From Bacteroidetes bacterium ADurb.Bin012 (GTDB lineage Bacteria; Bacteroidota; Bacteroidia; Bacteroidales; TTA-H9), in the NCBI GenBank assembly GCA_002071415.1, contig MWFC01000004.1:1-64000 (forward strand): DNA of 64,000 nucleotides. The letters run 5' to 3'. Under the pieces are notes generated by a model that saw only the letters and a list, made by a program, of their open reading frames with translations, did no database searches and had not been told where the DNA came from. This document shows, piece after piece, positions 1 through 64,000 of this stretch (position 1 is its first letter; every line of letters starts with the position of its first letter). The position numbers and the translations under genes are program-made.

Positions 1-1
1 A

Positions 2-3000
2 TGGAGCCAGGTAAACATTTCGGCGGGTAACACCATTACCGAGAACTTCGATGGTATGGGTACATCTGCCACTGCTAATCTTCCTAATGGATGGAAGGTA
101 GATAAAAATACTACAGTACGTTCTGTTGGAACCTATTCCGCTGCTGGAACTGCAACAGAACTGAGAGCAGGGAATAATATGGCTAGTAATGCTCAGAATG
201 GCATTTATAATTATGCGGCAGGGGTTCCAGATTCGGCCACCGACAGGGCAGTGGGAGGAATTTCTTCCGGCAGTGCCTCTAAAAGTGTGAATGTATATGT
301 ACAGCTCACCAACAATGGCAGCACTGCCATCGACAACCTTACAATCAGTTACAATGTGGAAAAATATCGGAATGGTACTAATTCCGCTGGATTTACCATT
401 CAAATGTATTATTCCACTGATGGAAGTACATGGACAAGTGCAGGAGATGATTTTAAGTCAAGTTTCGCAGCTGATGCTGATAATAATGGTTTTACTTCTG
501 CACCAGGAGCAACAGTAAATGTTACCAGCAAAACTTTGAATCAATCTATTGCCGTTGGAAGTAGCTTGTACTTGGCATGGAACTATTCTGTTACTTCTGG
601 AACTACAACATCTTTTGCACAGGCTTTGGGTATAGATGATGTTTCCATCACAGCCAATGGTGGAACTTCACCCAGTATTTCGGTAAATCCTTCTTCTCTG
701 AGTGGTTTTAGTTATGTGTTGGGTGCTGGTCCTTCATCAGAACAATCGTTTACCGTGAGTGGCCAGAATTTGACTAACGATATCACCTTAACTGCACCAA
801 CAAATTATGAGGTTTCTCAAACTTCGGGAAGTGGCTTTACCAATACCATTAATTTGCCACAGACCGGTGGAAGCGTTAGTTCTACTTCAATTTATGTTCG
901 CCTGAAAAGTGGGCTTTCCGTTGGAACTTATGATGAAAGCATTACCGCTTCTTCAACGGGAGCTACTTCACAGGAAATAAGCTGTTCGGGTGTCGTTTTC
1001 GCCACTGAGCCTTCCAATCATGTTTCCAATTTTACGGCAAATGCAACTTCTTCGTCCGAAATTCAACTCACATGGACAGATGCCGATGCTTCATATTATT
1101 TAATTAAAGGTAGTTCTACAAGTTTTGCTGCTATCGTAGCTCCTGTGGATGGGGCCGCAGAAGCCGACGATGAATTGGTAAAGAATGTGGCTTCAGGAGT
1201 TCAGTCTCATAGCTTTACAGGATTAAGTTCCAATCAGACCTATTATTTTAAAATTTACCCATACAATGGTACAGAAAGTACGATAAATTACAAAACTTCA
1301 CCCGATCCTCCCGAAGCAAGTGTTACCACTCAAGCTCAAGCTGCCACTACCTATACTTGGATAGGTGATGATAATGCTTCGTGGCTGGAAGCCACTAATT
1401 GGAGCCCAACGCGGACTTCTCCCCAAGATAACGATATCTTGATATTTAATAGTGGAACCAAAACAATTACGGCAGTCCCTTCGCAAACCATCGGCCAACT
1501 AAAAGTTACGGATGGCGCAAAAATTACCTTAAAGGCTTCAGAAGGTATTACCCTTACTATTAATGGTGACGAAGGTGATGACCTTTCTGTGGCTTCTGGT
1601 TGTGAACTTAATATTTCCGGTTCGAATGCCCTGACCATTTCTCTGCAAACAAGTGCTACCGGAAATATAGCCGGCTCAATGACATTTTCGGGAGGTGGTC
1701 ATAAATTGACGGCTTCTGCTGCCAGTGCAATCATTTTTTCGGGAACTTTTACAGCGGGTAGTGGTTTTAGTGGGAATCCATTTGGAACAACAACTCACAA
1801 TTCTGTGGTTTTCCAAAGTGGTTCGACTTATATTTATATGGCAGGAAGCAATCCTTTTGGGGCGAGTCAGTCTAATAATGTAGTTGTATTTCAGACAGGG
1901 AGTTTATACTCTCATAGGGGAAGCGGGACACCATCATTTTCAGGCAGAACCTATGCCGATTTTGAGTTGGATTATAATGGAAGTATTTCTCCAGAGGGTT
2001 CAAATGCTGTATCTATTGATAACCTAACCATTAAGCAAGGCACCATGAATTTTAATATGACAGGCACACCGGGTCATTCTATTAAGGGGAATATTAATAT
2101 ATATACAGGAGCTACTTTGAATTTCAATCCTTCTTCACCTGGCACGGTTCTTCTTAATGGAACTTCCTTGCAAACCATTTCGGGAGAAGGTACCCTTTCA
2201 GCTACCAGTAATTCTACTATCCAAGTAGACAATACAAATGGAGTAAAACTAAATAAAACTGCCACGCTTTACAATATGACAGTTTCTTCGGGTGCCATTT
2301 TTGAATTATCTTCTTCCGCTGCCTTAACGCTCAGCGGTAACCTCACAAACAGTGGCAATTTTTCTCTACAAAGTGAATCAACAGGAACAGCTTCTTTTAT
2401 TTTAAATGGCAACTACTCAGGAAGTGGTACTTTCGAAATGGAACGCTATGTGGCCGGTGCCGATTGGAATACTTGGGATGATGGTTGGCACGACATCAGC
2501 TCTCCCGTTCAAGACCAAGAAATTTCTACTTTCACTACTGGTATTTATGATTTTTATGGATGGGATGAAACACAGAATTTGTGGATAAATTACAAGGATG
2601 GCAGTTTTATTCCTTGGAACGATAACAGCAGTCTCTTTGTCGAAGGTCGTGGATATCTAATTGCTTATGATGAAACACAAACCGATAAGAAATTCACGGG
2701 TACGCCCAACAATAGTAATATTACTATTTCTAACCTAAGTTATACTTCTGATAAAGGGAATGGATGGCATCTATTAGGAAATCCTTATCCAAGCGCTTTA
2801 AAATGGAACGATGGGAATTGGACACTTACAGATATTGGTGGAGTAGCAAAAATTTGGAATTCTAGCAATAAATCTTATGAAGATGTCAATTCAAATGGCA
2901 TAATACCTGCCACCCAAGGATTTTTTGTACAGGTAAGTGCTTCAACTTCTCTCACTATACCAGCAGCTTCACGGGTTCACAATTCAACCAACTGGTACAA

Positions 3001-3652
3001 ATCGTCGGATGATGCTTCGAGTATTGTTTTAGCCGCTTCGCCAGCCGATAATTCGTCAACCCAAAAAACCTATATAAGAACAGAAGAAGGAACTACTGAA
3101 GGTTTCGAATTTTCATCCGACAGCCGTTTCTTGGCGGGTTATGCACCGAAGTTTTATTGCATGGTTGGAGGCGAAAAGCTTTCTACGCAATCCTTACCCA
3201 CAATCTATAATGGTCTCGAGCTAAATTATGGTTTTGAGAAATTGGAAAATGTAAATCAATATCGTATCCAACTCATCGAAAATCCTTATTCTGCCACACT
3301 TTACCTGAAAGATTTAAAAACTGGAAGCATACAAGATATGAGTCAAAACCCGGTTTATGAATTTACAGCTTCAGAAGGCGATCCTGCGCTGCGTTTCAAA
3401 TTAAGCTTTGGAAGCGTAGGTATAGATGAACCGATTAATAATAATTACCGGCTTTACTATTCCAATGGTATAATGTATATGCTGCAAATGGACGGACATA
3501 AACAAATCGAGGTTTATCAACTCAATGGGCAATTGATAAGAAAACTCAATTCTACCGAAAATTTTGTCAATCTTCAGCTTGCCAAAGGAATCTATCTGGT
3601 AAGAGTAATTAATGCCAATCAGGCTTATGTACAAAAAATGATTGTTCAATAA
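2..3652 (+). CDS. T9SS type A cargo, large multidomain secreted protein (5' end missing)
   Basis: The frame is open to the left edge (read from base 2), so the start and signal peptide lie outside the window. The visible part begins with an ENFDGMG motif typical of Bacteroidota surface adhesin-like modules. A beta-sandwich repeat follows (about residues 220-340), then a fibronectin-III-like module ending in YYFKIYPYNG (about 345-445), then a Ser/Thr/Gly-rich beta-helical stretch opening with TYTWIGDDNASW. Further on is a domain with the 'GNPYPS' motif common in Bacteroidota cargo. The last ~80 residues form a T9SS type A sorting tail (YQLNGQLI...GIYLVRV...KMIVQ). This predicts export by T9SS, with the tail cleaved by the PorU sortase. 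No catalytic motif is visible, so adhesion or a structural role is an inference. A small secreted gene follows 19 bases later. Confidence 0.9.
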   Translation, partial: WSQVNISAGNTITENFDGMGTSATANLPNGWKVDKNTTVRSVGTYSAAGTATELRAGNNMASNAQNGIYNYAAGVPDSATDRAVGGISSGSASKSVNVYVQLTNNGSTAIDNLTISYNVEKYRNGTNSAGFTIQMYYSTDGSTWTSAGDDFKSSFAADADNNGFTSAPGATVNVTSKTLNQSIAVGSSLYLAWNYSVTSGTTTSFAQALGIDDVSITANGGTSPSISVNPSSLSGFSYVLGAGPSSEQSFTVSGQNLTNDITLTAPTNYEVSQTSGSGFTNTINLPQTGGSVSSTSIYVRLKSGLSVGTYDESITASSTGATSQEISCSGVVFATEPSNHVSNFTANATSSSEIQLTWTDADASYYLIKGSSTSFAAIVAPVDGAAEADDELVKNVASGVQSHSFTGLSSNQTYYFKIYPYNGTESTINYKTSPDPPEASVTTQAQAATTYTWIGDDNASWLEATNWSPTRTSPQDNDILIFNSGTKTITAVPSQTIGQLKVTDGAKITLKASEGITLTINGDEGDDLSVASGCELNISGSNALTISLQTSATGNIAGSMTFSGGGHKLTASAASAIIFSGTFTAGSGFSGNPFGTTTHNSVVFQSGSTYIYMAGSNPFGASQSNNVVVFQTGSLYSHRGSGTPSFSGRTYADFELDYNGSISPEGSNAVSIDNLTIKQGTMNFNMTGTPGHSIKGNINIYTGATLNFNPSSPGTVLLNGTSLQTISGEGTLSATSNSTIQVDNTNGVKLNKTATLYNMTVSSGAIFELSSSAALTLSGNLTNSGNFSLQSESTGTASFILNGNYSGSGTFEMERYVAGADWNTWDDGWHDISSPVQDQEISTFTTGIYDFYGWDETQNLWINYKDGSFIPWNDNSSLFVEGRGYLIAYDETQTDKKFTGTPNNSNITISNLSYTSDKGNGWHLLGNPYPSALKWNDGNWTLTDIGGVAKIWNSSNKSYEDVNSNGIIPATQGFFVQVSASTSLTIPAASRVHNSTNWYKSSDDASSIVLAASPADNSSTQKTYIRTEEGTTEGFEFSSDSRFLAGYAPKFYCMVGGEKLSTQSLPTIYNGLELNYGFEKLENVNQYRIQLIENPYSATLYLKDLKTGSIQDMSQNPVYEFTASEGDPALRFKLSFGSVGIDEPINNNYRLYYSNGIMYMLQMDGHKQIEVYQLNGQLIRKLNSTENFVNLQLAKGIYLVRVINANQAYVQKMIVQ

Positions 3653-3671
3653 TATATAAATCTATAAACTT

Positions 3672-3908
3672 ATGAAAAGATACATTTTTCGATTGATGTT
3701 ATTCGCAGCTATTTTAGTTGCTTCCCTTTCGGTTTATTCTCAACCACAAAATCCTCCTCCTCCTCCTGCAGGTGGTCATGGACAATCTACTAATCAGTCA
3801 AGAGGTGGTGGTGCTCCTTTAGGGACGGGTATTGGTATAATGCTTGCCTTAGGGGGTGCCTATGGAGCTAAAAAAGTTTATGACGCTCGCAAAAATTCAA
3901 AGGAGTAA
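3672..3908 (+). CDS. small secreted protein with Gly-rich C-terminal membrane/sorting-like segment
   Basis: This is a 78-residue protein. A signal peptide (about residues 1-23, ending VYSQ) is followed by a Pro/Gly-rich linker. The C-terminus reads PLGTGIGIMLALGGAYGAKK and then a charged tail. This architecture resembles the short C-terminal sorting-like signal in Bacteroidota that NCBI calls PID-CTERM: a PIDGG-like start, a small hydrophobic helix and a YGxKK end. That match is from memory. The first motif here is APLGTG rather than PIDGG. It lies 19 bases after the T9SS cargo gene and before a strong terminator, so the two are probably co-transcribed. Function unknown. Confidence 0.75.
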   Translation: MKRYIFRLMLFAAILVASLSVYSQPQNPPPPPAGGHGQSTNQSRGGGAPLGTGIGIMLALGGAYGAKKVYDARKNSKE

Positions 3909-3935
3909 ACCTTACATAAATCTCTTTTCATGGCT

Positions 3936-3970
3936 AAAGAGGCTGCTCTCATCTTGGGAGCGGCCTCTTT
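3936..3970 (+). terminator. Rho-independent terminator
   Basis: A 13-bp stem (AAAGAGGCTGCTC paired with GAGCGGCCTCTTT, one G-U pair) encloses a 9-base loop and is followed by CGTCTTT. It lies 28 bases after the small secreted gene and would end that transcript. Confidence 0.75.
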
Positions 3971-4084
3971 CGTCTTTATGATCATGATTGTATAAGAATC
4001 TTATTTTTATTTCAGATTTATTTTAGAATTCCTGATTCAAAAATAGATCGGTTTATCGTGTTTATGCAAACAAGCGCATAGCCT

Positions 4085-4390
4085 TCACAAAACTGAATAC
4101 TTAAGTGCATTGAGTTGTTGAGGTGAACTCCTTTTGTCAGAATCTCTTGATGCTATTTTAAAATTTCCCTTTTTGATAAGATAATAAATGGCAGCCTCAC
4201 CAATGCCAGGTTCTTTCGCTGTGCTGTATTACGAACACTCCTTATTCATCCTCGCCTGTGCTTCCCGCTTCATCGATTCTGTAAACTTGTAACACTGCCC
4301 ACGATGCTTTGCGCGATTAACAAACCCAGTCTGCACCTTTCTCTTTCAGTGATTTGACACAACTCTGAACATTCCTTACGTGAATGCCCA
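4085..4390 (-). pseudogene. decayed IS1-like (InsA-type) transposase fragment
   Basis: On the minus strand, fragments in shifting frames line up with the N-terminal zinc-ribbon/helix-turn-helix part of IS1-type transposases. One frame reads QSCVKSLKEKGADWV then a stop. The next reads KHRGQCYKFTESMKREAQ, like the family pattern 'Y.C..C...FTE.MKREAL'. After another stop comes GEAAIYYLIKKG, like 'VSHVTVYYWIKK'. Expected cysteines are lost and there are at least two stops or shifts, so it is dead. The assignment is by pattern only. The plus-strand open frame over the same DNA looks spurious. Confidence 0.42.
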
Positions 4391-4578
4391 GGGGGCTGTT
4401 TAAGAAAAGGCAATCGAAGTCGTACGTCCGAAAATTTTTCATCGGGGAAATGCCCATTCGAATCATCATCATATTTTTAAAAATATTGAAAATAAAAATA
4501 AAGAGTCGAAAGTTTCAAATTTATCTCCCTGCCTATATATTTCTTCCTCGCCTTGAATCTCTTCCATTCAAAAAATCT

Positions 4579-5835
4579 TCATTCTTCTTCTTCAGAATCA
4601 GGGTTCAATTTCACTGTTTTAGGCAAGCATAAAAAATACTTTACTTCGGGTTGAAGAGGTATTAAATTATTGGGTGATGAAATCGCAGAAATTAATTCCT
4701 CGATATTTCCCTGTGCTGTTTTTACCAAAATAGGCCCAGTTTCCTGATCATAAGCCATGACACATACCTCACCTGTTCCTATAAACCAATCTCCTTCTCC
4801 TTTTTTGAGATTCAATATTTTTTCCACTCTATTTTTAGCAATCTCTAAATGATTATGATCGAAGGGTTTATCCGAAAAATAAATTCTAAAAAGGCGGCGG
4901 TCGACCAGATAATTGCTCAAACAGGATAAGATAGGGTCGGGGTGCTCAGTCCAGGCTTTTATCGAGGAAAACACATCGAAATCATCGATGCGTGCAAAAG
5001 ACCTTAGCAGTGTAGGATCTTCCTGGAAATCACATAGGAAGAAATCTTCTCGAAGAAATCGTAAGAAATGCGTTGTAGCAAACAGTTTCTCGCCCTGAGC
5101 TGCTAAATACTTGGCTCTATTTAAAATTTTAATGAGTAGGGTTTCGGCAGCAAGCACGGTTTTGTGAAAATATACCTGCCAATACATAATACGCCTTGCC
5201 GAAAGAAAATGCTCGAGCGACAACCGGCCTTTTTCTTCGATTACCAGGTTATCATCCACTACATTTAGCATTTTAATAATACGTTCCGAGCCAATTTGAC
5301 CTTCCGATACTCCCGTAAAAAAACTATCCCTTCGAAGATAATCCAGACGATCCATATCGAGTTGCCCCGATAAGAGCTGATGGAAAAATTTCCTCTCATA
5401 ATCGCCTTGAAACATGGATAAACCTATTCCCAATGCATCATCATATTCTTTATTCAGCTCGTTCAGGAAAAGGCCTGTCAAATGTTCATGACCTATATTC
5501 CTAACAATTGCACTCTCCAATGAATGCGAAAATGGGCCATGACCCAAATCGTGCAACAGAATTGCTATCAATGCTCCTTCGCTTTCCTGCTCGCTGATTT
5601 CTATCCCACGCTCACGTAAAACCTGAATGGCTTCCCTCATCAGATACATCGAACCCAGTGAATGATGAAAACGCGTATGCAGCGCTCCTGGATAAACCAA
5701 ATGCGTAAGCCCCAACTGTTTTATCCTTCTCATACGCTGAAAAAACGAATGCTCGATCAGGCTAAAAATTAGCTCGTTAGGTATAGGGATAAACCCATAA
5801 ACCGGGTCATTGATAATTCTAAGCTTACTAATCAA
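4579..5835 (-). CDS. HD-domain phosphohydrolase (COG1078, dNTPase-like)
   Basis: A 418-residue HD-superfamily metal-dependent phosphohydrolase. The metal ligands are visible: a histidine in HTRFHHSLG (about residues 53-61) and the HD pair in LLHDLGHGPFSHSLE (HD at about 95-96). The opening INDPVYGFIPIPNELIF is the typical start of this family, related to SAMHD1-like and dGTPase-like enzymes. Dephosphorylation of dNTPs is inferred from the family. The start is a TTG at 5835: an in-frame stop lies just upstream, no ATG occurs before the conserved block, and AAAGGGA abuts the TTG. A TATGTTTG element lies at 5859-5866. Confidence 0.88.
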   Translation of the reverse strand: MISKLRIINDPVYGFIPIPNELIFSLIEHSFFQRMRRIKQLGLTHLVYPGALHTRFHHSLGSMYLMREAIQVLRERGIEISEQESEGALIAILLHDLGHGPFSHSLESAIVRNIGHEHLTGLFLNELNKEYDDALGIGLSMFQGDYERKFFHQLLSGQLDMDRLDYLRRDSFFTGVSEGQIGSERIIKMLNVVDDNLVIEEKGRLSLEHFLSARRIMYWQVYFHKTVLAAETLLIKILNRAKYLAAQGEKLFATTHFLRFLREDFFLCDFQEDPTLLRSFARIDDFDVFSSIKAWTEHPDPILSCLSNYLVDRRLFRIYFSDKPFDHNHLEIAKNRVEKILNLKKGEGDWFIGTGEVCVMAYDQETGPILVKTAQGNIEELISAISSPNNLIPLQPEVKYFLCLPKTVKLNPDSEEEE

Positions 5836-5858
5836 TCCCTTTGCTATTTATCTTTATG

Positions 5859-5866
5859 CAAACATA
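5859..5866 (-). promoter_or_regulatory. Bacteroidota -7 element for the HD-domain gene
   Basis: The minus strand reads TATGTTTG, an exact TAnnTTTG match, about 24 bases before the TTG start. A TTG lies 17 bases further upstream (5884-5886), slightly close for a -33 element. Confidence 0.4.
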
Positions 5867-6090
5867 ATCAATCATTCTATTTTCCAATAATATCATCAGA
5901 ATGATAATTGAACGAAAGCTATTTATTTTTGCAAGTATGAAACGAAGATCCCGTTCTATATGATAACTGTCTTATATATACTACAAGATGGAATGGGGGT
6001 TATTTAAATCGCGCAGTCAAAAAATCTCTTATAAAGACGATTTGTAATAGTTTAACGTTATTTTTCTGAATCAAATAAAATCGACACCAG

Positions 6091-7056
6091 ATGAAAAGTT
6101 TACTGAAAATCTTCGTTTGTGCAATAATGGCCATCATGGTTAGTTCATGTGTTTCCCAGAAAAAATATACCGAAACCGAACAAAAGCGGCGCCAATGCGA
6201 AGAGGAGCTTATTGCCCAAAAAAGTCAAAACAATGATTTGATTGCCGATAATACCGAACTCAAAGTACGCCTCGAAAGACTAAATAAGAACTTTCAGCGT
6301 TTAATCAACGACACTATCCGCATAGGGCAGAATCTTCGCGATTTTCAAGCTGATTATGAAAGATTGAAATTTTCGTACAACGAATTGCTCGATATTGCGG
6401 GGAAGACGGAAGCCGGCAATAAAGCCGAGATTCAGAGAATTATGGCTGAATTGCAGTCATCTCAGGAAAAATTGATTCATAAACAAGATTCATTACAAGC
6501 ACTTGAAGCAGAATTGGCTGTTAAGCAAAAGCATTTGAATGAGTTGCAGAAGATTCTAAATCAAAAAGATTCCATTGTCAATGCATTGAGGCAAAAAGTC
6601 TCGCAAGCTTTGTTAGGTTTCGAGGGCAAAGGCTTGAGCATCGAAATTCGTAATGGTAAGGTTTATGTTTCGCTGGAAGAAAGCCTGCTTTTCAGGAGTG
6701 GTTCATGGGAGGTAAACGACAGAGGGATTTCTGCTCTTCAAAAACTGGCTGAGGTTCTTGCCTCTAATCCCGATATCAATGTTCTTATTGAAGGCCATAC
6801 GGATAATGTTCCCTATAGAGGAAGTGGACAGGTAAAGGACAACTGGGATCTCAGCGTAATGAGGGCAACAGCTATCGTAAAAGTCATTACTCGTAATCCC
6901 GGAGTTCATCCCAGCCGTTTGACTGCTGCTGGAAGAAGCGAATATGCGCCTCTTGCTACTAACAGCACAAGCGAAGGCAGAGCAAAAAACCGCCGAACCG
7001 AAATCATTCTTACTCCAAAACTCGACGAACTCTTTCAGATTATCGAAACACACTAA
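6091..7056 (+). CDS. OmpA-family lipoprotein with coiled coil
   Basis: A 321-residue outer-membrane lipoprotein. The signal peptide ends in a lipobox (MVSSC, lipidated Cys about 20). A long charged coiled coil follows (about residues 25-175). The C-terminal OmpA/MotB-like peptidoglycan-binding domain (about 190-310) has the motif LIEGHTDNVPY near residues 233-243 and GRSEYAPLA plus NRRTEI near the end. It probably ties the outer membrane to peptidoglycan. The coiled coil is longer than in plain Pal. It stands alone on the plus strand, converging with pyrG. Confidence 0.88.
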   Translation: MKSLLKIFVCAIMAIMVSSCVSQKKYTETEQKRRQCEEELIAQKSQNNDLIADNTELKVRLERLNKNFQRLINDTIRIGQNLRDFQADYERLKFSYNELLDIAGKTEAGNKAEIQRIMAELQSSQEKLIHKQDSLQALEAELAVKQKHLNELQKILNQKDSIVNALRQKVSQALLGFEGKGLSIEIRNGKVYVSLEESLLFRSGSWEVNDRGISALQKLAEVLASNPDINVLIEGHTDNVPYRGSGQVKDNWDLSVMRATAIVKVITRNPGVHPSRLTAAGRSEYAPLATNSTSEGRAKNRRTEIILTPKLDELFQIIETH

Positions 7057-7104
7057 CACATGTGGTCAGGAGTTCAAGGTTTCTGATGGATGGCGAGAAG
7101 GGAT

Positions 7105-7260
7105 TGGTGAGATAAAAGTTAAAAGTTGAAAGGATGAGATTGAATATATGAGCATTAAAAAATATTTCATAAAATCTTATTCGAGCTGACTTTCCAATTA
7201 CCTGTCTTAAAAGTTTCCTTATCTTCTCGTCCCCTCGTACCTCAGGCACCGAATCTCCCA
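7105..7260. repeat. short low-complexity tracts between convergent genes
   Basis: The gap between the OmpA-like gene and pyrG holds AAAGTTAAAAGTTGAAAGG and, on the minus strand near 7215-7260, GGGAGATTC and ACGAGGGGACGAGAAG. These belong to the same word families as the tracts at 38.5 and 44.7 kb. Confidence 0.4.
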
Positions 7261-7278
7261 ATATCCTGACAACACTTA

Positions 7279-8910
<1,632 letters not shown>

Positions 8911-9003
8911 TTACGTTACGGGGCGGCAAGTTACAACAAATTTCAAATAGATTTTCGAAAATCCCTGAATTTTAGTTATCGCATTATTATTCAAATAATT
9001 ATA

Positions 9004-10035
9004 TTATGACTGAAGATTTCTTCCCAGTACATATTTATCCCATCTTTCGATTACTTCCTGAAAATCGGCAGGCAATTCCGATTCGAAATAAACCTTTTGA
9101 TGGCTTGAGGGATGGACAAATTCTATGGTTCGGGCGTGAAGCGCTTGCCCCTTTAACAAACCGAAACTATTTTCGACGAATTGTTTATATTTTGAATACA
9201 ATGAACCTTTGAGGATTTGGCGGCCTCCATAGGGAGTATCTCCAAAAAGAGGATGCCCAATAGATGCAAAATGGGCTCTTATCTGATGAGTACGGCCTGT
9301 TTCAAGACTGCAATTTATTAAAGTTACATAACCCCATCTTTTGATGACGTTATAATGCGTGATACTTGTCCTTCCTTTCTCAGGATCCTGATAAATGGTC
9401 ATTATCCTACGATCTTTCGGGTTGCGGTTGATATATCCTTCTATTGTTCCTGTTTCATTTTCCAGATCTCCCCAAATCAAAGCGGTATATTCCCTTTTGA
9501 TCGAATGTTCGTAGAATTGATGAGCAAGTATGGCTTGTGCCAATTCATTCTTTGCAATGATCAATAATCCCGAAGTATCTTTATCGATACGATGAACCAA
9601 CCATGGGTATATTTCCTTTCCATCTTTATTGGTTTTTCCCATAAAAAGGAACAACAACGCATTGAAAAGCGTTCCGGTATAATTACCATAGGCAGGATGA
9701 ACCACCATGCCCGAAGGTTTGTTCACTATCAAAACGTCTTCATCTTCATAAACAATATTCAGAGGTATATCTTCAGGAATATTCTCTATTTCACGAGGTT
9801 CGCCCGGTAATAAAATGCTGATAACATCGCCTGGTTTTACTTTGTAATTAGGTTTTACGGTTCTATGGTTTACCAGAATATTCCCTGCCCTGGCTGCATT
9901 TTGAATTTTAGTCCGCGAAGCATTTTCCACCCTCTTCACAAGGAACTTATCTATGCGTAATAAGGATTGACCTTTATCGACGACTATCCGGTAATGTTCG
10001 AATAAATCCTCATTAAAATCCTGTTCAGGATTCAT
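9004..10035 (-). CDS. RluA/RluD-family 23S rRNA pseudouridine synthase
   Basis: A 343-residue pseudouridine synthase. An N-terminal S4 RNA-binding domain (about residues 20-85, RIDKFLVKRVENASRTKIQ) precedes the catalytic domain. The active-site motif VHRIDKDTSGLLIIAKN contains the catalytic Asp, and the RTHQIRAH motif is present. The arrangement is that of RluD, which modifies helix 69 of 23S rRNA. The exact target is inferred. It starts 3 bases after the preceding T9SS cargo gene, so it is the last gene of a PASTA-cargo-RluD operon. Confidence 0.93.
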   Translation of the reverse strand: MNPEQDFNEDLFEHYRIVVDKGQSLLRIDKFLVKRVENASRTKIQNAARAGNILVNHRTVKPNYKVKPGDVISILLPGEPREIENIPEDIPLNIVYEDEDVLIVNKPSGMVVHPAYGNYTGTLFNALLFLFMGKTNKDGKEIYPWLVHRIDKDTSGLLIIAKNELAQAILAHQFYEHSIKREYTALIWGDLENETGTIEGYINRNPKDRRIMTIYQDPEKGRTSITHYNVIKRWGYVTLINCSLETGRTHQIRAHFASIGHPLFGDTPYGGRQILKGSLYSKYKQFVENSFGLLKGQALHARTIEFVHPSSHQKVYFESELPADFQEVIERWDKYVLGRNLQS

Positions 10036-10038
10036 GGT

Positions 10039-12015
10039 TTAAATTTTAGAAACTGCCAGTTTGGTCGTGTAAACGATGTCCCCGTTCTTTCCTCTGATTT
10101 GAAGAATATATATACCATTCGAAAGGGAAGGAGGGAGGTCGAGTCGGGGTTTCAAGTAACTTCGAAAAACAAGTTGTCCGTTAGAATTGAACAGACTGAG
10201 GGTAAAATTCTCATTTATACCGTTTAGCAACAGCTCACCACTTAAATAAATCACATTTTCTATGACCGGATTGGGAAATACTGCAAGATTCTTTGAATTT
10301 CCCTTATCTTTTGATACACCTGCAAGTGGTTTCCCAACAATGGGCCTAATCATCAGAGAACCTTTAAACTGAGAGGGCAGCCATTGTCCGCCGGTATTGA
10401 ACAGGTTCATAGCCGAGCTATTGCGTGAACGGTCGAATCCTATATTTAGATTATCGTCGGTTGTAGTTATAAAACCTACATAGAAAGCATTTCGGACAGG
10501 AATGGGTTTTTCGAAGATAAATGTTTGGAAATCATTAATATTGGCTGCAAAATCGGGCTTTACTATGGTATCGTAGAGGAGGTTTTGTGGCAGGCCATTG
10601 TTGTCGTCCCAAACACATAAAAAGAAATATTGTTCGTTGGCATTACTGCGAGTAGAATTAAAATAGATTTTTACTGCGCGTAAGGTATCTTTCATATTGA
10701 GGCTAAAGCGCACTGCGGCCATCGAACCCGAAGGTGTGACGCCATAACCGGCTTCAGGGGTTCCGTCGTCGTAAGCAAAATAATTTCTAAATATCTGTTT
10801 TACTTCCAGGGTATCGAAAAGACGGTCTTCGGGGGTATAATCTCCTATAATCACATGCCTGACGGTAAAATCGGCTGAATCTTTTTGGCCAAGAGGATCG
10901 ATGGGAAGTATAGTTGTGATTCTTGGCCGTGCAAATGGCTTGTATTTTACGTAACCCGAATCGTAAACAGGATAGACAGGATAACTTCCTCCCGAATAAC
11001 TCGTGATTTGCTGATGATTTCCATCGAAAACGGCAAAGCTATAATTGGAAGGATGGGCCACAATATCGAGGTTCGAAATTACGGTATAGAGGGTATCGTT
11101 CATTTCTTTCACCGGGTCGTTGCTGTAATGGGTATAAGGCATGGAGTTGTAGGTTTTGAGCATAGAGGTCGAAACGTTCACAAAGCCCAGGTCACGGTAA
11201 ACCGTATCGCTGTGATAGCGATTCTTGTTCAAATAGATATAATCGAGATTCCAATGATCCATACTGCTTTGCCATGAAGGCAGAACATTATTGGCCAAGC
11301 TGGCATAATTGACGAATCGGAATCGAAAACCATCATGGTAATACTGAGCGCTATCGTAGATCCAGATATTTACCTGTTTCCACCATGATTTATGATGTGC
11401 ATAGAAAGTATCGATGGACATGCCAGGTGTAGCCCATATACGGTTCCATATACTATCGCGGGAATTGTAGAAATAGAGAATTAACGAATCATTTTTTTGA
11501 GGAGGATTGCCATGGCCTTGAGGTTGAAAGTAGAAGCTTAAATAAATGGAATCGGCTTTACGCAAGGCACGCGGAGCGGGTGAAAAAATAGAATCGAGTC
11601 GAATCGGTCTCGAAGTAAATCGATCGGCTTCGAAAGGAGTATGGGTGGCATGAGCATAAACCTTTCCCGTAGAATCTAATGCATCCAGTGTAACCACCCT
11701 GTAATTAGGTGGATTGAAAGCAAAGCCCTGATTTACATAGACATTGTGGTCATCCCACAGATTAGGATCGGGGAAAACTTCCGACTTACTAAAATCATCG
11801 AAAAAAGGCAGAAGCAAGGAGGATGTTTCTTGATTGGTTTTTTTTAAAAGAAGGACCTTCGATTCTCTGCCAACAGCAGGATTATATTCCAAGCCCGATA
11901 AAATCTCCTGAGCTATCAATGGCTTCAACAAAAAACACAATAAGAGCAACAGAATATTTCTGATTATTTTCAACATTCGACTTCGCAAAAACCAGTGTTC
12001 GATATCTATTTTCAT
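10039..12015 (-). CDS. T9SS type A sorting domain-containing secreted protein
   Basis: A 658-residue exported protein. The body is rich in aromatic residues and beta strands, with no catalytic motif that I recognise. The C-terminal ~75 residues are a T9SS type A sorting tail (AVFPNPV...LFNSNGQLVF...GIYILQI...KLAVSKI). The longest frame starts at 12015. A more conventional signal peptide starts at the internal ATG at 11976 (MLKIIRNILLLLLCFLLKPLIAQ), and I think that start is at least as likely. It sits between the PASTA gene (17 bases) and the RluD-like gene (3 bases) in one operon. Function unknown. Confidence 0.85.
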   Translation of the reverse strand: MKIDIEHWFLRSRMLKIIRNILLLLLCFLLKPLIAQEILSGLEYNPAVGRESKVLLLKKTNQETSSLLLPFFDDFSKSEVFPDPNLWDDHNVYVNQGFAFNPPNYRVVTLDALDSTGKVYAHATHTPFEADRFTSRPIRLDSIFSPAPRALRKADSIYLSFYFQPQGHGNPPQKNDSLILYFYNSRDSIWNRIWATPGMSIDTFYAHHKSWWKQVNIWIYDSAQYYHDGFRFRFVNYASLANNVLPSWQSSMDHWNLDYIYLNKNRYHSDTVYRDLGFVNVSTSMLKTYNSMPYTHYSNDPVKEMNDTLYTVISNLDIVAHPSNYSFAVFDGNHQQITSYSGGSYPVYPVYDSGYVKYKPFARPRITTILPIDPLGQKDSADFTVRHVIIGDYTPEDRLFDTLEVKQIFRNYFAYDDGTPEAGYGVTPSGSMAAVRFSLNMKDTLRAVKIYFNSTRSNANEQYFFLCVWDDNNGLPQNLLYDTIVKPDFAANINDFQTFIFEKPIPVRNAFYVGFITTTDDNLNIGFDRSRNSSAMNLFNTGGQWLPSQFKGSLMIRPIVGKPLAGVSKDKGNSKNLAVFPNPVIENVIYLSGELLLNGINENFTLSLFNSNGQLVFRSYLKPRLDLPPSLSNGIYILQIRGKNGDIVYTTKLAVSKI

Positions 12016-12032
12016 TTTTTTGACTTCAAATT

Positions 12033-12866
12033 TTAAAATTCTTCCTCGTTTTCATCAATGATGCTATCTCTGTTTTGATGATGTTGACGAAGTGATTTCA
12101 GTTGTTTGGCATCTTTTATCTGGCCAAAAACCAGGCTTACATACGAACCGGGAGTAAGTCGAGTCTCAATACCTGGCTCCTGATGTATTACCATGGCTGA
12201 ATCCTGTGGAATGCCATCGGGAAAAGAAATTTTTCCGAGATTTAGGCCTGAGCGAAACAAAGTATTATAGGCTTCGTAAGGGTGTAAGCCGATAACATCG
12301 GGAACAACGGCAGGTACTGGATTATCCCCTTTTTCGACGACAATGACGATTTTGGAATTTCTTGGCAACAATTCGCCTGGATTTACATTACGCGTGCCGA
12401 TACGTTGACCAATTACCGAATTTTGAAAAGGACCTTCCACATAGGAAATGTAATCTATTCGTAAACCAGAAAGAACAAGTGTTTCGACGGCTTGACGCAA
12501 TGACAGCTCTCTGATATCGGGCATGGGAACTAAATCGGGTGTACCTGACGCTATGGTTACATATATTTTTCGGCCTGATTTTACACCTGTATTCGGTTGA
12601 GGATCCATTACCCGAATGCTTCGTGGTGGCATGTTTTCGTCATATATCGAGTCAGTAATAATAACCTTGAGTCCTTTCTCATCGGCAAATTGAACTAGCT
12701 CATCCAAAGGTTTACCCGTAAAATCAGGCAATAGAATAAATTGACCATGACGGGTGTATAACTTCAGCGATTGCAGAATCAACCAGATGAGTATCAGTGT
12801 AACTACCACCATCAAGGCCAGATTCCGGAAAAACAACTTAGATTTGATAAAATCCGTAAATTTCAT
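12033..12866 (-). CDS. PASTA-domain membrane protein
   Basis: A 277-residue protein with a short cytoplasmic N-terminus, one transmembrane helix (about residues 12-35) and three periplasmic PASTA repeats (about 45-110, 112-180 and 184-252; for example VPDVIGLHPYEAYNTLFRSGL). PASTA repeats bind peptidoglycan or beta-lactam-like ligands in kinases and penicillin-binding proteins. Here there is no kinase or transpeptidase domain. Free-standing PASTA proteins of this form are usual in Bacteroidota. The frame extends one codon upstream to a GTG; the ATG at 12866 is the better start. It is divergent from ddl, a cell-wall gene, which suggests an envelope role. Confidence 0.9.
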   Translation of the reverse strand: MKFTDFIKSKLFFRNLALMVVVTLILIWLILQSLKLYTRHGQFILLPDFTGKPLDELVQFADEKGLKVIITDSIYDENMPPRSIRVMDPQPNTGVKSGRKIYVTIASGTPDLVPMPDIRELSLRQAVETLVLSGLRIDYISYVEGPFQNSVIGQRIGTRNVNPGELLPRNSKIVIVVEKGDNPVPAVVPDVIGLHPYEAYNTLFRSGLNLGKISFPDGIPQDSAMVIHQEPGIETRLTPGSYVSLVFGQIKDAKQLKSLRQHHQNRDSIIDENEEEF

Positions 12867-13103
12867 CACAGGATGTTCTTATTATAATTGATAGGACGAT
12901 ATAAGAGGGTATTTCCCATTCACTTTCATAGAAACTTTATCCGAATGACTTTATTGCTCAGGTTTGCAAAAGTATCAATAATCTGTCATTTTTAAGGTTT
13001 TCCGGCCGTTTCATTCTTTATGATCTTTAGGTTCGAAAGAAAATTTCTAATCCTATAGCTGAACAATGTTTTTGTAATTTCGCATGCTAAATTTTATAGA
13101 ACA

Positions 13104-14087
13104 ATGCCTAAACTAAATATAGCGGTTGTGGGAGGGGGCAATTCAGGAGAATTCGACATTTCTATTCGAAGCTCCAAACGTGTAGCTAGCCTTCTCGATC
13201 CCCTGAAATATAATGTATATCTAATTGTAATCAAAGGGAATAATTGGGAATATATAAATGAAAAAGGCAGGCATTATAAAATCAATATACAGGACTTCAG
13301 CTTGAATATTGAAGGGGAACAAATTGTATTCGATTTGGTATTCAATGCAATACATGGTACTCCAGGCGAAGACGGAAAGATTCAGGGTTACTTCGAGATG
13401 CTGGGCATACGCCACACATCGTGTAATTCGATCACATCGGCTTTAACTTTCGACAAATACTTCTGCAACAAGGTAGTGAGTTCTTTTGGGGTAAAAACTT
13501 CTCCCTCTGTTCATTTATTTCGAGACAAAAGGATTTCGATCGAAGAAATAGTTAAGGTATTGAAGTTGCCTGTTTTTGTGAAACCCAGTTGTGGAGGGAG
13601 CAGCGTTGGAATGAGTAAAGTAACTCACTGCAATGATTTGAAACCAGCTATAGAACTTGCATTTCAGCACGACAGGGAAGTACTGATCGAGGAATTCATT
13701 CCTGGCAGAGAAATCACCTGCGGAGTTTATAGCGAGAGGGGTAAGTCGAAAGCGCTTCCCCTTATGGAAATTGTGAGTAAGAAAGAATTTTTCGATTATG
13801 AGGCCAAATACGATCCCCAACTGGCCGAGGAGATTTTACCTGCGCCCATAGAGGAGAATCTTGCAGAAAGATGTTGCTCGATATCGGAAATGCTTTACTC
13901 GAGCCTGGGTTGTAGAGGGGTTGTTCGATTCGATTATATTTTATCGAACAGTGAGTTTTGGTTTCTCGAAGTAAATACAGTACCCGGTATGACGGCCGCC
14001 AGTATAGTTCCTAAAATGGCCATCAAGGCTGGTTTCGAGCTCGGCAAATTTTATGATTTGTTAATCGAGGAAGCTCTGCGAGATTGA
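13104..14087 (+). CDS. ddl: D-alanine--D-alanine ligase
   Basis: A 327-residue ATP-grasp enzyme that joins two D-alanines for peptidoglycan precursors. Visible motifs are the N-terminal VVGGGNSGEFDISIRS (glycine-rich loop), FVKPSCGGSSVGMSKV (ATP-binding lysine region), EEFIPGREITCGVY and the C-terminal metal-binding FLEVNTVPGMTAAS. The length is normal for the family. The ATG at 13104 follows an imperfect promoter-like TAATTTCG about 30 bases upstream. It diverges from the PASTA operon and converges with rdgB, with only 3 bases between the stops. Confidence 0.95.
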   Translation: MPKLNIAVVGGGNSGEFDISIRSSKRVASLLDPLKYNVYLIVIKGNNWEYINEKGRHYKINIQDFSLNIEGEQIVFDLVFNAIHGTPGEDGKIQGYFEMLGIRHTSCNSITSALTFDKYFCNKVVSSFGVKTSPSVHLFRDKRISIEEIVKVLKLPVFVKPSCGGSSVGMSKVTHCNDLKPAIELAFQHDREVLIEEFIPGREITCGVYSERGKSKALPLMEIVSKKEFFDYEAKYDPQLAEEILPAPIEENLAERCCSISEMLYSSLGCRGVVRFDYILSNSEFWFLEVNTVPGMTAASIVPKMAIKAGFELGKFYDLLIEEALRD

Positions 14088-14090
14088 ATT

Positions 14091-14690
14091 TTATTGTTCG
14101 AATATCTTTTTATATTCAAGAAATTCGGCCATTTTTCTCAAAGCAATTCCTCTGTGGCTTATGTGATTTTTCTCAGCTTCGTCCATCTGGGCAAAAGTTC
14201 GGCTATAACCATTTGGAATAAAAATAGGATCGTACCCAAAACCCATATTACCCCTTTTATTTTCGATGATTTTGCCCTCTACGATTCCTTCGAAAAAATA
14301 TTCTTTTCCCTGGATGATGAGAGAAATCACCGTACGAAATCGGGCACGTCTGTTAGTTTTCCCCTTCATTTCGTAGATTACCTTCCGGATGTTGTCGTCG
14401 AATGATTTATTTTCCCCAGCATAACGCGCCGAGAAAACCCCCGGACGTCCTCCTAAAGTATCTATCTCCAATCCTGTATCGTCGGCAAAACAATTCTTCT
14501 GATAATGGCGGTACACATACCACGATTTTATTGAAGCATTGGCCTCGACCGTAGCACCATCTTCGGGAATTTCATCGAAACATCCGATTTCATTTAGCAT
14601 CAGAATCTCAATATTTGGTCCTAAAATTTGTGAAGCTTCCCTTAGTTTATGTGGATTGTTTGTAGCAAAAACGAGTTCAATATTTTTCAT
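14091..14690 (-). CDS. rdgB: XTP/dITP diphosphatase (RdgB/HAM1 family)
   Basis: A 199-residue nucleotide-sanitising pyrophosphatase that removes dITP and XTP from the pool. The family's substrate-binding motif is intact at the N-terminus (FATNNPHKLREA), as are ADDTGLEIDTLGGRPGVFSARYAG in the middle and FGYDPIFIP plus SHRGIALRKM near the end. The start is ATG (MKNIELVFATNN). It shares the strand with the nuclease gene 51 bases upstream but may be transcribed alone. Confidence 0.95.
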   Translation of the reverse strand: MKNIELVFATNNPHKLREASQILGPNIEILMLNEIGCFDEIPEDGATVEANASIKSWYVYRHYQKNCFADDTGLEIDTLGGRPGVFSARYAGENKSFDDNIRKVIYEMKGKTNRRARFRTVISLIIQGKEYFFEGIVEGKIIENKRGNMGFGYDPIFIPNGYSRTFAQMDEAEKNHISHRGIALRKMAEFLEYKKIFEQ

Positions 14691-14741
14691 TTCCAGATTG
14701 TTATTCGTCTTTTATCAATCATATATCATATATCTTGTATT

Positions 14742-15503
14742 TTATCTTAATATATTCCAATCTTCTATGATGAGCTTCCCTTCGATATTAAGTTGTTCCT
14801 CTTCTGGAAGACGAGCAAAGAAATTGAATCCTGTTAGCCTTTCCAGCGAATCAATAGTAATGGCCGATTGCATCAAAACCTTGGAAGAATAACTATTTTG
14901 CATTACGAAAGCTATTCCCGATTTCTTGTGGTGTGTGTAAATAACTACTGCCTTATAAAAATACTTTGGCACACTCACTTTACCATGTCCTATTTTTGGA
15001 AGGTCCGAGCTAAGGACAGGACCTGTTGTAATGAGCAAGGTATCATAAATCCGAGCCCACTGCCGTACCTTTTCTTCAAGCTTTTTCCACGTTATGCGGT
15101 TAAATTGAGGCTGCTGAGGACAAATATTACTCAAATAGAATGATTCTTTCATTGCCTGCGCCGACCATGCCATATCAGCGGCTGGTGCTAAATGACCCCG
15201 GTCGTAACCACTATATTTATAATCTATTGAATGAGCCGACCATTCATCAGGCAGTTGTGGATCGGGTATAAAATGGTTGGATTTTTTCACTGATTTTAGA
15301 AGCTTATAGGGCACTATGTCGTAAGCTACCCAATCGGAAAGTTTGTGATTCTTGTCATATTTCAAAGTGAATCCTACATGCCTGATGACAAGTTCATCCT
15401 CGGAATACTCCGGTAAACACCATATTTCCGGTTGAGCAAATAAACCCCCTTCCCTAATCATTAAAATAAAAAAGACTATTGACCAGATGAAGTTCTTCGA
15501 CAT
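14742..15503 (-). CDS. secreted DNA/RNA non-specific endonuclease (NUC1 family)
   Basis: A 253-residue nuclease of the beta-beta-alpha-metal (DNA/RNA non-specific) family. A signal peptide (about residues 1-24, ending LFAQ) indicates export. The catalytic DRGH motif is at residues 101-104 (GYDRGHLAPAADM). The metal-binding asparagine region follows in SNICPQQPQFNRITW. I chose the ATG at 15503 over the TTG one codon upstream. The protein likely degrades extracellular nucleic acids, for scavenging or competition; this role is inferred from the family and the signal peptide. Confidence 0.93.
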   Translation of the reverse strand: MSKNFIWSIVFFILMIREGGLFAQPEIWCLPEYSEDELVIRHVGFTLKYDKNHKLSDWVAYDIVPYKLLKSVKKSNHFIPDPQLPDEWSAHSIDYKYSGYDRGHLAPAADMAWSAQAMKESFYLSNICPQQPQFNRITWKKLEEKVRQWARIYDTLLITTGPVLSSDLPKIGHGKVSVPKYFYKAVVIYTHHKKSGIAFVMQNSYSSKVLMQSAITIDSLERLTGFNFFARLPEEEQLNIEGKLIIEDWNILR

Positions 15504-16048
15504 CAATACGAATTATGACTTCAAAATTACAAAGTTTTAGCATTTTGATATTGATGAGGCCTTGGATACTTTTGTTGAAGCTTATTCTAATTATGCTATC
15601 CTGATAAAAACGGCAAAAGCGGTTTTTAACTGAATGAATGATTAGCCGAGGAGGTAATGTTCATTCTTCATATTGTATAGTCATTTTACAAGTTACAAGC
15701 ACTTATTTAGGCCAAATGGCTTCGGGGTGGGGAGAATCTTCATCTGAATAAACGGTTCGTTTGCAATTATTTTCGATGGTGAAAGAGTGGTTTTTTACCT
15801 GAAATCATCTCGATAAAGGCCGATTGAAAGATAGAAGGAAATGAAAACATATCGACGAGAAATAGAAACAGACTTCGATGAATGTTGACTTCTCAGCGTT
15901 GGAGTGAAAAATTTACCGAAGATTAACAATAAAAAGTTGAATTTTATCATAATAAGCATTTATTTTGTAGCCTGAAATTTTGAATGAATGTCCGTGCTTT
16001 AAAGACCGAATTTTTTTAGTAAATTATACAGTTATAGAAAATTGAAAC
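15504..16048. other. 545-base non-coding gap with no confident feature
   Basis: I see no gene here. On the minus strand, about 15703-15790, there is an open stretch (SFTIENNCKRTVYSDEDSPH... to a stop) that could be the tail of a lost gene, but I recognise no family. A plus-strand stretch near 15552-15630 (ALDTFVEAYSNYAILIKTAK) is equally anonymous. Confidence 0.4.
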
Positions 16049-16222
16049 ATGATCTCTAAAGAGGCAAACAAGATGAAAGACAAGATAAAGATAATGAAAG
16101 AGAAGATTGCTCTCATTTTATTGTTTGTATTCCTAATAGGTATGATAGCTTCGTGCAAGTCGGAAGAAAGATGTGCGGCTTATGGGGAAGCCAAGAAATA
16201 CCAGGTAGAAAAGCGTCAATAG
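16049..16222 (+). CDS. small lipoprotein
   Basis: A 57-residue open frame. A hydrophobic helix ends in a lipobox (GMIASC, Cys 36 from the first ATG), followed by a short charged tail, SEERCAAYGEAKKYQVEKRQ. Short Bacteroidota lipoproteins with a C-x-AY segment just after the lipid Cys are familiar to me but have no known function. Three in-frame ATGs are possible: 16049, 16073 (GAGG 8 bases upstream) and 16094, which gives the most typical 21-residue signal. A bidirectional terminator follows about 80 bases later. Confidence 0.6.
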   Translation: MISKEANKMKDKIKIMKEKIALILLFVFLIGMIASCKSEERCAAYGEAKKYQVEKRQ

Positions 16223-16304
16223 ATTTCGGTGATTTAGCTATATTTTAAGCAATGCTAATAAGAGGAAAGTTATTTATTTCGAACACAGGGTGGTCTAAAA
16301 AAAA

Positions 16305-16340
16305 GAAAAGGGCTGTTTTCGATGCAGCCCTTTCCTTTTT
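16305..16340. terminator. bidirectional Rho-independent terminator
   Basis: GAAAAGGGCTG and CAGCCCTTTCC form a stem around a 9-base loop. It is flanked by an A-tract on the left and a T-tract on the right, so it can stop both the small lipoprotein transcript (plus) and the cargo gene ending at 16360 (minus). Confidence 0.75.
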
Positions 16341-16359
16341 TGGTATCAGAACATTTCTG

Positions 16360-17838
16360 TTATTCTATGGAGACTTTTCGGATGAATGAGTTCCCATGAT
16401 TAGAAATGCGAAGGATATAAATTCCACTTTTCAAATTCGAAACATTGAGTTTGTAAGGGTTTTGTGAATTAATTTCAGCTGTAAGCTCGATCACTTTTTG
16501 TCCAACCAGGTCGATAAGTTGAATTGTAGCTTGGCCTGACATGGTAGAGGGGAAGCGTATGTTCAGGTAATTATTAGCTGGGAGAGGGAAAATGCTGATT
16601 TTGTCCAAATCGTTTTCAATCATTCCAATCCCTTTTAAGGTAGTAAACGAGAATACAGGTGACCATTGAGAAGTATCAGAATTGGCTGTAGCTCTCATTC
16701 TCCAATAATAGACGGTATTTTCTTCGAGTATATAAGGGCATCTGTAGTTTGATAGGGAATCACCTATGGGAGGGCTGATGAATCCGTCGGTAAGATTTGG
16801 ATCTTTATCATACTGTAGGTAATAAGATTCTATCCCCGTCATTGGTTCCCATGAAAAGAGAGGTTGGGTACTCACGTTAGTATCGCCATTTGCTGGAGAT
16901 TTCAGTATGGGATAAGGTATGATAAAGAATGAACGTGTTACGCCCCAGCTGGAAGTATCGGAGGTGTGTCTTCCTCTCACTCTCCAATAGTAATGACCTC
17001 CAAAGGTGATACCCGATGGAATTACGCTGGTTTTGTCGGTTATAAAATGTAAAGGTTCATCAAATTCGGGATTGGTGCATATTTGATAGTCGTATTTTGT
17101 AACGCCATTGGCTGCATTCCATGACAAAGTCAGATTAATCTGTTGATTTGTAGCATTATTGGCGGGATCTATTAAAACGATGGTATCCAGGGTCCTGAAA
17201 TACCATGCATCCGACCAATTGCTTGTATCTTTTTCGTTTATGGCTCTTACCTTCCAGAAATAACGAGTTCCGAAACGCATTTTGGGTGTAGTGGCTTTGT
17301 AAACGCTGCCGCTCACTGTCCCTAAATATGCCATAGGACTGTCGAAAGTTTCTACGGTATCGAGGATATAGTTGAAATATGTATTTCCCGTAACCAGATT
17401 AGGCCCCAAACGGTCTTTCCATTCCAGCGTGGCTAATGGCGTAATCTCCTTTGTCTTGTTTTCGGGTTTCTTATTATCTACTTTACTAAAGACAGTAAAG
17501 TTTCGTGTAGCCGACCAGTATGAAGAATCATTAGTGGCCAGATCATAAGCCTTTACCCTCCAGTGGTATTGTACCCCGTAATGAAGATTACTCATGGTAT
17601 AACCCGTCAGAAATTCGGTATAGAATACCTTGGGAGAGGTGAAATCTGGGTTATCATCAATTTCGAGTTTGTACTTTATTACGCCCAAACCTGTAACTGC
17701 CGACCAGCTCAATGTAACGTCGGGCATTTGGTTTGTAGCACCATTATTAGGCAAAAGCAGGGTGGGTGTATAAATCTTAGGTTGAGCTATTACCGAAAAC
17801 CCGATTAATAGAAAGAAGAAAGTAAAAATTCTTTTCAT
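16360..17838 (-). CDS. T9SS type A cargo with repeated fibronectin-III-like domains
   Basis: A 492-residue secreted protein. A signal peptide (MKRIFTFFFLLIGFSVIAQ) is followed by four tandem fibronectin-III-like repeats. Each repeats the pattern 'L..P.NGATN......LSW....G...Y.LEID.DP.F....' and 'YYWRVRA....DTS.WS...F.T' (about residues 25-115, 120-215, 218-305 and 308-400). The final ~80 residues are a T9SS type A tail (FPLPANNYLNIRF...IQLIDLVGQKV...SGIYILRISN...RKVSIE). There is no enzyme domain, so a surface or adhesive role is likely. It is 31 bases from the next cargo gene upstream on the same strand, so the pair is probably one transcript. Confidence 0.92.
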   Translation of the reverse strand: MKRIFTFFFLLIGFSVIAQPKIYTPTLLLPNNGATNQMPDVTLSWSAVTGLGVIKYKLEIDDNPDFTSPKVFYTEFLTGYTMSNLHYGVQYHWRVKAYDLATNDSSYWSATRNFTVFSKVDNKKPENKTKEITPLATLEWKDRLGPNLVTGNTYFNYILDTVETFDSPMAYLGTVSGSVYKATTPKMRFGTRYFWKVRAINEKDTSNWSDAWYFRTLDTIVLIDPANNATNQQINLTLSWNAANGVTKYDYQICTNPEFDEPLHFITDKTSVIPSGITFGGHYYWRVRGRHTSDTSSWGVTRSFFIIPYPILKSPANGDTNVSTQPLFSWEPMTGIESYYLQYDKDPNLTDGFISPPIGDSLSNYRCPYILEENTVYYWRMRATANSDTSQWSPVFSFTTLKGIGMIENDLDKISIFPLPANNYLNIRFPSTMSGQATIQLIDLVGQKVIELTAEINSQNPYKLNVSNLKSGIYILRISNHGNSFIRKVSIE

Positions 17839-17869
17839 TGTTAGATGCTATTTAAAAATTATAAGACTT

Positions 17870-20659
17870 CTATTTTACGATGATGAACTTACCCGTCGAG
17901 ATAGAGGTGTCGGAGATGCAACGCAGGATATAAGTACCGCGTTTCAGATTGGAAACATCCATGGTAAACGTATTGGAGCCTGGCTGAATTTTCAGATGAT
18001 TTTCTTTTGATTTTCTTCCACTGAAGTCGTAGATTTCGATGAAAACCTCCGAAGCATAATCTCCTTTTAGGGTAAATGAGAGTTCGTTTCGGACGGGATT
18101 CGGATAAATGGCAAGCTGGGCATTAGTGGGTGGGGTATCTATATTGGGTTCGTCGATTCCGACGAAGAAATTAGAGCTGTAAACACCTCTCCCGTATGTA
18201 GCAGCATATATCACTCCATAATTGGTGATTTCAGGATAATAAACTCCCGGAATATTTGGATCGTCAGAGGGCACGAAAATACCACCACCATTAACAGTTT
18301 GCTGTAATAAGACCTTGACAGGAATTCTACCCATGGGGCCATTGTCGTTCACCCAGTTTGGAGCGGAAATATTGTTGGTAAGAAAGATGCCATATTCCGT
18401 ACCCAGAATTATTAAATTGGAATTGTTCAATTCTATCAAAGACGAATAAACTGGTCCGTGTGGAAGATTAGTCTGAACAGAAGTGAATTTGGGTAATGAA
18501 TCTAGAGCATTGGTAACATTATATACGTATTCGTCGAATCCATAGTTACCAAGAGTTACCAGGATATGTTGAGGATTTTTGGGGTCGACTGCAATGGAAG
18601 TAACTATACGATTAGGGAAAGATTTGATTTGTTGAGTAGCTACTACACAGGTGGCCGAAGTAATTGAAGCAGTGGCTGCGGAGTTGGCGTGTGTGAGGTT
18701 AGATATGCGGAAAACATTACCACTTTCTGTTCCTACATAAAGGTGATTGGCATCGGCGGAAAGGCTCATGCACGAAACAGTGCCTACTACCTTAGCTACT
18801 TGCCACCATTCAGGTTCTTTTGTAAAATCGAGGATTTCTTTGGTATAATAAACTTTATCGCCCAAAGCGAGGAAGGTTTTTGCTTGTAGAGGATCTTTAA
18901 AATAAACTACGTCGCCCTTGTGTATATCGTGAGGGGCAATGGTTTTGAATGGATAATCATAAATTTGGCTACGAACAATGATTTCTTCTCCTTCGGTAAT
19001 GTCTTTAGATGCCTTAAAACGAGTGGAATCCATGCTTGTAGGGTCATTGAACGATTCCCAGAGTATCATGGGGCAGTAAGTATTTGCCGGGGCTGACATA
19101 CCACTATTGAGGAAGGTAGTAGAGAAACTGAATCCTTTATCTTCTGTACGGCGGAATGGCCCACCTTTAAGAGATAAGATAAATACCTTGGGATTGATTT
19201 TTGAAATGGCTACATAACCGCCTTCTCCGCTGTTGTTAAAGTCACCATTCCACACTTCCACTGCGCCTATGGGAGAATTGGTGCCATCGCCTATATATTG
19301 TATCCCATTCCCCAGAGTACCTCCAATAGGATTTCCGAAACCATTGACATTGAGTGTAACGAATTGTGAAGTCATGTAGGTGCGGTTCAAACTTTTGAAA
19401 TAAAGTTCTCCATCGATGTTAGTAGAAATGCCACCATCTGTGCCTATAAGAAAGGTTTTTGGATCATTGGGTTTAAAAACATAGGTATGATGAAGCTCAT
19501 GGAGATATAATGGAGAGAATTTACTCGTAGCATAACTTGATATAGCATCTGTACCCCAATAGTAATAGCCTTCATTGATAAATTTGCCATGCCACATATT
19601 TATGCCTCCAACTAATATTTCTTCGGGATTGTTGGGGTAAACAACGATAGTATTGGCCACCAGACCGTAAGCTACGTTGTTCACGACAAAGATATCGGGT
19701 AGCAGAGAAGAATGGCCTGGGAAAATAATTTCCCATGTAATACCCTTATCAATCGAACGATAAATATTGTCGAAATAGCCGTAAGGATCGCTAGCGCAAG
19801 CATAAATATAATCGGGATTGGAAGGAGCCACAGCTAATTCTATACGTCCAAGCCCTATGGAGGGGAGTTTTTCTGGATTTAAAACGGTATCGGGAAGCAC
19901 TTGTTTTGTACTTTGATTAATAAAGCCATTAGGTTGGCCTAATTCCGAAACATAAACCTTACTTTCGATCGAAGCCACTACAATTCCGTTGCTTCCCACC
20001 TTCACGTCCCAAACGAAACCATTCAAGGGCTGCAATTGTCCTTCCCCATCTATATAATTTGCCGTTCGCCATTGGGATTCATCGCTGTTGCGGTATTTTA
20101 AACCTGCATTGGTGGCCGCATAAATACGACCGTTCTGTATAGCTAATTCGTTGATATAAGCCCATTCGAGTACATTATCTACCATGGTAGGCATTGTTCC
20201 AGGAACCAGACTGAAATTGTCCCCATCGGTCGAAACATATAAACCCGTACCCTGTGAAAACCCATATTCACCAGTTCCAGCATAAATGTCGTTATTATCG
20301 GTCTGAGCCATACAACTTACATTCAGGTTTGAGTTGGCTTGATTCACCTTTACCCAAGTGCTTCCCAGATTGGTTGATTTCCATATTCCTCCCGCAACAC
20401 TGGCAGCATAAACCGTATTAAAAGTCGCATCACGCTTATCGAAAAGTATGGCACGCGTTCGCCCACCTACATTATCAGGCCCCAGACTCTGCCAGTTAAG
20501 CGATACTGCATTGCCCGATTTGAGATGATTTTGCAATTGGGCTTTCCCGGGTCGGTCCCCTTCATTTCCCTTGCTCCCAGCTATGCCCGAAGCAAATAGG
20601 TATGACCCACATCCCATCATCAGGGCCGTCAGGAAAAACAGTAAAGATTTATTTTTCAT
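17870..20659 (-). CDS. T9SS type A cargo with sialidase/VPS10-like beta-propeller repeats
   Basis: A 929-residue exported protein. Signal peptide about residues 1-24. The N-terminal part contains SLGPDNVGGRTRAILFD and VYAASVAGGIWKSTNLGSTW. The latter is the Asp-box/BNR-like repeat of exo-alpha-sialidase, xyloglucanase and sortilin (VPS10) propellers. Related strands recur (NIYRSIDKGITWEI, VYYTKEILDFTKEPEWW, GTEYGIFLTNN). The C-terminus is a T9SS type A tail (LAIYPNPVRNEL...IEIYDFSGRK...GTYILRCIS...KFIIVK). No catalytic acid pair is obvious, so I would not call it a glycosidase. Similar proteins are common cell-surface propellers in Bacteroidota. Confidence 0.9.
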   Translation of the reverse strand: MKNKSLLFFLTALMMGCGSYLFASGIAGSKGNEGDRPGKAQLQNHLKSGNAVSLNWQSLGPDNVGGRTRAILFDKRDATFNTVYAASVAGGIWKSTNLGSTWVKVNQANSNLNVSCMAQTDNNDIYAGTGEYGFSQGTGLYVSTDGDNFSLVPGTMPTMVDNVLEWAYINELAIQNGRIYAATNAGLKYRNSDESQWRTANYIDGEGQLQPLNGFVWDVKVGSNGIVVASIESKVYVSELGQPNGFINQSTKQVLPDTVLNPEKLPSIGLGRIELAVAPSNPDYIYACASDPYGYFDNIYRSIDKGITWEIIFPGHSSLLPDIFVVNNVAYGLVANTIVVYPNNPEEILVGGINMWHGKFINEGYYYWGTDAISSYATSKFSPLYLHELHHTYVFKPNDPKTFLIGTDGGISTNIDGELYFKSLNRTYMTSQFVTLNVNGFGNPIGGTLGNGIQYIGDGTNSPIGAVEVWNGDFNNSGEGGYVAISKINPKVFILSLKGGPFRRTEDKGFSFSTTFLNSGMSAPANTYCPMILWESFNDPTSMDSTRFKASKDITEGEEIIVRSQIYDYPFKTIAPHDIHKGDVVYFKDPLQAKTFLALGDKVYYTKEILDFTKEPEWWQVAKVVGTVSCMSLSADANHLYVGTESGNVFRISNLTHANSAATASITSATCVVATQQIKSFPNRIVTSIAVDPKNPQHILVTLGNYGFDEYVYNVTNALDSLPKFTSVQTNLPHGPVYSSLIELNNSNLIILGTEYGIFLTNNISAPNWVNDNGPMGRIPVKVLLQQTVNGGGIFVPSDDPNIPGVYYPEITNYGVIYAATYGRGVYSSNFFVGIDEPNIDTPPTNAQLAIYPNPVRNELSFTLKGDYASEVFIEIYDFSGRKSKENHLKIQPGSNTFTMDVSNLKRGTYILRCISDTSISTGKFIIVK

Positions 20660-21361
20660 ATCATTAAGATTTGTTTAAATATAGTTCTTATCCTTTTAAA
20701 ATAGTGGCACAAGTTACATACTCTTTATGAATCTGCAAGTATTTCTATGTAAAAAAATTTCCACAACATTATGCTCAAAACTTTTTCGGTGATCCTTCAT
20801 AAAGATTATCAATCATTTAATTATTTCATCTTACAAAATTAAATCAATTTTTACTTTCGAACATTCAACATGAAATAAAAATTTATTTTCTTTTCATCAT
20901 TCATTTGTCGAATCATACTTCATTTTTGTAATTGACAAATTATCAAATGTATGAATATAAAATCCATTCTTTGTTTTGGAATACAAAAGTAATAATTCCT
21001 GAGATACTTGTTTTAAAGCAGGTCCATTTTTTTAGATGTTTCTATATCCATACGCTTCTTTGAGTTTGCTGACAGAATCAGAAATTTTTCTTTCTTCTTC
21101 GATTGCCTGCCCGCAAAATAGATTGCAGCTTTTCAGTTAACTTTGCATCTTCGGATTTAATCTTTTGGGTTTCCGCCAATGCCTTTGGCCATAAGCGAAT
21201 TCATTTATTCTAACAATAATGAATTTCAATTCGATAAAAGATGAAAGTTTTCGAAGTTTGTTAAGGTTGAAGAATTCATGAAGGGGATTTATCCATCGTT
21301 CGGGATTATGCAATGTCGACAAAATCTCCGAATTTAATTTTATGAACTCAATTTGAAATTT
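20660..21361. other. 702-base gap, AT-rich, possible decayed coiled-coil gene on the minus strand
   Basis: There is no intact gene. On the minus strand, between about 21200 and 21035, two adjacent frames read ALAETQKIKSEDAKLTEKLQ and then, after a one-base shift, AIEEERKISDSVSKLKEAYG ending in a stop. This looks like one broken coiled-coil C-terminus, but I cannot name the family. The rest is AT-rich DNA that should hold promoters for the genes on either side. Confidence 0.3.
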
Positions 21362-22798
21362 ATGAGAACAGAGAAGGATTTTATGGGGGAACTCCAGTTG
21401 CCGGACGATGCTCTTTATGGGATACAATCGTTGAGAGCTCGTAAGAATTTTCCGCATCATTCTCATTTTTTTGAAGAATGGTATCGGGCGATGGGCATAG
21501 TGAAACACGCATGTTATCTCACTTATTTATCGTTTTGCAGAGCGGTACAGCAGAAGAATTTAGAATCACGTTTGCCTTCTCCTCTTATATCTTCTGAAAT
21601 AATGGATGGGCTCGTTCAGGCTTCTATTGAGGTGAGTCGAGGTGAGCATTTCGAACATTTTATCGTTCCGGGAATAAGTGGAGGCGCTGGAACGAGCATC
21701 AACATGAATATCAATGAAATCATCGCCAACAGAGCGCTTATCATTTCGGGCCATTCAATTGGGGATTACCACTATATCGATCCTATACTCCATGCCAATA
21801 TTTATCAGTCGACCAACGATACCGTACCGACTGCCTTGAAGATAGCCATGCTGAATTTGCTTGGACAGCTTGAGCAAGAGATTAATTTATTGCGAGCCGA
21901 AACGGAAAGATTGGAAACTGCTTCGCGAAATATTCTAAGAGTAGGACGCACACAAATGCAGGATGCCTCGCCTTCTTCGTATGGAATTTTATTTTCTACA
22001 TATAGTGAGGCGTTTTCACGCGATTGGTGGCGTATGAGCAAATGTTTCGAACGCATAAAATCGGTAAATCTGGGTGGCAGCGTTATTGGTACTGGCATTG
22101 GTGTGCCAAGGTTTTTTATCGTCGAAGTCATCACTCATCTTCAGACTTTGACGGGTTTACCTTTGAGCCGCTCGGAGAATATGCCCGATGCAACTGCCAA
22201 TCTGGATAGCCTTGCCGAAGTTCATGGAATTATAAAGGCTCATGCAATTAATCTCGAAAAAATTGCAAATGATATACGGCTGCTTTCGTCGGATATAGCA
22301 AGTCCGGGCGAGATCAGCATTCCTCAGAAGCAAATCGGAAGCACAATTATGCCAGGTAAAGCAAACCCTGTGATTCCCGAATATGTGATTAGCTGCGTTC
22401 ATCATGTTTATGCCAACGATGAGGTAATTACTTCTCTGGTTGCTTCGGGCTGCCTCGACTCGAATGCTTACCTTCCTATCATTGGTCATTGCTTGATAGA
22501 TAGCCTCAAGACCTTGATCTCGGCTAATAAAACATTGAAGGATAATTTGTTGAACGATCTGAAATTTCATCCCACAGTTGCTGCTCATAAAACTTGGAAC
22601 AGCCCGGCGATCACTGTCGCCTTGAGTCCGTTCATTGGATATTACAAGGCTTCACAATTGGCTTGCGAAATGAAGAACACACATTGTGATGTTTTTACGG
22701 CTAACCAGCGGCTTCATCTGATAAACCCCGATAAACTAAAGGAAATTATGCGTACAGAAAACCTCTTGAAACTTGGATACTCCCTCAACGAATTATAA
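21362..22798 (+). CDS. aspA: aspartate ammonia-lyase
   Basis: A 478-residue member of the aspartase/fumarase superfamily that splits L-aspartate to fumarate and ammonia. Visible features are the N-terminal ELQLPDDALYGIQSLRA, the substrate-binding GAGTSINMNINEIIANRA, the GRTQMQDA block and the signature loop GSTIMPGKANPVIPE. The canonical GSS is GST here. The open frame extends to a TTG at 21353, but the ATG at 21362 fits the family start. hydF begins 11 bases downstream. Aspartase next to hydrogenase-maturation genes is a recurrent arrangement to my knowledge, suggesting a metabolic link. A general role in aspartate fermentation or fumarate supply is equally plausible. Confidence 0.93.
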   Translation: MRTEKDFMGELQLPDDALYGIQSLRARKNFPHHSHFFEEWYRAMGIVKHACYLTYLSFCRAVQQKNLESRLPSPLISSEIMDGLVQASIEVSRGEHFEHFIVPGISGGAGTSINMNINEIIANRALIISGHSIGDYHYIDPILHANIYQSTNDTVPTALKIAMLNLLGQLEQEINLLRAETERLETASRNILRVGRTQMQDASPSSYGILFSTYSEAFSRDWWRMSKCFERIKSVNLGGSVIGTGIGVPRFFIVEVITHLQTLTGLPLSRSENMPDATANLDSLAEVHGIIKAHAINLEKIANDIRLLSSDIASPGEISIPQKQIGSTIMPGKANPVIPEYVISCVHHVYANDEVITSLVASGCLDSNAYLPIIGHCLIDSLKTLISANKTLKDNLLNDLKFHPTVAAHKTWNSPAITVALSPFIGYYKASQLACEMKNTHCDVFTANQRLHLINPDKLKEIMRTENLLKLGYSLNEL

Positions 22799-22809
22799 TT
22801 CTTAATATC

Positions 22810-24039
22810 ATGATCAAAGGAAAAGAAGCCAGACTTCACATTGGCATTTTTGGGCGAAGAAACAATGGCAAAAGTACATTCATCAATTGTTTGTCGGGGC
22901 AGGAATTATCCATAGTGAGCGATATAGCCGGTACAACCACCGACCCCGTAACCAAAGCCATGGAGATTGGAGGATTAGGTCCCGTGGTATTTATCGATAC
23001 AGCCGGCATCGACGACAGCGGACCCTTAGGGCAGAAACGCGTGCAAAAAACCCTTGAAATACTCAAAACCATTGACCTGGCTATACTTCTTATTGCCGAA
23101 AATGCCTTCGGTGAACAGGAAGAATCTATTATACGCCAATTCAAAGAGTGGGATGTTCCTTTTATGATTATTCATAGCAAGGAAGATCTCATACCCATGA
23201 ACAAACAGACTCTATCCTGGGCAAAAAATCAGCAACCCATTGCCATTGAGACTTTCAGCCCATCAGATTCGAACCATTTGCCTGCTATTATTCAGGCCAT
23301 CAGTAAATCCATACCCGAATCGGCCTATAAAAGCCGCAGTTTGGTGGGTGATTTACTCAATTATGGAGATGTAGTGATGCTTATTACACCTATCGATATC
23401 GAAGCCCCCGAGGGAAGGCTTATCTTGCCTCAGGTACAGGTCATAAGAGATATTCTCGACAACGATGCCATAGCCGTGGTGGTAAAAGAAAGAGAAGCCG
23501 ATGCCTATATTCGAAAAATGTCGCCTCAACCAGCCCTTGTCATCACAGATAGTCAGGTGTTTACGAAAGCTGATGCAATTGTCCCCAGAAATATTCCCCT
23601 AACGAGTTTCAGTATTCTTCTGGCTCGACAACGGGGCGACTTTCAAAATTATTTGAAAGGAACTCCCAAAATTTCACAATTGAAGGATGGTGAGCGTGTT
23701 CTTTTACTGGAATCATGCACACATCAGGTTTCATGTGATGATATTGGAAGAGTGAAAATCCCGCGCTGGCTCAGTAATTTTACAGGCAAAAAGATAGAAT
23801 ATGAGGTTGTATCGGGATTGGATAGCCTCCCAAGACCTATCACCGATTATGCCCTAATAATTCAATGCGGAGGTTGCATGATTACCCGACGGCAAATCAT
23901 CAATCGCCTGAAACCTGCCGTTGAAGCCGGAATACCCATCACCAACTACGGAATGGCTATTGCATGGGTTCAAGGAATTTATCCACGAGCTATAGCCCCC
24001 TTTACAGGACAAACAGTGAATTATTCCGATTATCTTTGA
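22810..24039 (+). CDS. hydF: [FeFe]-hydrogenase H-cluster maturation GTPase HydF
   Basis: A 409-residue HydF, the scaffold on which the diiron subcluster of [FeFe]-hydrogenase is completed. The N-terminal GTPase domain has the P-loop GRRNNGKS (about residues 15-22), a G2/G3 region with AGTTTDPV and VFIDTAGID, and a G4-like HSKEDL. The C-terminal iron-sulfur ligands are present: CTH at about 303-305 and CGGC at about 353-356. This gives the known C-x-H-x(~47)-C-x2-C pattern. hydE, hydG and the hydrogenase itself are not in this window. It sits between aspA (11 bases) and a secreted fusion gene (19 bases). Confidence 0.96.
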   Translation: MIKGKEARLHIGIFGRRNNGKSTFINCLSGQELSIVSDIAGTTTDPVTKAMEIGGLGPVVFIDTAGIDDSGPLGQKRVQKTLEILKTIDLAILLIAENAFGEQEESIIRQFKEWDVPFMIIHSKEDLIPMNKQTLSWAKNQQPIAIETFSPSDSNHLPAIIQAISKSIPESAYKSRSLVGDLLNYGDVVMLITPIDIEAPEGRLILPQVQVIRDILDNDAIAVVVKEREADAYIRKMSPQPALVITDSQVFTKADAIVPRNIPLTSFSILLARQRGDFQNYLKGTPKISQLKDGERVLLLESCTHQVSCDDIGRVKIPRWLSNFTGKKIEYEVVSGLDSLPRPITDYALIIQCGGCMITRRQIINRLKPAVEAGIPITNYGMAIAWVQGIYPRAIAPFTGQTVNYSDYL

Positions 24040-24058
24040 TAAAGAAAATCAATCGGCT

Positions 24059-26893
24059 ATGAAAATACCGACCATATCATTTTTTACAATCGGAATCTTT
24101 TTACTGTTTCCCCCTCCTCTCTCATTTTCTCAATCCGCTACTCTGGGCCCTGTTTCTCTTTCTCTGAAAAAAGGAATTGTGCTAAGATCTTTCACCGATA
24201 CCAAAAATAGAGCCTTGACTCCTTCAACTTTGATACCTTTTTTTGCTTTCGATATAGATGATCAGGTTGTCGATCCTCAGGAGTTTAAATGTTTGCAACA
24301 AGGTGATAGTCTTTATTTTAGAACCGACAAAATGGAAGGCTCAATGGTTTATATAAACTACGACAAGGGAGCAAAATTCAGGCTGAGGATTCGCAATAAA
24401 GATAATGTAAAACATAGTGTTTCGAATGTTTTACCTTTTGGGAAAGATTCACAGAGTATTTATATTACGGGTGCCGGGAACTTTGAATGGCCTTATTATC
24501 TCAATCGTTCACAGCTTTTCAGACCTGGATATGGACCTATAGGGGTAGTTCTACCGGATAATGCCTGGCATCTTGGATTTAGCGATATTCCCTTAGAAAT
24601 CTCGAACAAGCGTCTTTGCGGCTTGGCAAGAAGAGCCGGTATAAGCAAGGGTAATTTTACCAGATGGCACGCCGAACTCGAACCAGGAGGGGAGGTGATC
24701 TATCACCTCTGGCTCGACACCCACGAGGGAGAATGGCAAAATGGCTTGAAATTGATGTTTCAGGAACGTTATCTGTACGATCTGGATGACTTTAATAATT
24801 CGCTCTATGAGCGTCATGATCTATCTTGGATAAAATCTGCATGGATTATACTGCTTCAGTCGGCCTGGGATCACGAATGGTATGATGCGTTGATCCATCA
24901 ATCTATTTATGAAGAAACACTTTCGAAATACGATCGGATGGTGGGTGGCTATGATGTTTTTGCGATATGGCCTACATGGCCTCGCCTTGGACTCGACCAG
25001 AGATCACAATTCGAGCTCTATGAAGATCTTCCTGGTGGATTGAAACAACTCAAACATCAAGCAGAACTCGCTCACGAAATGGGGAAGAAATACTTCCTTT
25101 CTTACAATCCGTGGGATAAACCTGAACAGGAAAAATTTCACAGGACCAATCTGAAGAAGTTGCTCGAACAAACCGATGCCGATGGTTTGGTACTCGACAC
25201 AAAGGGCGAGTCGGACGCCTGGTTGCAGAATCTTGCCGACAGCGTAAAGCCAGGGATTATCATGTATTCGGAAGGAATGGCCGTTCCGAAGAATATGACG
25301 GGAATAGTTGCCGGAAGAGTTCACGATGCACTCTATATGCCTCCCGTCTTGAATCTGAATAAACTCATCAAACCCGATTTTGCCATATTTCGTGTTCTGC
25401 AAGTTGCCGACGGAGAGTTACATCGCGAAATTGCTGCGGCTTTTTTTAATGGATATGGAGTAGAAATCAACACCATGCGTCCAGGCAGGCCTGCTTCTCT
25501 GCAAGATGACCTCTTCTTTCTGGGTCAAACTACCAAAATTCTGAGAGACAACCAGAGTGTATTCTTCAATTATAATTATTTACCCCTGATTCATACACAG
25601 ATGGATAGCATCTATGTCAACAAATGGGAAACCGACGAAAAAATCATATATACCATCTACAGTTTACGCCCTACTGGGTTCCGTAGCCCCTTATTCGGAT
25701 TCGACGAATTGCAGGTCACCAATTCAAGCATCACAGAAGAACCTTATCATTTTGTCAGCCTTTGGAATCACGAAGAAATTCAAGCCGTAAAAATGGATGG
25801 GAAATATTATTTACCTGTGAATGTGGCTTCGTTCGATCGGGCCTTTTTGGGAACCCGAAGTGAGGCTCAAGTAGAATGCATAGCCGTTTTGCCTAAGCTT
25901 TTGGAAGTCGACCTGGAACACGATACTTTGTATTTTGGTTCTTCCTTCGGAAATCGCATCGAGATTACTGCCGGGAATCCATCTTATTCGAGCAGGACCT
26001 TCCCTTTCGACATGGGGAAAGGTTTTATTTCACTCTATGAAACCTTCGGGCGTTACGAAGGGAAAATCGTAATCCAGCTCTATGGAGGGAATGAATTATT
26101 AGACGAGAGGATTGTGAAAATCGACCCAGGAAGTCCAAGATTGATTGTTCGCCAAGAACAAACCAATAAACCAGCCATTGCTCCGGAAGATATGATTTTC
26201 ATTCCGGGAGGGAGATATGATTTTGTATCCTATGATGATGAAGATGATGATGAACCTTTTATTTCTTGTCCTTACCACAATGACACTCTTCATTTAATCA
26301 TGAAATCCTTTTATATGGATAAATACCCTGTTACCAATCAACAGTTCAAAAATTTTCTCAAAAAAAGTCATTATTTTCCCGTTGATACCACGAACTTCTT
26401 GAGACATTGGAAGAATGGTGAAATTCCGTCGGGTATGGAAAATCATCCCGTTGTCTATGTGAGTTACCAAGATGCTAAAGCTTATGCCGATTGGACTGGG
26501 AAACGACTGCCTACGGAACAGGAATGGCAATATTCGGCTCAAGGGAGCAGCTTTAGGAAATGGCCCTGGGGTGATACCTTCGATGCGAGCCGCTGTAATT
26601 TCAATGTTTATCATACTACAGCCGTCGATGCTTTTCCTGAAGGCATAAGTCCATTCGGTGTGATGGATCTGGTAGGCAATGTTTGGCAAATTACGGGCGA
26701 TGTTTACGACAATGGGGCTTATTATTTCAATGTGATCAAGGGAGGCAGTTATTATAAGCCTGGCAAAAGCCAATGGTATTTGAAAGGAGGTCCTCGTCCA
26801 CTTTCTCACTCTCAGATTCAACTTATGGTTGGCCCTTCGTTCGATCGTTCCTCTACGGTGGGATTTCGCTGCATAATGGATGCAATAGAATGA
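24059..26893 (+). CDS. secreted glycosidase-like protein fused to a C-terminal FGE/SUMF1-like domain
   Basis: A 944-residue protein with a signal peptide (about residues 1-25, ending SFSQ). Residues ~30-250 look like an N-terminal beta-sandwich. Residues ~255-520 look like an alpha-glycosidase-type TIM barrel: 'GGYDVFAIWPTWPRLGLD', then GLVLDTKG (Asp ~379, possible nucleophile) and MYSEGMAV (Glu ~405, possible acid/base). A beta-rich part follows to ~690. Residues ~709-943 are a formylglycine-generating-enzyme-like domain (MIFIPGG, MDKYPVTNQQF, GKRLPTEQEW, DLVGNVW, GFRCIMD). The catalytic cysteine pair of true FGE is absent, since the KGGSYY...region has no Cys. It is therefore probably not a sulfatase activator. 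Substrate unknown; the glycosidase call is inferred from pattern only. Confidence 0.72.
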   Translation: MKIPTISFFTIGIFLLFPPPLSFSQSATLGPVSLSLKKGIVLRSFTDTKNRALTPSTLIPFFAFDIDDQVVDPQEFKCLQQGDSLYFRTDKMEGSMVYINYDKGAKFRLRIRNKDNVKHSVSNVLPFGKDSQSIYITGAGNFEWPYYLNRSQLFRPGYGPIGVVLPDNAWHLGFSDIPLEISNKRLCGLARRAGISKGNFTRWHAELEPGGEVIYHLWLDTHEGEWQNGLKLMFQERYLYDLDDFNNSLYERHDLSWIKSAWIILLQSAWDHEWYDALIHQSIYEETLSKYDRMVGGYDVFAIWPTWPRLGLDQRSQFELYEDLPGGLKQLKHQAELAHEMGKKYFLSYNPWDKPEQEKFHRTNLKKLLEQTDADGLVLDTKGESDAWLQNLADSVKPGIIMYSEGMAVPKNMTGIVAGRVHDALYMPPVLNLNKLIKPDFAIFRVLQVADGELHREIAAAFFNGYGVEINTMRPGRPASLQDDLFFLGQTTKILRDNQSVFFNYNYLPLIHTQMDSIYVNKWETDEKIIYTIYSLRPTGFRSPLFGFDELQVTNSSITEEPYHFVSLWNHEEIQAVKMDGKYYLPVNVASFDRAFLGTRSEAQVECIAVLPKLLEVDLEHDTLYFGSSFGNRIEITAGNPSYSSRTFPFDMGKGFISLYETFGRYEGKIVIQLYGGNELLDERIVKIDPGSPRLIVRQEQTNKPAIAPEDMIFIPGGRYDFVSYDDEDDDEPFISCPYHNDTLHLIMKSFYMDKYPVTNQQFKNFLKKSHYFPVDTTNFLRHWKNGEIPSGMENHPVVYVSYQDAKAYADWTGKRLPTEQEWQYSAQGSSFRKWPWGDTFDASRCNFNVYHTTAVDAFPEGISPFGVMDLVGNVWQITGDVYDNGAYYFNVIKGGSYYKPGKSQWYLKGGPRPLSHSQIQLMVGPSFDRSSTVGFRCIMDAIE

Positions 26894-26917
26894 CAATAGG
26901 ATTTTTAAGTTATTTCC

Positions 26918-26925
26918 TACATTTG
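26918..26925 (+). promoter_or_regulatory. -7 element for the aspartate aminotransferase gene
   Basis: TACATTTG matches TAnnTTTG exactly, 45 bases before the ATG at 26970. No clear TTG lies 19-21 bases upstream. It suggests that the aminotransferase has its own promoter. Confidence 0.38.
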
Positions 26926-26969
26926 CGCTTTCTTAATGGAGAATACCTTCACTAAAATATAAGAATTTT

Positions 26970-28172
26970 ATGGACTATTTGTCGAAACGTGTTAAAAACA
27001 TGGAAGAATCGGCCACACTCGCTATGACGAGCAAAAGCCGTGAATTGGCCAGTCAGGGTTTAGATGTCATCAATCTTAGCATTGGTGAACCCGATTTCAA
27101 CACTCCTGAATTCATCAAGGAAGCTGGCAAAAAAGCCATTGATGAAAATTACACTCATTATCCTCCGGTCCCTGGTTATCAGGATTTAAGAGAGGCGATA
27201 TGCATTAAACTTCGTCGAGATAACCAACTGGAATACAAACCCAATCAAATAGTAGTTTCTACCGGTGCCAAGCAGGCTCTGGCCAATTGTATTCTAAGTA
27301 CTGTCGATCCCGGAGACGAAGTTATTATCCCTGTACCCTATTGGGTTTCTTATACTGAACTGGTTAAACTAGCTGAAGGCAAACCTATTTTTGTAAAAGC
27401 CACTGTGGATAACCATTTTAAGATTACTGCCAAACAATTGGAGGAAGCAATTACTCCTCGTACCCGATTGTTGATATTCAACTCTCCCAACAACCCCTCG
27501 GGTTCGGTTTATAACTGGCAAGAATTGAAATCATTAGCCGAAGTCCTGGCTCGTCATCCTCAGGTTCTTATCCTTTCTGACGAGATTTATGAATATATTG
27601 TTTTTTCGGGGAAACATTGTAGCCTGGCGTCTTTCCCCGAAATAAAAAATAGAGTGGCTCTGATCAATGGAGTATCGAAAGGATATGCCATGACAGGCTG
27701 GCGTTTGGGTTATATTGCCGCTCCTCAAAATATAGCGAGTGCTTGTAATAAGATACAGGGTCAAATTACTTCGGCAACGAGTTCAATAAGTCAACGTGCT
27801 GCAATTGCTGCCATGCTCCGGCATCCCGACGAAACTCCCGAACTCCAGCAAATGGTTTCTGCCTTCATCCAACGTCGTGATATCGTTTTGAATCTTCTGG
27901 CCGAAATCCCCGAAATAAAAACCAATGTTCCGGAAGGTGCATTCTATGTTTTTGCCGATTTTTCGGCTTTTCTTGCTAAATCTGACGGAAAGAAACAAAT
28001 TCATAGTATAGATGATCTATGCATGTATTTGCTCGAAAAAGCCCTGGTGGCACTCGTTCCCGGAACTGCCTTCGGCGACCCACAGTGCCTGCGTATCAGT
28101 TATGCAACATCCGAAAATAATCTGGTAAAGGCTCTGCAAAGAATAAAAGAAGCGTTGGCCTTGTTGCATTGA
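26970..28172 (+). CDS. PLP-dependent aspartate aminotransferase (class I/II)
   Basis: A 400-residue fold-type I aminotransferase interconverting aspartate/oxaloacetate with glutamate/2-oxoglutarate. Seen in order: INLSIGEPDFNTP near the N-terminus, STGAKQALAN (phosphate-binding region), NSPNNPSGSVY (substrate carboxylate loop), LSDEIYEYI (Asp pairing with the PLP nitrogen), NGVSKGYAMTGWRLGY (Schiff-base Lys ~236) and LRISYATSEN (substrate Arg). It most resembles the Ib subgroup of bacterial aspartate aminotransferases. It lies downstream of aspA and hydF but 76 bases away, with its own promoter-like element. Confidence 0.93.
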   Translation: MDYLSKRVKNMEESATLAMTSKSRELASQGLDVINLSIGEPDFNTPEFIKEAGKKAIDENYTHYPPVPGYQDLREAICIKLRRDNQLEYKPNQIVVSTGAKQALANCILSTVDPGDEVIIPVPYWVSYTELVKLAEGKPIFVKATVDNHFKITAKQLEEAITPRTRLLIFNSPNNPSGSVYNWQELKSLAEVLARHPQVLILSDEIYEYIVFSGKHCSLASFPEIKNRVALINGVSKGYAMTGWRLGYIAAPQNIASACNKIQGQITSATSSISQRAAIAAMLRHPDETPELQQMVSAFIQRRDIVLNLLAEIPEIKTNVPEGAFYVFADFSAFLAKSDGKKQIHSIDDLCMYLLEKALVALVPGTAFGDPQCLRISYATSENNLVKALQRIKEALALLH

Positions 28173-29090
28173 TGCATTCGCCTCTGTTTTTAACCTTCAT
28201 CTTTTGGAGGTAAAAACCCTCTTGTCATCTTCTTCGAATGCTTAAAATTTTTCAGAAATTACTGTATCTGAAAAAAGGACGATCATTACCAAATTCGATA
28301 TTTCTAAACTTTCAAGCCTAATCGATTGTTATTCCCAATTTACTCGAATGAGTCTATTCCTTTTAAATTTTAGGAAGATGGATTCATATTCCTTATCAAA
28401 TATTATTAACCCACAAATTCTTGATGATTGATACCGGCATTTTTATACAGAAAAATCATTTGCCCAATGTGTGTCGATTTTTGTTTTTGAAATATGAACC
28501 GACTGAAAAGGATTAGAGCGCAAACCGAAGTCAGATGATCGCTGGTGAATTCAAAGTACGGGAATTTATCAGTAATTACCGCCAATGAGGATATCTATTT
28601 GAGGAAACCAATCTATTCAGAACCGGGCGGAAATATTCACCCGATCACAATATCTCGAACTGTGAATGAGCCTGATGGAAGTTTTCTTATCATTATCGTT
28701 GCGAATTTCAGAAGATTTTTTCTTATTCTCATCATCCATTTTTCCCAAAGTTGAATTCCTGAGATGCACAATAACATAGAACATCCTATAGCTCTGAAGG
28801 GGAAAATAGCAAAATATTCCATAGTATATATGATGTAGATATATATTAGCTTATGGTACGATCATCTCCTGATCCAAGGATGAGAGTTATAGGTTTCCAT
28901 CTGATGATAGAATTTGCTGAGAAATCCTTTGCAAATGATTAACAATCTGACAATTCCCGAAAAAACTATTGTTGGTGTTGTGGTAGTTAGAAAAATTATA
29001 TTAATTTAATACAAGATTCAAACTGAATTCAACCAAATCGTTTATTTTTACACTGTAAATCCATCAATTATTAACTAATTAATATTCAAC
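28173..29090. other. 918-base non-coding gap containing a sensor-domain remnant
   Basis: No intact gene. The only readable item is the PDC/dCache fragment at 28545-28754, listed separately. The last 60 bases before the next gene contain TATTTTTA, one mismatch from the -7 consensus, and are likely its promoter region. I see no RNA gene or strong terminator. Confidence 0.4.
28545..28754 (+). pseudogene. remnant of an extracellular PDC/dCache sensor domain
   Basis: An isolated 69-codon frame whose middle reads IYLRKPIYSEPGG, ITISRTVNEPDGSF and IIIVANF. This matches the core of PDC (dCache) ligand-binding domains of histidine kinases and diguanylate cyclases: '..iSkPvys..tGkw.i.lsRrin.pDGsF.GvvvA.l'. 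The flanks are lost, an in-frame stop lies just upstream, and the frame ends without transmembrane or output domains. It starts only with a GTG inside the fold. I read it as a dead fragment, not a gene. Confidence 0.45.
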
Positions 29091-31610
29091 ATGAAAATAA
29101 ATTTAATAAATTTCAGAAAGTTAAGCTGGAGAACACTGATAACCTTTATAATATTTGTGATAAGTGGTTATTTTTCGTTTTCGCAGACAGTAACCGAATT
29201 GGTGGTGCCCAAGTATATAGGTGCTAAAAATGCTTCGGGCATAAATAATGAACGTACGCCATTTGCTGTTTGTTATCAGATTATGGGTTTGGATCCCAAT
29301 CAGGTTTATGACGTTAAAACACAGATTGGCCTTGTAACGGAAGCCTCGACTGTTTGGGGAGCTGGCAATGTTTGGGATCCTATTTCTGGCTCATTTTCAG
29401 GGAATACCGTTGTTGATGCCTTTACTACCAATGCTTCGGGAAGCGCTATTTTTTGGATTTACTATCAACCCACAGGCAATAGTTCGCGTTTTGGAGCCGG
29501 GCAACAGCACAACTTGCGATTAGGCTGGAGGCCCTCGGGTGGGTCATTCCCATCGAATCCTCAGTTCGTTGGTAGTAAAATAATTACCGCTCTCGACATT
29601 GCTCCTAATGCTACTACCCCCGAGACTACCGATGATGGGGCTTATATCAAAGGCACAGCCAATCCTGCAGCAAGCGGAAAATTTGTATTACTTTTCGACA
29701 ATGTGAACGGTACGGGCGATCCGTTATTTTCCTATCAAATTCGTCAAGCTCTGCCGGTCAATACCAATCAGTCTATGCTCAATCCCGAAATCAATGATAT
29801 TTACCTGCAAGCTGGGACAAGCATTATAGGCGATTATCCGGCAGTTGTTCCAATCAGTGCCAACAATCCCAATGGAATCAGGCGCATAGAGTCGCGCAAC
29901 GATGACAATGCTATCTATGCATTTAGTACCGATGCCGATGGAATCTGGCCTAGCGGTGCCAATACTACCAATATGAATCGTCTCGATATACGCTATATCA
30001 CTATGACTGATGCTCCATTGATACCTCAGGGTATACCCACGGTTACAACTGTTGCAACCACTAATATTACTTACAATAGTGCTACCAGTGGTGGGACGGT
30101 TACTGCTGCGGGAGGAAGTTCGGTATCTGCCAGAGGCGTTTGCTGGTCAACTTCACCTAACCCTACTATTGCCGGTTCCCATACCACCAATGGTTCGGGA
30201 TTAGGTACTTTCACAAGCCAGATTACAGATTTGGAGCCAATTACAACTTATTATGTAAGAGCTTATGCTACGAATACCTACGGAACGGCTTATGGGAATG
30301 AAGAGACATTTACAACCCTCACCGCTCCTTATCCTCCTATTATTGATTTTGTGGCTTCCAGCACTAACATCAATGTGGGGAATACGGTTAATTTTACCGA
30401 TTTAAGCACAAATGGACCTACTTCGTGGTCATGGTCTTTCGTGGGAGGCATTCCACCCTCGTCTAACCAGCAAAATCCTTCAGGAATTCTTTATTCTTAT
30501 CCTGGAGAATATACCGTTTGTTTGACCGCTTCGAATCAATATGGAAGCAATACTCTGTGCAAGGATGCCTATATTAATGTACATGCCCCTATTGAGGCAA
30601 AAATTGTGATAACCGAAATCATGTATAATCCTCCCGAAACAGGTACCGATAGCCTCGAATTTATCGAACTCTTCAATAATGGAGCCAGTGCCATAGATCT
30701 CGAAGGATTCTATTTCTCGGAAGGAGTAACTTATACTTTCCCTTCTTACTTGCTTGCTCCGGGTGCCTATGCAGTTGTGGCTGTAAACTCTCAAGCCATG
30801 CAGAATACATTTGGTATTTCGACCTTGCAATGGAGTTCTGGTGCATTGAACAATTCAGGCGAACTGATCCGGCTAAAGGATAAATACGGGTATACCGTGG
30901 ATTCAGTTTATTATGACGACGCCCTGCCATGGGATACCCTCGCTGATGGCTGGGGCCCATCTCTTACTCTCTGTAATCCAGACCTCGACAATTCCTTGGC
31001 AGAAAATTGGACGCATAGTATGGAATTCGTTACCGTAAATGCCAATGGAGATAGCATCTGGGCTACACCGGGTGGGCCGTGCATCATACCTGTCCTTCCT
31101 GTTGCCGATTTCGTTGGTAACCCACTTTCATTGATGACAGGAGAAAGTGTTCAATTTACCGATCTTTCAACTGGCCCCAATATTACAAACTGGGAATGGA
31201 TTTTCGATGGAGGAACACCTGCTACCTTCTCGGGTCAAAACCCTCCACCCATTTACTATTACGAATCTGGCCTTTATGATGTTACCCTTAAAGTAACTAA
31301 CGAATTCGGAACAAGTACAGCTTTCAAACCCGAATATATCACTGTGTTAATTGATGCTATCGGCGATGACATTTCTCTTATCCCGATTTCAATTCAGCCT
31401 AATCCTTCTACTGGAAAAGTAAATATTAAACATAACCAAGGCAAACTCTTATTGGAAGTATTTAACCTGGTAGGAGAAAAAGTTTATTCTCAAGAATTGA
31501 ATCCGCTAACTCAAGACGTCGATCTTACTCCACTCCAAAAGGGTATCTATTTTATGCGATTCACTAATGACAATGGAGTTAAACTTACTCACAAACTCAT
31601 ACTTAAATAA
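29091..31610 (+). CDS. T9SS type A cargo with PKD and lamin-tail (LTD) domains
   Basis: An 839-residue secreted protein with a signal peptide (about residues 1-33, FSFSQ). An uncharacterised N-terminal region (~35-305) is followed by a fibronectin-like module typical of Bacteroidota (RGVCWSTSPNPTI...YYVRAYATNTYGTAYG, ~310-410). A PKD domain follows (~418-500, FTDLSTNGPTSWSWSF). A lamin-tail domain (~503-640) has ITEIMYNPPE, LEFIELFN and LDLEGFYFSEG-like strands. A second PKD domain (~660-745) precedes a T9SS type A tail (IQPNPSTGKVNI...LEVFNLVGEKV...GIYFMRF...KLILK). LTD modules occur in secreted nucleases and adhesins. No nuclease motif is present here. A terminator follows 21 bases after the stop. 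Confidence 0.92.
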   Translation: MKINLINFRKLSWRTLITFIIFVISGYFSFSQTVTELVVPKYIGAKNASGINNERTPFAVCYQIMGLDPNQVYDVKTQIGLVTEASTVWGAGNVWDPISGSFSGNTVVDAFTTNASGSAIFWIYYQPTGNSSRFGAGQQHNLRLGWRPSGGSFPSNPQFVGSKIITALDIAPNATTPETTDDGAYIKGTANPAASGKFVLLFDNVNGTGDPLFSYQIRQALPVNTNQSMLNPEINDIYLQAGTSIIGDYPAVVPISANNPNGIRRIESRNDDNAIYAFSTDADGIWPSGANTTNMNRLDIRYITMTDAPLIPQGIPTVTTVATTNITYNSATSGGTVTAAGGSSVSARGVCWSTSPNPTIAGSHTTNGSGLGTFTSQITDLEPITTYYVRAYATNTYGTAYGNEETFTTLTAPYPPIIDFVASSTNINVGNTVNFTDLSTNGPTSWSWSFVGGIPPSSNQQNPSGILYSYPGEYTVCLTASNQYGSNTLCKDAYINVHAPIEAKIVITEIMYNPPETGTDSLEFIELFNNGASAIDLEGFYFSEGVTYTFPSYLLAPGAYAVVAVNSQAMQNTFGISTLQWSSGALNNSGELIRLKDKYGYTVDSVYYDDALPWDTLADGWGPSLTLCNPDLDNSLAENWTHSMEFVTVNANGDSIWATPGGPCIIPVLPVADFVGNPLSLMTGESVQFTDLSTGPNITNWEWIFDGGTPATFSGQNPPPIYYYESGLYDVTLKVTNEFGTSTAFKPEYITVLIDAIGDDISLIPISIQPNPSTGKVNIKHNQGKLLLEVFNLVGEKVYSQELNPLTQDVDLTPLQKGIYFMRFTNDNGVKLTHKLILK

Positions 31611-31631
31611 ATCAAATTCCATTTATTTATA

Positions 31632-31668
31632 AAAATAGCCGGGGTTCGGATGGAACTCTGGCTATTTT
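31632..31668 (+). terminator. Rho-independent terminator
   Basis: AAATAGCCGGGGTTC pairs with GAACTCTGGCTATTT (a 15-bp stem with a few G-U pairs) and runs into a short T-rich tail (TTATT). It lies just after the PKD/LTD cargo gene. Confidence 0.7.
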
Positions 31669-31814
31669 ATTCATTTAATCTTTTAAATTCCAGAAATACT
31701 ATTTTCTGTTCATTACATTTTGATGAAATTTATCTTTAAGTGAATAAACTCTGAATAGTATCATCTACTGAGTTAAATTTTGGTTAAGCTGTAAAAGAAT
31801 TCAGCTTTTCGTTT

Positions 31815-31822
31815 TATTTTTG
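31815..31822 (+). promoter_or_regulatory. -7 element for the T9SS cargo gene at 31846
   Basis: TATTTTTG is an exact TAnnTTTG match, 23 bases before the ATG. With the preceding terminator it marks the next gene as a separate transcription unit. Confidence 0.4.
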
Positions 31823-31845
31823 TAATGTAATTAAAAAATTAGATT

Positions 31846-33447
31846 ATGAAAAAAGTCCTATTATTCGTCGTGGCAATAATTATGGGCTTCAATCTTCAAG
31901 TCTTTGCTCAGGGTATGGAAGATTTCACAAATTTTCCAGAAACTGGGAATAGTTATCAGGATGGTAGCTTTGTGGGCTTGGATGGAAGCACTTGGACTTA
32001 CACGCAATGCAGGGGTGATATTGCCATTGCCTTACCTACACCAACCTTAGGGAAAAACCGCACCCCCACGTCTTCGGTAGAATCAGGACTAATTCCAGGT
32101 GGAATTGGGGTTTTGAGCTTTGATTTTATGCAGGCTTTTTCCTCCAGTGTAAACCTCGATGTTTATGTAAACGGAGTCTATATTACATCGGTAACTTCCA
32201 ATAATGAAGTAAATATCGTTAAAAACTCTGGAGACATCACTGTAAATGTTCCGGGTGATTTCAGACTTCAATTCATTCAGCACAACACCAGCGCCGGTCA
32301 AGTGAGTATCGATAATATGGTATGGACAGGATATACTATTACAGCACTTCCTGAACCTACGAATTATCCCGAGAATTTTTCGGCAAACGTTGGCCCTTTC
32401 AGCATAATTCTCAATTGGGACGATGCCACCACAGGAGCTCAGGTCCCACAGGCTTATCTTATAAAAGCCTCTACATCCAATAATATTACTGCACCTATAG
32501 ATGGAACACCCGTACCCGATGATTTGGACCTATCCGACGGAAGTGGTGCTAAAAATATAGTTCAGGGAGTAGAAACTTTTACCTTTACAGGTTTAGCTAA
32601 CAACCAAGTCTATTATTTCCGCATCTACCCTTATACCAATACGGGTTCACTTATCGATTACAAAACGGATGGTAATGCACCCTTTGCTTCGGCTTCAACT
32701 CTTTATATGTCCCTTATTCATTCTCAAGATTTCAACGATCGTACTTTTGGCTCTTGGACGGCGGTTAGTGTTATAGGTGATCAGCAATGGACCATAGATA
32801 CCATTCATGGAATTGGGAACACCCCTTGTGCTAGAATAAGTGGATATGCTACTACAAGCAACGCTAATGAAGATTGGCTTATCAGCCCGAAATTGAATTT
32901 TGCAAACTACACGAGCGAGATCATACAATTTTATAGTGCGAAAAATTACACAGGCCCTGATATCCAAGTAATGGTATCTACCGATTATTCGGGTTTGGGT
33001 AATCCCAATCTCGCTTATTGGGAAAATCTCGATGCAGTGCTCTCGCCTGGAGGATGGGCATGGACATTTTCAGAAAACGTCGATATTGCTAATTTCGCCT
33101 CAGGTAATCTATATACCGCCTTTAAATACACCAGTACGGCTACCGAAAGTGCAACTTGGGAAATTGATGACATCAAGATATGGGGTCATCAGGAGATCGG
33201 AATAGAGCAGACTGAAATTCACCAAATTAGCATTTCGCCTAACCCTGCTAGAGAATTTGTAAAAATATCAATACAACATCCTTCCGAACTTCTTTTATAT
33301 TCTCTTACAGGAGAAAAATTACTGCAAATCCATTTATCTCAGGGAACAAACTCTCTGAATTTGCAAGATTATCCATCGGGCATTTACATTATTAAACTTG
33401 TTCCGGAAGGTTATCCACCCGAAGTATATAAGTTAATCATTCGATAA
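31846..33447 (+). CDS. T9SS type A cargo with fibronectin-III-like and choice-of-anchor-type domains
   Basis: A 533-residue secreted protein. Signal peptide MKKVLLFVVAIIMGFNLQVFAQ. The N-terminal beta-sandwich (about residues 25-165) opens with MEDFTNFPETGNSYQDG. A fibronectin-III-like module (~170-285, ending VYYFRIYPYTN) is clearly related to the module in the cargo gene at the left edge of the window. A jelly-roll module of the choice-of-anchor/MAM type (~290-445, SQDFNDRTFGSWTAV...DWLISPKLNF...WEIDDIKIWG) follows. The T9SS type A tail is ISISPNPAREF...LLLYSLTGEKL...SGIYIIKL...YKLIIR. Such jelly rolls bind glycans or proteins; no enzymatic motif is seen. Confidence 0.92.
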   Translation: MKKVLLFVVAIIMGFNLQVFAQGMEDFTNFPETGNSYQDGSFVGLDGSTWTYTQCRGDIAIALPTPTLGKNRTPTSSVESGLIPGGIGVLSFDFMQAFSSSVNLDVYVNGVYITSVTSNNEVNIVKNSGDITVNVPGDFRLQFIQHNTSAGQVSIDNMVWTGYTITALPEPTNYPENFSANVGPFSIILNWDDATTGAQVPQAYLIKASTSNNITAPIDGTPVPDDLDLSDGSGAKNIVQGVETFTFTGLANNQVYYFRIYPYTNTGSLIDYKTDGNAPFASASTLYMSLIHSQDFNDRTFGSWTAVSVIGDQQWTIDTIHGIGNTPCARISGYATTSNANEDWLISPKLNFANYTSEIIQFYSAKNYTGPDIQVMVSTDYSGLGNPNLAYWENLDAVLSPGGWAWTFSENVDIANFASGNLYTAFKYTSTATESATWEIDDIKIWGHQEIGIEQTEIHQISISPNPAREFVKISIQHPSELLLYSLTGEKLLQIHLSQGTNSLNLQDYPSGIYIIKLVPEGYPPEVYKLIIR

Positions 33448-33463
33448 AATATTTGAAGGGAAG

Positions 33464-33495
33464 CCGATCTTTGTGATAAACTAGGTCGGTTTTTC
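33464..33495. terminator. probable terminator between convergent genes
   Basis: CCGATCT pairs with AGGTCGG (7 bp, one G-U pair) over a 12-base loop and is followed by TTTTTC. It lies 17 bases after the plus-strand cargo gene and just past the end of ppk1 on the other strand. Confidence 0.5.
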
Positions 33496-33529
33496 TTTCT
33501 GGTACGATACGTGCGTAATAATGGCTGTT

Positions 33530-35689
33530 TTATTCTGTACTGCGGTCGTGTGTCTTATTTTTAAAATGGTTCCCTTTGAGCATTTTTCGAAACATATAAT
33601 ATTTTTCGTACTGCGATCTTATTCTCTGATCGGAATTTACTTTGCGGTATTCGTTAATATGTCCATCATGCAATGATCGAGCTTTTACATTGGCGTTCAG
33701 TTCGATCTGGATCATTTGCATGAGTTCCTTTTGAATGCCTTTGTCGAAGATGGGGCAAACCACTTCGATACGATGGTCGAGGTTACGGGGCATCAGGTCG
33801 GCTGAGCTGATGAAGTATTTGTTGCGGCCACCATTGCAGAAAATAAATACGCGTGAATGTTCCAGAAAACGATCTACAATGCTCAGAGCTTCGATGTTAT
33901 CGCTCAAATTTGGGATACCGGGTTTGATCACACAAATACCTCTTATTAAAAGTTTGATACTGACACCTGCCTGACTTGCCTCGTAAATTTTAATTGCTAC
34001 TTCTTCATCTACAAGGCTATTTGCCTTCAGAATAGCCCAAGCTTCCTTACCCGATCTTGCATTTTTTATTTCATTATTTAACTGTCGAATGATAAAACTG
34101 CGGATATTAAATGGAGAAACACAGAGGTTTTCGAAGGTGGGGGGAATGTACCGGCTTTTGAAAAGTGTAAATACTTTATCCAAGTCTTTCGTAACACGCG
34201 GGTCAGTGGTGAAAAGGCTATCATCTGCATAAACTGTGGCCGTTGATTCATTGAAGTTTCCTGTACTAACATTGCAATATAGCAGTTCATTCCCATCATC
34301 TTCCATCCTTTTTATGACCAGGAGTTTGGCATGTACCTTATAATCGGGAATGGTGGGAATAATTTCGACTTCTTCTTCCTGTAATCTGTTCACCCAATAA
34401 ATATTGGTTTCTTCTTCGAAGCGTGCCTGCAACTCGAGAAAAACCGTGACTTTTTTCCCGTTGCGTGCGGCGTTGATCAGGGAATTAATCACTGAACTAT
34501 CACGCGCCGTGCGGTAGAAAGTCATTTTTATTTCCTTTACCTGAGGATCGATGGAAGCTTCGCGCAACAAATCGATCAAGTACTGAAACGAATGATAAGG
34601 ATAATGCAGCATGATGTCGCGTTCTCGCATAATGGCCAGAATGCTGTGATTGGGAGGCAGCAGCGGATGAGCCAAGGGCGGGAAAGGTTCGAAATAAAAG
34701 GCCGGATTATTGATTTTGGGAAAATCCATAAAATCTTTAAAATTATGATATCTGCTCCCAGCTCTTAGTGTGTCCTTCTCGGTAATTCTCATTTTTTGCT
34801 TTAGCTTATCGAGAAGTGCTAACGGCATTTTTTCGTCGTAAACAAATCTCACCGGAACGCCTTTTTTACGCTGTTTCAGGCTTTCTTCCATTCGTTCGAT
34901 AAAACTCTTCGATACGTCATTATCGATGTCGAGCTCGGCATCGCGCGTAAATTTCACCGTATAAGCCTCAAAATGATCGTATCCGAAGACAGAAAAAATA
35001 TCGGGTAAACAATACCGTATCACATCATCCAGAAGAATGATAAAATGGGAATCCTTTTTGTCTTCAGGCGGTTGCAAAGAAATAAACCTTCCGGTAATAT
35101 GAACGGGGACTTTGAGTAAAGCAAATCGGGTCTTGCTCTTTTTGGCCGTATCGGCCATTTCCACTGCCAGATAAAAATTCTCATCCTTCAAAAAAGTCAG
35201 ATTCTTTACATTGTTCAGCATGATAGGAAAAACATACGATCGAATGTTCTGGTTAAAGAAGCTTCTTACATATTTCCCTTCTTCGTGCGTAAGTTCCTGT
35301 TCATTTACAATGAAAATCCCATTTTCTTTCATTTGACGGGTTAAATCCTGATAAACAGCGGTAAACCTTTTTTCCTGATTTTCGACTATACTGTATATTT
35401 CTGACAATAACTTCCTGGGATCGAAACTAATTCTATAATCGAGTTCTTTTTTTTGCATCAGCATGTTCATTCGATGAATCGTAGCTACCCTCACCCGAAA
35501 AAATTCATCCCGATTATTGGAAAAAATGCCCAGGAACTTTATCCTTTCCAGTAAGGGGGTGGTTGGATCGGAAGCTTCTTGCAAAACTCTTTCGTTGAAT
35601 TGCAGCCAGCTTATTTCCCGATTGATAAATAATCCATCCTCCAAATTATCTGTAGACTTTATGTACTCATTTTTTTTACTCATTGCCAT
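33530..35689 (-). CDS. ppk1: polyphosphate kinase 1
   Basis: A 719-residue PPK1 that makes polyphosphate from ATP. The N-terminal domain opens with LFINREISWLQFNERVLQEA. The phospholipase-D-like catalytic domains carry the phosphorylated histidine motif DYKVHAKLLVIKR and a second histidine motif NLDHRIEVVCPI, plus RFEEETNIYW. The open frame runs 62 codons further upstream, but that extension overlaps the neighbouring sixA-like gene in antisense-like composition. The ATG at 35689 (MAMSKKNEYIK) or the one at 35683 is the credible start. It is preceded by a SixA-like phosphatase gene 31 bases away on the same strand. Confidence 0.95.
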   Translation of the reverse strand: MAMSKKNEYIKSTDNLEDGLFINREISWLQFNERVLQEASDPTTPLLERIKFLGIFSNNRDEFFRVRVATIHRMNMLMQKKELDYRISFDPRKLLSEIYSIVENQEKRFTAVYQDLTRQMKENGIFIVNEQELTHEEGKYVRSFFNQNIRSYVFPIMLNNVKNLTFLKDENFYLAVEMADTAKKSKTRFALLKVPVHITGRFISLQPPEDKKDSHFIILLDDVIRYCLPDIFSVFGYDHFEAYTVKFTRDAELDIDNDVSKSFIERMEESLKQRKKGVPVRFVYDEKMPLALLDKLKQKMRITEKDTLRAGSRYHNFKDFMDFPKINNPAFYFEPFPPLAHPLLPPNHSILAIMRERDIMLHYPYHSFQYLIDLLREASIDPQVKEIKMTFYRTARDSSVINSLINAARNGKKVTVFLELQARFEEETNIYWVNRLQEEEVEIIPTIPDYKVHAKLLVIKRMEDDGNELLYCNVSTGNFNESTATVYADDSLFTTDPRVTKDLDKVFTLFKSRYIPPTFENLCVSPFNIRSFIIRQLNNEIKNARSGKEAWAILKANSLVDEEVAIKIYEASQAGVSIKLLIRGICVIKPGIPNLSDNIEALSIVDRFLEHSRVFIFCNGGRNKYFISSADLMPRNLDHRIEVVCPIFDKGIQKELMQMIQIELNANVKARSLHDGHINEYRKVNSDQRIRSQYEKYYMFRKMLKGNHFKNKTHDRSTE

Positions 35690-35720
35690 GCTGATGTAAA
35701 ATATAAAATTATGTTTATAC

Positions 35721-36221
35721 CTATTTATTGCTTTCCCAGGGGAATATTTTCTGTATTGTACTGGCTTTTGCTCCTGCCAATTCGGTCCAACTCTCGATGG
35801 GCAATTCAAGAATGACGACCCCCGAGGTTGGCAACCCATCCAAGGGATCGAGAAGAAACTGGTTGATGAATGCAAGGATATTAGGGTTGTGCCCGACTAT
35901 CATCACACTGTCGATGTCATCGTCGATGGAATAAAAAAGATCGGTAATATGGTCCTTATTTCCGTAGTAAACGGTTTGGCTGACTTGAATCTGATTTTCG
36001 GGATATTGAAAGAATGAAGCAAATATTCTGGACGTTTCAAAGGCTCTTACCGCATGACTCGAAATGATCAGACCGGGTCTGGCAATTTTTTCCTTTTGTA
36101 AGGATAGGATGATCTTGCTGATTCGTTTTTTCCCTTTGCTCAACAATGGCCTGTCCTCATCCTTGAGCTGAGGAAAATCCCATGAGGATTTTGCATGCCG
36201 GGCAACAATAAGTGTTTTCAT
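35721..36221 (-). CDS. SixA-like phosphohistidine phosphatase (histidine phosphatase superfamily)
   Basis: A 166-residue RHG-type phosphatase. The catalytic motif ARHAKSSW (His ~9) is at the N-terminus. The second conserved Arg/His region is SSHAVRAFETSRI, and the acidic/His motif VMIVGHNPNILAF is near residue 110. The length and the RHAKSSW form match SixA, which removes phosphate from HPt histidines. The substrate here is unproven. It is encoded just upstream of ppk1 and may be co-transcribed. This window also holds the remnant of an HPt domain, though far away. Confidence 0.9.
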   Translation of the reverse strand: MKTLIVARHAKSSWDFPQLKDEDRPLLSKGKKRISKIILSLQKEKIARPGLIISSHAVRAFETSRIFASFFQYPENQIQVSQTVYYGNKDHITDLFYSIDDDIDSVMIVGHNPNILAFINQFLLDPLDGLPTSGVVILELPIESWTELAGAKASTIQKIFPWESNK

Positions 36222-36399
36222 GGGCTATAAGTTTTTCTTAAATGTTAGAATCTTTACAAATTTAGTAAATGCCCCAAAGAATTAATCTTTAGAAAATTTT
36301 TACTCTTTAAAACTTCGAGAGACGAATGATTGCCTTAACAAGCTCGACAAGTGGACCACACGAAGGTAATGCTCAGAGCATATTAATACGGATGTTTTA

Positions 36400-37797
36400 T
36401 CAAATATGAATGACTTCCCCATAGGCTGCTGCCATAGCTTCCATAAAGGCTTCCGACATGGTAGGATGAGGATGTACGCTGTCGATGATTTCTCTGCCAG
36501 TACTTTCGAGCTTTCTGGCTACAACGGCTTCGGCAATCACTTCAGTAACATTGTCGCCAATCATGTGAACGCCTAATATTTTGCCATATTTTGCTTCTAT
36601 GATTACTTTTACGAATCCATCACGATGACCAGCTGCGGTGGCTTTCCCAGAGGCCGAATAGGGGAACTTTCCTGTTTTGATCTCATATCCGGCTTCACGG
36701 GCTACTTTTTCTGTTATCCCTAACGAGGCTACTTCGGGCTGAGTGTATGTACAAGCTGGAATGTTTCCATAATTTAAAGGTGTAGGCTCATGGCCTGCAA
36801 TCTTCTCCACACAAATGATGCCTTCGTGTGATGCAACATGGGCTAATGCCGGGGTAGGAATAATATCTCCTATGGCATAGTAGCCTTCGACATTGGTACG
36901 GTAAAATTCATCCACCACTATTTTCCCTTTTTCTGTTCTAATTCCGGTTTCCTCTATGCCAATTCCTTCAATATTAGGTGCAATCCCTACTGCCGACAAT
37001 ACAATGTCAGTGTCGAGGGTTTCTTCGCCCTTTTTGGTGTTTATGGTTACGACGCAATGATGATCCTTCACTTCTACCTGTTCAACGGTCGATTCGGTCA
37101 TCACCTTGATACCTGCTTTCTTGAAATTACGTTCCAGCTGTTTTGAAACTTCTTCATCCTCTAATGGTACTACATTGGGCATGAACTCAACCAGAGTTAC
37201 TTTCGTGCCAATCGAGTTATAGAAAAAGGCAAACTCCGAACCTATTGCTCCTGATCCTATAATAACCATCGACTGAGGTTGAATAGGTAAAGTTAATGCT
37301 TCGCGATAGCCAATAATGAATTTGCCATCCTGACGAAGATTAGGAAGCTCACGCGAACGGGCACCTGTTGCTAAAATAATATGTCTTGCATTATAATTTT
37401 TTAATGTTCCATCTTCGGAAATCACCTCTACTTCATGCCCTGGATTTATTTTTCCGAAACCTTTTATGTGTTCGACTTTGTTTTTCCTAAAAAGGTATTG
37501 TATGCCATTGCTCATTGTAGCAGCAACCTCACGCGAACGTTTCACCATACCTTCGAAATCGAGCCTGGTACTGCCTTCTATTTTGATTCCGTAGTCCGAT
37601 GCCTGGGAAATGTAGTTATATACCTGAGCGCTTTTAATAAGTGCTTTCGTGGGAATGCATCCCCAGTTGAGACACACCCCTCCCAATTCTGCCTTTTCGA
37701 CTACTGCCGTTTTCAACCCTAACTGAGCCGCACGAATTCCAGCCACATAACCACCTGGCCCACTGCCTATTACTATTACGTCGTATTGACAATCCAT
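36400..37797 (-). CDS. lpdA: dihydrolipoyl dehydrogenase
   Basis: A 465-residue flavoprotein, the E3 component of 2-oxoacid dehydrogenase or glycine-cleavage complexes. FAD motif VIGSGPGGYVAGIRAAQ at the N-terminus; redox-active disulfide GGVCLNWGCIPTKAL (Cys 42 and Cys 47); NAD-binding VIIGSGAIGSEFA; second FAD motif YAIGDI; C-terminal catalytic HPHPTMSEAFMEA. Length and motifs are complete. No E1 or E2 gene is adjacent, so its partner complex cannot be named. A TAAATTTG element lies 40 bases upstream. Confidence 0.96.
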   Translation of the reverse strand: MDCQYDVIVIGSGPGGYVAGIRAAQLGLKTAVVEKAELGGVCLNWGCIPTKALIKSAQVYNYISQASDYGIKIEGSTRLDFEGMVKRSREVAATMSNGIQYLFRKNKVEHIKGFGKINPGHEVEVISEDGTLKNYNARHIILATGARSRELPNLRQDGKFIIGYREALTLPIQPQSMVIIGSGAIGSEFAFFYNSIGTKVTLVEFMPNVVPLEDEEVSKQLERNFKKAGIKVMTESTVEQVEVKDHHCVVTINTKKGEETLDTDIVLSAVGIAPNIEGIGIEETGIRTEKGKIVVDEFYRTNVEGYYAIGDIIPTPALAHVASHEGIICVEKIAGHEPTPLNYGNIPACTYTQPEVASLGITEKVAREAGYEIKTGKFPYSASGKATAAGHRDGFVKVIIEAKYGKILGVHMIGDNVTEVIAEAVVARKLESTGREIIDSVHPHPTMSEAFMEAMAAAYGEVIHI

Positions 37798-37836
37798 AAT
37801 ATGTTGATTTTATTTGAGATAGTTCGTTTTTTATTG

Positions 37837-37844
37837 CAAATTTA
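37837..37844 (-). promoter_or_regulatory. -7 element for lpdA
   Basis: The minus strand reads TAAATTTG, an exact TAnnTTTG match, 39 bases before the lpdA ATG. No -33 TTG is evident. Confidence 0.38.
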
Positions 37845-38291
37845 TATATCCTTGCGAAATTTCATCGGATGATTAAGCTATCTAGAATAAATGATATGTT
37901 TTAATATAACGATCTTTAAATAGATTTGGTTTGTAAATTTTTTTATTAGGGTGTGACTGCTCTGAGTTTTTATATTTTCAGCCAGAAAAGAAGAATACCA
38001 AAGCATCGTCATTGGCTGGAGATTTCTGAAATGCCGATAAAAACGAAGTGTAAATCATTTCAGTAGAATTCATAAAAACTGTGTAAAGGCTTATTTTCAG
38101 GCATTAAAGGAAATATTTGTAAATGAATATAATAGCCGAATGGAATAGAAAGAGAAATTTTGTAAATATAAAATATTCATTATCAATAAATTGTTTGGAA
38201 TGATCCATTCCCCCGAAAAAATGGGGATGAATTTCTAATGAATTAGTTTTCAGGCGTGTTTCGTAATATTTTGAAAATTATTAGCCGAATA

Positions 38292-38322
38292 TTGTGGGAT
38301 TCGTATAAAACCTCTAATTTTG
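38292..38322 (+). promoter_or_regulatory. promoter of tRNA-Glu (-33 TTG, 20-base spacer, -7 TAATTTTG)
   Basis: TTG at 38292-38294 is followed, after 20 bases, by TAATTTTG at 38315-38322. Both elements and the spacing match the Bacteroidota sigma-factor consensus. This is the best promoter in the window. The tRNA starts 33 bases further on. Confidence 0.6.
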
Positions 38323-38355
38323 CAGCCCGAAAAACAAGTAAGTTCTTTCATATAA

Positions 38356-38427
38356 GGCCCGTTCGTCTAGGGGTTAGGACGCAAGGTTTTCATCCTTGTA
38401 ACAGGGGTTCGATTCCCCTACGGGCTA
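38356..38427 (+). tRNA. tRNA-Glu (anticodon UUC)
   Basis: A complete cloverleaf. Acceptor GGCCCGT pairs with ACGGGCT (first pair G-U), D arm GTCTAGGGGTTAGGAC, anticodon stem CAAGG/CCTTG with loop TTTTCAT (anticodon TTC), and T arm AGGGG-TTCGATT-CCCCT. Discriminator A; CCA is not encoded. TTC reads GAA/GAG glutamate codons. Confidence 0.96.
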
Positions 38428-38514
38428 CAAAATGAAGGTGAAGAGAGAAATCTGAAATAATTGATGTTTTCTGTTGTCGATGCTTCAATGGTGTTGAGTG
38501 TTTTTGTTTTAATT

Positions 38515-38702
38515 TAGGTGAACGGAGAATGGTGGATAGTGATTGGTGAATGAGGACTGGGAGACGAAGAGACAAGGTGGTTGGTGGATAGTGGATGGTG
38601 ATTAGAATTTGGAATTTTGTAATTGTTAGTTGGATTTTGGAATTTGTTTGTAATTTGTAATTTGGAGTTTGATAGTTGTTTGTTGTCAGTTGTTTGAATA
38701 TC
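38515..38702 (+). repeat. dispersed intergenic repeat, copy 1 (GGTGGAT/GGTGATTAG/AATTTGGAATTT type)
   Basis: Low-complexity DNA built from words such as CAAGGTGG, TTGGTGGAT, GGTGATTAG, AATTTGGAATTT and GTTAGTTG. The reverse complement of 44964-45126 carries the same words in the same order (CAAGGTGG, TTGGTGGAT, GGTGATTAG, AATTTGAAATTT, GTTAGTTG). The two are therefore diverged copies of one family in opposite orientation. Translations of such tracts (NYQ..NYKLQ) are familiar spurious proteins in Bacteroidota. This copy fills most of the gap between the tRNA and gatD. Confidence 0.65.
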
Positions 38703-38730
38703 TTCATTCGAATTTATTCGAAGGGAATTT

Positions 38731-40116
38731 TTATTTATGCACTCTTTTTAAAAATTGCTCTATCTCGGGTACGCCACCTTGAAAAACAAGATAGCCATTA
38801 TAAGGTTCTCGTTCGGTAATTTCATCATTGATAGGAGTAAGCATAAGACGTTTTACTTCTTCGGGATCGTCGGTTTGACCTAAAACCCAGCTCAGTTTGA
38901 TGTAAGCAGTTTCGGGTAGCATATTGCCTGCTGGAATGATTCCTTTGGCCATCATATCGCGTCCAGTATCGTAAACGAACATGTGAACATAGCCCCATAT
39001 AGTTTGAACGGTCATAAACATGTGAATACCCAATTTATGTGCTCTTTCGATGGCGGGATAAAGTTCCTTGTTTACATGTCCCAGGCCAGTTCCTACAAAT
39101 ATAATTCCTTTATAGCCCATATCAATGATTCCGTTGAGTATGTCGGGATGCATGCCAGGGTAGTAATAGAGCATGGTAACCCTTTCGTCATAATAGGGTT
39201 TGATAATTACTTGGCGATCTTTTCTACGAGGATTATATTTTTTCTTGATGGGAGTGACGCCTTTACGTGTAACCATAGCTACGGGAGTGTCGCTAATCGT
39301 GCGGAAAGTGGAGCGGTAGCTCGAGTGCATTTTTCTAACTCTGGTTCCACGATGAAGTAAGCCATATTCATCGCTGGTAGGTCCAAACATACAAACTAGA
39401 ACTTCGGCTATGTCGCCATGGCCAGCGGCAGTCATGGCATGCATCAAGTTCAATGCGGCATCACTGCTTGGTCTGTCGGATGAACGCTGCGAACCAACCA
39501 AGATGATTGGTACAGGAGAATTCTGTACCATGAACGAAAGTGCGGCTCCTGTATGTGAAAGCGTGTCTGTGCCATGCCCTATCACAATGCCATCTACTCC
39601 TTTCTCGATTTCTTTTCCTATAGCTATAGCAAGCGCTTTGTATTGGGTAGGGCCCATATTCTCACTGAATACAGCAAAAAGCTTTTCGGTTTCGAGATTA
39701 CAAATGTCAGCTAATTCAGGCACAGCTCCGTAAAGTTCACCAGGCGTAAAAGCCGGTATAACCGCTCCAGTCCGATAATCGAGCCTTGATGCAATTGTAC
39801 CGCCAGTACCCAAAAGTTTTACCTTGGGGAGACCAGGTGTAAAAGGGAATTGCTTCTCGGGTATCTTGTAATTGGCTTTTTTATAACCTATCTCTTTCAT
39901 TTCGATAATGGTACGAACATCTATCCCAATATTGTAGCCGGTGGCTATCTTTATGACGATGTGTAAATCATCGTCGTTTTCTGCTCTGGGTAATACCGTA
40001 CCCTTGAAATCACCCCGACTGGTTTTTATTTCAGCCTGTCCCCATACTCTAACGTTGAATTGCTTCAATATTTCGAGTGCCCTGCCTTTATAGCCCTGAA
40101 AAATATCTTCACTCAT
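38731..40116 (-). CDS. gatD: Glu-tRNA(Gln) amidotransferase subunit D (archaeal type)
   Basis: A 461-residue GatD, the glutaminase/asparaginase-like subunit that supplies ammonia to convert Glu-tRNA(Gln) to Gln-tRNA(Gln). An N-terminal SH3-like domain (about residues 1-90, with the GRALEILKQFNVRVWGQAEI opening) precedes an L-asparaginase-like domain. That domain has LLGTGGTIASRLD (catalytic Thr, ~103-110), the second motif GHGTDTLSHTGAAL (~178-191) and GSQRSSDRPSSDAALN. The SH3-like extension separates it from ordinary asparaginases. GatDE is regarded as the archaeal form of this enzyme; bacteria normally use GatCAB. gatE is the next gene upstream on the same strand, 181 bases away. Confidence 0.94.
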   Translation of the reverse strand: MSEDIFQGYKGRALEILKQFNVRVWGQAEIKTSRGDFKGTVLPRAENDDDLHIVIKIATGYNIGIDVRTIIEMKEIGYKKANYKIPEKQFPFTPGLPKVKLLGTGGTIASRLDYRTGAVIPAFTPGELYGAVPELADICNLETEKLFAVFSENMGPTQYKALAIAIGKEIEKGVDGIVIGHGTDTLSHTGAALSFMVQNSPVPIILVGSQRSSDRPSSDAALNLMHAMTAAGHGDIAEVLVCMFGPTSDEYGLLHRGTRVRKMHSSYRSTFRTISDTPVAMVTRKGVTPIKKKYNPRRKDRQVIIKPYYDERVTMLYYYPGMHPDILNGIIDMGYKGIIFVGTGLGHVNKELYPAIERAHKLGIHMFMTVQTIWGYVHMFVYDTGRDMMAKGIIPAGNMLPETAYIKLSWVLGQTDDPEEVKRLMLTPINDEITEREPYNGYLVFQGGVPEIEQFLKRVHK

Positions 40117-40297
40117 TGTAAGTAATTAAATTTAGTTGATCCGATTATTATTGACAGCTTTTCCATTTTTCAATTATTTCAAAAAATAAAAAATCGAATA
40201 TTATTTTTTTTATTTCTAAATTAGCATTTTTAAACTGTTTATATATATCTTTAATAATCTTAGAATTTAGCAAAATACATGAATAGTTCTTCATGTT

Positions 40298-42340
40298 TTA
40301 CTCCTTTTCAGGCAATTGAACAACGGATTCGAGTAAATTTCTCAATTCAAACATGGAAATATTGCCCAAAGCAGTTTCCTGAAGTTGTCCCATGATCCAG
40401 TTAATTTTATTTTCAGGTTGAGGGTTGATGGCGATTTCGTCGAATTTTTTCGATAAGAAATTTATTTTGGAAAGGAGATCTTCTTTCGATACACGTTTAA
40501 ATTTAAGAATCGTAAGTACTGAGTCAAAATCCATTCCAGGGTGGTCGTAAACTTCGGGAAACATTTTTTGCGCCAGTCTCAAATCGAGATGATTATTCTT
40601 CAGGTATTCGAAGAGGTCGTAGATGCGGTCGAATTGGAATGTGGATGACGGACCCTTTTGTCCCTCGATATATTTGACGGTATGTCCCAGAAAACTTCCT
40701 GTAAACCGGGCTGGAACATCAAGCTCGGTATAGATGCGTTCGATGAGAGGATAAAGATTCTTCTTGAAGATGTAAGTAAATGTATCTTGAGGTACTTTCC
40801 ATTGAACCAATTGGTTATAACGAACCATGACTTCAGTGGGCAAATCTTTTTGAATTTCTTCTATATACTCATCGGTCAGAGGTATAGGTGCAGAATCGGT
40901 ATCGGGGTACATACGGTCGGCGCCGGGTAAAACGCGTTCAAATATAGTAGTACCGTCTTCGAAGGATTTCCGGGTTTCGGGTGGAACTCCGTCGAATGCC
41001 ATCCAACAGCGTTCTTCAATAGTTTCCAATGCGGTAGAGATATCATCTTCGGGCCCCCAAAAAACAATCTGAGCGTCATTTTCTTCAGCTTGCAATATCT
41101 GGCAGATTTTGCTCCAGTCTTCTTCATTAATTTCTGGTGTAAAGGACTCAGAATGCGTCATATTGGGCTTTTCTATGCAGGCAATTACCTTAAGTCGGTC
41201 AGAAATTTCGTTGGCAAAGCAATGCTCTGGTTGAGTGAAATGAGAAAGGATGCCGCGAAATTGAGAAAGGTTAACTGCAATAATCCGATAACGATTGTCG
41301 CGGGCCAAAATCAAGGCGGGCAAATCGAAATGGAAATCGAAAAAATTCAGACGTTTATAAGTCATTTTCCAGTTTTCCTTTTGGATACGAGATTGAAGTT
41401 TATCTCGAATGCGCAACAATGCCCATTGACGAAAAGATTCATTATGCGTTAATTCTGGAATCCAGCGGGTATGCGAAACACCTTTGATTTCTACACGATG
41501 ACCTCCTCTGCAGCTTACATTTACATCTTCACGTCCCGCGCCACTGCCCGTTCTTACATGTCCCGTGCTACGGTTGAGAAATCGAATATAATTGCAGGCC
41601 TCCATAACTTCATCGGGATTGGTGCAATCGGGATAGGTTACCGTTTCTATCAGGGGCATTCCCAAACGATCGGTTTTGAAAGTACGAAAATGGCCAATAT
41701 CGGAAATTTCACGGCAGGCGTCTTCTTCGACACTCAGTTGTATAAGCCTGATTTTCTTGTGACGTAAAGGAATTTCGCCTTCCACTCCCACAATGGCCGT
41801 GCGCTGAAATCCTGTGGGTATGGAACCATCGAGATATTGTTTTCGTGTAATATGTACCTCGCCAACGATATTTAATTTGGATAGAAGTGAAATTTCGATG
41901 GCAATTCTCAGAGCCTGACGGTTCATTGGGAAAGGAGGAGTATCGTCCACCTCATACGTACAGGCACTGTCATATTTGATTCGATAAATAATATTTTTTC
42001 GCGTTTTGAATTCCATTAAGGCAGTACCATCATATTCACCAAGTTCACTCAAGGTTGGCCGCATGTGCCGAATCACTTCGGCATCATAATCATCATCGGC
42101 ATGATAAAGGCCTGCCGGGCAATTGCAGAATAATTTTTTTTCGGTGAACAATTGTTGATGAACTTCGAGACCCGATTTGAATCCAATGCGATCGTAGTCT
42201 TCCTGAGTGGCTTGCTTACGGTTTACATAACCAACCTGTCGACGAGTTTCTTCATAATTGGCTTTTGCATCGATGGCTGAAAAAGTAAAATGCAGCGTAC
42301 TTTTGTTATTTTCTTGATTCTGAAAACGTTGTTTTGACAT
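40298..42340 (-). CDS. gatE: Glu-tRNA(Gln) amidotransferase subunit E (archaeal type)
   Basis: A 680-residue GatE, the kinase/amidotransferase subunit related to GatB that recognises tRNA(Gln). The cradle domain opens with GFKSGLEVHQQL (about residues 53-64) and LFCNCPAGLYH. It continues with YEVDDTPPFPMN, ITRKQYLDGSIPTGFQRT, EEDACREI and TGSGAGREDVNVSCRGGHRVEIKG (split here only for quoting). A GatE-specific AspRS-like insertion follows (~280-430), then the C-terminal helical/YqeY-like tail. About 50 residues precede the first conserved motif, longer than in archaeal enzymes as I recall them. The frame opens at a TTG (42364), but the ATG at 42340 is preferred. Confidence 0.94.
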   Translation of the reverse strand: MSKQRFQNQENNKSTLHFTFSAIDAKANYEETRRQVGYVNRKQATQEDYDRIGFKSGLEVHQQLFTEKKLFCNCPAGLYHADDDYDAEVIRHMRPTLSELGEYDGTALMEFKTRKNIIYRIKYDSACTYEVDDTPPFPMNRQALRIAIEISLLSKLNIVGEVHITRKQYLDGSIPTGFQRTAIVGVEGEIPLRHKKIRLIQLSVEEDACREISDIGHFRTFKTDRLGMPLIETVTYPDCTNPDEVMEACNYIRFLNRSTGHVRTGSGAGREDVNVSCRGGHRVEIKGVSHTRWIPELTHNESFRQWALLRIRDKLQSRIQKENWKMTYKRLNFFDFHFDLPALILARDNRYRIIAVNLSQFRGILSHFTQPEHCFANEISDRLKVIACIEKPNMTHSESFTPEINEEDWSKICQILQAEENDAQIVFWGPEDDISTALETIEERCWMAFDGVPPETRKSFEDGTTIFERVLPGADRMYPDTDSAPIPLTDEYIEEIQKDLPTEVMVRYNQLVQWKVPQDTFTYIFKKNLYPLIERIYTELDVPARFTGSFLGHTVKYIEGQKGPSSTFQFDRIYDLFEYLKNNHLDLRLAQKMFPEVYDHPGMDFDSVLTILKFKRVSKEDLLSKINFLSKKFDEIAINPQPENKINWIMGQLQETALGNISMFELRNLLESVVQLPEKE

Positions 42341-42499
42341 TAGAAAAGACGTTTGAGACTTCAAATGTAGGAATTCTCAATCTGACCACAAGGAATTCGC
42401 AATGAAAAGCATGAGAAGCCGATCGAAAACACTCACAGAAAATACATTATGAATTTCATTTCTTTTACCTTTTCCTCGAGATTTTTTTTGAGCTCTCCT

Positions 42500-42507
42500 T
42501 AATTTTG
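42500..42507 (+). promoter_or_regulatory. -7 element for the M50-like peptidase gene
   Basis: TAATTTTG matches TAnnTTTG exactly. The TTG of the longest open frame (42505) lies inside it, so that TTG cannot be the translation start. The ATG at 42526 fits a short leader. Confidence 0.45.
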
Positions 42508-42525
42508 CGTATAGAAAGTTCGATC

Positions 42526-43206
42526 ATGAGAAAAGAATCTTTCATTTTTTATGCAATGCTTTGCGCAGCCATCCTTCTCGCTCGTGTTCCCTGCATCGGA
42601 CCTTTTTTCAGAGTTATCAATAAGATGGTACACGAAACGGGTCATGCCCTGATAGTGCTTTTATTCAGTGGCAAAGTCTATAAGATCGAATTATTTGCAG
42701 ATTTATCGGGAACTACCGTCTCGAGCACAAAGAGTAGGTTTTCACGAATCATTGTGTCGCTGACAGGATATCTTTTTTCTGTTTTGATGGCATGGGTAAT
42801 GTTCTATTTATTGTATCATCAGCAGCAAAGGGCTGTAATCATACTTTTTACATCCATGAGTCTGTTTTGTTTGGTATTTTTTGTCAGGAATATTTATGGA
42901 GTAATCTGGTTACTCGCGTTTACTGTTCTTAATATGGCGGCCTTATATTTTCTGTCGTATGAGATGATTTACTGGATTGCATTCGTTTTTAGTGTACTTT
43001 TGTTGGGTGATGCCTTGGCCTCAGTGTTGTTTCTCCTCTGGCTCAGTATTCGAACGCCTCGTAAAAGCGGCGATGCCCACAGCCTGAGGCAGCTTACGGG
43101 AATTCACGAGGCAGTATGGGCTTTGATCTTTGTGGCATTCGCCTTGTGGATAACTTACGACATCATTATCAAATTTTTTCCTGCTTTTCCTTCATTGAAA
43201 GTATGA
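42526..43206 (+). CDS. M50-family (M50B-like) membrane metallopeptidase
   Basis: A 226-residue integral membrane protein with about six hydrophobic segments. The zinc motif HETGH (about residues 36-40, in MVHETGHALIVLLFSG) lies at the end of the first membrane segment, and GKVYKIELFADLSGTT follows. This is the layout of the small 'peptidase M50B-like' family related to site-2 proteases. A second metal ligand (the usual NxxPxxxxD) is not obvious, so activity is uncertain. The next gene overlaps the stop by four bases (ATGA), implying translational coupling. Divergent from gatE. Confidence 0.82.
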   Translation: MRKESFIFYAMLCAAILLARVPCIGPFFRVINKMVHETGHALIVLLFSGKVYKIELFADLSGTTVSSTKSRFSRIIVSLTGYLFSVLMAWVMFYLLYHQQQRAVIILFTSMSLFCLVFFVRNIYGVIWLLAFTVLNMAALYFLSYEMIYWIAFVFSVLLLGDALASVLFLLWLSIRTPRKSGDAHSLRQLTGIHEAVWALIFVAFALWITYDIIIKFFPAFPSLKV

Positions 43207-43406
43207 TACAGAAAATTCTTACCTTCATCATAGTTATTTCGGCAGTCTTTTGGGTGGTTTATCGTTTCTATAGATTTTCTAAACAAAATGTGGGCCCCTG
43301 TGGAGGTTGCATTTCAAAAAATTGCAGCTCATGCCCAGCCATTGATTTGAAAGCAGAAGCCGAACGCCGAAAGAACGCCAAATCGGAAAAATCTGCAGAA
43401 CGATAA
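43203..43406 (+). CDS. small Cys-rich membrane protein (FeoB-associated type)
   Basis: A 67-residue protein. It has one N-terminal transmembrane helix (ILTFIIVISAVFWVVYRFY), then a cysteine cluster VGPCGGCISKNCSSCPA and a charged Lys/Glu-rich tail. This is the architecture of the 'FeoB-associated Cys-rich membrane protein' family, but no feo gene is visible here. The ATG overlaps the preceding stop (ATGA), so it is probably co-translated with the M50-like peptidase. The frame can be read further upstream inside that gene, which is spurious. A role in metal or redox handling is only a guess from the cysteines. Confidence 0.75.
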   Translation: MIQKILTFIIVISAVFWVVYRFYRFSKQNVGPCGGCISKNCSSCPAIDLKAEAERRKNAKSEKSAER

Positions 43407-43610
43407 AATCGATCTTGCCAGAAATGCGCATAGCATCAAGGGAATTATGTCAATTTTTATGATGAAAATGCTCGCTGCTTGGCTTTTCGGCTCGAGAAAA
43501 AAGGAAGATCATCGAATGGTTCTGGCTTAGATGAAGATTTATTTCTATTGGAGAAAGTCTGTGAGCATTTAATCGCCGAACTGACCGAGGTACGTGAGAG
43601 TTATCTCTAA
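43402..43610 (+). pseudogene. frameshifted remnant of an HPt (histidine phosphotransfer) domain
   Basis: One frame reads DKIDLARNAHSIKGIMSIF, containing the HPt phospho-acceptor motif AHSIKG. A second frame then continues DENARCLAFRLEKKGRS and LDEDLFLLEKVCEHLIAELT up to a proper stop at 43610. Together they match the helical core of HPt domains ('AHslKG..g.lgae.la.laf.LE..gr....' then 'l...l..el..l...'). A single shift between the two blocks explains the break. It has no start of its own and overlaps the end of the Cys-rich gene by five bases. It is probably the C-terminus of a lost hybrid sensor kinase. Confidence 0.6.
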
Positions 43611-43619
43611 TTCTTAAGG

Positions 43620-44639
43620 TTATTTTTCACCAATTCGTTGAAGGGCTTCTACTGCCTTTTGAAAGTTGGGTTGAAGGTTTAGAGCCCTGTGATAATCGGA
43701 CGAAGCTTTGTTTTTAATGCCAAGTTGTTCATAGCAATATCCACGGTTTAGATATGCTGCAGCATTTTTCTCGTCGAGTTGAATCACGCGGTCGAACCAC
43801 GTAAGTGCCGTTTGAAAATCGAGTATATCAGCCATATAAATATAACCAAGGGCAAACATGGAAGGAGAATAGTTAGGATCGATGGCCAGAACCGATTGAT
43901 GGGCAGATAGAGCCTTATCGGTTTGTCCTGTATTTTGATAAAGCAGTGCGAGTAAATACATCGTATGAATATGGTTGGGTTTGATGCGCAGGGCATTTTT
44001 AAAAAATCCCTCAGCCATTTGGGGTTGTTTTTTCCCATAAAGAATTCCTAATTGCACATAGGCATCAAAAAAATCCTGATCTTGTTCTATGGCTTTCAAA
44101 TAATTTTTTATGGCGCTCAATGTATCTCCTTTTTCGGCAAACGCCCAGGCTGCCAGATAGTAAGCCTTTGGATTCAAGGCATTATGCGTAATAGCCTTAG
44201 CAGTAAGGGCGAATGTTTGATCGTAATCTTTCAGTACCAGATAGTTTCTGGCTAATCCTACCAAAGCATCATTGTATGTAGGATCGCGGTGAAGAGCCTT
44301 AGAATAATATTCTTCAGCCTGAATGGGTTTCCCAAGGTTAAGATACACATCACCCAACAAACTGTATAGTTTTGGATTCAGAGAATCTTTTTTCATCACT
44401 GCATGGAGGTCTTTAAGAGCTTCGCCATATCTTGCATTTTGTATGAACCAGTTAGCTCTTTCGTAATATGATTCTATATTTTGTGGATTTTTCTTCAAGC
44501 GTTCATTTAAACTTTTCAAAGCCATAGGGATTGTATCGGGCTGGTTATCCGATGCTTTCTCCTTTTTTTGTGTACATGAAATTGAAAAAAGGATTATTAT
44601 GGAAAGAAAAATTCCTGCAAGGCTTTTCGACGAATTCAT
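43620..44639 (-). CDS. TPR-repeat lipoprotein
   Basis: A 339-residue lipoprotein. The signal peptide ends with a lipobox (LFSISC, Cys 22). About eight tetratricopeptide repeats follow (residues ~40-335; for example NPKLYSLLGDVYLNLGKPIQAEEYYSKALHRDP and AAYLNRGYCYEQLGIKNKASSDYHRAL in shorter pieces). TPRs mediate protein-protein contacts, and a periplasmic or outer-membrane scaffold role is likely. It ends 10 bases from the HPt remnant on the other strand. No partner can be inferred from the neighbours. Confidence 0.9.
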   Translation of the reverse strand: MNSSKSLAGIFLSIIILFSISCTQKKEKASDNQPDTIPMALKSLNERLKKNPQNIESYYERANWFIQNARYGEALKDLHAVMKKDSLNPKLYSLLGDVYLNLGKPIQAEEYYSKALHRDPTYNDALVGLARNYLVLKDYDQTFALTAKAITHNALNPKAYYLAAWAFAEKGDTLSAIKNYLKAIEQDQDFFDAYVQLGILYGKKQPQMAEGFFKNALRIKPNHIHTMYLLALLYQNTGQTDKALSAHQSVLAIDPNYSPSMFALGYIYMADILDFQTALTWFDRVIQLDEKNAAAYLNRGYCYEQLGIKNKASSDYHRALNLQPNFQKAVEALQRIGEK

Positions 44640-44733
44640 AAAGGCAGAATGTGATTTGAACCAGCAAAATTAGAGTTTTTGTAACAGGTAATGAAAACAT
44701 CATTTGGTTATTATTCAATCAATGATGAGATTT

Positions 44734-44810
44734 GAAGGTAGGGAGATTTTGAGACTTGGGGACTGGGAGACGAGGGGAGGGGGAGATGGTGAGACGGGGA
44801 GACTTGGGGG
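44734..44810. repeat. purine-rich GGGAGAC/GAGGGG tract
   Basis: A 77-base stretch made almost only of G and A with the words GGGAGA, GGGGACTGGGAGACGAGGGG and GGTGAGACGGGGAGAC. Shorter relatives occur at about 38555-38580 (GACTGGGAGACGAAGAGAC) and on the minus strand near 7215-7260. Confidence 0.6.
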
Positions 44811-44832
44811 CCGCCAAAGTCGAAAGAACTAT

Positions 44833-44955
44833 ATTTTTTCTCGCTGATTGACGCAGATTTATATCGCTGATTCATGTTGATATTTTTCTGCGAGCATCTG
44901 CGAAGGCTTGTTTCTGCGATATCTGCGATAACATTTTTATTTTTCTCGCTGATCC
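44833..44955. repeat. CTGCGAT / CGCTGATT short-word repeat
   Basis: Repeated words TCGCTGATTGACGCAGATT, ATCGCTGATTC, TCTGCGAGCATCTGCGAAGG, TCTGCGATATCTGCGATAAC and CTCGCTGATCC. The unit is about 11-12 bases. It resembles degenerate intergenic repeats seen in several bacterial phyla. There is no coding potential. Confidence 0.6.
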
Positions 44956-44963
44956 ACCCTCTT

Positions 44964-45126
44964 TTAACAACTAACAACCACCAATTCCCAAATTACAATC
45001 AAATTTCAAATTCTAATCAACAATCACTAATCACCATCCACCAATCCACCTTGCTTCCCAAGTACCATCTCCAACCACCAACCCCCATCACCATTCTCTA
45101 TTCTCCTTTCCTCCGTTCTCCCTTCC
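44964..45126 (-). repeat. dispersed intergenic repeat, copy 2 (inverted relative to 38515-38702)
   Basis: Its reverse complement shares, in the same order, the words CAAGGTGG, TTGGTGGAT, GGTGATTAG, AATTTG and GTTAGTTG with the copy next to the tRNA gene. The two copies enclose gatD, gatE, the M50-like pair, the HPt remnant and the TPR gene. Confidence 0.6.
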
Positions 45127-45386
45127 TTATATTATTAAAATCTCTCTTTTTTTGAAATTTCTTTTACATTATTAGTGTCTTAGCAAGAAAAAATTAGCAC
45201 GTAGAGATCAAAGGCCGCAAAAATTTGAACTTGCTTTCTTGGTGTTGTTAGCGTTTTGGAGTGGAAATTAAAGGATGCGAAGACCAAAAAATAGCAAAGA
45301 ATTTGATTAGCGTTTCTAAATTAGAACTTTAAATAATATTTGTCGGCAATTAGAGACTCAAAAGGTCAGAGTTTGGCGAAGGATTT

Positions 45387-46403
45387 TTAAGATATTTTAT
45401 CAACAAAATTTAAAACCTTGTCAGGATCAATTTTTTCTAAAGTTGGCAGATAGATAATACTATGAGGATCACGTCGTGAAAGGCCAATTGAATAAGCCTT
45501 ATCGTAAAATTGCAGTATCATCAAGCAAGCTTCCTTGAAACGATATTGCAGGATGAGTTGAGTGATGGTTTGGGTTTGTTGAAGACCGAGTCGTTTTCTA
45601 ATCTTCCAAACCATAGCGGCCAGTTCTTCTGGATTGGCCTGGCCATATTCTTTGGTGAGCCTTTCGGCTCTTTGTTCAGAAGGAATATCCAAAAAAATTA
45701 AAGGTGAAGCCTGCATTCGGTCAAAGATAGGCTTGGGAATGAAACAACGTCCTATACTTATGCTCTCATCTTCCACCCATACAGGAAATTGCGGATTAAA
45801 TGATGAAAGTTGTTGCCAGATTAGATTTTCAAATTGTTCTGTAGTAGGCTGTGGAGGCTGCATTAATCCACCAAAAACCGATCCTTTGTGATTAGCCAGC
45901 CCTTCAAGATCAAGTACCTGATGATGCATCTCGGCTAATCGAAATAAAAGTTCAGTTTTCCCACTTCCAGTCATCCCGCCTATTACAATGAATTTCCATG
46001 GGAATATGAAAGATTGATGGACATATCGACGAAAGGATTTATATCCTCCGACAAGCAAAACGGGATTCAAACCAGCCAATCGAGCAAGGAAAGCGGCTGC
46101 TGCGCTACGCATTCCACCACGCCAACAATATATTTTCAATTGACGGTCCAACGAAACCCTTATCATTTCGTCTATTATTACAGGAAGCCAGTAAGAAGTA
46201 AGAGATATACCAATTTTTACTGCAGAAACTCTACCCTGTTGAACAAAGGCAATGCCCACTTGTTTGCGAACTTCATCGTCGAGCAATGGAATATTAATGG
46301 CATCCGGAATATGGCCATGAGTATATTCGCTCGGTGATCGTACATCCACGCAAGGTGCATCAATCCTTAAAAAATTCTCAATATTTTTTACCGGGATTTC
46401 CAT
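45387..46403 (-). CDS. mnmH: tRNA 2-selenouridine synthase
   Basis: A 338-residue enzyme (MnmH/SelU/YbbB) that replaces the 2-thio sulfur with selenium in the wobble uridine of certain tRNAs, using selenophosphate. An N-terminal rhodanese domain carries the active-site motif YCWRGGMRS (Cys 93). A P-loop domain follows (GGMTGSGKTELL, ~142-153) with the family block VWVEDESISIGRCFIP. It implies that the organism makes selenophosphate, so selD should exist elsewhere. The ATG is 12 bases after the upstream T9SS type B gene's stop, so the two are probably in one operon. The wobble uridine of tRNA-Glu(UUC), encoded at 38.4 kb, is a known target class. Confidence 0.95.
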   Translation of the reverse strand: MEIPVKNIENFLRIDAPCVDVRSPSEYTHGHIPDAINIPLLDDEVRKQVGIAFVQQGRVSAVKIGISLTSYWLPVIIDEMIRVSLDRQLKIYCWRGGMRSAAAAFLARLAGLNPVLLVGGYKSFRRYVHQSFIFPWKFIVIGGMTGSGKTELLFRLAEMHHQVLDLEGLANHKGSVFGGLMQPPQPTTEQFENLIWQQLSSFNPQFPVWVEDESISIGRCFIPKPIFDRMQASPLIFLDIPSEQRAERLTKEYGQANPEELAAMVWKIRKRLGLQQTQTITQLILQYRFKEACLMILQFYDKAYSIGLSRRDPHSIIYLPTLEKIDPDKVLNFVDKIS

Positions 46404-46415
46404 CCCCTTAACCTG

Positions 46416-47699
46416 CTAATTTTTACTCCCCATGATAGCGATACTGCCTTTATACACTTCTTCGCCAAACCTGCCGATACATTTCAACACGTAAAAATAC
46501 GTACCATCGGCCAGCTTTCCGCCATCCCAATCGTTCCTATAATCTTTACTTTCGTAAAGTTTTCTTCCCCATCTGTTCAGGATCACCAGTTCCATTCGTT
46601 CATAATATCGCAGCAATGAAGGTTGCTCGGTTTCCGTTTTCCCATCCACTTTAATAATTAAAACATCATTGATTCCGTCGGCATTGGGAGTAAAAACATT
46701 AGGCACTTCCACTTTAGGGCGTCGCAGCGGCAAGAATTTCGCAATACTTGTATCGCAATTATCATTATTAATAGCATAGAGTCGAACACGGTATTCTTCG
46801 ATTTGTTGCTGAAAAAATTGCCAAGCGCTGGTAAAGGTATGTAAGGGATTTTTTTCGACAGAGCGGCTCGAATCGGGTTCACCAAAATTCCATTGAAAAT
46901 TATATACATCTATCCCAACATTAAGAAGCGAATCGATATTAGAATAGAATTGCACAGAAGGTTTCTGCAGATAGACCGTATCGGGATCGAAAGTAAAATG
47001 AATAGGAGGTGCTTTTAGGACTTTTACGAAGTAATTGTCGCGATAAATACAACCATTCCCATCTACAATGGTTATTTTATGCTGACCTGGGCTAACGCCC
47101 AGAACCACAGTATCTATTCCAGGCATCAAGAAGCCATCGCCCCAATCGATTTGATAGGGAGGAGTCCCCGAATGAATGGAAATGCCATAACGTCCCTTAT
47201 CCTCCTTGCTGCAGCCCATCATCAACTGGGTTAAATTATATTGTATGCCCCGTGGATGAACCTTCAGGATACCATCGTTATATAAATAAGTTAGAGGATT
47301 GCCTTGCTCATCTTTGAAGTAGGTTTGAGCAGCATCAAAAGAAAGTAAAGAAGTACCACTTTGCAGGGCTGTAAATTGAATCTTCGCAATATTGCCCGTT
47401 CCAAAGGGTAAAGCGGAGGCCGATGTCCACTCCAGAACCAGACGATTATTTCCGTTTAAGAAAGCGGTAAGACCGGCCAGTGCAGGGTTACGAAAATAAA
47501 GACTGTCATAATGAACAATATCATCCTGAAATGAAAATTCAATCCGAAAGGAGGCACATTGCCTTAATTCCTGAACCTTTAATGGAACAATAATAGTGTC
47601 GGTTTTACAAGTACTATCGGTTTTGAAAGAAATTAAAATTTGGGCAGGAAGCCGTAAAGCACAACATGTTAGAAATAGAATAATGAGAATACGTTTCAT
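46416..47699 (-). CDS. T9SS type B sorting domain-containing secreted protein
   Basis: A 427-residue exported protein. The signal peptide starts at the ATG at 47699 (MKRILIILFLTCCALRLPAQ); the frame extends six codons upstream to a GTG, which I rejected. The N-terminal cohesin-like beta-sandwich (~25-150, VPLKVQELRQCASFRIEFSF) is followed by a SprB-like/PKD-like region (~155-330). The C-terminal ~90 residues are the gliding-motility-associated (type B, CHU_C) tail: NVFTPNADGINDVL...MELVILNRWGRKLYES...WDG...GTYFYVLK. Type B tails depend on PorP/SprF-like partners; a porP/sprF homologue lies 13 kb away in this window. Confidence 0.93.
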   Translation of the reverse strand: MKRILIILFLTCCALRLPAQILISFKTDSTCKTDTIIVPLKVQELRQCASFRIEFSFQDDIVHYDSLYFRNPALAGLTAFLNGNNRLVLEWTSASALPFGTGNIAKIQFTALQSGTSLLSFDAAQTYFKDEQGNPLTYLYNDGILKVHPRGIQYNLTQLMMGCSKEDKGRYGISIHSGTPPYQIDWGDGFLMPGIDTVVLGVSPGQHKITIVDGNGCIYRDNYFVKVLKAPPIHFTFDPDTVYLQKPSVQFYSNIDSLLNVGIDVYNFQWNFGEPDSSRSVEKNPLHTFTSAWQFFQQQIEEYRVRLYAINNDNCDTSIAKFLPLRRPKVEVPNVFTPNADGINDVLIIKVDGKTETEQPSLLRYYERMELVILNRWGRKLYESKDYRNDWDGGKLADGTYFYVLKCIGRFGEEVYKGSIAIMGSKN

Positions 47700-47784
47700 C
47701 TGAGAAATTTTTACCACTTGATTGTAATAAAATTCATTGTAGAATATAATGAACGAGCCACATTAAAAAAAATTTTGTAGATGT

Positions 47785-48150
47785 TCAAAATTGGCCTGAA
47801 GAAAGCAATACAAGTGTACATTCTTCCAAAATTTCTATACCTCTCTCAGAAGCAGCTATTGCTAATTCAGGATTATATGTTCCTGGGTTAAAGATAATTC
47901 TTTGAGGATTCACTGATAGAATCCTTTGCTGATGTACCTTTTGTAATTCCGGTCGAAGGTAGATAGAAACAGTATGTATATCTACTGCTTGATCCCAGGT
48001 TGAATGAACCACAATTTTACCCCAAATAAAATCCTCTTTTCCAATGGCATAAACAGGATGTCCATGGTTTAATAAAGCTTCAACCGCCTGATTAGCCATG
48101 CGTTCAGGGTTTCGGCTAACCCCAAGAACAACGGTAGGTTTTATTTCCAT
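47785..48150 (-). CDS. CoA-binding domain protein (YccU-like)
   Basis: A 121-residue single-domain Rossmann protein of the CoA-binding family (COG1832). Motifs: VVLGVSRNPERMANQAVEALLNHGHPVYAIG (given here as the family's opening; the nucleotide loop is GVSRNPER), the central VSIYLRPELQ and NPGTYNPELAIAASERGIEIL near the C-terminus. It is the stand-alone version of the CoA-binding part of succinyl-CoA synthetase. The biochemical role is unknown. It is 81 bases downstream of the V-ATPase K gene on the same strand, and possibly read through from it. Confidence 0.88.
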   Translation of the reverse strand: MEIKPTVVLGVSRNPERMANQAVEALLNHGHPVYAIGKEDFIWGKIVVHSTWDQAVDIHTVSIYLRPELQKVHQQRILSVNPQRIIFNPGTYNPELAIAASERGIEILEECTLVLLSSGQF

Positions 48151-48231
48151 AATTGGTGAATGAAAAACTGATTAAGGAGAAGTCATCCATAACCAGTTGG
48201 GAGGAAATACGATAATACTTTGGTAAAAATA

Positions 48232-48720
<489 letters not shown>

Positions 48721-48756
48721 TTATTGATGAATCTGATTTGTCGCATAGACTATAAA

Positions 48757-50562
48757 TTATCGTTTCTCGGCAAATGGTTTATATTGTTTTCCTCCTCCTT
48801 TGAAACCAGCATTCTTGTAAAATTCAACAAAGGTTAGACGCATAGGATGAACAAAAGCGCCAAGAGAACTAATGGCAATATTGCCCAAGTGAGCAATAAC
48901 AAGGAATACCACGAAAAGAAGAGGTCCGATATAGGGAATTCCAAGAATAGACATAGCCACGTTATTGATTACTATTCCAAGTATGGAACTGGAAATTCCC
49001 AAGGCAAAAAGTCGAATATAAGAGAGTAAATCGCCAAATATACCCGTTGCCATTCCATATACATCCCATAAACCTTTCCCAATTCTCACAAAAACATTGG
49101 TTTTTAAATCATTTAGGAAAAAGATCAATAAGCAGGAAACTCCTAAAATACTATATAGAACGATGGTTTCTCCTTTAGGTAGAACGCCGGCCGAAACCAA
49201 TCCTTGACGGATTAAAAGTCCCAAAATAAGGATCAACCAGCCAACCAATGAAAGTGCATTTCGAAACCCTTCTTGATGAGTAATATTAACAACTTTGATA
49301 CACATTCCGAATACAATTTGCACTGCTCCAAGTATCAAAGAGAGCACCAGCATCTTGTTACTATCGAAGAAATAGGATTTGATATTTTCCACAATGGGAA
49401 TATCAGCATCTATAAGACTGATACCGAAGAAGGTTCCCGAAATTGCTCCGAAAATAAAGGTAGCTAAACTAAGATACTGTGCAAGAGTTACATAAGGTTT
49501 GAATGAAGGTTTAGCTTTGAATTTCTTAAACAAGGTAGCAGCAATAAATATAAACAATCCGTAACCAGCATCACCTAAGCAGAAGCCAAAAAACATCATA
49601 AAGAAAGGGGCAAAGAATGGAGTAAGATCCAGTTCGCCATACTTGGGTAAAGAATATAAGTGGCCAATGGGCTCGAATAATTTCGCGAAACTATTGTTGC
49701 GCAGGAGGATAGGAACCTTTTCGTTTGGATCTGGCTGAGTTTCGATATAAAAAATACCATTTTCTTCGCAATACTTTTCAACGGTTTCTTTTGTTTCAAC
49801 AGGGGCAAAACCTTCTAAAATCTTCAACTTCCCTTCTGCTTCCGATAAAGTGTTGTTTACTACTACATGATAATCGACTTCGGAGGCAATTTGATGCAAT
49901 GTTTTCTGCAAAAGAGGAATAGAGCTCGCAGCCAGCCTTGCAAATTCTTCTTCAATCTCGCTAAGGCGTGTCTGTATAGCTTCCTGTTTTTTTAACAATT
50001 CACTCAGAGGACGTTCGGGTGCTTTAACTTCTTCGGCCGGCAAATCAATCTCTTCCTGACCTTCATTCACAAGAATGAAATAAATAACACCCGGCTGTTC
50101 ATTCACCACCCCAATATTGTATTTCGATAACCACTGAGGATCGAATTTACGAGAAGGTATGATATAAAAAGATATTCTCAATCCTGCTTTACGAAGTTTT
50201 TCGATAATTTGAGGGTCGAAATCTCCCCAGGGTTCAGTATATTCAATTTCCTTTTTCAATGTAGCGAGTTGCTGATTTAAAGACTCGACCTCTGCCTGTA
50301 AATCTCTAATGTGTTCAAATATTTTCATTCCATCCCCTTCTGAGGGCGCTTCAGCTGTGATTTCGGGTTTTTTATGCTTTTTAAGCAACTTGATGGTTTC
50401 AGCAACCTGCTTTTGCAAGGCAAGCCTTTCAGCTGCGTCTTTGTCGAGTTCCTTCTTCCGCTTTACGATATCTATAACACCCACAGATCGCAAGCCCTTT
50501 AGAAATCGTTCATAATCTTCATGATATACCAAAAAAATGAATTTGGTCATGGGGACTATCAT
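48757..50562 (-). CDS. ntpI: V/A-type ATPase subunit I (stator, a-subunit)
   Basis: A 601-residue membrane subunit forming the ion half-channels. The N-terminal half (about residues 1-300) is a soluble arm with coiled coils (LQAEVESLNQQLATLKKEIE). The C-terminal half has about seven to eight membrane helices, including FFMMFFGFCLGDAGYGLFI and FGDLLSYIRLFALGISSSI, the latter carrying the conserved Arg. Slightly short compared with ~650 in archaea. The ATG overlaps the subunit D stop (ATGA), so translation is coupled. Confidence 0.95.
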   Translation of the reverse strand: MIVPMTKFIFLVYHEDYERFLKGLRSVGVIDIVKRKKELDKDAAERLALQKQVAETIKLLKKHKKPEITAEAPSEGDGMKIFEHIRDLQAEVESLNQQLATLKKEIEYTEPWGDFDPQIIEKLRKAGLRISFYIIPSRKFDPQWLSKYNIGVVNEQPGVIYFILVNEGQEEIDLPAEEVKAPERPLSELLKKQEAIQTRLSEIEEEFARLAASSIPLLQKTLHQIASEVDYHVVVNNTLSEAEGKLKILEGFAPVETKETVEKYCEENGIFYIETQPDPNEKVPILLRNNSFAKLFEPIGHLYSLPKYGELDLTPFFAPFFMMFFGFCLGDAGYGLFIFIAATLFKKFKAKPSFKPYVTLAQYLSLATFIFGAISGTFFGISLIDADIPIVENIKSYFFDSNKMLVLSLILGAVQIVFGMCIKVVNITHQEGFRNALSLVGWLILILGLLIRQGLVSAGVLPKGETIVLYSILGVSCLLIFFLNDLKTNVFVRIGKGLWDVYGMATGIFGDLLSYIRLFALGISSSILGIVINNVAMSILGIPYIGPLLFVVFLVIAHLGNIAISSLGAFVHPMRLTFVEFYKNAGFKGGGKQYKPFAEKR

Positions 50563-51161
50563 ACCGCAACCTCCTTTTGGTCAAATCGATTCTTCAAGAT
50601 TTTCTGCGAAGATTTGGAAAGGTTTTCTTCGTCTTCAAGGAAGCGTTTTATTTTGATAACAGCTTCTTCATAACCTGGAATCTGAACTTTTTCGTAAAGA
50701 TTTACTTTTTGGGTAGTTTTTTTACGGGCATGATCGAGCAATTTCATCTTGGCGTAGTAAAATTCTCTTTCGATAGCAATAGAGGCAAGTTTCTCGAGAA
50801 TAAGGATGCCATCCATGTACCAAACTGGTTGATTGAAGAGGCTGAAGGGTTTTATTTCGAAATGGATTTGCTGAAGGATAGGGATACGCACTCCGGCAAT
50901 TTTCTTAATCCCCAAGTCAACATCATGAATGACAACCAATCCGGGGTTGAACTCATTCCATAAACGCACCATTTCATTGTATTCGGCCATAGCAGCAGAC
51001 AACTTTTCATCGAGGCTTGTGGCATAATCCTTGGCTCGTTTCACTTCTGCTCTTAATGCCGATTCCTTGTTTTTTAAAGTAGGCAATGCTCGCAGGCGTA
51101 TCCGGAGCTGCTTATTCATCTCCTGAAGAGAAGTCTTATTATATTGAAATTTTACCGCCAT
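50559..51161 (-). CDS. ntpD: V/A-type ATPase subunit D (central rotor shaft)
   Basis: A 200-residue subunit D that forms the long antiparallel coiled-coil shaft turning inside the A3B3 head. The N-terminal helix (FQYNKTSLQEMNKQLRIR) and the C-terminal helix (RVNLFEKVQIPG-like, here KVNLYEKVQIPGYEEAVIKI) are typical. Placed between B (63 bases upstream) and I (four-base overlap). Confidence 0.93.
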   Translation of the reverse strand: MAVKFQYNKTSLQEMNKQLRIRLRALPTLKNKESALRAEVKRAKDYATSLDEKLSAAMAEYNEMVRLWNEFNPGLVVIHDVDLGIKKIAGVRIPILQQIHFEIKPFSLFNQPVWYMDGILILEKLASIAIEREFYYAKMKLLDHARKKTTQKVNLYEKVQIPGYEEAVIKIKRFLEDEENLSKSSQKILKNRFDQKEVAV

Positions 51162-51224
51162 TTTCTACTCATTACTTTTATAGCTTTATCATTGGAAAAT
51201 TTTCCATTCTTTACATATTGTGTT

Positions 51225-52547
51225 TTATTTTACAGGCCAGTATTTATCGACGAGTTCTTGTTTTATGCCCACTTCGGCCTGGTTAAAATGGCGTGCAAAC
51301 AATTCCCAGCCTGTATCCAGCATTTTATCGATGTCGATGTTTACATCAATAGCCAGAAGATATTCGGAATATTCTCTGGCAAAATCGAGTGCACGCTGGT
51401 CGTAATCCGTAAGGTCGAAGCCATTTTCGAGTTTAGTTTTGGCGTTGGCGGCGTCGGCATAAAGACGTACGGCTGTATTCATCACTTGAGGATGATCCTC
51501 ACGTGTCTTCTTTCCGATGACGAGTTGTTTCAGTCGTGAAAGGCTGCGGAAAGGATCGACGATAACCTTCCCAATATCTGTATCACGCCGCAGGAAAAGC
51601 TGGCCTTCGGTGATATAACCCGTATTATCGGGTATGGCATGGGTAATATCGCCTCCTGAAAGGGTAGTAACTGCAATAATCGTAATGGAACCTCCACTGG
51701 GAAATTGGACAGCCTTTTCATAAATCTTGGCTAAATCGCTATAAAGTGAGCCGGGCATGGAGTCTTTAGAAGGTATCTGATCCATACGATTGGAGACTAT
51801 ACTGAGGGCATCGGCATAAAGTGTCATATCGGTAAGCAGCACCAAGACTTTTTCGTTTTTATCGACTGCAAAATATTCGGCTGCCGTAAGAGCCATATCA
51901 GGAACCAGTAGGCGTTCGACGGGTGGATCTTCGGTAGTATTTACGAAACTGATGATACGGTCGAGGGCACCGGCGTTTTCGAACACATTTTTGTAGTAAA
52001 GGTAGTCGTCGTTCGTCAAGCCCATTCCGCCCAGAATGATCTTGTCGGCTTCGGCACGGAGAGCTACCATAGCCATTACCTGATTGAAGGGTTGATCGGG
52101 GTCGGCGAAAAAAGGAATTTTCTGTCCGGTGACCAGCGTATTATTTAAATCTATACCAGCTATTCCGGTGGCAATGAGCTCCGAAGGTTGGCGTCTTCTA
52201 ACGGGGTTTACCGAAGGTCCACCAATGGGACGTTCTTCACCCTCTACCTCAGGACCTCCATCGATAGGCTGACCATAAGCATTAAAAAAACGACCTGCCA
52301 AGTCATCGCTTACCTTGAGTGTAGGAGGACGGTTATAGAAAATAACTTCGGCATTGGAAGGAATTCCTTCTGTACCACCAAATACCTGAAGTGTTACTTC
52401 ATTATCGATAATTTTTACCACTTGAGACAGGCGTCCATGCACCAGTGCCAGTTCTTCGTTGCCAACTCCCGAAGCTTTCAGCGTGCATGTAGCCTTGGTA
52501 ATATTGCTGATATGGGTATATATTTTCTGGAATGCAAGTGGACTCAT
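51225..52547 (-). CDS. ntpB: V/A-type ATPase subunit B (regulatory, non-catalytic)
   Basis: A 440-residue subunit B of the A3B3 head. Motifs: GRLSQVVKI near the N-terminus, the GRFFNAYGQPIDGGPEV turn, ATGIAGIDLNNTLVTGQKIP, LRAEADKIILGGMGLTND in place of a P-loop, and SMPGSLYSDLAKIYE. It lacks a Walker A lysine, as expected for the non-catalytic subunit. The ATG overlaps the subunit A stop (ATGA). Confidence 0.96.
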   Translation of the reverse strand: MSPLAFQKIYTHISNITKATCTLKASGVGNEELALVHGRLSQVVKIIDNEVTLQVFGGTEGIPSNAEVIFYNRPPTLKVSDDLAGRFFNAYGQPIDGGPEVEGEERPIGGPSVNPVRRRQPSELIATGIAGIDLNNTLVTGQKIPFFADPDQPFNQVMAMVALRAEADKIILGGMGLTNDDYLYYKNVFENAGALDRIISFVNTTEDPPVERLLVPDMALTAAEYFAVDKNEKVLVLLTDMTLYADALSIVSNRMDQIPSKDSMPGSLYSDLAKIYEKAVQFPSGGSITIIAVTTLSGGDITHAIPDNTGYITEGQLFLRRDTDIGKVIVDPFRSLSRLKQLVIGKKTREDHPQVMNTAVRLYADAANAKTKLENGFDLTDYDQRALDFAREYSEYLLAIDVNIDIDKMLDTGWELFARHFNQAEVGIKQELVDKYWPVK

Positions 52548-54322
52548 TTTTTTAACTTCCTTTCCTCAATGATTTTATATAATTCATTTTCAAAATGTTT
52601 AAACTGTTCCGATTGAAATTCGGAATAATTCATTTGTTTCAATTGATTAATAATTCGTTTAAAGTAGGGGTTGACATCTTCGAAGCTGTCGAAATCGAAA
52701 TTGGTTTCGTAAATATTTATCACCTTGTCGAGCATATATTTTTGGCGCGTCATGGGAGTATTGAAGTCGATCTTGTCGAAGGCATCCTGTTGAAGAATAA
52801 TGGAATCTATTACTTCTGATTTCCAGAAAGTAAGGTGATAATCCAGAGGAACACTATCATCGCCCAGAATATTGATTTGTTCGGAAGCTTCACGTCCACG
52901 GATCATGATATTTTTCACCAGCATCACCTTATCGACCCAATCATCGGCAATGGTATTGCGCAATGATTCTTGAACCTCGGGATATTCGAGATATTTAGAA
53001 TAACTTTCGATAGGATCGATGGCGGGATAACGTTTGCTATCAGCTCTTTGCTGAGATAGTGCATAAAAAGCTCGAGCTACTTTTTTTGTTGATTCGGTAA
53101 CGGGTTCTTTCAAATTTCCGCCTGCAGGCGAAACCGTTCCAATAAATGTAATGCTTCCGGTTTGGTTATTGTTCAAATAGACATACCCTGCACGAGAGTA
53201 AAAGTTTGAGATAATTGCGGGCAGGTCCATAGGGAAGGCATCGGGGCCGGGGAGTTCTTCCATACGATTTGACATTTCGCGTAAGGCTTGTGCCCAGCGA
53301 GAGGTAGAGTCGGCCAGAAGTAATATCTTCAATCCCATCGAACGGTAATATTCGGCGATGGTCATAGCCGTATACACCGAGGCTTCACGGGCTGCAACGG
53401 GCATGTTAGAGGTATTGGCAATGATGGTAGTCCTTTCGATCAGTTTACGTCCCGTTCTTGGGTCTTCTAATTGGGGAAATTCTACGAAGAGCTCGACCAC
53501 TTCATTGGCACGTTCGCCACAAGCGGCGACTATAACTATGTCGGCTTCGGCTTGACGCGACAGCGCGTGTTGCAATACAGTCTTGCCGCTACCAAAGGGT
53601 CCCGGAATAAAACCCGTACCTCCTTCGGCCATAGGATTCAGAGTATCCATGGTACGAACGCCGGTTTGGAAAAGTTTGAAAGGTCGGGGTTTCTCCTTGT
53701 ATGCCTTTATAGCCTGTTTTACAGGCCAATATTGAACCATGGTAACGGGATGGTCTTTCCCACTTTCATCCGTAAGCACGGCAATGGTATCATAAATCTT
53801 ATGAAGACCACGAGGAACAATGGATTTAATGGTATATCTCCCTTCGAAAACGAAAGGCACCATAATGCGATGAGGGATGGAATTTTCTATCACTTCGCCC
53901 AGCCAGTCGGCAGCTATCACCTGATCTCCGCCTTTTGCCAGAGGCTTGAAATCCCAAATCTTTTCAGGATCTAAAGCACGTGTATATTCACCGGGTTTAA
54001 GAAAAATCCCTGTCATTTCATGTAAATCGTGCATCAATCCATCATAAACACTCGAAAGGATTCCAGGGCCAAGGGTGGCTTCGAGCATGTGTCCTTCGAA
54101 TATTGCTGGTGAGCCGATTTTCAATCCACGGGTGCTTTCGAAAACTTGAGTATATGCCTTATTACCGATAATTTTTATTACTTCTGCCATAAGATCGGTT
54201 CCATCATGGCTGATATAACAAATCTCATTTTGTGCAACAGGCCCTTCAACCTGCACAATCACCAAATTCGCAATAATTCCGGAAACCTTTCCGGTAGTTT
54301 TTTTCGTGTTATTCATTATCAT
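52544..54322 (-). CDS. ntpA: V/A-type ATPase catalytic subunit A
   Basis: A 592-residue catalytic subunit. The Walker A loop PGPFGSGKTVLQHAL follows the A-subunit-specific 'non-homologous' insertion (about residues 110-190, with WDFKPLAKGGDQV). The arginine-containing DSTSRWAQALREMSNRMEELPG block and the GNLKEPVTESTKKVARAFYAL region follow. The start at 54322 overlaps the stop of the subunit C gene (ATGA), which supports it over the ATG two codons later. Confidence 0.96.
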   Translation of the reverse strand: MIMNNTKKTTGKVSGIIANLVIVQVEGPVAQNEICYISHDGTDLMAEVIKIIGNKAYTQVFESTRGLKIGSPAIFEGHMLEATLGPGILSSVYDGLMHDLHEMTGIFLKPGEYTRALDPEKIWDFKPLAKGGDQVIAADWLGEVIENSIPHRIMVPFVFEGRYTIKSIVPRGLHKIYDTIAVLTDESGKDHPVTMVQYWPVKQAIKAYKEKPRPFKLFQTGVRTMDTLNPMAEGGTGFIPGPFGSGKTVLQHALSRQAEADIVIVAACGERANEVVELFVEFPQLEDPRTGRKLIERTTIIANTSNMPVAAREASVYTAMTIAEYYRSMGLKILLLADSTSRWAQALREMSNRMEELPGPDAFPMDLPAIISNFYSRAGYVYLNNNQTGSITFIGTVSPAGGNLKEPVTESTKKVARAFYALSQQRADSKRYPAIDPIESYSKYLEYPEVQESLRNTIADDWVDKVMLVKNIMIRGREASEQINILGDDSVPLDYHLTFWKSEVIDSIILQQDAFDKIDFNTPMTRQKYMLDKVINIYETNFDFDSFEDVNPYFKRIINQLKQMNYSEFQSEQFKHFENELYKIIEERKLKK

Positions 54323-55143
54323 GAAAACTCTTTAGGAAATTCATAGCTATTTTCCAAATCCTCGAGCAAACGTCTAAACATGGCTAAGCCTGCTTCTTTG
54401 TCGAGCCGCAGCCATCTTTGTACCATTTGGAACTTTAATATAAATGCAAGGATTATCTCTATACTGAAATAATGAAAAGTATTCAATTCGTCAAGATAAG
54501 ACCAGCGCAAAAGATCGAGCGATTTTTCCCTTTCTAATAAATTGTTGGTTTCAAAAATCTGAATAAGTTTTTCGATATAAGGGAATTGTTGTGCAAGTCC
54601 AAAATCTCTTGCCTGACTTTTAATGAGGGTTTGCGAAAATTCGTCATTGCCAATAATGAACGAACGAGCATTGAGTTTAAATTTTCTGGCAGTAAGCGCC
54701 GCCATGATATTTCTAACATTCCTTTCGAATTTTATCCAATTCGACACGAATTTATTCTTGGTTTGAGCAGCATACTCAAGATATATGGCCGTCAATTGAT
54801 CTTCCCAGCTTAGCTCGGGATAAACAGGCTGCTCTTCTTTAAAATGAAGAATAAAGTTTCGAAGATAATCGGGGAGAATCTTGGGATTCTTCATTTCTTC
54901 TTCGAGTATTTCTAAAGAATACTTTCCGTTAGGAATAAATTCTTCATTGGTTTTCAAAAGGAGATGAAGAAGATTTTTATTATCGATGGGTAAAAGAATC
55001 AATTCAACGAGTTTATAGTCGAAAGCCGAGAGATGATGCCGCAATTCGAGTTTGAATTCGGCAAAGTCGAGGGCAAGTTTGGATTGCTCGAGCACCAGGT
55101 CGGGCAAGCCTGCTACCAGATAATAATAATTTCTTCCCGACAT
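54319..55143 (-). CDS. V/A-type ATPase C-like subunit (DUF2764 family)
   Basis: A 274-residue protein beginning RNYYYLVAGLPDL, the signature of the DUF2764 family, which occupies the subunit C position in V-ATPase operons of Bacteroidota and Chlamydiae. Internal WEDQLTAIYLEYAAQTKNKF and a largely alpha-helical C-terminal half fit the C/d-type connector between rotor shaft and membrane ring. The role is inferred from position and family. It overlaps subunit E by one base at its start and subunit A by four bases at its end. Confidence 0.88.
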   Translation of the reverse strand: MSGRNYYYLVAGLPDLVLEQSKLALDFAEFKLELRHHLSAFDYKLVELILLPIDNKNLLHLLLKTNEEFIPNGKYSLEILEEEMKNPKILPDYLRNFILHFKEEQPVYPELSWEDQLTAIYLEYAAQTKNKFVSNWIKFERNVRNIMAALTARKFKLNARSFIIGNDEFSQTLIKSQARDFGLAQQFPYIEKLIQIFETNNLLEREKSLDLLRWSYLDELNTFHYFSIEIILAFILKFQMVQRWLRLDKEAGLAMFRRLLEDLENSYEFPKEFS

Positions 55144-55763
55144 TATTTCCCTCCGTAAAGAAGATGGTTGGTGCGCGGGCGGAGATAATTCTTGAAAAAG
55201 TTCTCGAAGTCTTCTTCGGTAAAGCTAATTACATAACTACCGTCGGCTGGGCCAATACGAAAACCTCTTCCTATTTTTTCATCATAAATCACCTTCAGGC
55301 CTTTGTTCATCAATTCTTTTGCTCTGGCTTCGAAATATTTTCCTAATTTTTCTTCATCTTCGGGAGGTAAAAAGAGCTGAACGCTTTGCCCTTTACCCGA
55401 ATTATCGGGTTGCCATCTCGTAAGGATAGTCTCGATCATGCGTTTGATAAAATCTTTATCGTTGAAAGCCTCTTTGACAGACTGATCAACCATTTCGGTA
55501 AGTATAAGTTCGGTAATCTGTTGCCTGAGTGAGGAGATGGCCTGACGCGAAGATAATTTGATTTCGTTGGTTACATTGCGCTTGAGCTCTTCGGCTTCAC
55601 GACGCGCCTGCTCTATAATTCGACTGGCTTCATGTCTTGCATTCTGTAAAATTTCTTCGGCCTCTTTATTGGCCTTTCCCAATATAGCAGCCGCATCTGC
55701 CCGGGCCTTTTCAACACCCTCGTGATAGATTCTTTCCGTCAATTCCTGTAGTTTGCTATCCAT
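55143..55763 (-). CDS. ntpE: V/A-type ATPase subunit E (peripheral stalk)
   Basis: A 206-residue subunit E. The N-terminal half is a long charged helix (LTERIYHEGVEKARADAAAI, then NKEAEEILQNARHEASRII) pairing with another stalk subunit. The C-terminal globular domain contains GFRIGPADGSYVISFTEEDF. The open frame begins eight codons earlier at a TTG. That TTG sits inside a TAATTTTG promoter element, so the ATG at 55763 is the start. First gene of the operon. Confidence 0.93.
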   Translation of the reverse strand: MDSKLQELTERIYHEGVEKARADAAAILGKANKEAEEILQNARHEASRIIEQARREAEELKRNVTNEIKLSSRQAISSLRQQITELILTEMVDQSVKEAFNDKDFIKRMIETILTRWQPDNSGKGQSVQLFLPPEDEEKLGKYFEARAKELMNKGLKVIYDEKIGRGFRIGPADGSYVISFTEEDFENFFKNYLRPRTNHLLYGGK

Positions 55764-55784
55764 TGCATTTTCAATTACACCAGG

Positions 55785-55792
55785 CAAAATTA
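55785..55792 (-). promoter_or_regulatory. -7 element of the V-ATPase operon
   Basis: The minus strand reads TAATTTTG, an exact TAnnTTTG match, 21 bases before the subunit E ATG. No TTG lies at the -33 position. Confidence 0.45.
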
Positions 55793-55948
55793 TAAATTTT
55801 CCCTATTGCTCATTATTATATTTTCGAAGATATTTATTTGAATATTTTAATACCCCGATGAAATCAGGATTAGGGACGAAAATTCAGGGATGTAATTTCA
55901 ATTCTCTAAATAGTAACTGATTATAAAACAAAGCAAATCGATAATAAA

Positions 55949-57031
55949 TCATGGCAAATAAAGACATCCACCAATGCTATCAGTTTCAGCTCCTGTGGCC
56001 GATGACAAAATATTTGGCTTTTGCTCGAGAAACAATAATCCGAGAAAGGCAAAAACCAAAGCCTCCTTGAAGTCGATAATACAAGGGGAAGGAATGGCAA
56101 TAGGTAAAGTAGATAATTCTTTAATTCTCTGTAGAAGGGAATGATGATGCGCTCCGCCTCCGGTAATTAAAACGCCTTTTTCTTTTGGTTGGACATCAAA
56201 TAATGAACGCATAATCACAATAGCAATCAACTCACAAACCGTACGCGAAAGATCTTGAATCTGCTCGCCTTCGTACTTATTTAAAATGGGAAGAAAAGAT
56301 TGCAAGAACCACTCCTTTCCAAGTGATTTAGGGGGATTTTTCGAGAAATACTCGAGATGCAGAAGTTCGAAGAGCAAAGGCTGAATGATGCGACCAGAGG
56401 CGGCCAATTCTCCATTATAGTCGAAGGGCAGATTCGCTTTTTGAGCAAGAAAGTTCAAAGCCATATTGGCCGGACATAAATCGAAAGCTATGCGTTTCCC
56501 ATCTTTATTATAAGAAATATTGGCAAACCCTCCCAGATTGATGCAAGCGGAATAGGAATTAAAAAGCAATTCATCGCCAATGGGTACCAGAGGTGCACCT
56601 TGCCCTCCTCTCACAATGTCGGCTGTTCTGAAATCACAAATTACCGGTTGATGAGTGGCCGCTGCAATGGCTACTCCATTACCGGCCTGAAAAGTAAAGC
56701 CTTTTTCTGCATCATGAAAGACGGTATGACCATGAGAGGCTATATAATCAACTTCTAATTTATGATGATTCAAAAATTCAAAGGCTATTTTTCCATAATA
56801 CTTTCCCAGATCCATATTCAGACTGGCAAGTTCGGCAGCAGAGGCTTCCATTACCCGATTCAGGCGATCGACCCAGAAAGAAGGATATGGTATGGTTTCG
56901 GCCTGTAAAATCTCGAAATTCCAGTTGTCATTCTCAAAATTAAAATCACAGGCTGCCAGGTCAACGCCATCCAAGGATGTACCCGACATCATTCCCAGAC
57001 CTTTGTAATGATTTTTGCCGTTATAAAACAT
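55949..57031 (-). CDS. anmK: anhydro-N-acetylmuramic acid kinase
   Basis: A 360-residue sugar kinase of the ASKHA fold that phosphorylates and opens 1,6-anhydro-MurNAc during cell-wall recycling. Motifs: GMMSGTSLDGVDLA (about residues 13-26, ATP-binding), ASHGHTVFHDAEKGFTFQAG, RTADIVRGGQGAPLVP, INLGGFANISY and the C-terminal VLITGGGAHHHSLL. Its start overlaps the 3' end of murF by 11 bases, so the two peptidoglycan genes form one unit. Confidence 0.96.
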   Translation of the reverse strand: MFYNGKNHYKGLGMMSGTSLDGVDLAACDFNFENDNWNFEILQAETIPYPSFWVDRLNRVMEASAAELASLNMDLGKYYGKIAFEFLNHHKLEVDYIASHGHTVFHDAEKGFTFQAGNGVAIAAATHQPVICDFRTADIVRGGQGAPLVPIGDELLFNSYSACINLGGFANISYNKDGKRIAFDLCPANMALNFLAQKANLPFDYNGELAASGRIIQPLLFELLHLEYFSKNPPKSLGKEWFLQSFLPILNKYEGEQIQDLSRTVCELIAIVIMRSLFDVQPKEKGVLITGGGAHHHSLLQRIKELSTLPIAIPSPCIIDFKEALVFAFLGLLFLEQKPNILSSATGAETDSIGGCLYLP

Positions 57032-58310
57032 CGAGTAAGGTTTCTAATTTATTTCCTCTACTTCCTTTAATAAGTATAAAATATTGTTGAAGGGGTTCTT
57101 TTCTTAAATAATCTTTCAAGAGTGTTGCATTTTCGAAATGCATTGCTGTGGGTGGCAAGGCTATATCCGAGAAATTCTTTCCCACAAAAAATAATTTCTG
57201 AATGTTAGCCGAAGCAATCTTATCTACTATTGCCTGATGTTCTTTCTTTGATTCCAATCCCAGTTCAAGCATTTCACCCAAAATTGCTGCCTTAGGCGAC
57301 TCGAAGCGAGAGACGAAATTAGTGATGGCAGCCTCCATACTCGAAGGATTGGCATTATAGGCATCCATCACTAACTTATTGTGTTGAGTTTTGATGAACT
57401 GAGAACGGAAATTACTAGGACGATAATTCTTGATGGCCTCACATATCTTATCGTCTTCCACTCCAAAATAATTTCCAATGCAAGCTGCCGCGAGGATATT
57501 TGGAAGATTGTAGGCACCAACTAACTGGGTGTGCAGCAAATAATCCCTGTTTAAAATTCTCAGGCTCACTTTCAGATAACCTGTGGTATCTACTATATCT
57601 CCTTTTACAGCGCTTGAGTCAGAATTGTACAATATTCGACGAAGATTGCTGCTTTTGGTCAAAAGCAGTTCATCCTTGCCGTTTACAAAAGCCAATCCAT
57701 TGGATAGGGCTAAAAATTTATATAATTCGGTTTTTGCCCTAATAACCCCTTCTAAATTCCCAAATCCTTCCAGATGTGCCTTGCCAATATTCGTGATAAG
57801 GCCATAATCGGGCTGCACTATCTCACATAAAAAGGTAATTTCGCCTAAATGATTTGCTCCCATTTCGATGATGGCAAATTCTGTGTCGGCTTGAATGGAT
57901 AATAAAGTCAATGGAACCCCAATGTGATTATTTAAATTCCCGGAGGTAGCCTTTATCCGATATTTTCCCGATAGAACACTCGAAATCAATTCTTTGGTGG
58001 TTGTTTTCCCATTAGAACCCGTAATGGCAATTACTGGAATCTGAAAATGCTTGCGGTGAAACTGTGCAAGTTGTTGTAAGGTGGTTAAGGCATCGGGAAC
58101 ATAATAAAAATTTCGAAGAGCTATTTTTTCGGGATCATCTATAACTACAGCAATGGCACCATTTTCAAGAGCAATTTCGGCAAAATCGTTACCATCGAAG
58201 TTTTCTCCCCTCAAGGCAAAAAACAATTGACCCACTTCCAATTTTCTCGAGTCGGTACAAATACCCTTCGAAGACAGATATAAGCGATAGAGTTCTTCCA
58301 TGTTTTCCAT
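57021..58310 (-). CDS. murF: UDP-MurNAc-tripeptide--D-alanyl-D-alanine ligase
   Basis: A 429-residue Mur ligase that adds D-Ala-D-Ala to the UDP-MurNAc-tripeptide; ddl at 13 kb makes that dipeptide. Seen: GICTDSRKLEVGQLFFALRGENFDGNDF (family N-terminal domain; key part TDSR and FFALRGE), the P-loop ITGSNGKTTTKE, EMGANHLGEI, NIGKAHLEGFG and DAYNANPSSMEAAI. The longest frame starts at 58334, but a TATATTTG element lies between that ATG and the one at 58310, so the upstream ATG is not expected to be transcribed. 58301 is a third possibility. Confidence 0.95.
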   Translation of the reverse strand: MENMEELYRLYLSSKGICTDSRKLEVGQLFFALRGENFDGNDFAEIALENGAIAVVIDDPEKIALRNFYYVPDALTTLQQLAQFHRKHFQIPVIAITGSNGKTTTKELISSVLSGKYRIKATSGNLNNHIGVPLTLLSIQADTEFAIIEMGANHLGEITFLCEIVQPDYGLITNIGKAHLEGFGNLEGVIRAKTELYKFLALSNGLAFVNGKDELLLTKSSNLRRILYNSDSSAVKGDIVDTTGYLKVSLRILNRDYLLHTQLVGAYNLPNILAAACIGNYFGVEDDKICEAIKNYRPSNFRSQFIKTQHNKLVMDAYNANPSSMEAAITNFVSRFESPKAAILGEMLELGLESKKEHQAIVDKIASANIQKLFFVGKNFSDIALPPTAMHFENATLLKDYLRKEPLQQYFILIKGSRGNKLETLLDVL

Positions 58311-58317
58311 GCCGCAA

Positions 58318-58325
58318 ATATATTT
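58318..58325 (-). promoter_or_regulatory. -7 element for murF-anmK
   Basis: The minus strand reads TATATTTG just upstream of GCGGCATGG, within a few bases of the stated position. It matches TAnnTTTG and implies a very short leader. Confidence 0.4.
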
Positions 58326-58334
58326 AGAATACAT

Positions 58335-58974
58335 TGGATGAATATGATGTTTAGAATAATGATAAATTATTTAAAAGAGAAATGATATTGGAATGTTAAG
58401 CTGCTCAAAATAAAAAAGGTTGATGAATTTATTTTAATCTTCAAAGAAATTGTTTTTGTTGGATTTGATTTATTCATTTAAGAGTAATTCATGAAAGGTT
58501 AAATTTTAAAGATGATTAACTCATAAAATAATGAAATTTAGTTACTTATGGTGAATTTGAGCTGATTAACATTCGGTTTAAGTTTGAGCAATTTACTGGA
58601 GTTATTTACGGGTATAAAACTTTCCATCAGGAAATGTTAATTGGTTAGAAGAAATTTTTCAGCATTCAGAATTTTTTAAGTTCTACAAACGGCACCATAT
58701 AAATGGCCGTTGGAATGTTTTTGTTAATAAATAATTTATGTTGAAAATTCTCAAGCATGAATTTAAAAATTTAAACATGGAATGATTAGAGAGTAAATTG
58801 TTTTCCGAGGGAAGAACATTCAGGGAAGGGGGATGATATGCATCACATTTTTTGTCATTAACATTCGTTTTATCCAATAAAAAAATGCCATGAAATTATA
58901 TCATGGCATTTAATGATGCAGAAAAAATCAGCAGCATTACAGATGAGGAATCATCTCAATGGATAATTATTGCA
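58335..58974. other. 640-base AT-rich gap, terminator at its right end
   Basis: No gene is supported. It separates murF from gldJ. Apart from the gldJ terminator near 58.9 kb, I see only AT-rich sequence. Confidence 0.5.
58881..58911 (-). terminator. Rho-independent terminator of gldJ
   Basis: A perfect 11-bp inverted repeat (AAATGCCATGA / TCATGGCATTT) with a 7-base loop. On the minus strand it runs into TTTTTTTATT, 64 bases past the gldJ stop. Confidence 0.8.
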
Positions 58975-60606
58975 TTAATATTCGATGTTTTCCGAAGTTG
59001 TTCCGACTCTATCCATAGCGCAGCGGAAGCCTATGTAGTCGGTGCTGAGGTTTTCTTCGAGGAAGCGGCGCACGCTTGGGCTGAGAAAATAGGCTCCATC
59101 CTTCCACGATCCGCCTTTATAGACTCGTGAACGGTCGGTGATGAGGCTTGTAGCACCTTCTCCGAATTTATTTTCGGCAGGATTCCATTCTCCATTATAA
59201 TACATTTTGTTGGTGGCCTGTTCATTATTTCCGACTTCTTTCCATCGCTGTGCTGCATCCACATTGGAAGCTTGGCTCAATGAAGCCCAGTCGCCATCGA
59301 GGTAATTTCGATTGTCGGCGGTACGATAATTACGACGGAATGGTAATGTAGGATCGATTTGAGAATCCACAGGGCGGCGTTTAAAACGTCCAAAGTTCTC
59401 ATTGGGGGTTCCATCGGGTTTGATAACTTCTCTATCTATCTGGAACTTGCCCTGGCCAGCCAGTTCAGGAGCGGTAAAGATATTTCCACGGAAAGGTTCC
59501 AGTTCGCTAAAGTCTTCAAAAGAAGACGGACGATAAACATCGAGCACCCATTCGGCTACATTGCCAGCCATGTTGTAGAGTCCGTAGTCATTAGGATAGT
59601 AAGAGATGACAGGAGCGGGAATATCGGCTGCGTCGTTGAGACTTCCGGCAACACCCATATAATCGCCACGTCCACGGCGGAAATTGGCTGCAAATTGTCC
59701 ATAATCGGCTTCTTTGGGAGAATTAATGCGGGTAAAATTTCCGTTCCAAGGATAAATTCTTCTCTCTTTGATATTTTCGAATTCCGTATTTCCGATGAGG
59801 CCTAAAGCGGCAAATTCCCATTCGGCTTCCGTGGGGAGGCGGTAGTTGGGCAAAACGATGCCATCTTCCATTCTTACCCTGCGTTTAGCTCCTTTCTTGT
59901 TCGTACTGAGATCGGGTAAACCCAGTGTATCTCCTTTCAAAGTATCTCCTTTAGTAAAGAAACCTCCCAGATAAGATTCAGTAGTAAAAAAGTCATTAAC
60001 ATCGTAATCGGTATCGAGATGATAGACGCCCGCTTTATAAAGCAACATTTCGTTTACCCGGTCGGTTCGCCAGCGGCAATATTCATTGGCCTGCAGCCAA
60101 CTAACACCTACCACAGGATAATCGCGATAGGCAGGATGACGCAGGTAAAGGTTTACCATAGGTTCGTTATAAGCCAGTCGGTCGCGCCAAACCAGAGTAT
60201 CAGGCAGTTGCTTTACATAATACTCCTGATACTGTTGATTATTGGTTTGATAAAAGACTTTTTTCACCCAGTAGAGAAATTCGAGGTAATGAAGGTTACT
60301 TACTTCGGTTTGGTCCATATAGAAAGTACGGACGGTAACTCGTCGCGGGGTATTGTTCCATTCGCCCATTACATTATCCTGAGTAGCACCCATGACGAAG
60401 GTTCCACCTTCGATCAGAATAAGGCCCGGGCCATTGGGTTGCCCTTTAAAATCGAATTTTTCGAATCCACCTTGGGTTGGGTCGTTGTAATTCCAGCCAG
60501 TTGCTGTAGATTGTTCCTTATTTTTACGAAACATACTACACGATGAAAATCCAGCCACTAGGATCACAATGACGAATAAAGCTGCAATTTTATAAAACTT
60601 AACCAT
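58975..60606 (-). CDS. gldJ: gliding motility/T9SS lipoprotein GldJ
   Basis: A 543-residue outer-membrane lipoprotein of the GldJ/GldK group with an FGE-like (SUMF1) fold. The lipobox is AGFSSC (Cys 23). The N-terminal ATGWNYNDPTQGGFEKFDF is the GldJ signature. It is followed by GPGLILIEGGTFVMGA, TFYMDQTEVSNLHYLEFLYW, NYRLPTEAEWEFAALG, YNMAGNVAEWV and a C-terminal IGFRCAMDRVG. No FGE catalytic cysteine pair is present, as in all Gld proteins of this type. GldJ stabilises the T9SS in Flavobacterium. Its own -7 element (60643-60650) lies just after the porP/sprF stop. Confidence 0.9.
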   Translation of the reverse strand: MVKFYKIAALFVIVILVAGFSSCSMFRKNKEQSTATGWNYNDPTQGGFEKFDFKGQPNGPGLILIEGGTFVMGATQDNVMGEWNNTPRRVTVRTFYMDQTEVSNLHYLEFLYWVKKVFYQTNNQQYQEYYVKQLPDTLVWRDRLAYNEPMVNLYLRHPAYRDYPVVGVSWLQANEYCRWRTDRVNEMLLYKAGVYHLDTDYDVNDFFTTESYLGGFFTKGDTLKGDTLGLPDLSTNKKGAKRRVRMEDGIVLPNYRLPTEAEWEFAALGLIGNTEFENIKERRIYPWNGNFTRINSPKEADYGQFAANFRRGRGDYMGVAGSLNDAADIPAPVISYYPNDYGLYNMAGNVAEWVLDVYRPSSFEDFSELEPFRGNIFTAPELAGQGKFQIDREVIKPDGTPNENFGRFKRRPVDSQIDPTLPFRRNYRTADNRNYLDGDWASLSQASNVDAAQRWKEVGNNEQATNKMYYNGEWNPAENKFGEGATSLITDRSRVYKGGSWKDGAYFLSPSVRRFLEENLSTDYIGFRCAMDRVGTTSENIEY

Positions 60607-60642
60607 TTTTGGAATGATTTTCTTCTTTTTTTGATAGGGTTA

Positions 60643-60650
60643 CAAAATTA
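60643..60650 (-). promoter_or_regulatory. -7 element for gldJ
   Basis: The minus strand reads TAATTTTG, an exact TAnnTTTG match, 36 bases before the gldJ ATG and 3 bases past the upstream gene's stop codon. Confidence 0.4.
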
Positions 60651-60652
60651 GA

Positions 60653-61654
60653 TTAAAAACTTGGACACGGCATAGGTTCGTTTTTCCTTCTGCTTTGCTC
60701 AGGACTAGTGAATTGAAAAGTAAACGAAATCTCATGAGCTCCTCCTGTAACATTTTTGAGTTTTGAAACGGTGATATCATAACTATACCCCAGTTTAAAC
60801 GAACTTTGTTGAAATCCTAACAGGAAAATAAACGCATCGGGGTTTTCGAAATTGTGTCGAAACCATGTTCCAACAACGAATGGGTATTTATTGAGGTATA
60901 ATCCTACATTGAGCTGTTTGAAATTTTGTTGCTGTTGGTACAGAACATTAGGTGAAAGCGTCATGGCTTCCATACTTCTTCGGCCGCGGGTGCGGGGTTC
61001 AAGATCGAAGATTCCCCCGGCATGAAGCGTCCATTTGCGGGGTAATACAGTACTGTTGTCGTTATACCAGCCGTCGTAAGGTTGTGTAAGGTGATTTACC
61101 GATAAGCCACCAAAAAATACGTCTCGGTAGGTATAGGTCAAACCTGCAGAAAAATCGAGAAAGGAAATGCTGTATTTATCAGGTGAGGGCTCACTTGTGG
61201 GATATATCTGGCCATATACCGGATGAAACATATCTCCAAATGTCAGATTCAACCAATCGAGCTTGCGCTGATAGTAACTCCCCTGTAAGCCTGCATTAAT
61301 GTATGAATTTCGCGATATTTTCAGGTTGTACGAATAAAGGCCACTCACCGTTGTAGTGGTTATCATGCCCGATCCAGCTCTGTCGGTATTGAAAATAATA
61401 CCGAAGCTGCTATTGATGTCGGGAACATATTGATCGTAAGAGGCATTATAGGTTACAAAATTATCAGCCAAAGATGGCCACTGATTCCGATAATTCAAAG
61501 TTAGCCTTGGACTGAAGGCCGAACCAGTCAAAGAGGGATTGAGATACAAAGGATTGGCATAAAATTGTGAAAACGTCGGATCTTGGCCCTTCATGTCAAT
61601 ACCTATTATACTGAGAACCAGAATCATGCTAAAGATGTAGCTTTTCCTTCTCAT
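60653..61654 (-). CDS. T9SS outer-membrane protein, PorP/SprF family
   Basis: A 333-residue beta-barrel protein. Signal peptide (about residues 1-24, ending DMKGQ), then the family hallmark DPTFSQFYANPLYLNPSLTGS. Later come NYRNQWPSL, DRAGSG, GLQGSYYQRKLDW and a C-terminal SFTFQF. PorP/SprF proteins assist export of T9SS type B cargo, of which one is in this window. The ATG at 61654 was chosen; the open frame runs 13 codons further to a TTG. gldJ follows 46 bases downstream, and porU diverges. Confidence 0.92.
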   Translation of the reverse strand: MRRKSYIFSMILVLSIIGIDMKGQDPTFSQFYANPLYLNPSLTGSAFSPRLTLNYRNQWPSLADNFVTYNASYDQYVPDINSSFGIIFNTDRAGSGMITTTTVSGLYSYNLKISRNSYINAGLQGSYYQRKLDWLNLTFGDMFHPVYGQIYPTSEPSPDKYSISFLDFSAGLTYTYRDVFFGGLSVNHLTQPYDGWYNDNSTVLPRKWTLHAGGIFDLEPRTRGRRSMEAMTLSPNVLYQQQQNFKQLNVGLYLNKYPFVVGTWFRHNFENPDAFIFLLGFQQSSFKLGYSYDITVSKLKNVTGGAHEISFTFQFTSPEQSRRKNEPMPCPSF

Positions 61655-61931
61655 AATCTTTATGATATAAAAAGTGATTTCTTCGGTACACAAAACGATC
61701 CAACAATATTACGAATTTTTTTTATAAGCATCATTTGTTAAAAAAAATTCAAACTTTTTTTCAACAATAAGGCTCTGTAAAGAACGTTAAAAAACCTGAA
61801 TAGTATCCCTACTGGAAAGATTTTTAGAGAAGAATTTCTTTCGATCGATAAAATTTTGAGGTGGAAATGCACAATTTTGTCTCGATTTTGTTTAAACTTT
61901 CGAAGGGATACTTTCCCAAACTTATTTGCCC

Positions 61932-64000
61932 ATGACATTAAGATTCAACCTATTGATTTTTGTTTGTGTGTGTGGACTCATTTTCGAAAGTTTCGCCCAA
62001 ACTTCAAGTTCGTCCCAAAATATCACGCTGAAATGGGATAATTATAGTCTGAAAGATACTCTTTCGGGAAATCAAAGAACCATCCTGTATTTTCATGATG
62101 CTACTAACCTTTACGAAACCGGAGGCCTCCCCATATTCATTCAAAGGATTCCTTTGAAGCAATTATCCGACAGCATTTTCGTGAAGATATTCCCTTTAAT
62201 TTCGGGAGAAGACAACTCCACTGATGTCGTCTCGTCAGAGTTTCTAAACAATGAATATCAATTCTTTATAAAAAAATTAGAAATCAATGGAAAGGCCTAT
62301 GGTCAGGTTGGAATATTACCAGTACGCATACATCCTATCCATAACAAAATCGAGGTTCTCGAAAAGTTTCATTTAGAAATCACTGTGAAAGAACAGGCTT
62401 TTCAAAATTTTCCCCAGTTGAAAATGGGTACTATTCAATCGGTTTTGAGCCAGGGCGAATGGTACAAGATTCAGATTGCCGAAACAGGCATTTACAAAAT
62501 ATCCTTTGAAACACTTCAGTCGCAGGGAATCAATCTAAGTGGAATCGACCCACGAAACATTCACATCCATGGCAATGGCGGCAGGGTGCTTCCCGAAGCC
62601 AATAATATGACTCGTTATGATGATTTGATGGAAATGAGTATTTATATTTTTGGCGAAGAAGACGGGAAATTCGATCCCGGTGATTATATTCTTTTTTATG
62701 CCCAAGGCCCTGGTTCGTGGGCTTTCAATACCCAAACAAAACGTTTTCAGTTCGATAAACATCCTTATTCCGATTTCGCTTATTGTTATATTACCATCAA
62801 CAATTCTAAAGGGAAAAGAATACAATTAAATCCACTTCCAGAGGTCGAAGCCACTCAAACCATAACCACTTTTACGGCTTATATTCATCATGAAGAAGAC
62901 TTGATCAATCTTGGTAAAAGTGGAAGGCAATGGTATGGTGAATCCTTCGATATACAAAACACGATGAATTTCGCGATTTCCCTCGAGGGAGTGGTTAACG
63001 GAAGCCGTGTTTTACTCGAATCGGCTGTGGTCGCAAGTTCTTATTCTATCAGCAATATGAAGATTTCAGTGGGAGAAACTCCTTTCCTTGTTCAAACTAT
63101 TTCTCCTATTCCTCCCCCTTCTCTCGATTCAGATTATGGGAAAAGAAGCATAGACACAGCTTCATTTAAAGCCAATAGTACAACGGTTTCACTTTCCTAT
63201 AAATATATCAAGCCTTTGAATTCTTCTCAGGCCTGGCTCGATTATTTTACCATTAACTATCAACGTAATCTGAGTTTTTCGGGTTCACAGATGAGCTTTC
63301 GTAAACCCATGCATTATTCGAGTACCCAAGTTGTACGATATAAGATAGGAAATGCCAGCCAGAACATTCAGATATGGGAGGTGACCAATGCCTTACGGCC
63401 TATGAGGATGCAAACCCAGCTTGCGGGAAATACGCTTACTTTCGATTCGAAAAACGATACCTTGCGTGAATTTATCGCTTTTGACGGAAACAAATTTCTA
63501 AACCCGACTTTTATTGGTAAAGTTCCAAATCAAAATCTTCATGGGATGATCGATGCAGATTATATCATCATAAGCCATCCCGATTTCTTGTCACAAGCTC
63601 AGGAACTTGCTAATATCCATGAATCAGAAAATCAATTCAATGTAAAAATTGTAACTCCCGAGATGGTTTACAATGAATTTTCGTCGGGCATACAAGATCC
63701 AAGCGCCATTCGTGATTTTATGAGGCATTTGAGGTTGAGTTCGGGCAACATTCGTAAACCAGCATATCTTCTACTATTTGGAGACGCCTCTTACGATTAT
63801 AAAGACCGCATTCAGGGAAATACCAACTTTGTACCCACTTACCAATCGGACGAATCCTTAAATCCTTCTTATTCTTTTGCTACAGATGATTATTTTACCT
63901 TTCTCGACCAAAGCGAAGGGAAAGGTGGAGGTGGAACTCCCGATCTATGTGTTGGCCGAATACCCGTTTTCACCCAGCAACAAGCCGATGATTATATGAA
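61932..64000 (+). CDS. porU: T9SS C-terminal signal peptidase/sortase PorU (3' end missing)
   Basis: The frame opens at ATG 61932 and stays open to the window edge: 689 codons are visible of a protein expected to be well over 1,000. A signal peptide (MTLRFNLLIFVCVCGLIFESFAQ in two parts: MTLRFNLLIFVC and VCGLIFESFAQ) is followed by a PorU N-terminal region with GEWYKIQIAETGIYKIS and FGEEDGKFDPGDYILFYAQG. The start of the gingipain-like C25 peptidase domain is YLLLFGDASYDYKD, FVPTYQSDES, TDDYFTFLD and PDLCVGRIPV. PorU cleaves the sorting tails of T9SS cargo and attaches them to lipopolysaccharide. The catalytic His and Cys should lie past the edge. Confidence 0.93.
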   Translation, partial: MTLRFNLLIFVCVCGLIFESFAQTSSSSQNITLKWDNYSLKDTLSGNQRTILYFHDATNLYETGGLPIFIQRIPLKQLSDSIFVKIFPLISGEDNSTDVVSSEFLNNEYQFFIKKLEINGKAYGQVGILPVRIHPIHNKIEVLEKFHLEITVKEQAFQNFPQLKMGTIQSVLSQGEWYKIQIAETGIYKISFETLQSQGINLSGIDPRNIHIHGNGGRVLPEANNMTRYDDLMEMSIYIFGEEDGKFDPGDYILFYAQGPGSWAFNTQTKRFQFDKHPYSDFAYCYITINNSKGKRIQLNPLPEVEATQTITTFTAYIHHEEDLINLGKSGRQWYGESFDIQNTMNFAISLEGVVNGSRVLLESAVVASSYSISNMKISVGETPFLVQTISPIPPPSLDSDYGKRSIDTASFKANSTTVSLSYKYIKPLNSSQAWLDYFTINYQRNLSFSGSQMSFRKPMHYSSTQVVRYKIGNASQNIQIWEVTNALRPMRMQTQLAGNTLTFDSKNDTLREFIAFDGNKFLNPTFIGKVPNQNLHGMIDADYIIISHPDFLSQAQELANIHESENQFNVKIVTPEMVYNEFSSGIQDPSAIRDFMRHLRLSSGNIRKPAYLLLFGDASYDYKDRIQGNTNFVPTYQSDESLNPSYSFATDDYFTFLDQSEGKGGGGTPDLCVGRIPVFTQQQADDYM

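Follow-up and report, generated by a model that had tools for sequence, protein, structure and literature searches.

A GatDE-type amidotransferase operon in Bacteroidales genomes that also encode glutaminyl-tRNA synthetase

The gatE-gatD locus

The window analysed here, by which we mean the whole 64,000-nucleotide stretch of the Bacteroidetes bacterium ADurb.Bin012 contig, carries two adjoining minus-strand genes for the subunits of a GatDE amidotransferase. Both open reading frames are uninterrupted, and the features of the locus are as follows.

40298–42340, minus strand: gatE, 680 amino acids from an ATG, or starting at 42364 if an in-frame upstream TTG is used; N-terminal extension, GatB/GatE catalytic cradle, AspRS-like insertion, and a helical plus YqeY-like tail
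42173–42340, minus strand: GatE N-terminal extension ahead of GLEVHQQL, 56 residues, with the Bacteroidales motif NYxxT...GYVxRxxAT
40117–40297, minus strand: AT-rich spacer of 181 bases between gatE and gatD
38731–40116, minus strand: gatD, 461 amino acids; SH3-like GatD_N and type I asparaginase domains

All 124 loci in which we found both genes have gatE followed by gatD, adjoining and on one strand. No other neighbour is conserved with this pair, the best candidates (LptA/OstA-like, MlaD and NUDIX genes) each occurring in no more than 13 of 80 loci, and an Rfam search upstream of the operon returned no known RNA element. A tRNA-Glu(UUC) gene (38356–38428), the only tRNA-Glu among the genome's 41 tRNA matches, lies directly 3′ of gatD on the opposite strand. 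This adjacency is absent from other loci; across these, no tRNA is kept beside the operon and no unusual tRNA is conserved there. A few kilobases upstream of gatE is a gene for MnmH (tRNA 2-selenouridine(34) synthase; 45387–46403; 351 bits against a cut-off of 241), which acts on U34 of the tRNAs for Glu, Gln and Lys; it is likewise not conserved beside gatDE elsewhere.

Identity and structure of the two subunits

A first-pass annotation made from the sequence had recognised two intact GatDE subunits by their motifs, and profile searches bear this out, with both proteins passing equivalog cut-offs. GatD scores 495.2 bits against PRK04183 (cut-off 310) and 491.4 bits against TIGR02153 (cut-off 324). 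It also passes an asparaginase subfamily model (371.8 bits, cut-off 260.5), albeit below its GatD equivalog scores; given these higher scores, the presence of the SH3-like GatD_N domain (Pfam E 6e-11) and the adjacent gatE, a plain type I asparaginase was rejected as its identity. In 13 bacterial GatDs the catalytic Thr/Thr/Asp/Lys residues (T107, T183, D184 and K262) do not vary, and archaeal GatD aligns with them. The SH3-like extension and asparaginase motifs reported earlier are both in place. A conserved C-terminal stretch, NxYLxxQGGxPExExF, runs past the end of archaeal GatD.

GatE passes TIGR00134 clearly (393.2 bits, cut-off 319.6) and PRK04028 narrowly (457.2 bits, cut-off 456), and reaches only 105.3 bits on the GatB equivalog model, for which the cut-off is 314.8. 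These scores place the protein in the GatE and not the GatB family. The active-site motif residues E67, H69, E213, E214, E240, R278, D280, N282 and K294 (numbered on the 688-residue form) are identical in all 140 bacterial and all three archaeal sequences compared.

An AlphaFold model of GatE, built from a 28-sequence alignment (mean pLDDT 78.7, with some loops low), has as its best VIA matches the archaeal GatE structures 2d6f (Z 28.8) and 1zq1 (Z 25.8); the same archaeal pairs are the solved relatives found by sequence for both GatD and GatE. The cradle, AspRS-like insertion and tail proposed from the sequence are all recovered in the model. Residues 321–450 match the AspRS insertion domain (Z 11.1 to 1c0a), and the C-terminal end (616–674) matches YqeY (Z 6.9 to 8xjg). 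The Pfam tail match (E 4.8e-5) falls under the curated cut-off, and Pfam GAD was not detected in the Bacteroidales GatE members scanned. The long N-terminus, estimated earlier at about 50 residues, comes to 56 if the ATG is the start, with GLEVHQQL beginning at residue 57, and residues 21–50 of this extension (680-residue form) are modelled with high confidence. The corresponding segment is typically ∼38 residues in Bacteroidales GatE; in the phylum's other classes it is ∼24.

The likeness to archaeal GatDE of M. thermautotrophicus (2d6f) and P. abyssi (1zq1) thus extends to the two-subunit composition, an SH3-like plus asparaginase GatD, the GatE cradle, AspRS-like insertion and YqeY tail, the active-site residues and the fold (Z 26–29). 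The bacterial proteins differ in the longer GatE N-terminus, in the extended GatD C-terminus, and in a motif that reads DEEPPH/R in archaeal GatE and DDTPPF in essentially all 140 bacterial sequences. Identity between bacterial and archaeal GatE is 41% over the first part of the cradle but 21% for the insertion and ∼17% for the tail. GatB of bacterial GatCAB is homologous to GatE as the kinase-amidase subunit, and the overall chemistry of GatCAB and GatDE is alike; the amidase partner here, however, is the asparaginase-type GatD and not GatA, and no GatB was found elsewhere in this genome assembly (97.7% complete).

Distribution, origin and selection

GatE is present in 105 of 247 sampled genomes of the same order (71 of 166 genera) and absent from the other 142. 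Across a sample of the phylum it occurs in 30 of 394 genomes, spread over many families. A named genome collection yielded at least 560 stretches with relatives; the best 80 are nearly all from Bacteroidales and include cultured carriers, namely Perlabentimonas gracilis, Marinifilum flexuosum and Labilibaculum species. The records of a few relatives bear the labels Aminicenantes, Saprospiraceae or Chlorobiota, which we report as record labels only. Apart from GatB matches, a search of phages and plasmids for GatE returned only one fragmentary copy, of haloarchaeal origin. It lies on a megaplasmid of Natrinema thermotolerans (L279:3001–4900) and is an unannotated GatE-like sequence split over two frames, which may be a pseudogene or may reflect a sequencing error.

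In a GatB-rooted tree (228 columns) the bacterial GatE sequences form a clade of their own (UFBoot 98) and archaeal GatE another (UFBoot 100). The archaeal side comprises the three available sequences, all euryarchaeal, and the tree therefore shows only that there was no recent copying from those lineages. Bacterial GatDE may derive from an ancient transfer out of an unsampled archaeal lineage. L031, which comes from another class, has a GatE that falls inside the Bacteroidales type; compared with the window it is 63% identical in GatE and 81% in GatD, and it is likely from these sequences that gatDE has moved between lineages inside the phylum.

The first-pass annotation had left a choice between gene transfer from archaea and an under-described bacterial lineage. 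The second stands, given the 105 of 247 and 30 of 394 genomes and the separate clade; one recent acquisition by this genome alone is not supported. We regard a recent archaeal transfer, a binning contaminant or a chimeric contig as extremely improbable. The estimated contamination of the assembly (3%) and the description of GatDE as archaeal in the literature would speak for such an origin, but the nearest relatives are bacterial (identity up to 69% for GatE and 81% for GatD), bacterial carriers number in the hundreds, the bacterial clade lies outside the archaeal sequences, and the GC content of gatDE (0.42–0.43) is near that of the flanks (0.40).

The pair is under purifying selection. In the two close sequence pairs whose dS is unsaturated or moderate, dN/dS is ∼0.07–0.08 for gatE and 0.02–0.04 for gatD, which indicates selective maintenance and argues against a relic. 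That gatDE is a decaying relic or an accidental, functionless survivor is accordingly very improbable; GatE is missing from 142 of the 247 genomes of the order, as a relic might be, but dN/dS is well below 0.1, the frames are intact in distant families, and the cradle is ∼81% identical across Bacteroidales.

Coexistence with GlnRS and the proposed role

The genome that carries the window also encodes a full-length GlnRS (729 bits), an AsnRS and a single GluRS. The archaeal setting, in which GlnRS is lacking, does not apply here, and Gln-tRNA(Gln) formation does not depend on GatDE alone. Within the order, GlnRS matches were found in 236 of 247 genomes and in 100 of the 105 that have GatE. Genomes with no GlnRS match are equally scarce with GatE (5/105) and without it (6/142; Fisher p = 1.0), and substitution of GatDE for GlnRS was rejected because GlnRS absence does not track GatE. 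GatB is rare, occurring in six of the 247 genomes, three of them GatE-positive (3/105). Of the 30 phylum-sample genomes with GatE, 27 have GlnRS; among these carriers, GatB was found in 22 of the 29 others. GatDE thus occurs together with the direct route, and in some genomes with GatCAB too, which weakens the idea implicit in the first-pass annotation that this organism obtains its Gln-tRNA(Gln) through GatDE. Two genomes of the order sample (G404 and G462) have no GlnRS match but do have GatB, as if GatCAB had replaced GlnRS; in contrast, GatE-positive genomes retain GlnRS.

Retention of an amidotransferase despite direct synthetases is also seen in bacteria such as Deinococcus and Bdellovibrio, which have GlnRS and GatCAB, and there it is tied to Asn-tRNA(Asn) formation (PMC4206432). 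The present case differs in that the retained enzyme is GatDE, whose archaeal form is described as specific for Gln, and in that the genome has an AsnRS too.

In this enzyme family, GatD releases ammonia from Gln or Asn; GatE activates the Glu side chain of Glu-tRNA(Gln) by phosphorylation and then uses that ammonia to amidate it. Since the bacterial enzyme occurs beside GlnRS here and in most relatives, we infer an auxiliary job for it. Our preferred reading, to which we give roughly even chances, is that bacterial GatDE is a functional Glu-tRNA(Gln) amidotransferase auxiliary to GlnRS. Glu-tRNA(Gln) could arise through GluRS or GlnRS error, or in glutamine shortage, and GatDE would amidate it to Gln-tRNA(Gln), either as repair or as a backup for GlnRS. 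Because GatD-type amidases can take Asn, Gln-tRNA(Gln) might still be supplied under glutamine shortage. The equivalog scores, active sites, full set of GatE domains, gatE-gatD linkage, low dN/dS, coexistence with GlnRS, rarity of GatB and the small D loop of tRNA-Gln (see below) all favour this auxiliary role; the Arg358-type GluRS in 91 of 91 genomes, the similarity of tRNA-Gln(UUG) with and without GatE, the absence of GatE from more than half of the order, the DDTPPF change and a tail only ∼17% identical to archaeal sequences count against it.

The GluRS residue aligned with Arg358 of T. thermophilus is Arg in all 48 GatE-positive and all 43 GatE-negative genomes, which suggests a discriminating enzyme and gives no indication of a non-discriminating GluRS feeding GatDE; this candidate was therefore rejected. 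No alignment column cleanly separates the GluRS of GatE-positive from that of GatE-negative genomes among these 91. The marker is not universal, having failed in H. pylori (PMC3927822), and this exception, the purifying selection on gatDE and the small D loop would be compatible with a GluRS that is non-discriminating in vivo, such that much of the Gln-tRNA(Gln) would come from GatDE, with GlnRS as a second source. With Arg in 91 of 91 genomes, no obvious GluRS difference between carriers and non-carriers, and no clear loss of GlnRS wherever GatDE occurs, we consider such a main parallel route distinctly unlikely.

The first-pass annotation also raised the identity elements that GatE needs in tRNA(Gln). 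The archaeal enzyme reportedly recognises the A1-U72 pair together with the D loop (PMC9499178). The tRNA-Gln here is bacterial-type, with A73 and with U1-A72 in place of the archaeal pair. The UUG form has a small 7-base D loop, found in 35 of 37 GatE-positive genomes and, counting carriers and non-carriers together, in nearly all those checked, which is the kind of feature that the GatDE tail reportedly reads (PMC4810234). Nothing in tRNA-Gln(UUG) was seen to be peculiar to GatE-positive genomes, in a sample that favoured tRNAs most like that of the window. Bacterial GatDE must therefore either recognise tRNA(Gln) in a somewhat different way or have another target.

Another target is the main rival to the auxiliary role. 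The bacterial branch would retain GatDE chemistry and amidate something else, for example a different misacylated tRNA, and GatDE's redundancy with GlnRS in nearly every genome, the branch-wide DEEPP to DDTPPF change in essentially all 140 sequences, the GatE N-terminal and GatD C-terminal extensions, the diverged tail and insertion, and the missing A1-U72 pair can all be read this way. Nevertheless, every tRNA-holding domain is retained in the predicted fold, the active-site residues are the same as in archaea, the operon conserves no partner gene or unusual tRNA, and the differences could reflect adaptation to bacterial tRNA(Gln); a changed substrate is thus, in our view, rather unlikely. 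Returning to the auxiliary reading, a broader formulation, offered tentatively and at somewhat less than even chances, is that bacterial GatDE is a subfamily of long standing in Bacteroidota which no longer provides bulk Gln-tRNA(Gln) and would instead act beside GlnRS, either proofreading misacylated tRNA by amidation or working on another substrate.

Two reviews, one of them PMC9499178, call GatDE archaea-only, and the absence of GlnRS from archaea has been explained in reviews by GatDE and archaeal tRNA(Gln) having evolved together. With a large bacterial GatDE clade beside GlnRS and bacterial tRNA(Gln), the archaea-only premise falls, and the clade also bears on the presence of GatDE in LUCA. 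We found no account of bacterial GatDE in the open-access papers searched; bacterial gatD and gatE are already annotated, since database models label them, though apparently not discussed in print. Specificity of Bacteroidetes GluRS has been assigned from the presence of GatCAB (PMC3927822), and predictions made on that basis alone are unsafe for bacteria that carry GatDE. Cultured Marinifilum and Labilibaculum make the question experimentally accessible.

Two other regions of the window are of note. Positions 48232–50562 encode V-type ATPase K- and I-like subunits in this bacterial genome, with scores below the NCBIfam equivalog cut-offs. At 33530–36221 a Polyphosphate kinase 1 open reading frame overlaps one for a SixA-like phosphohistidine phosphatase, the SixA model score being below its cut-off.
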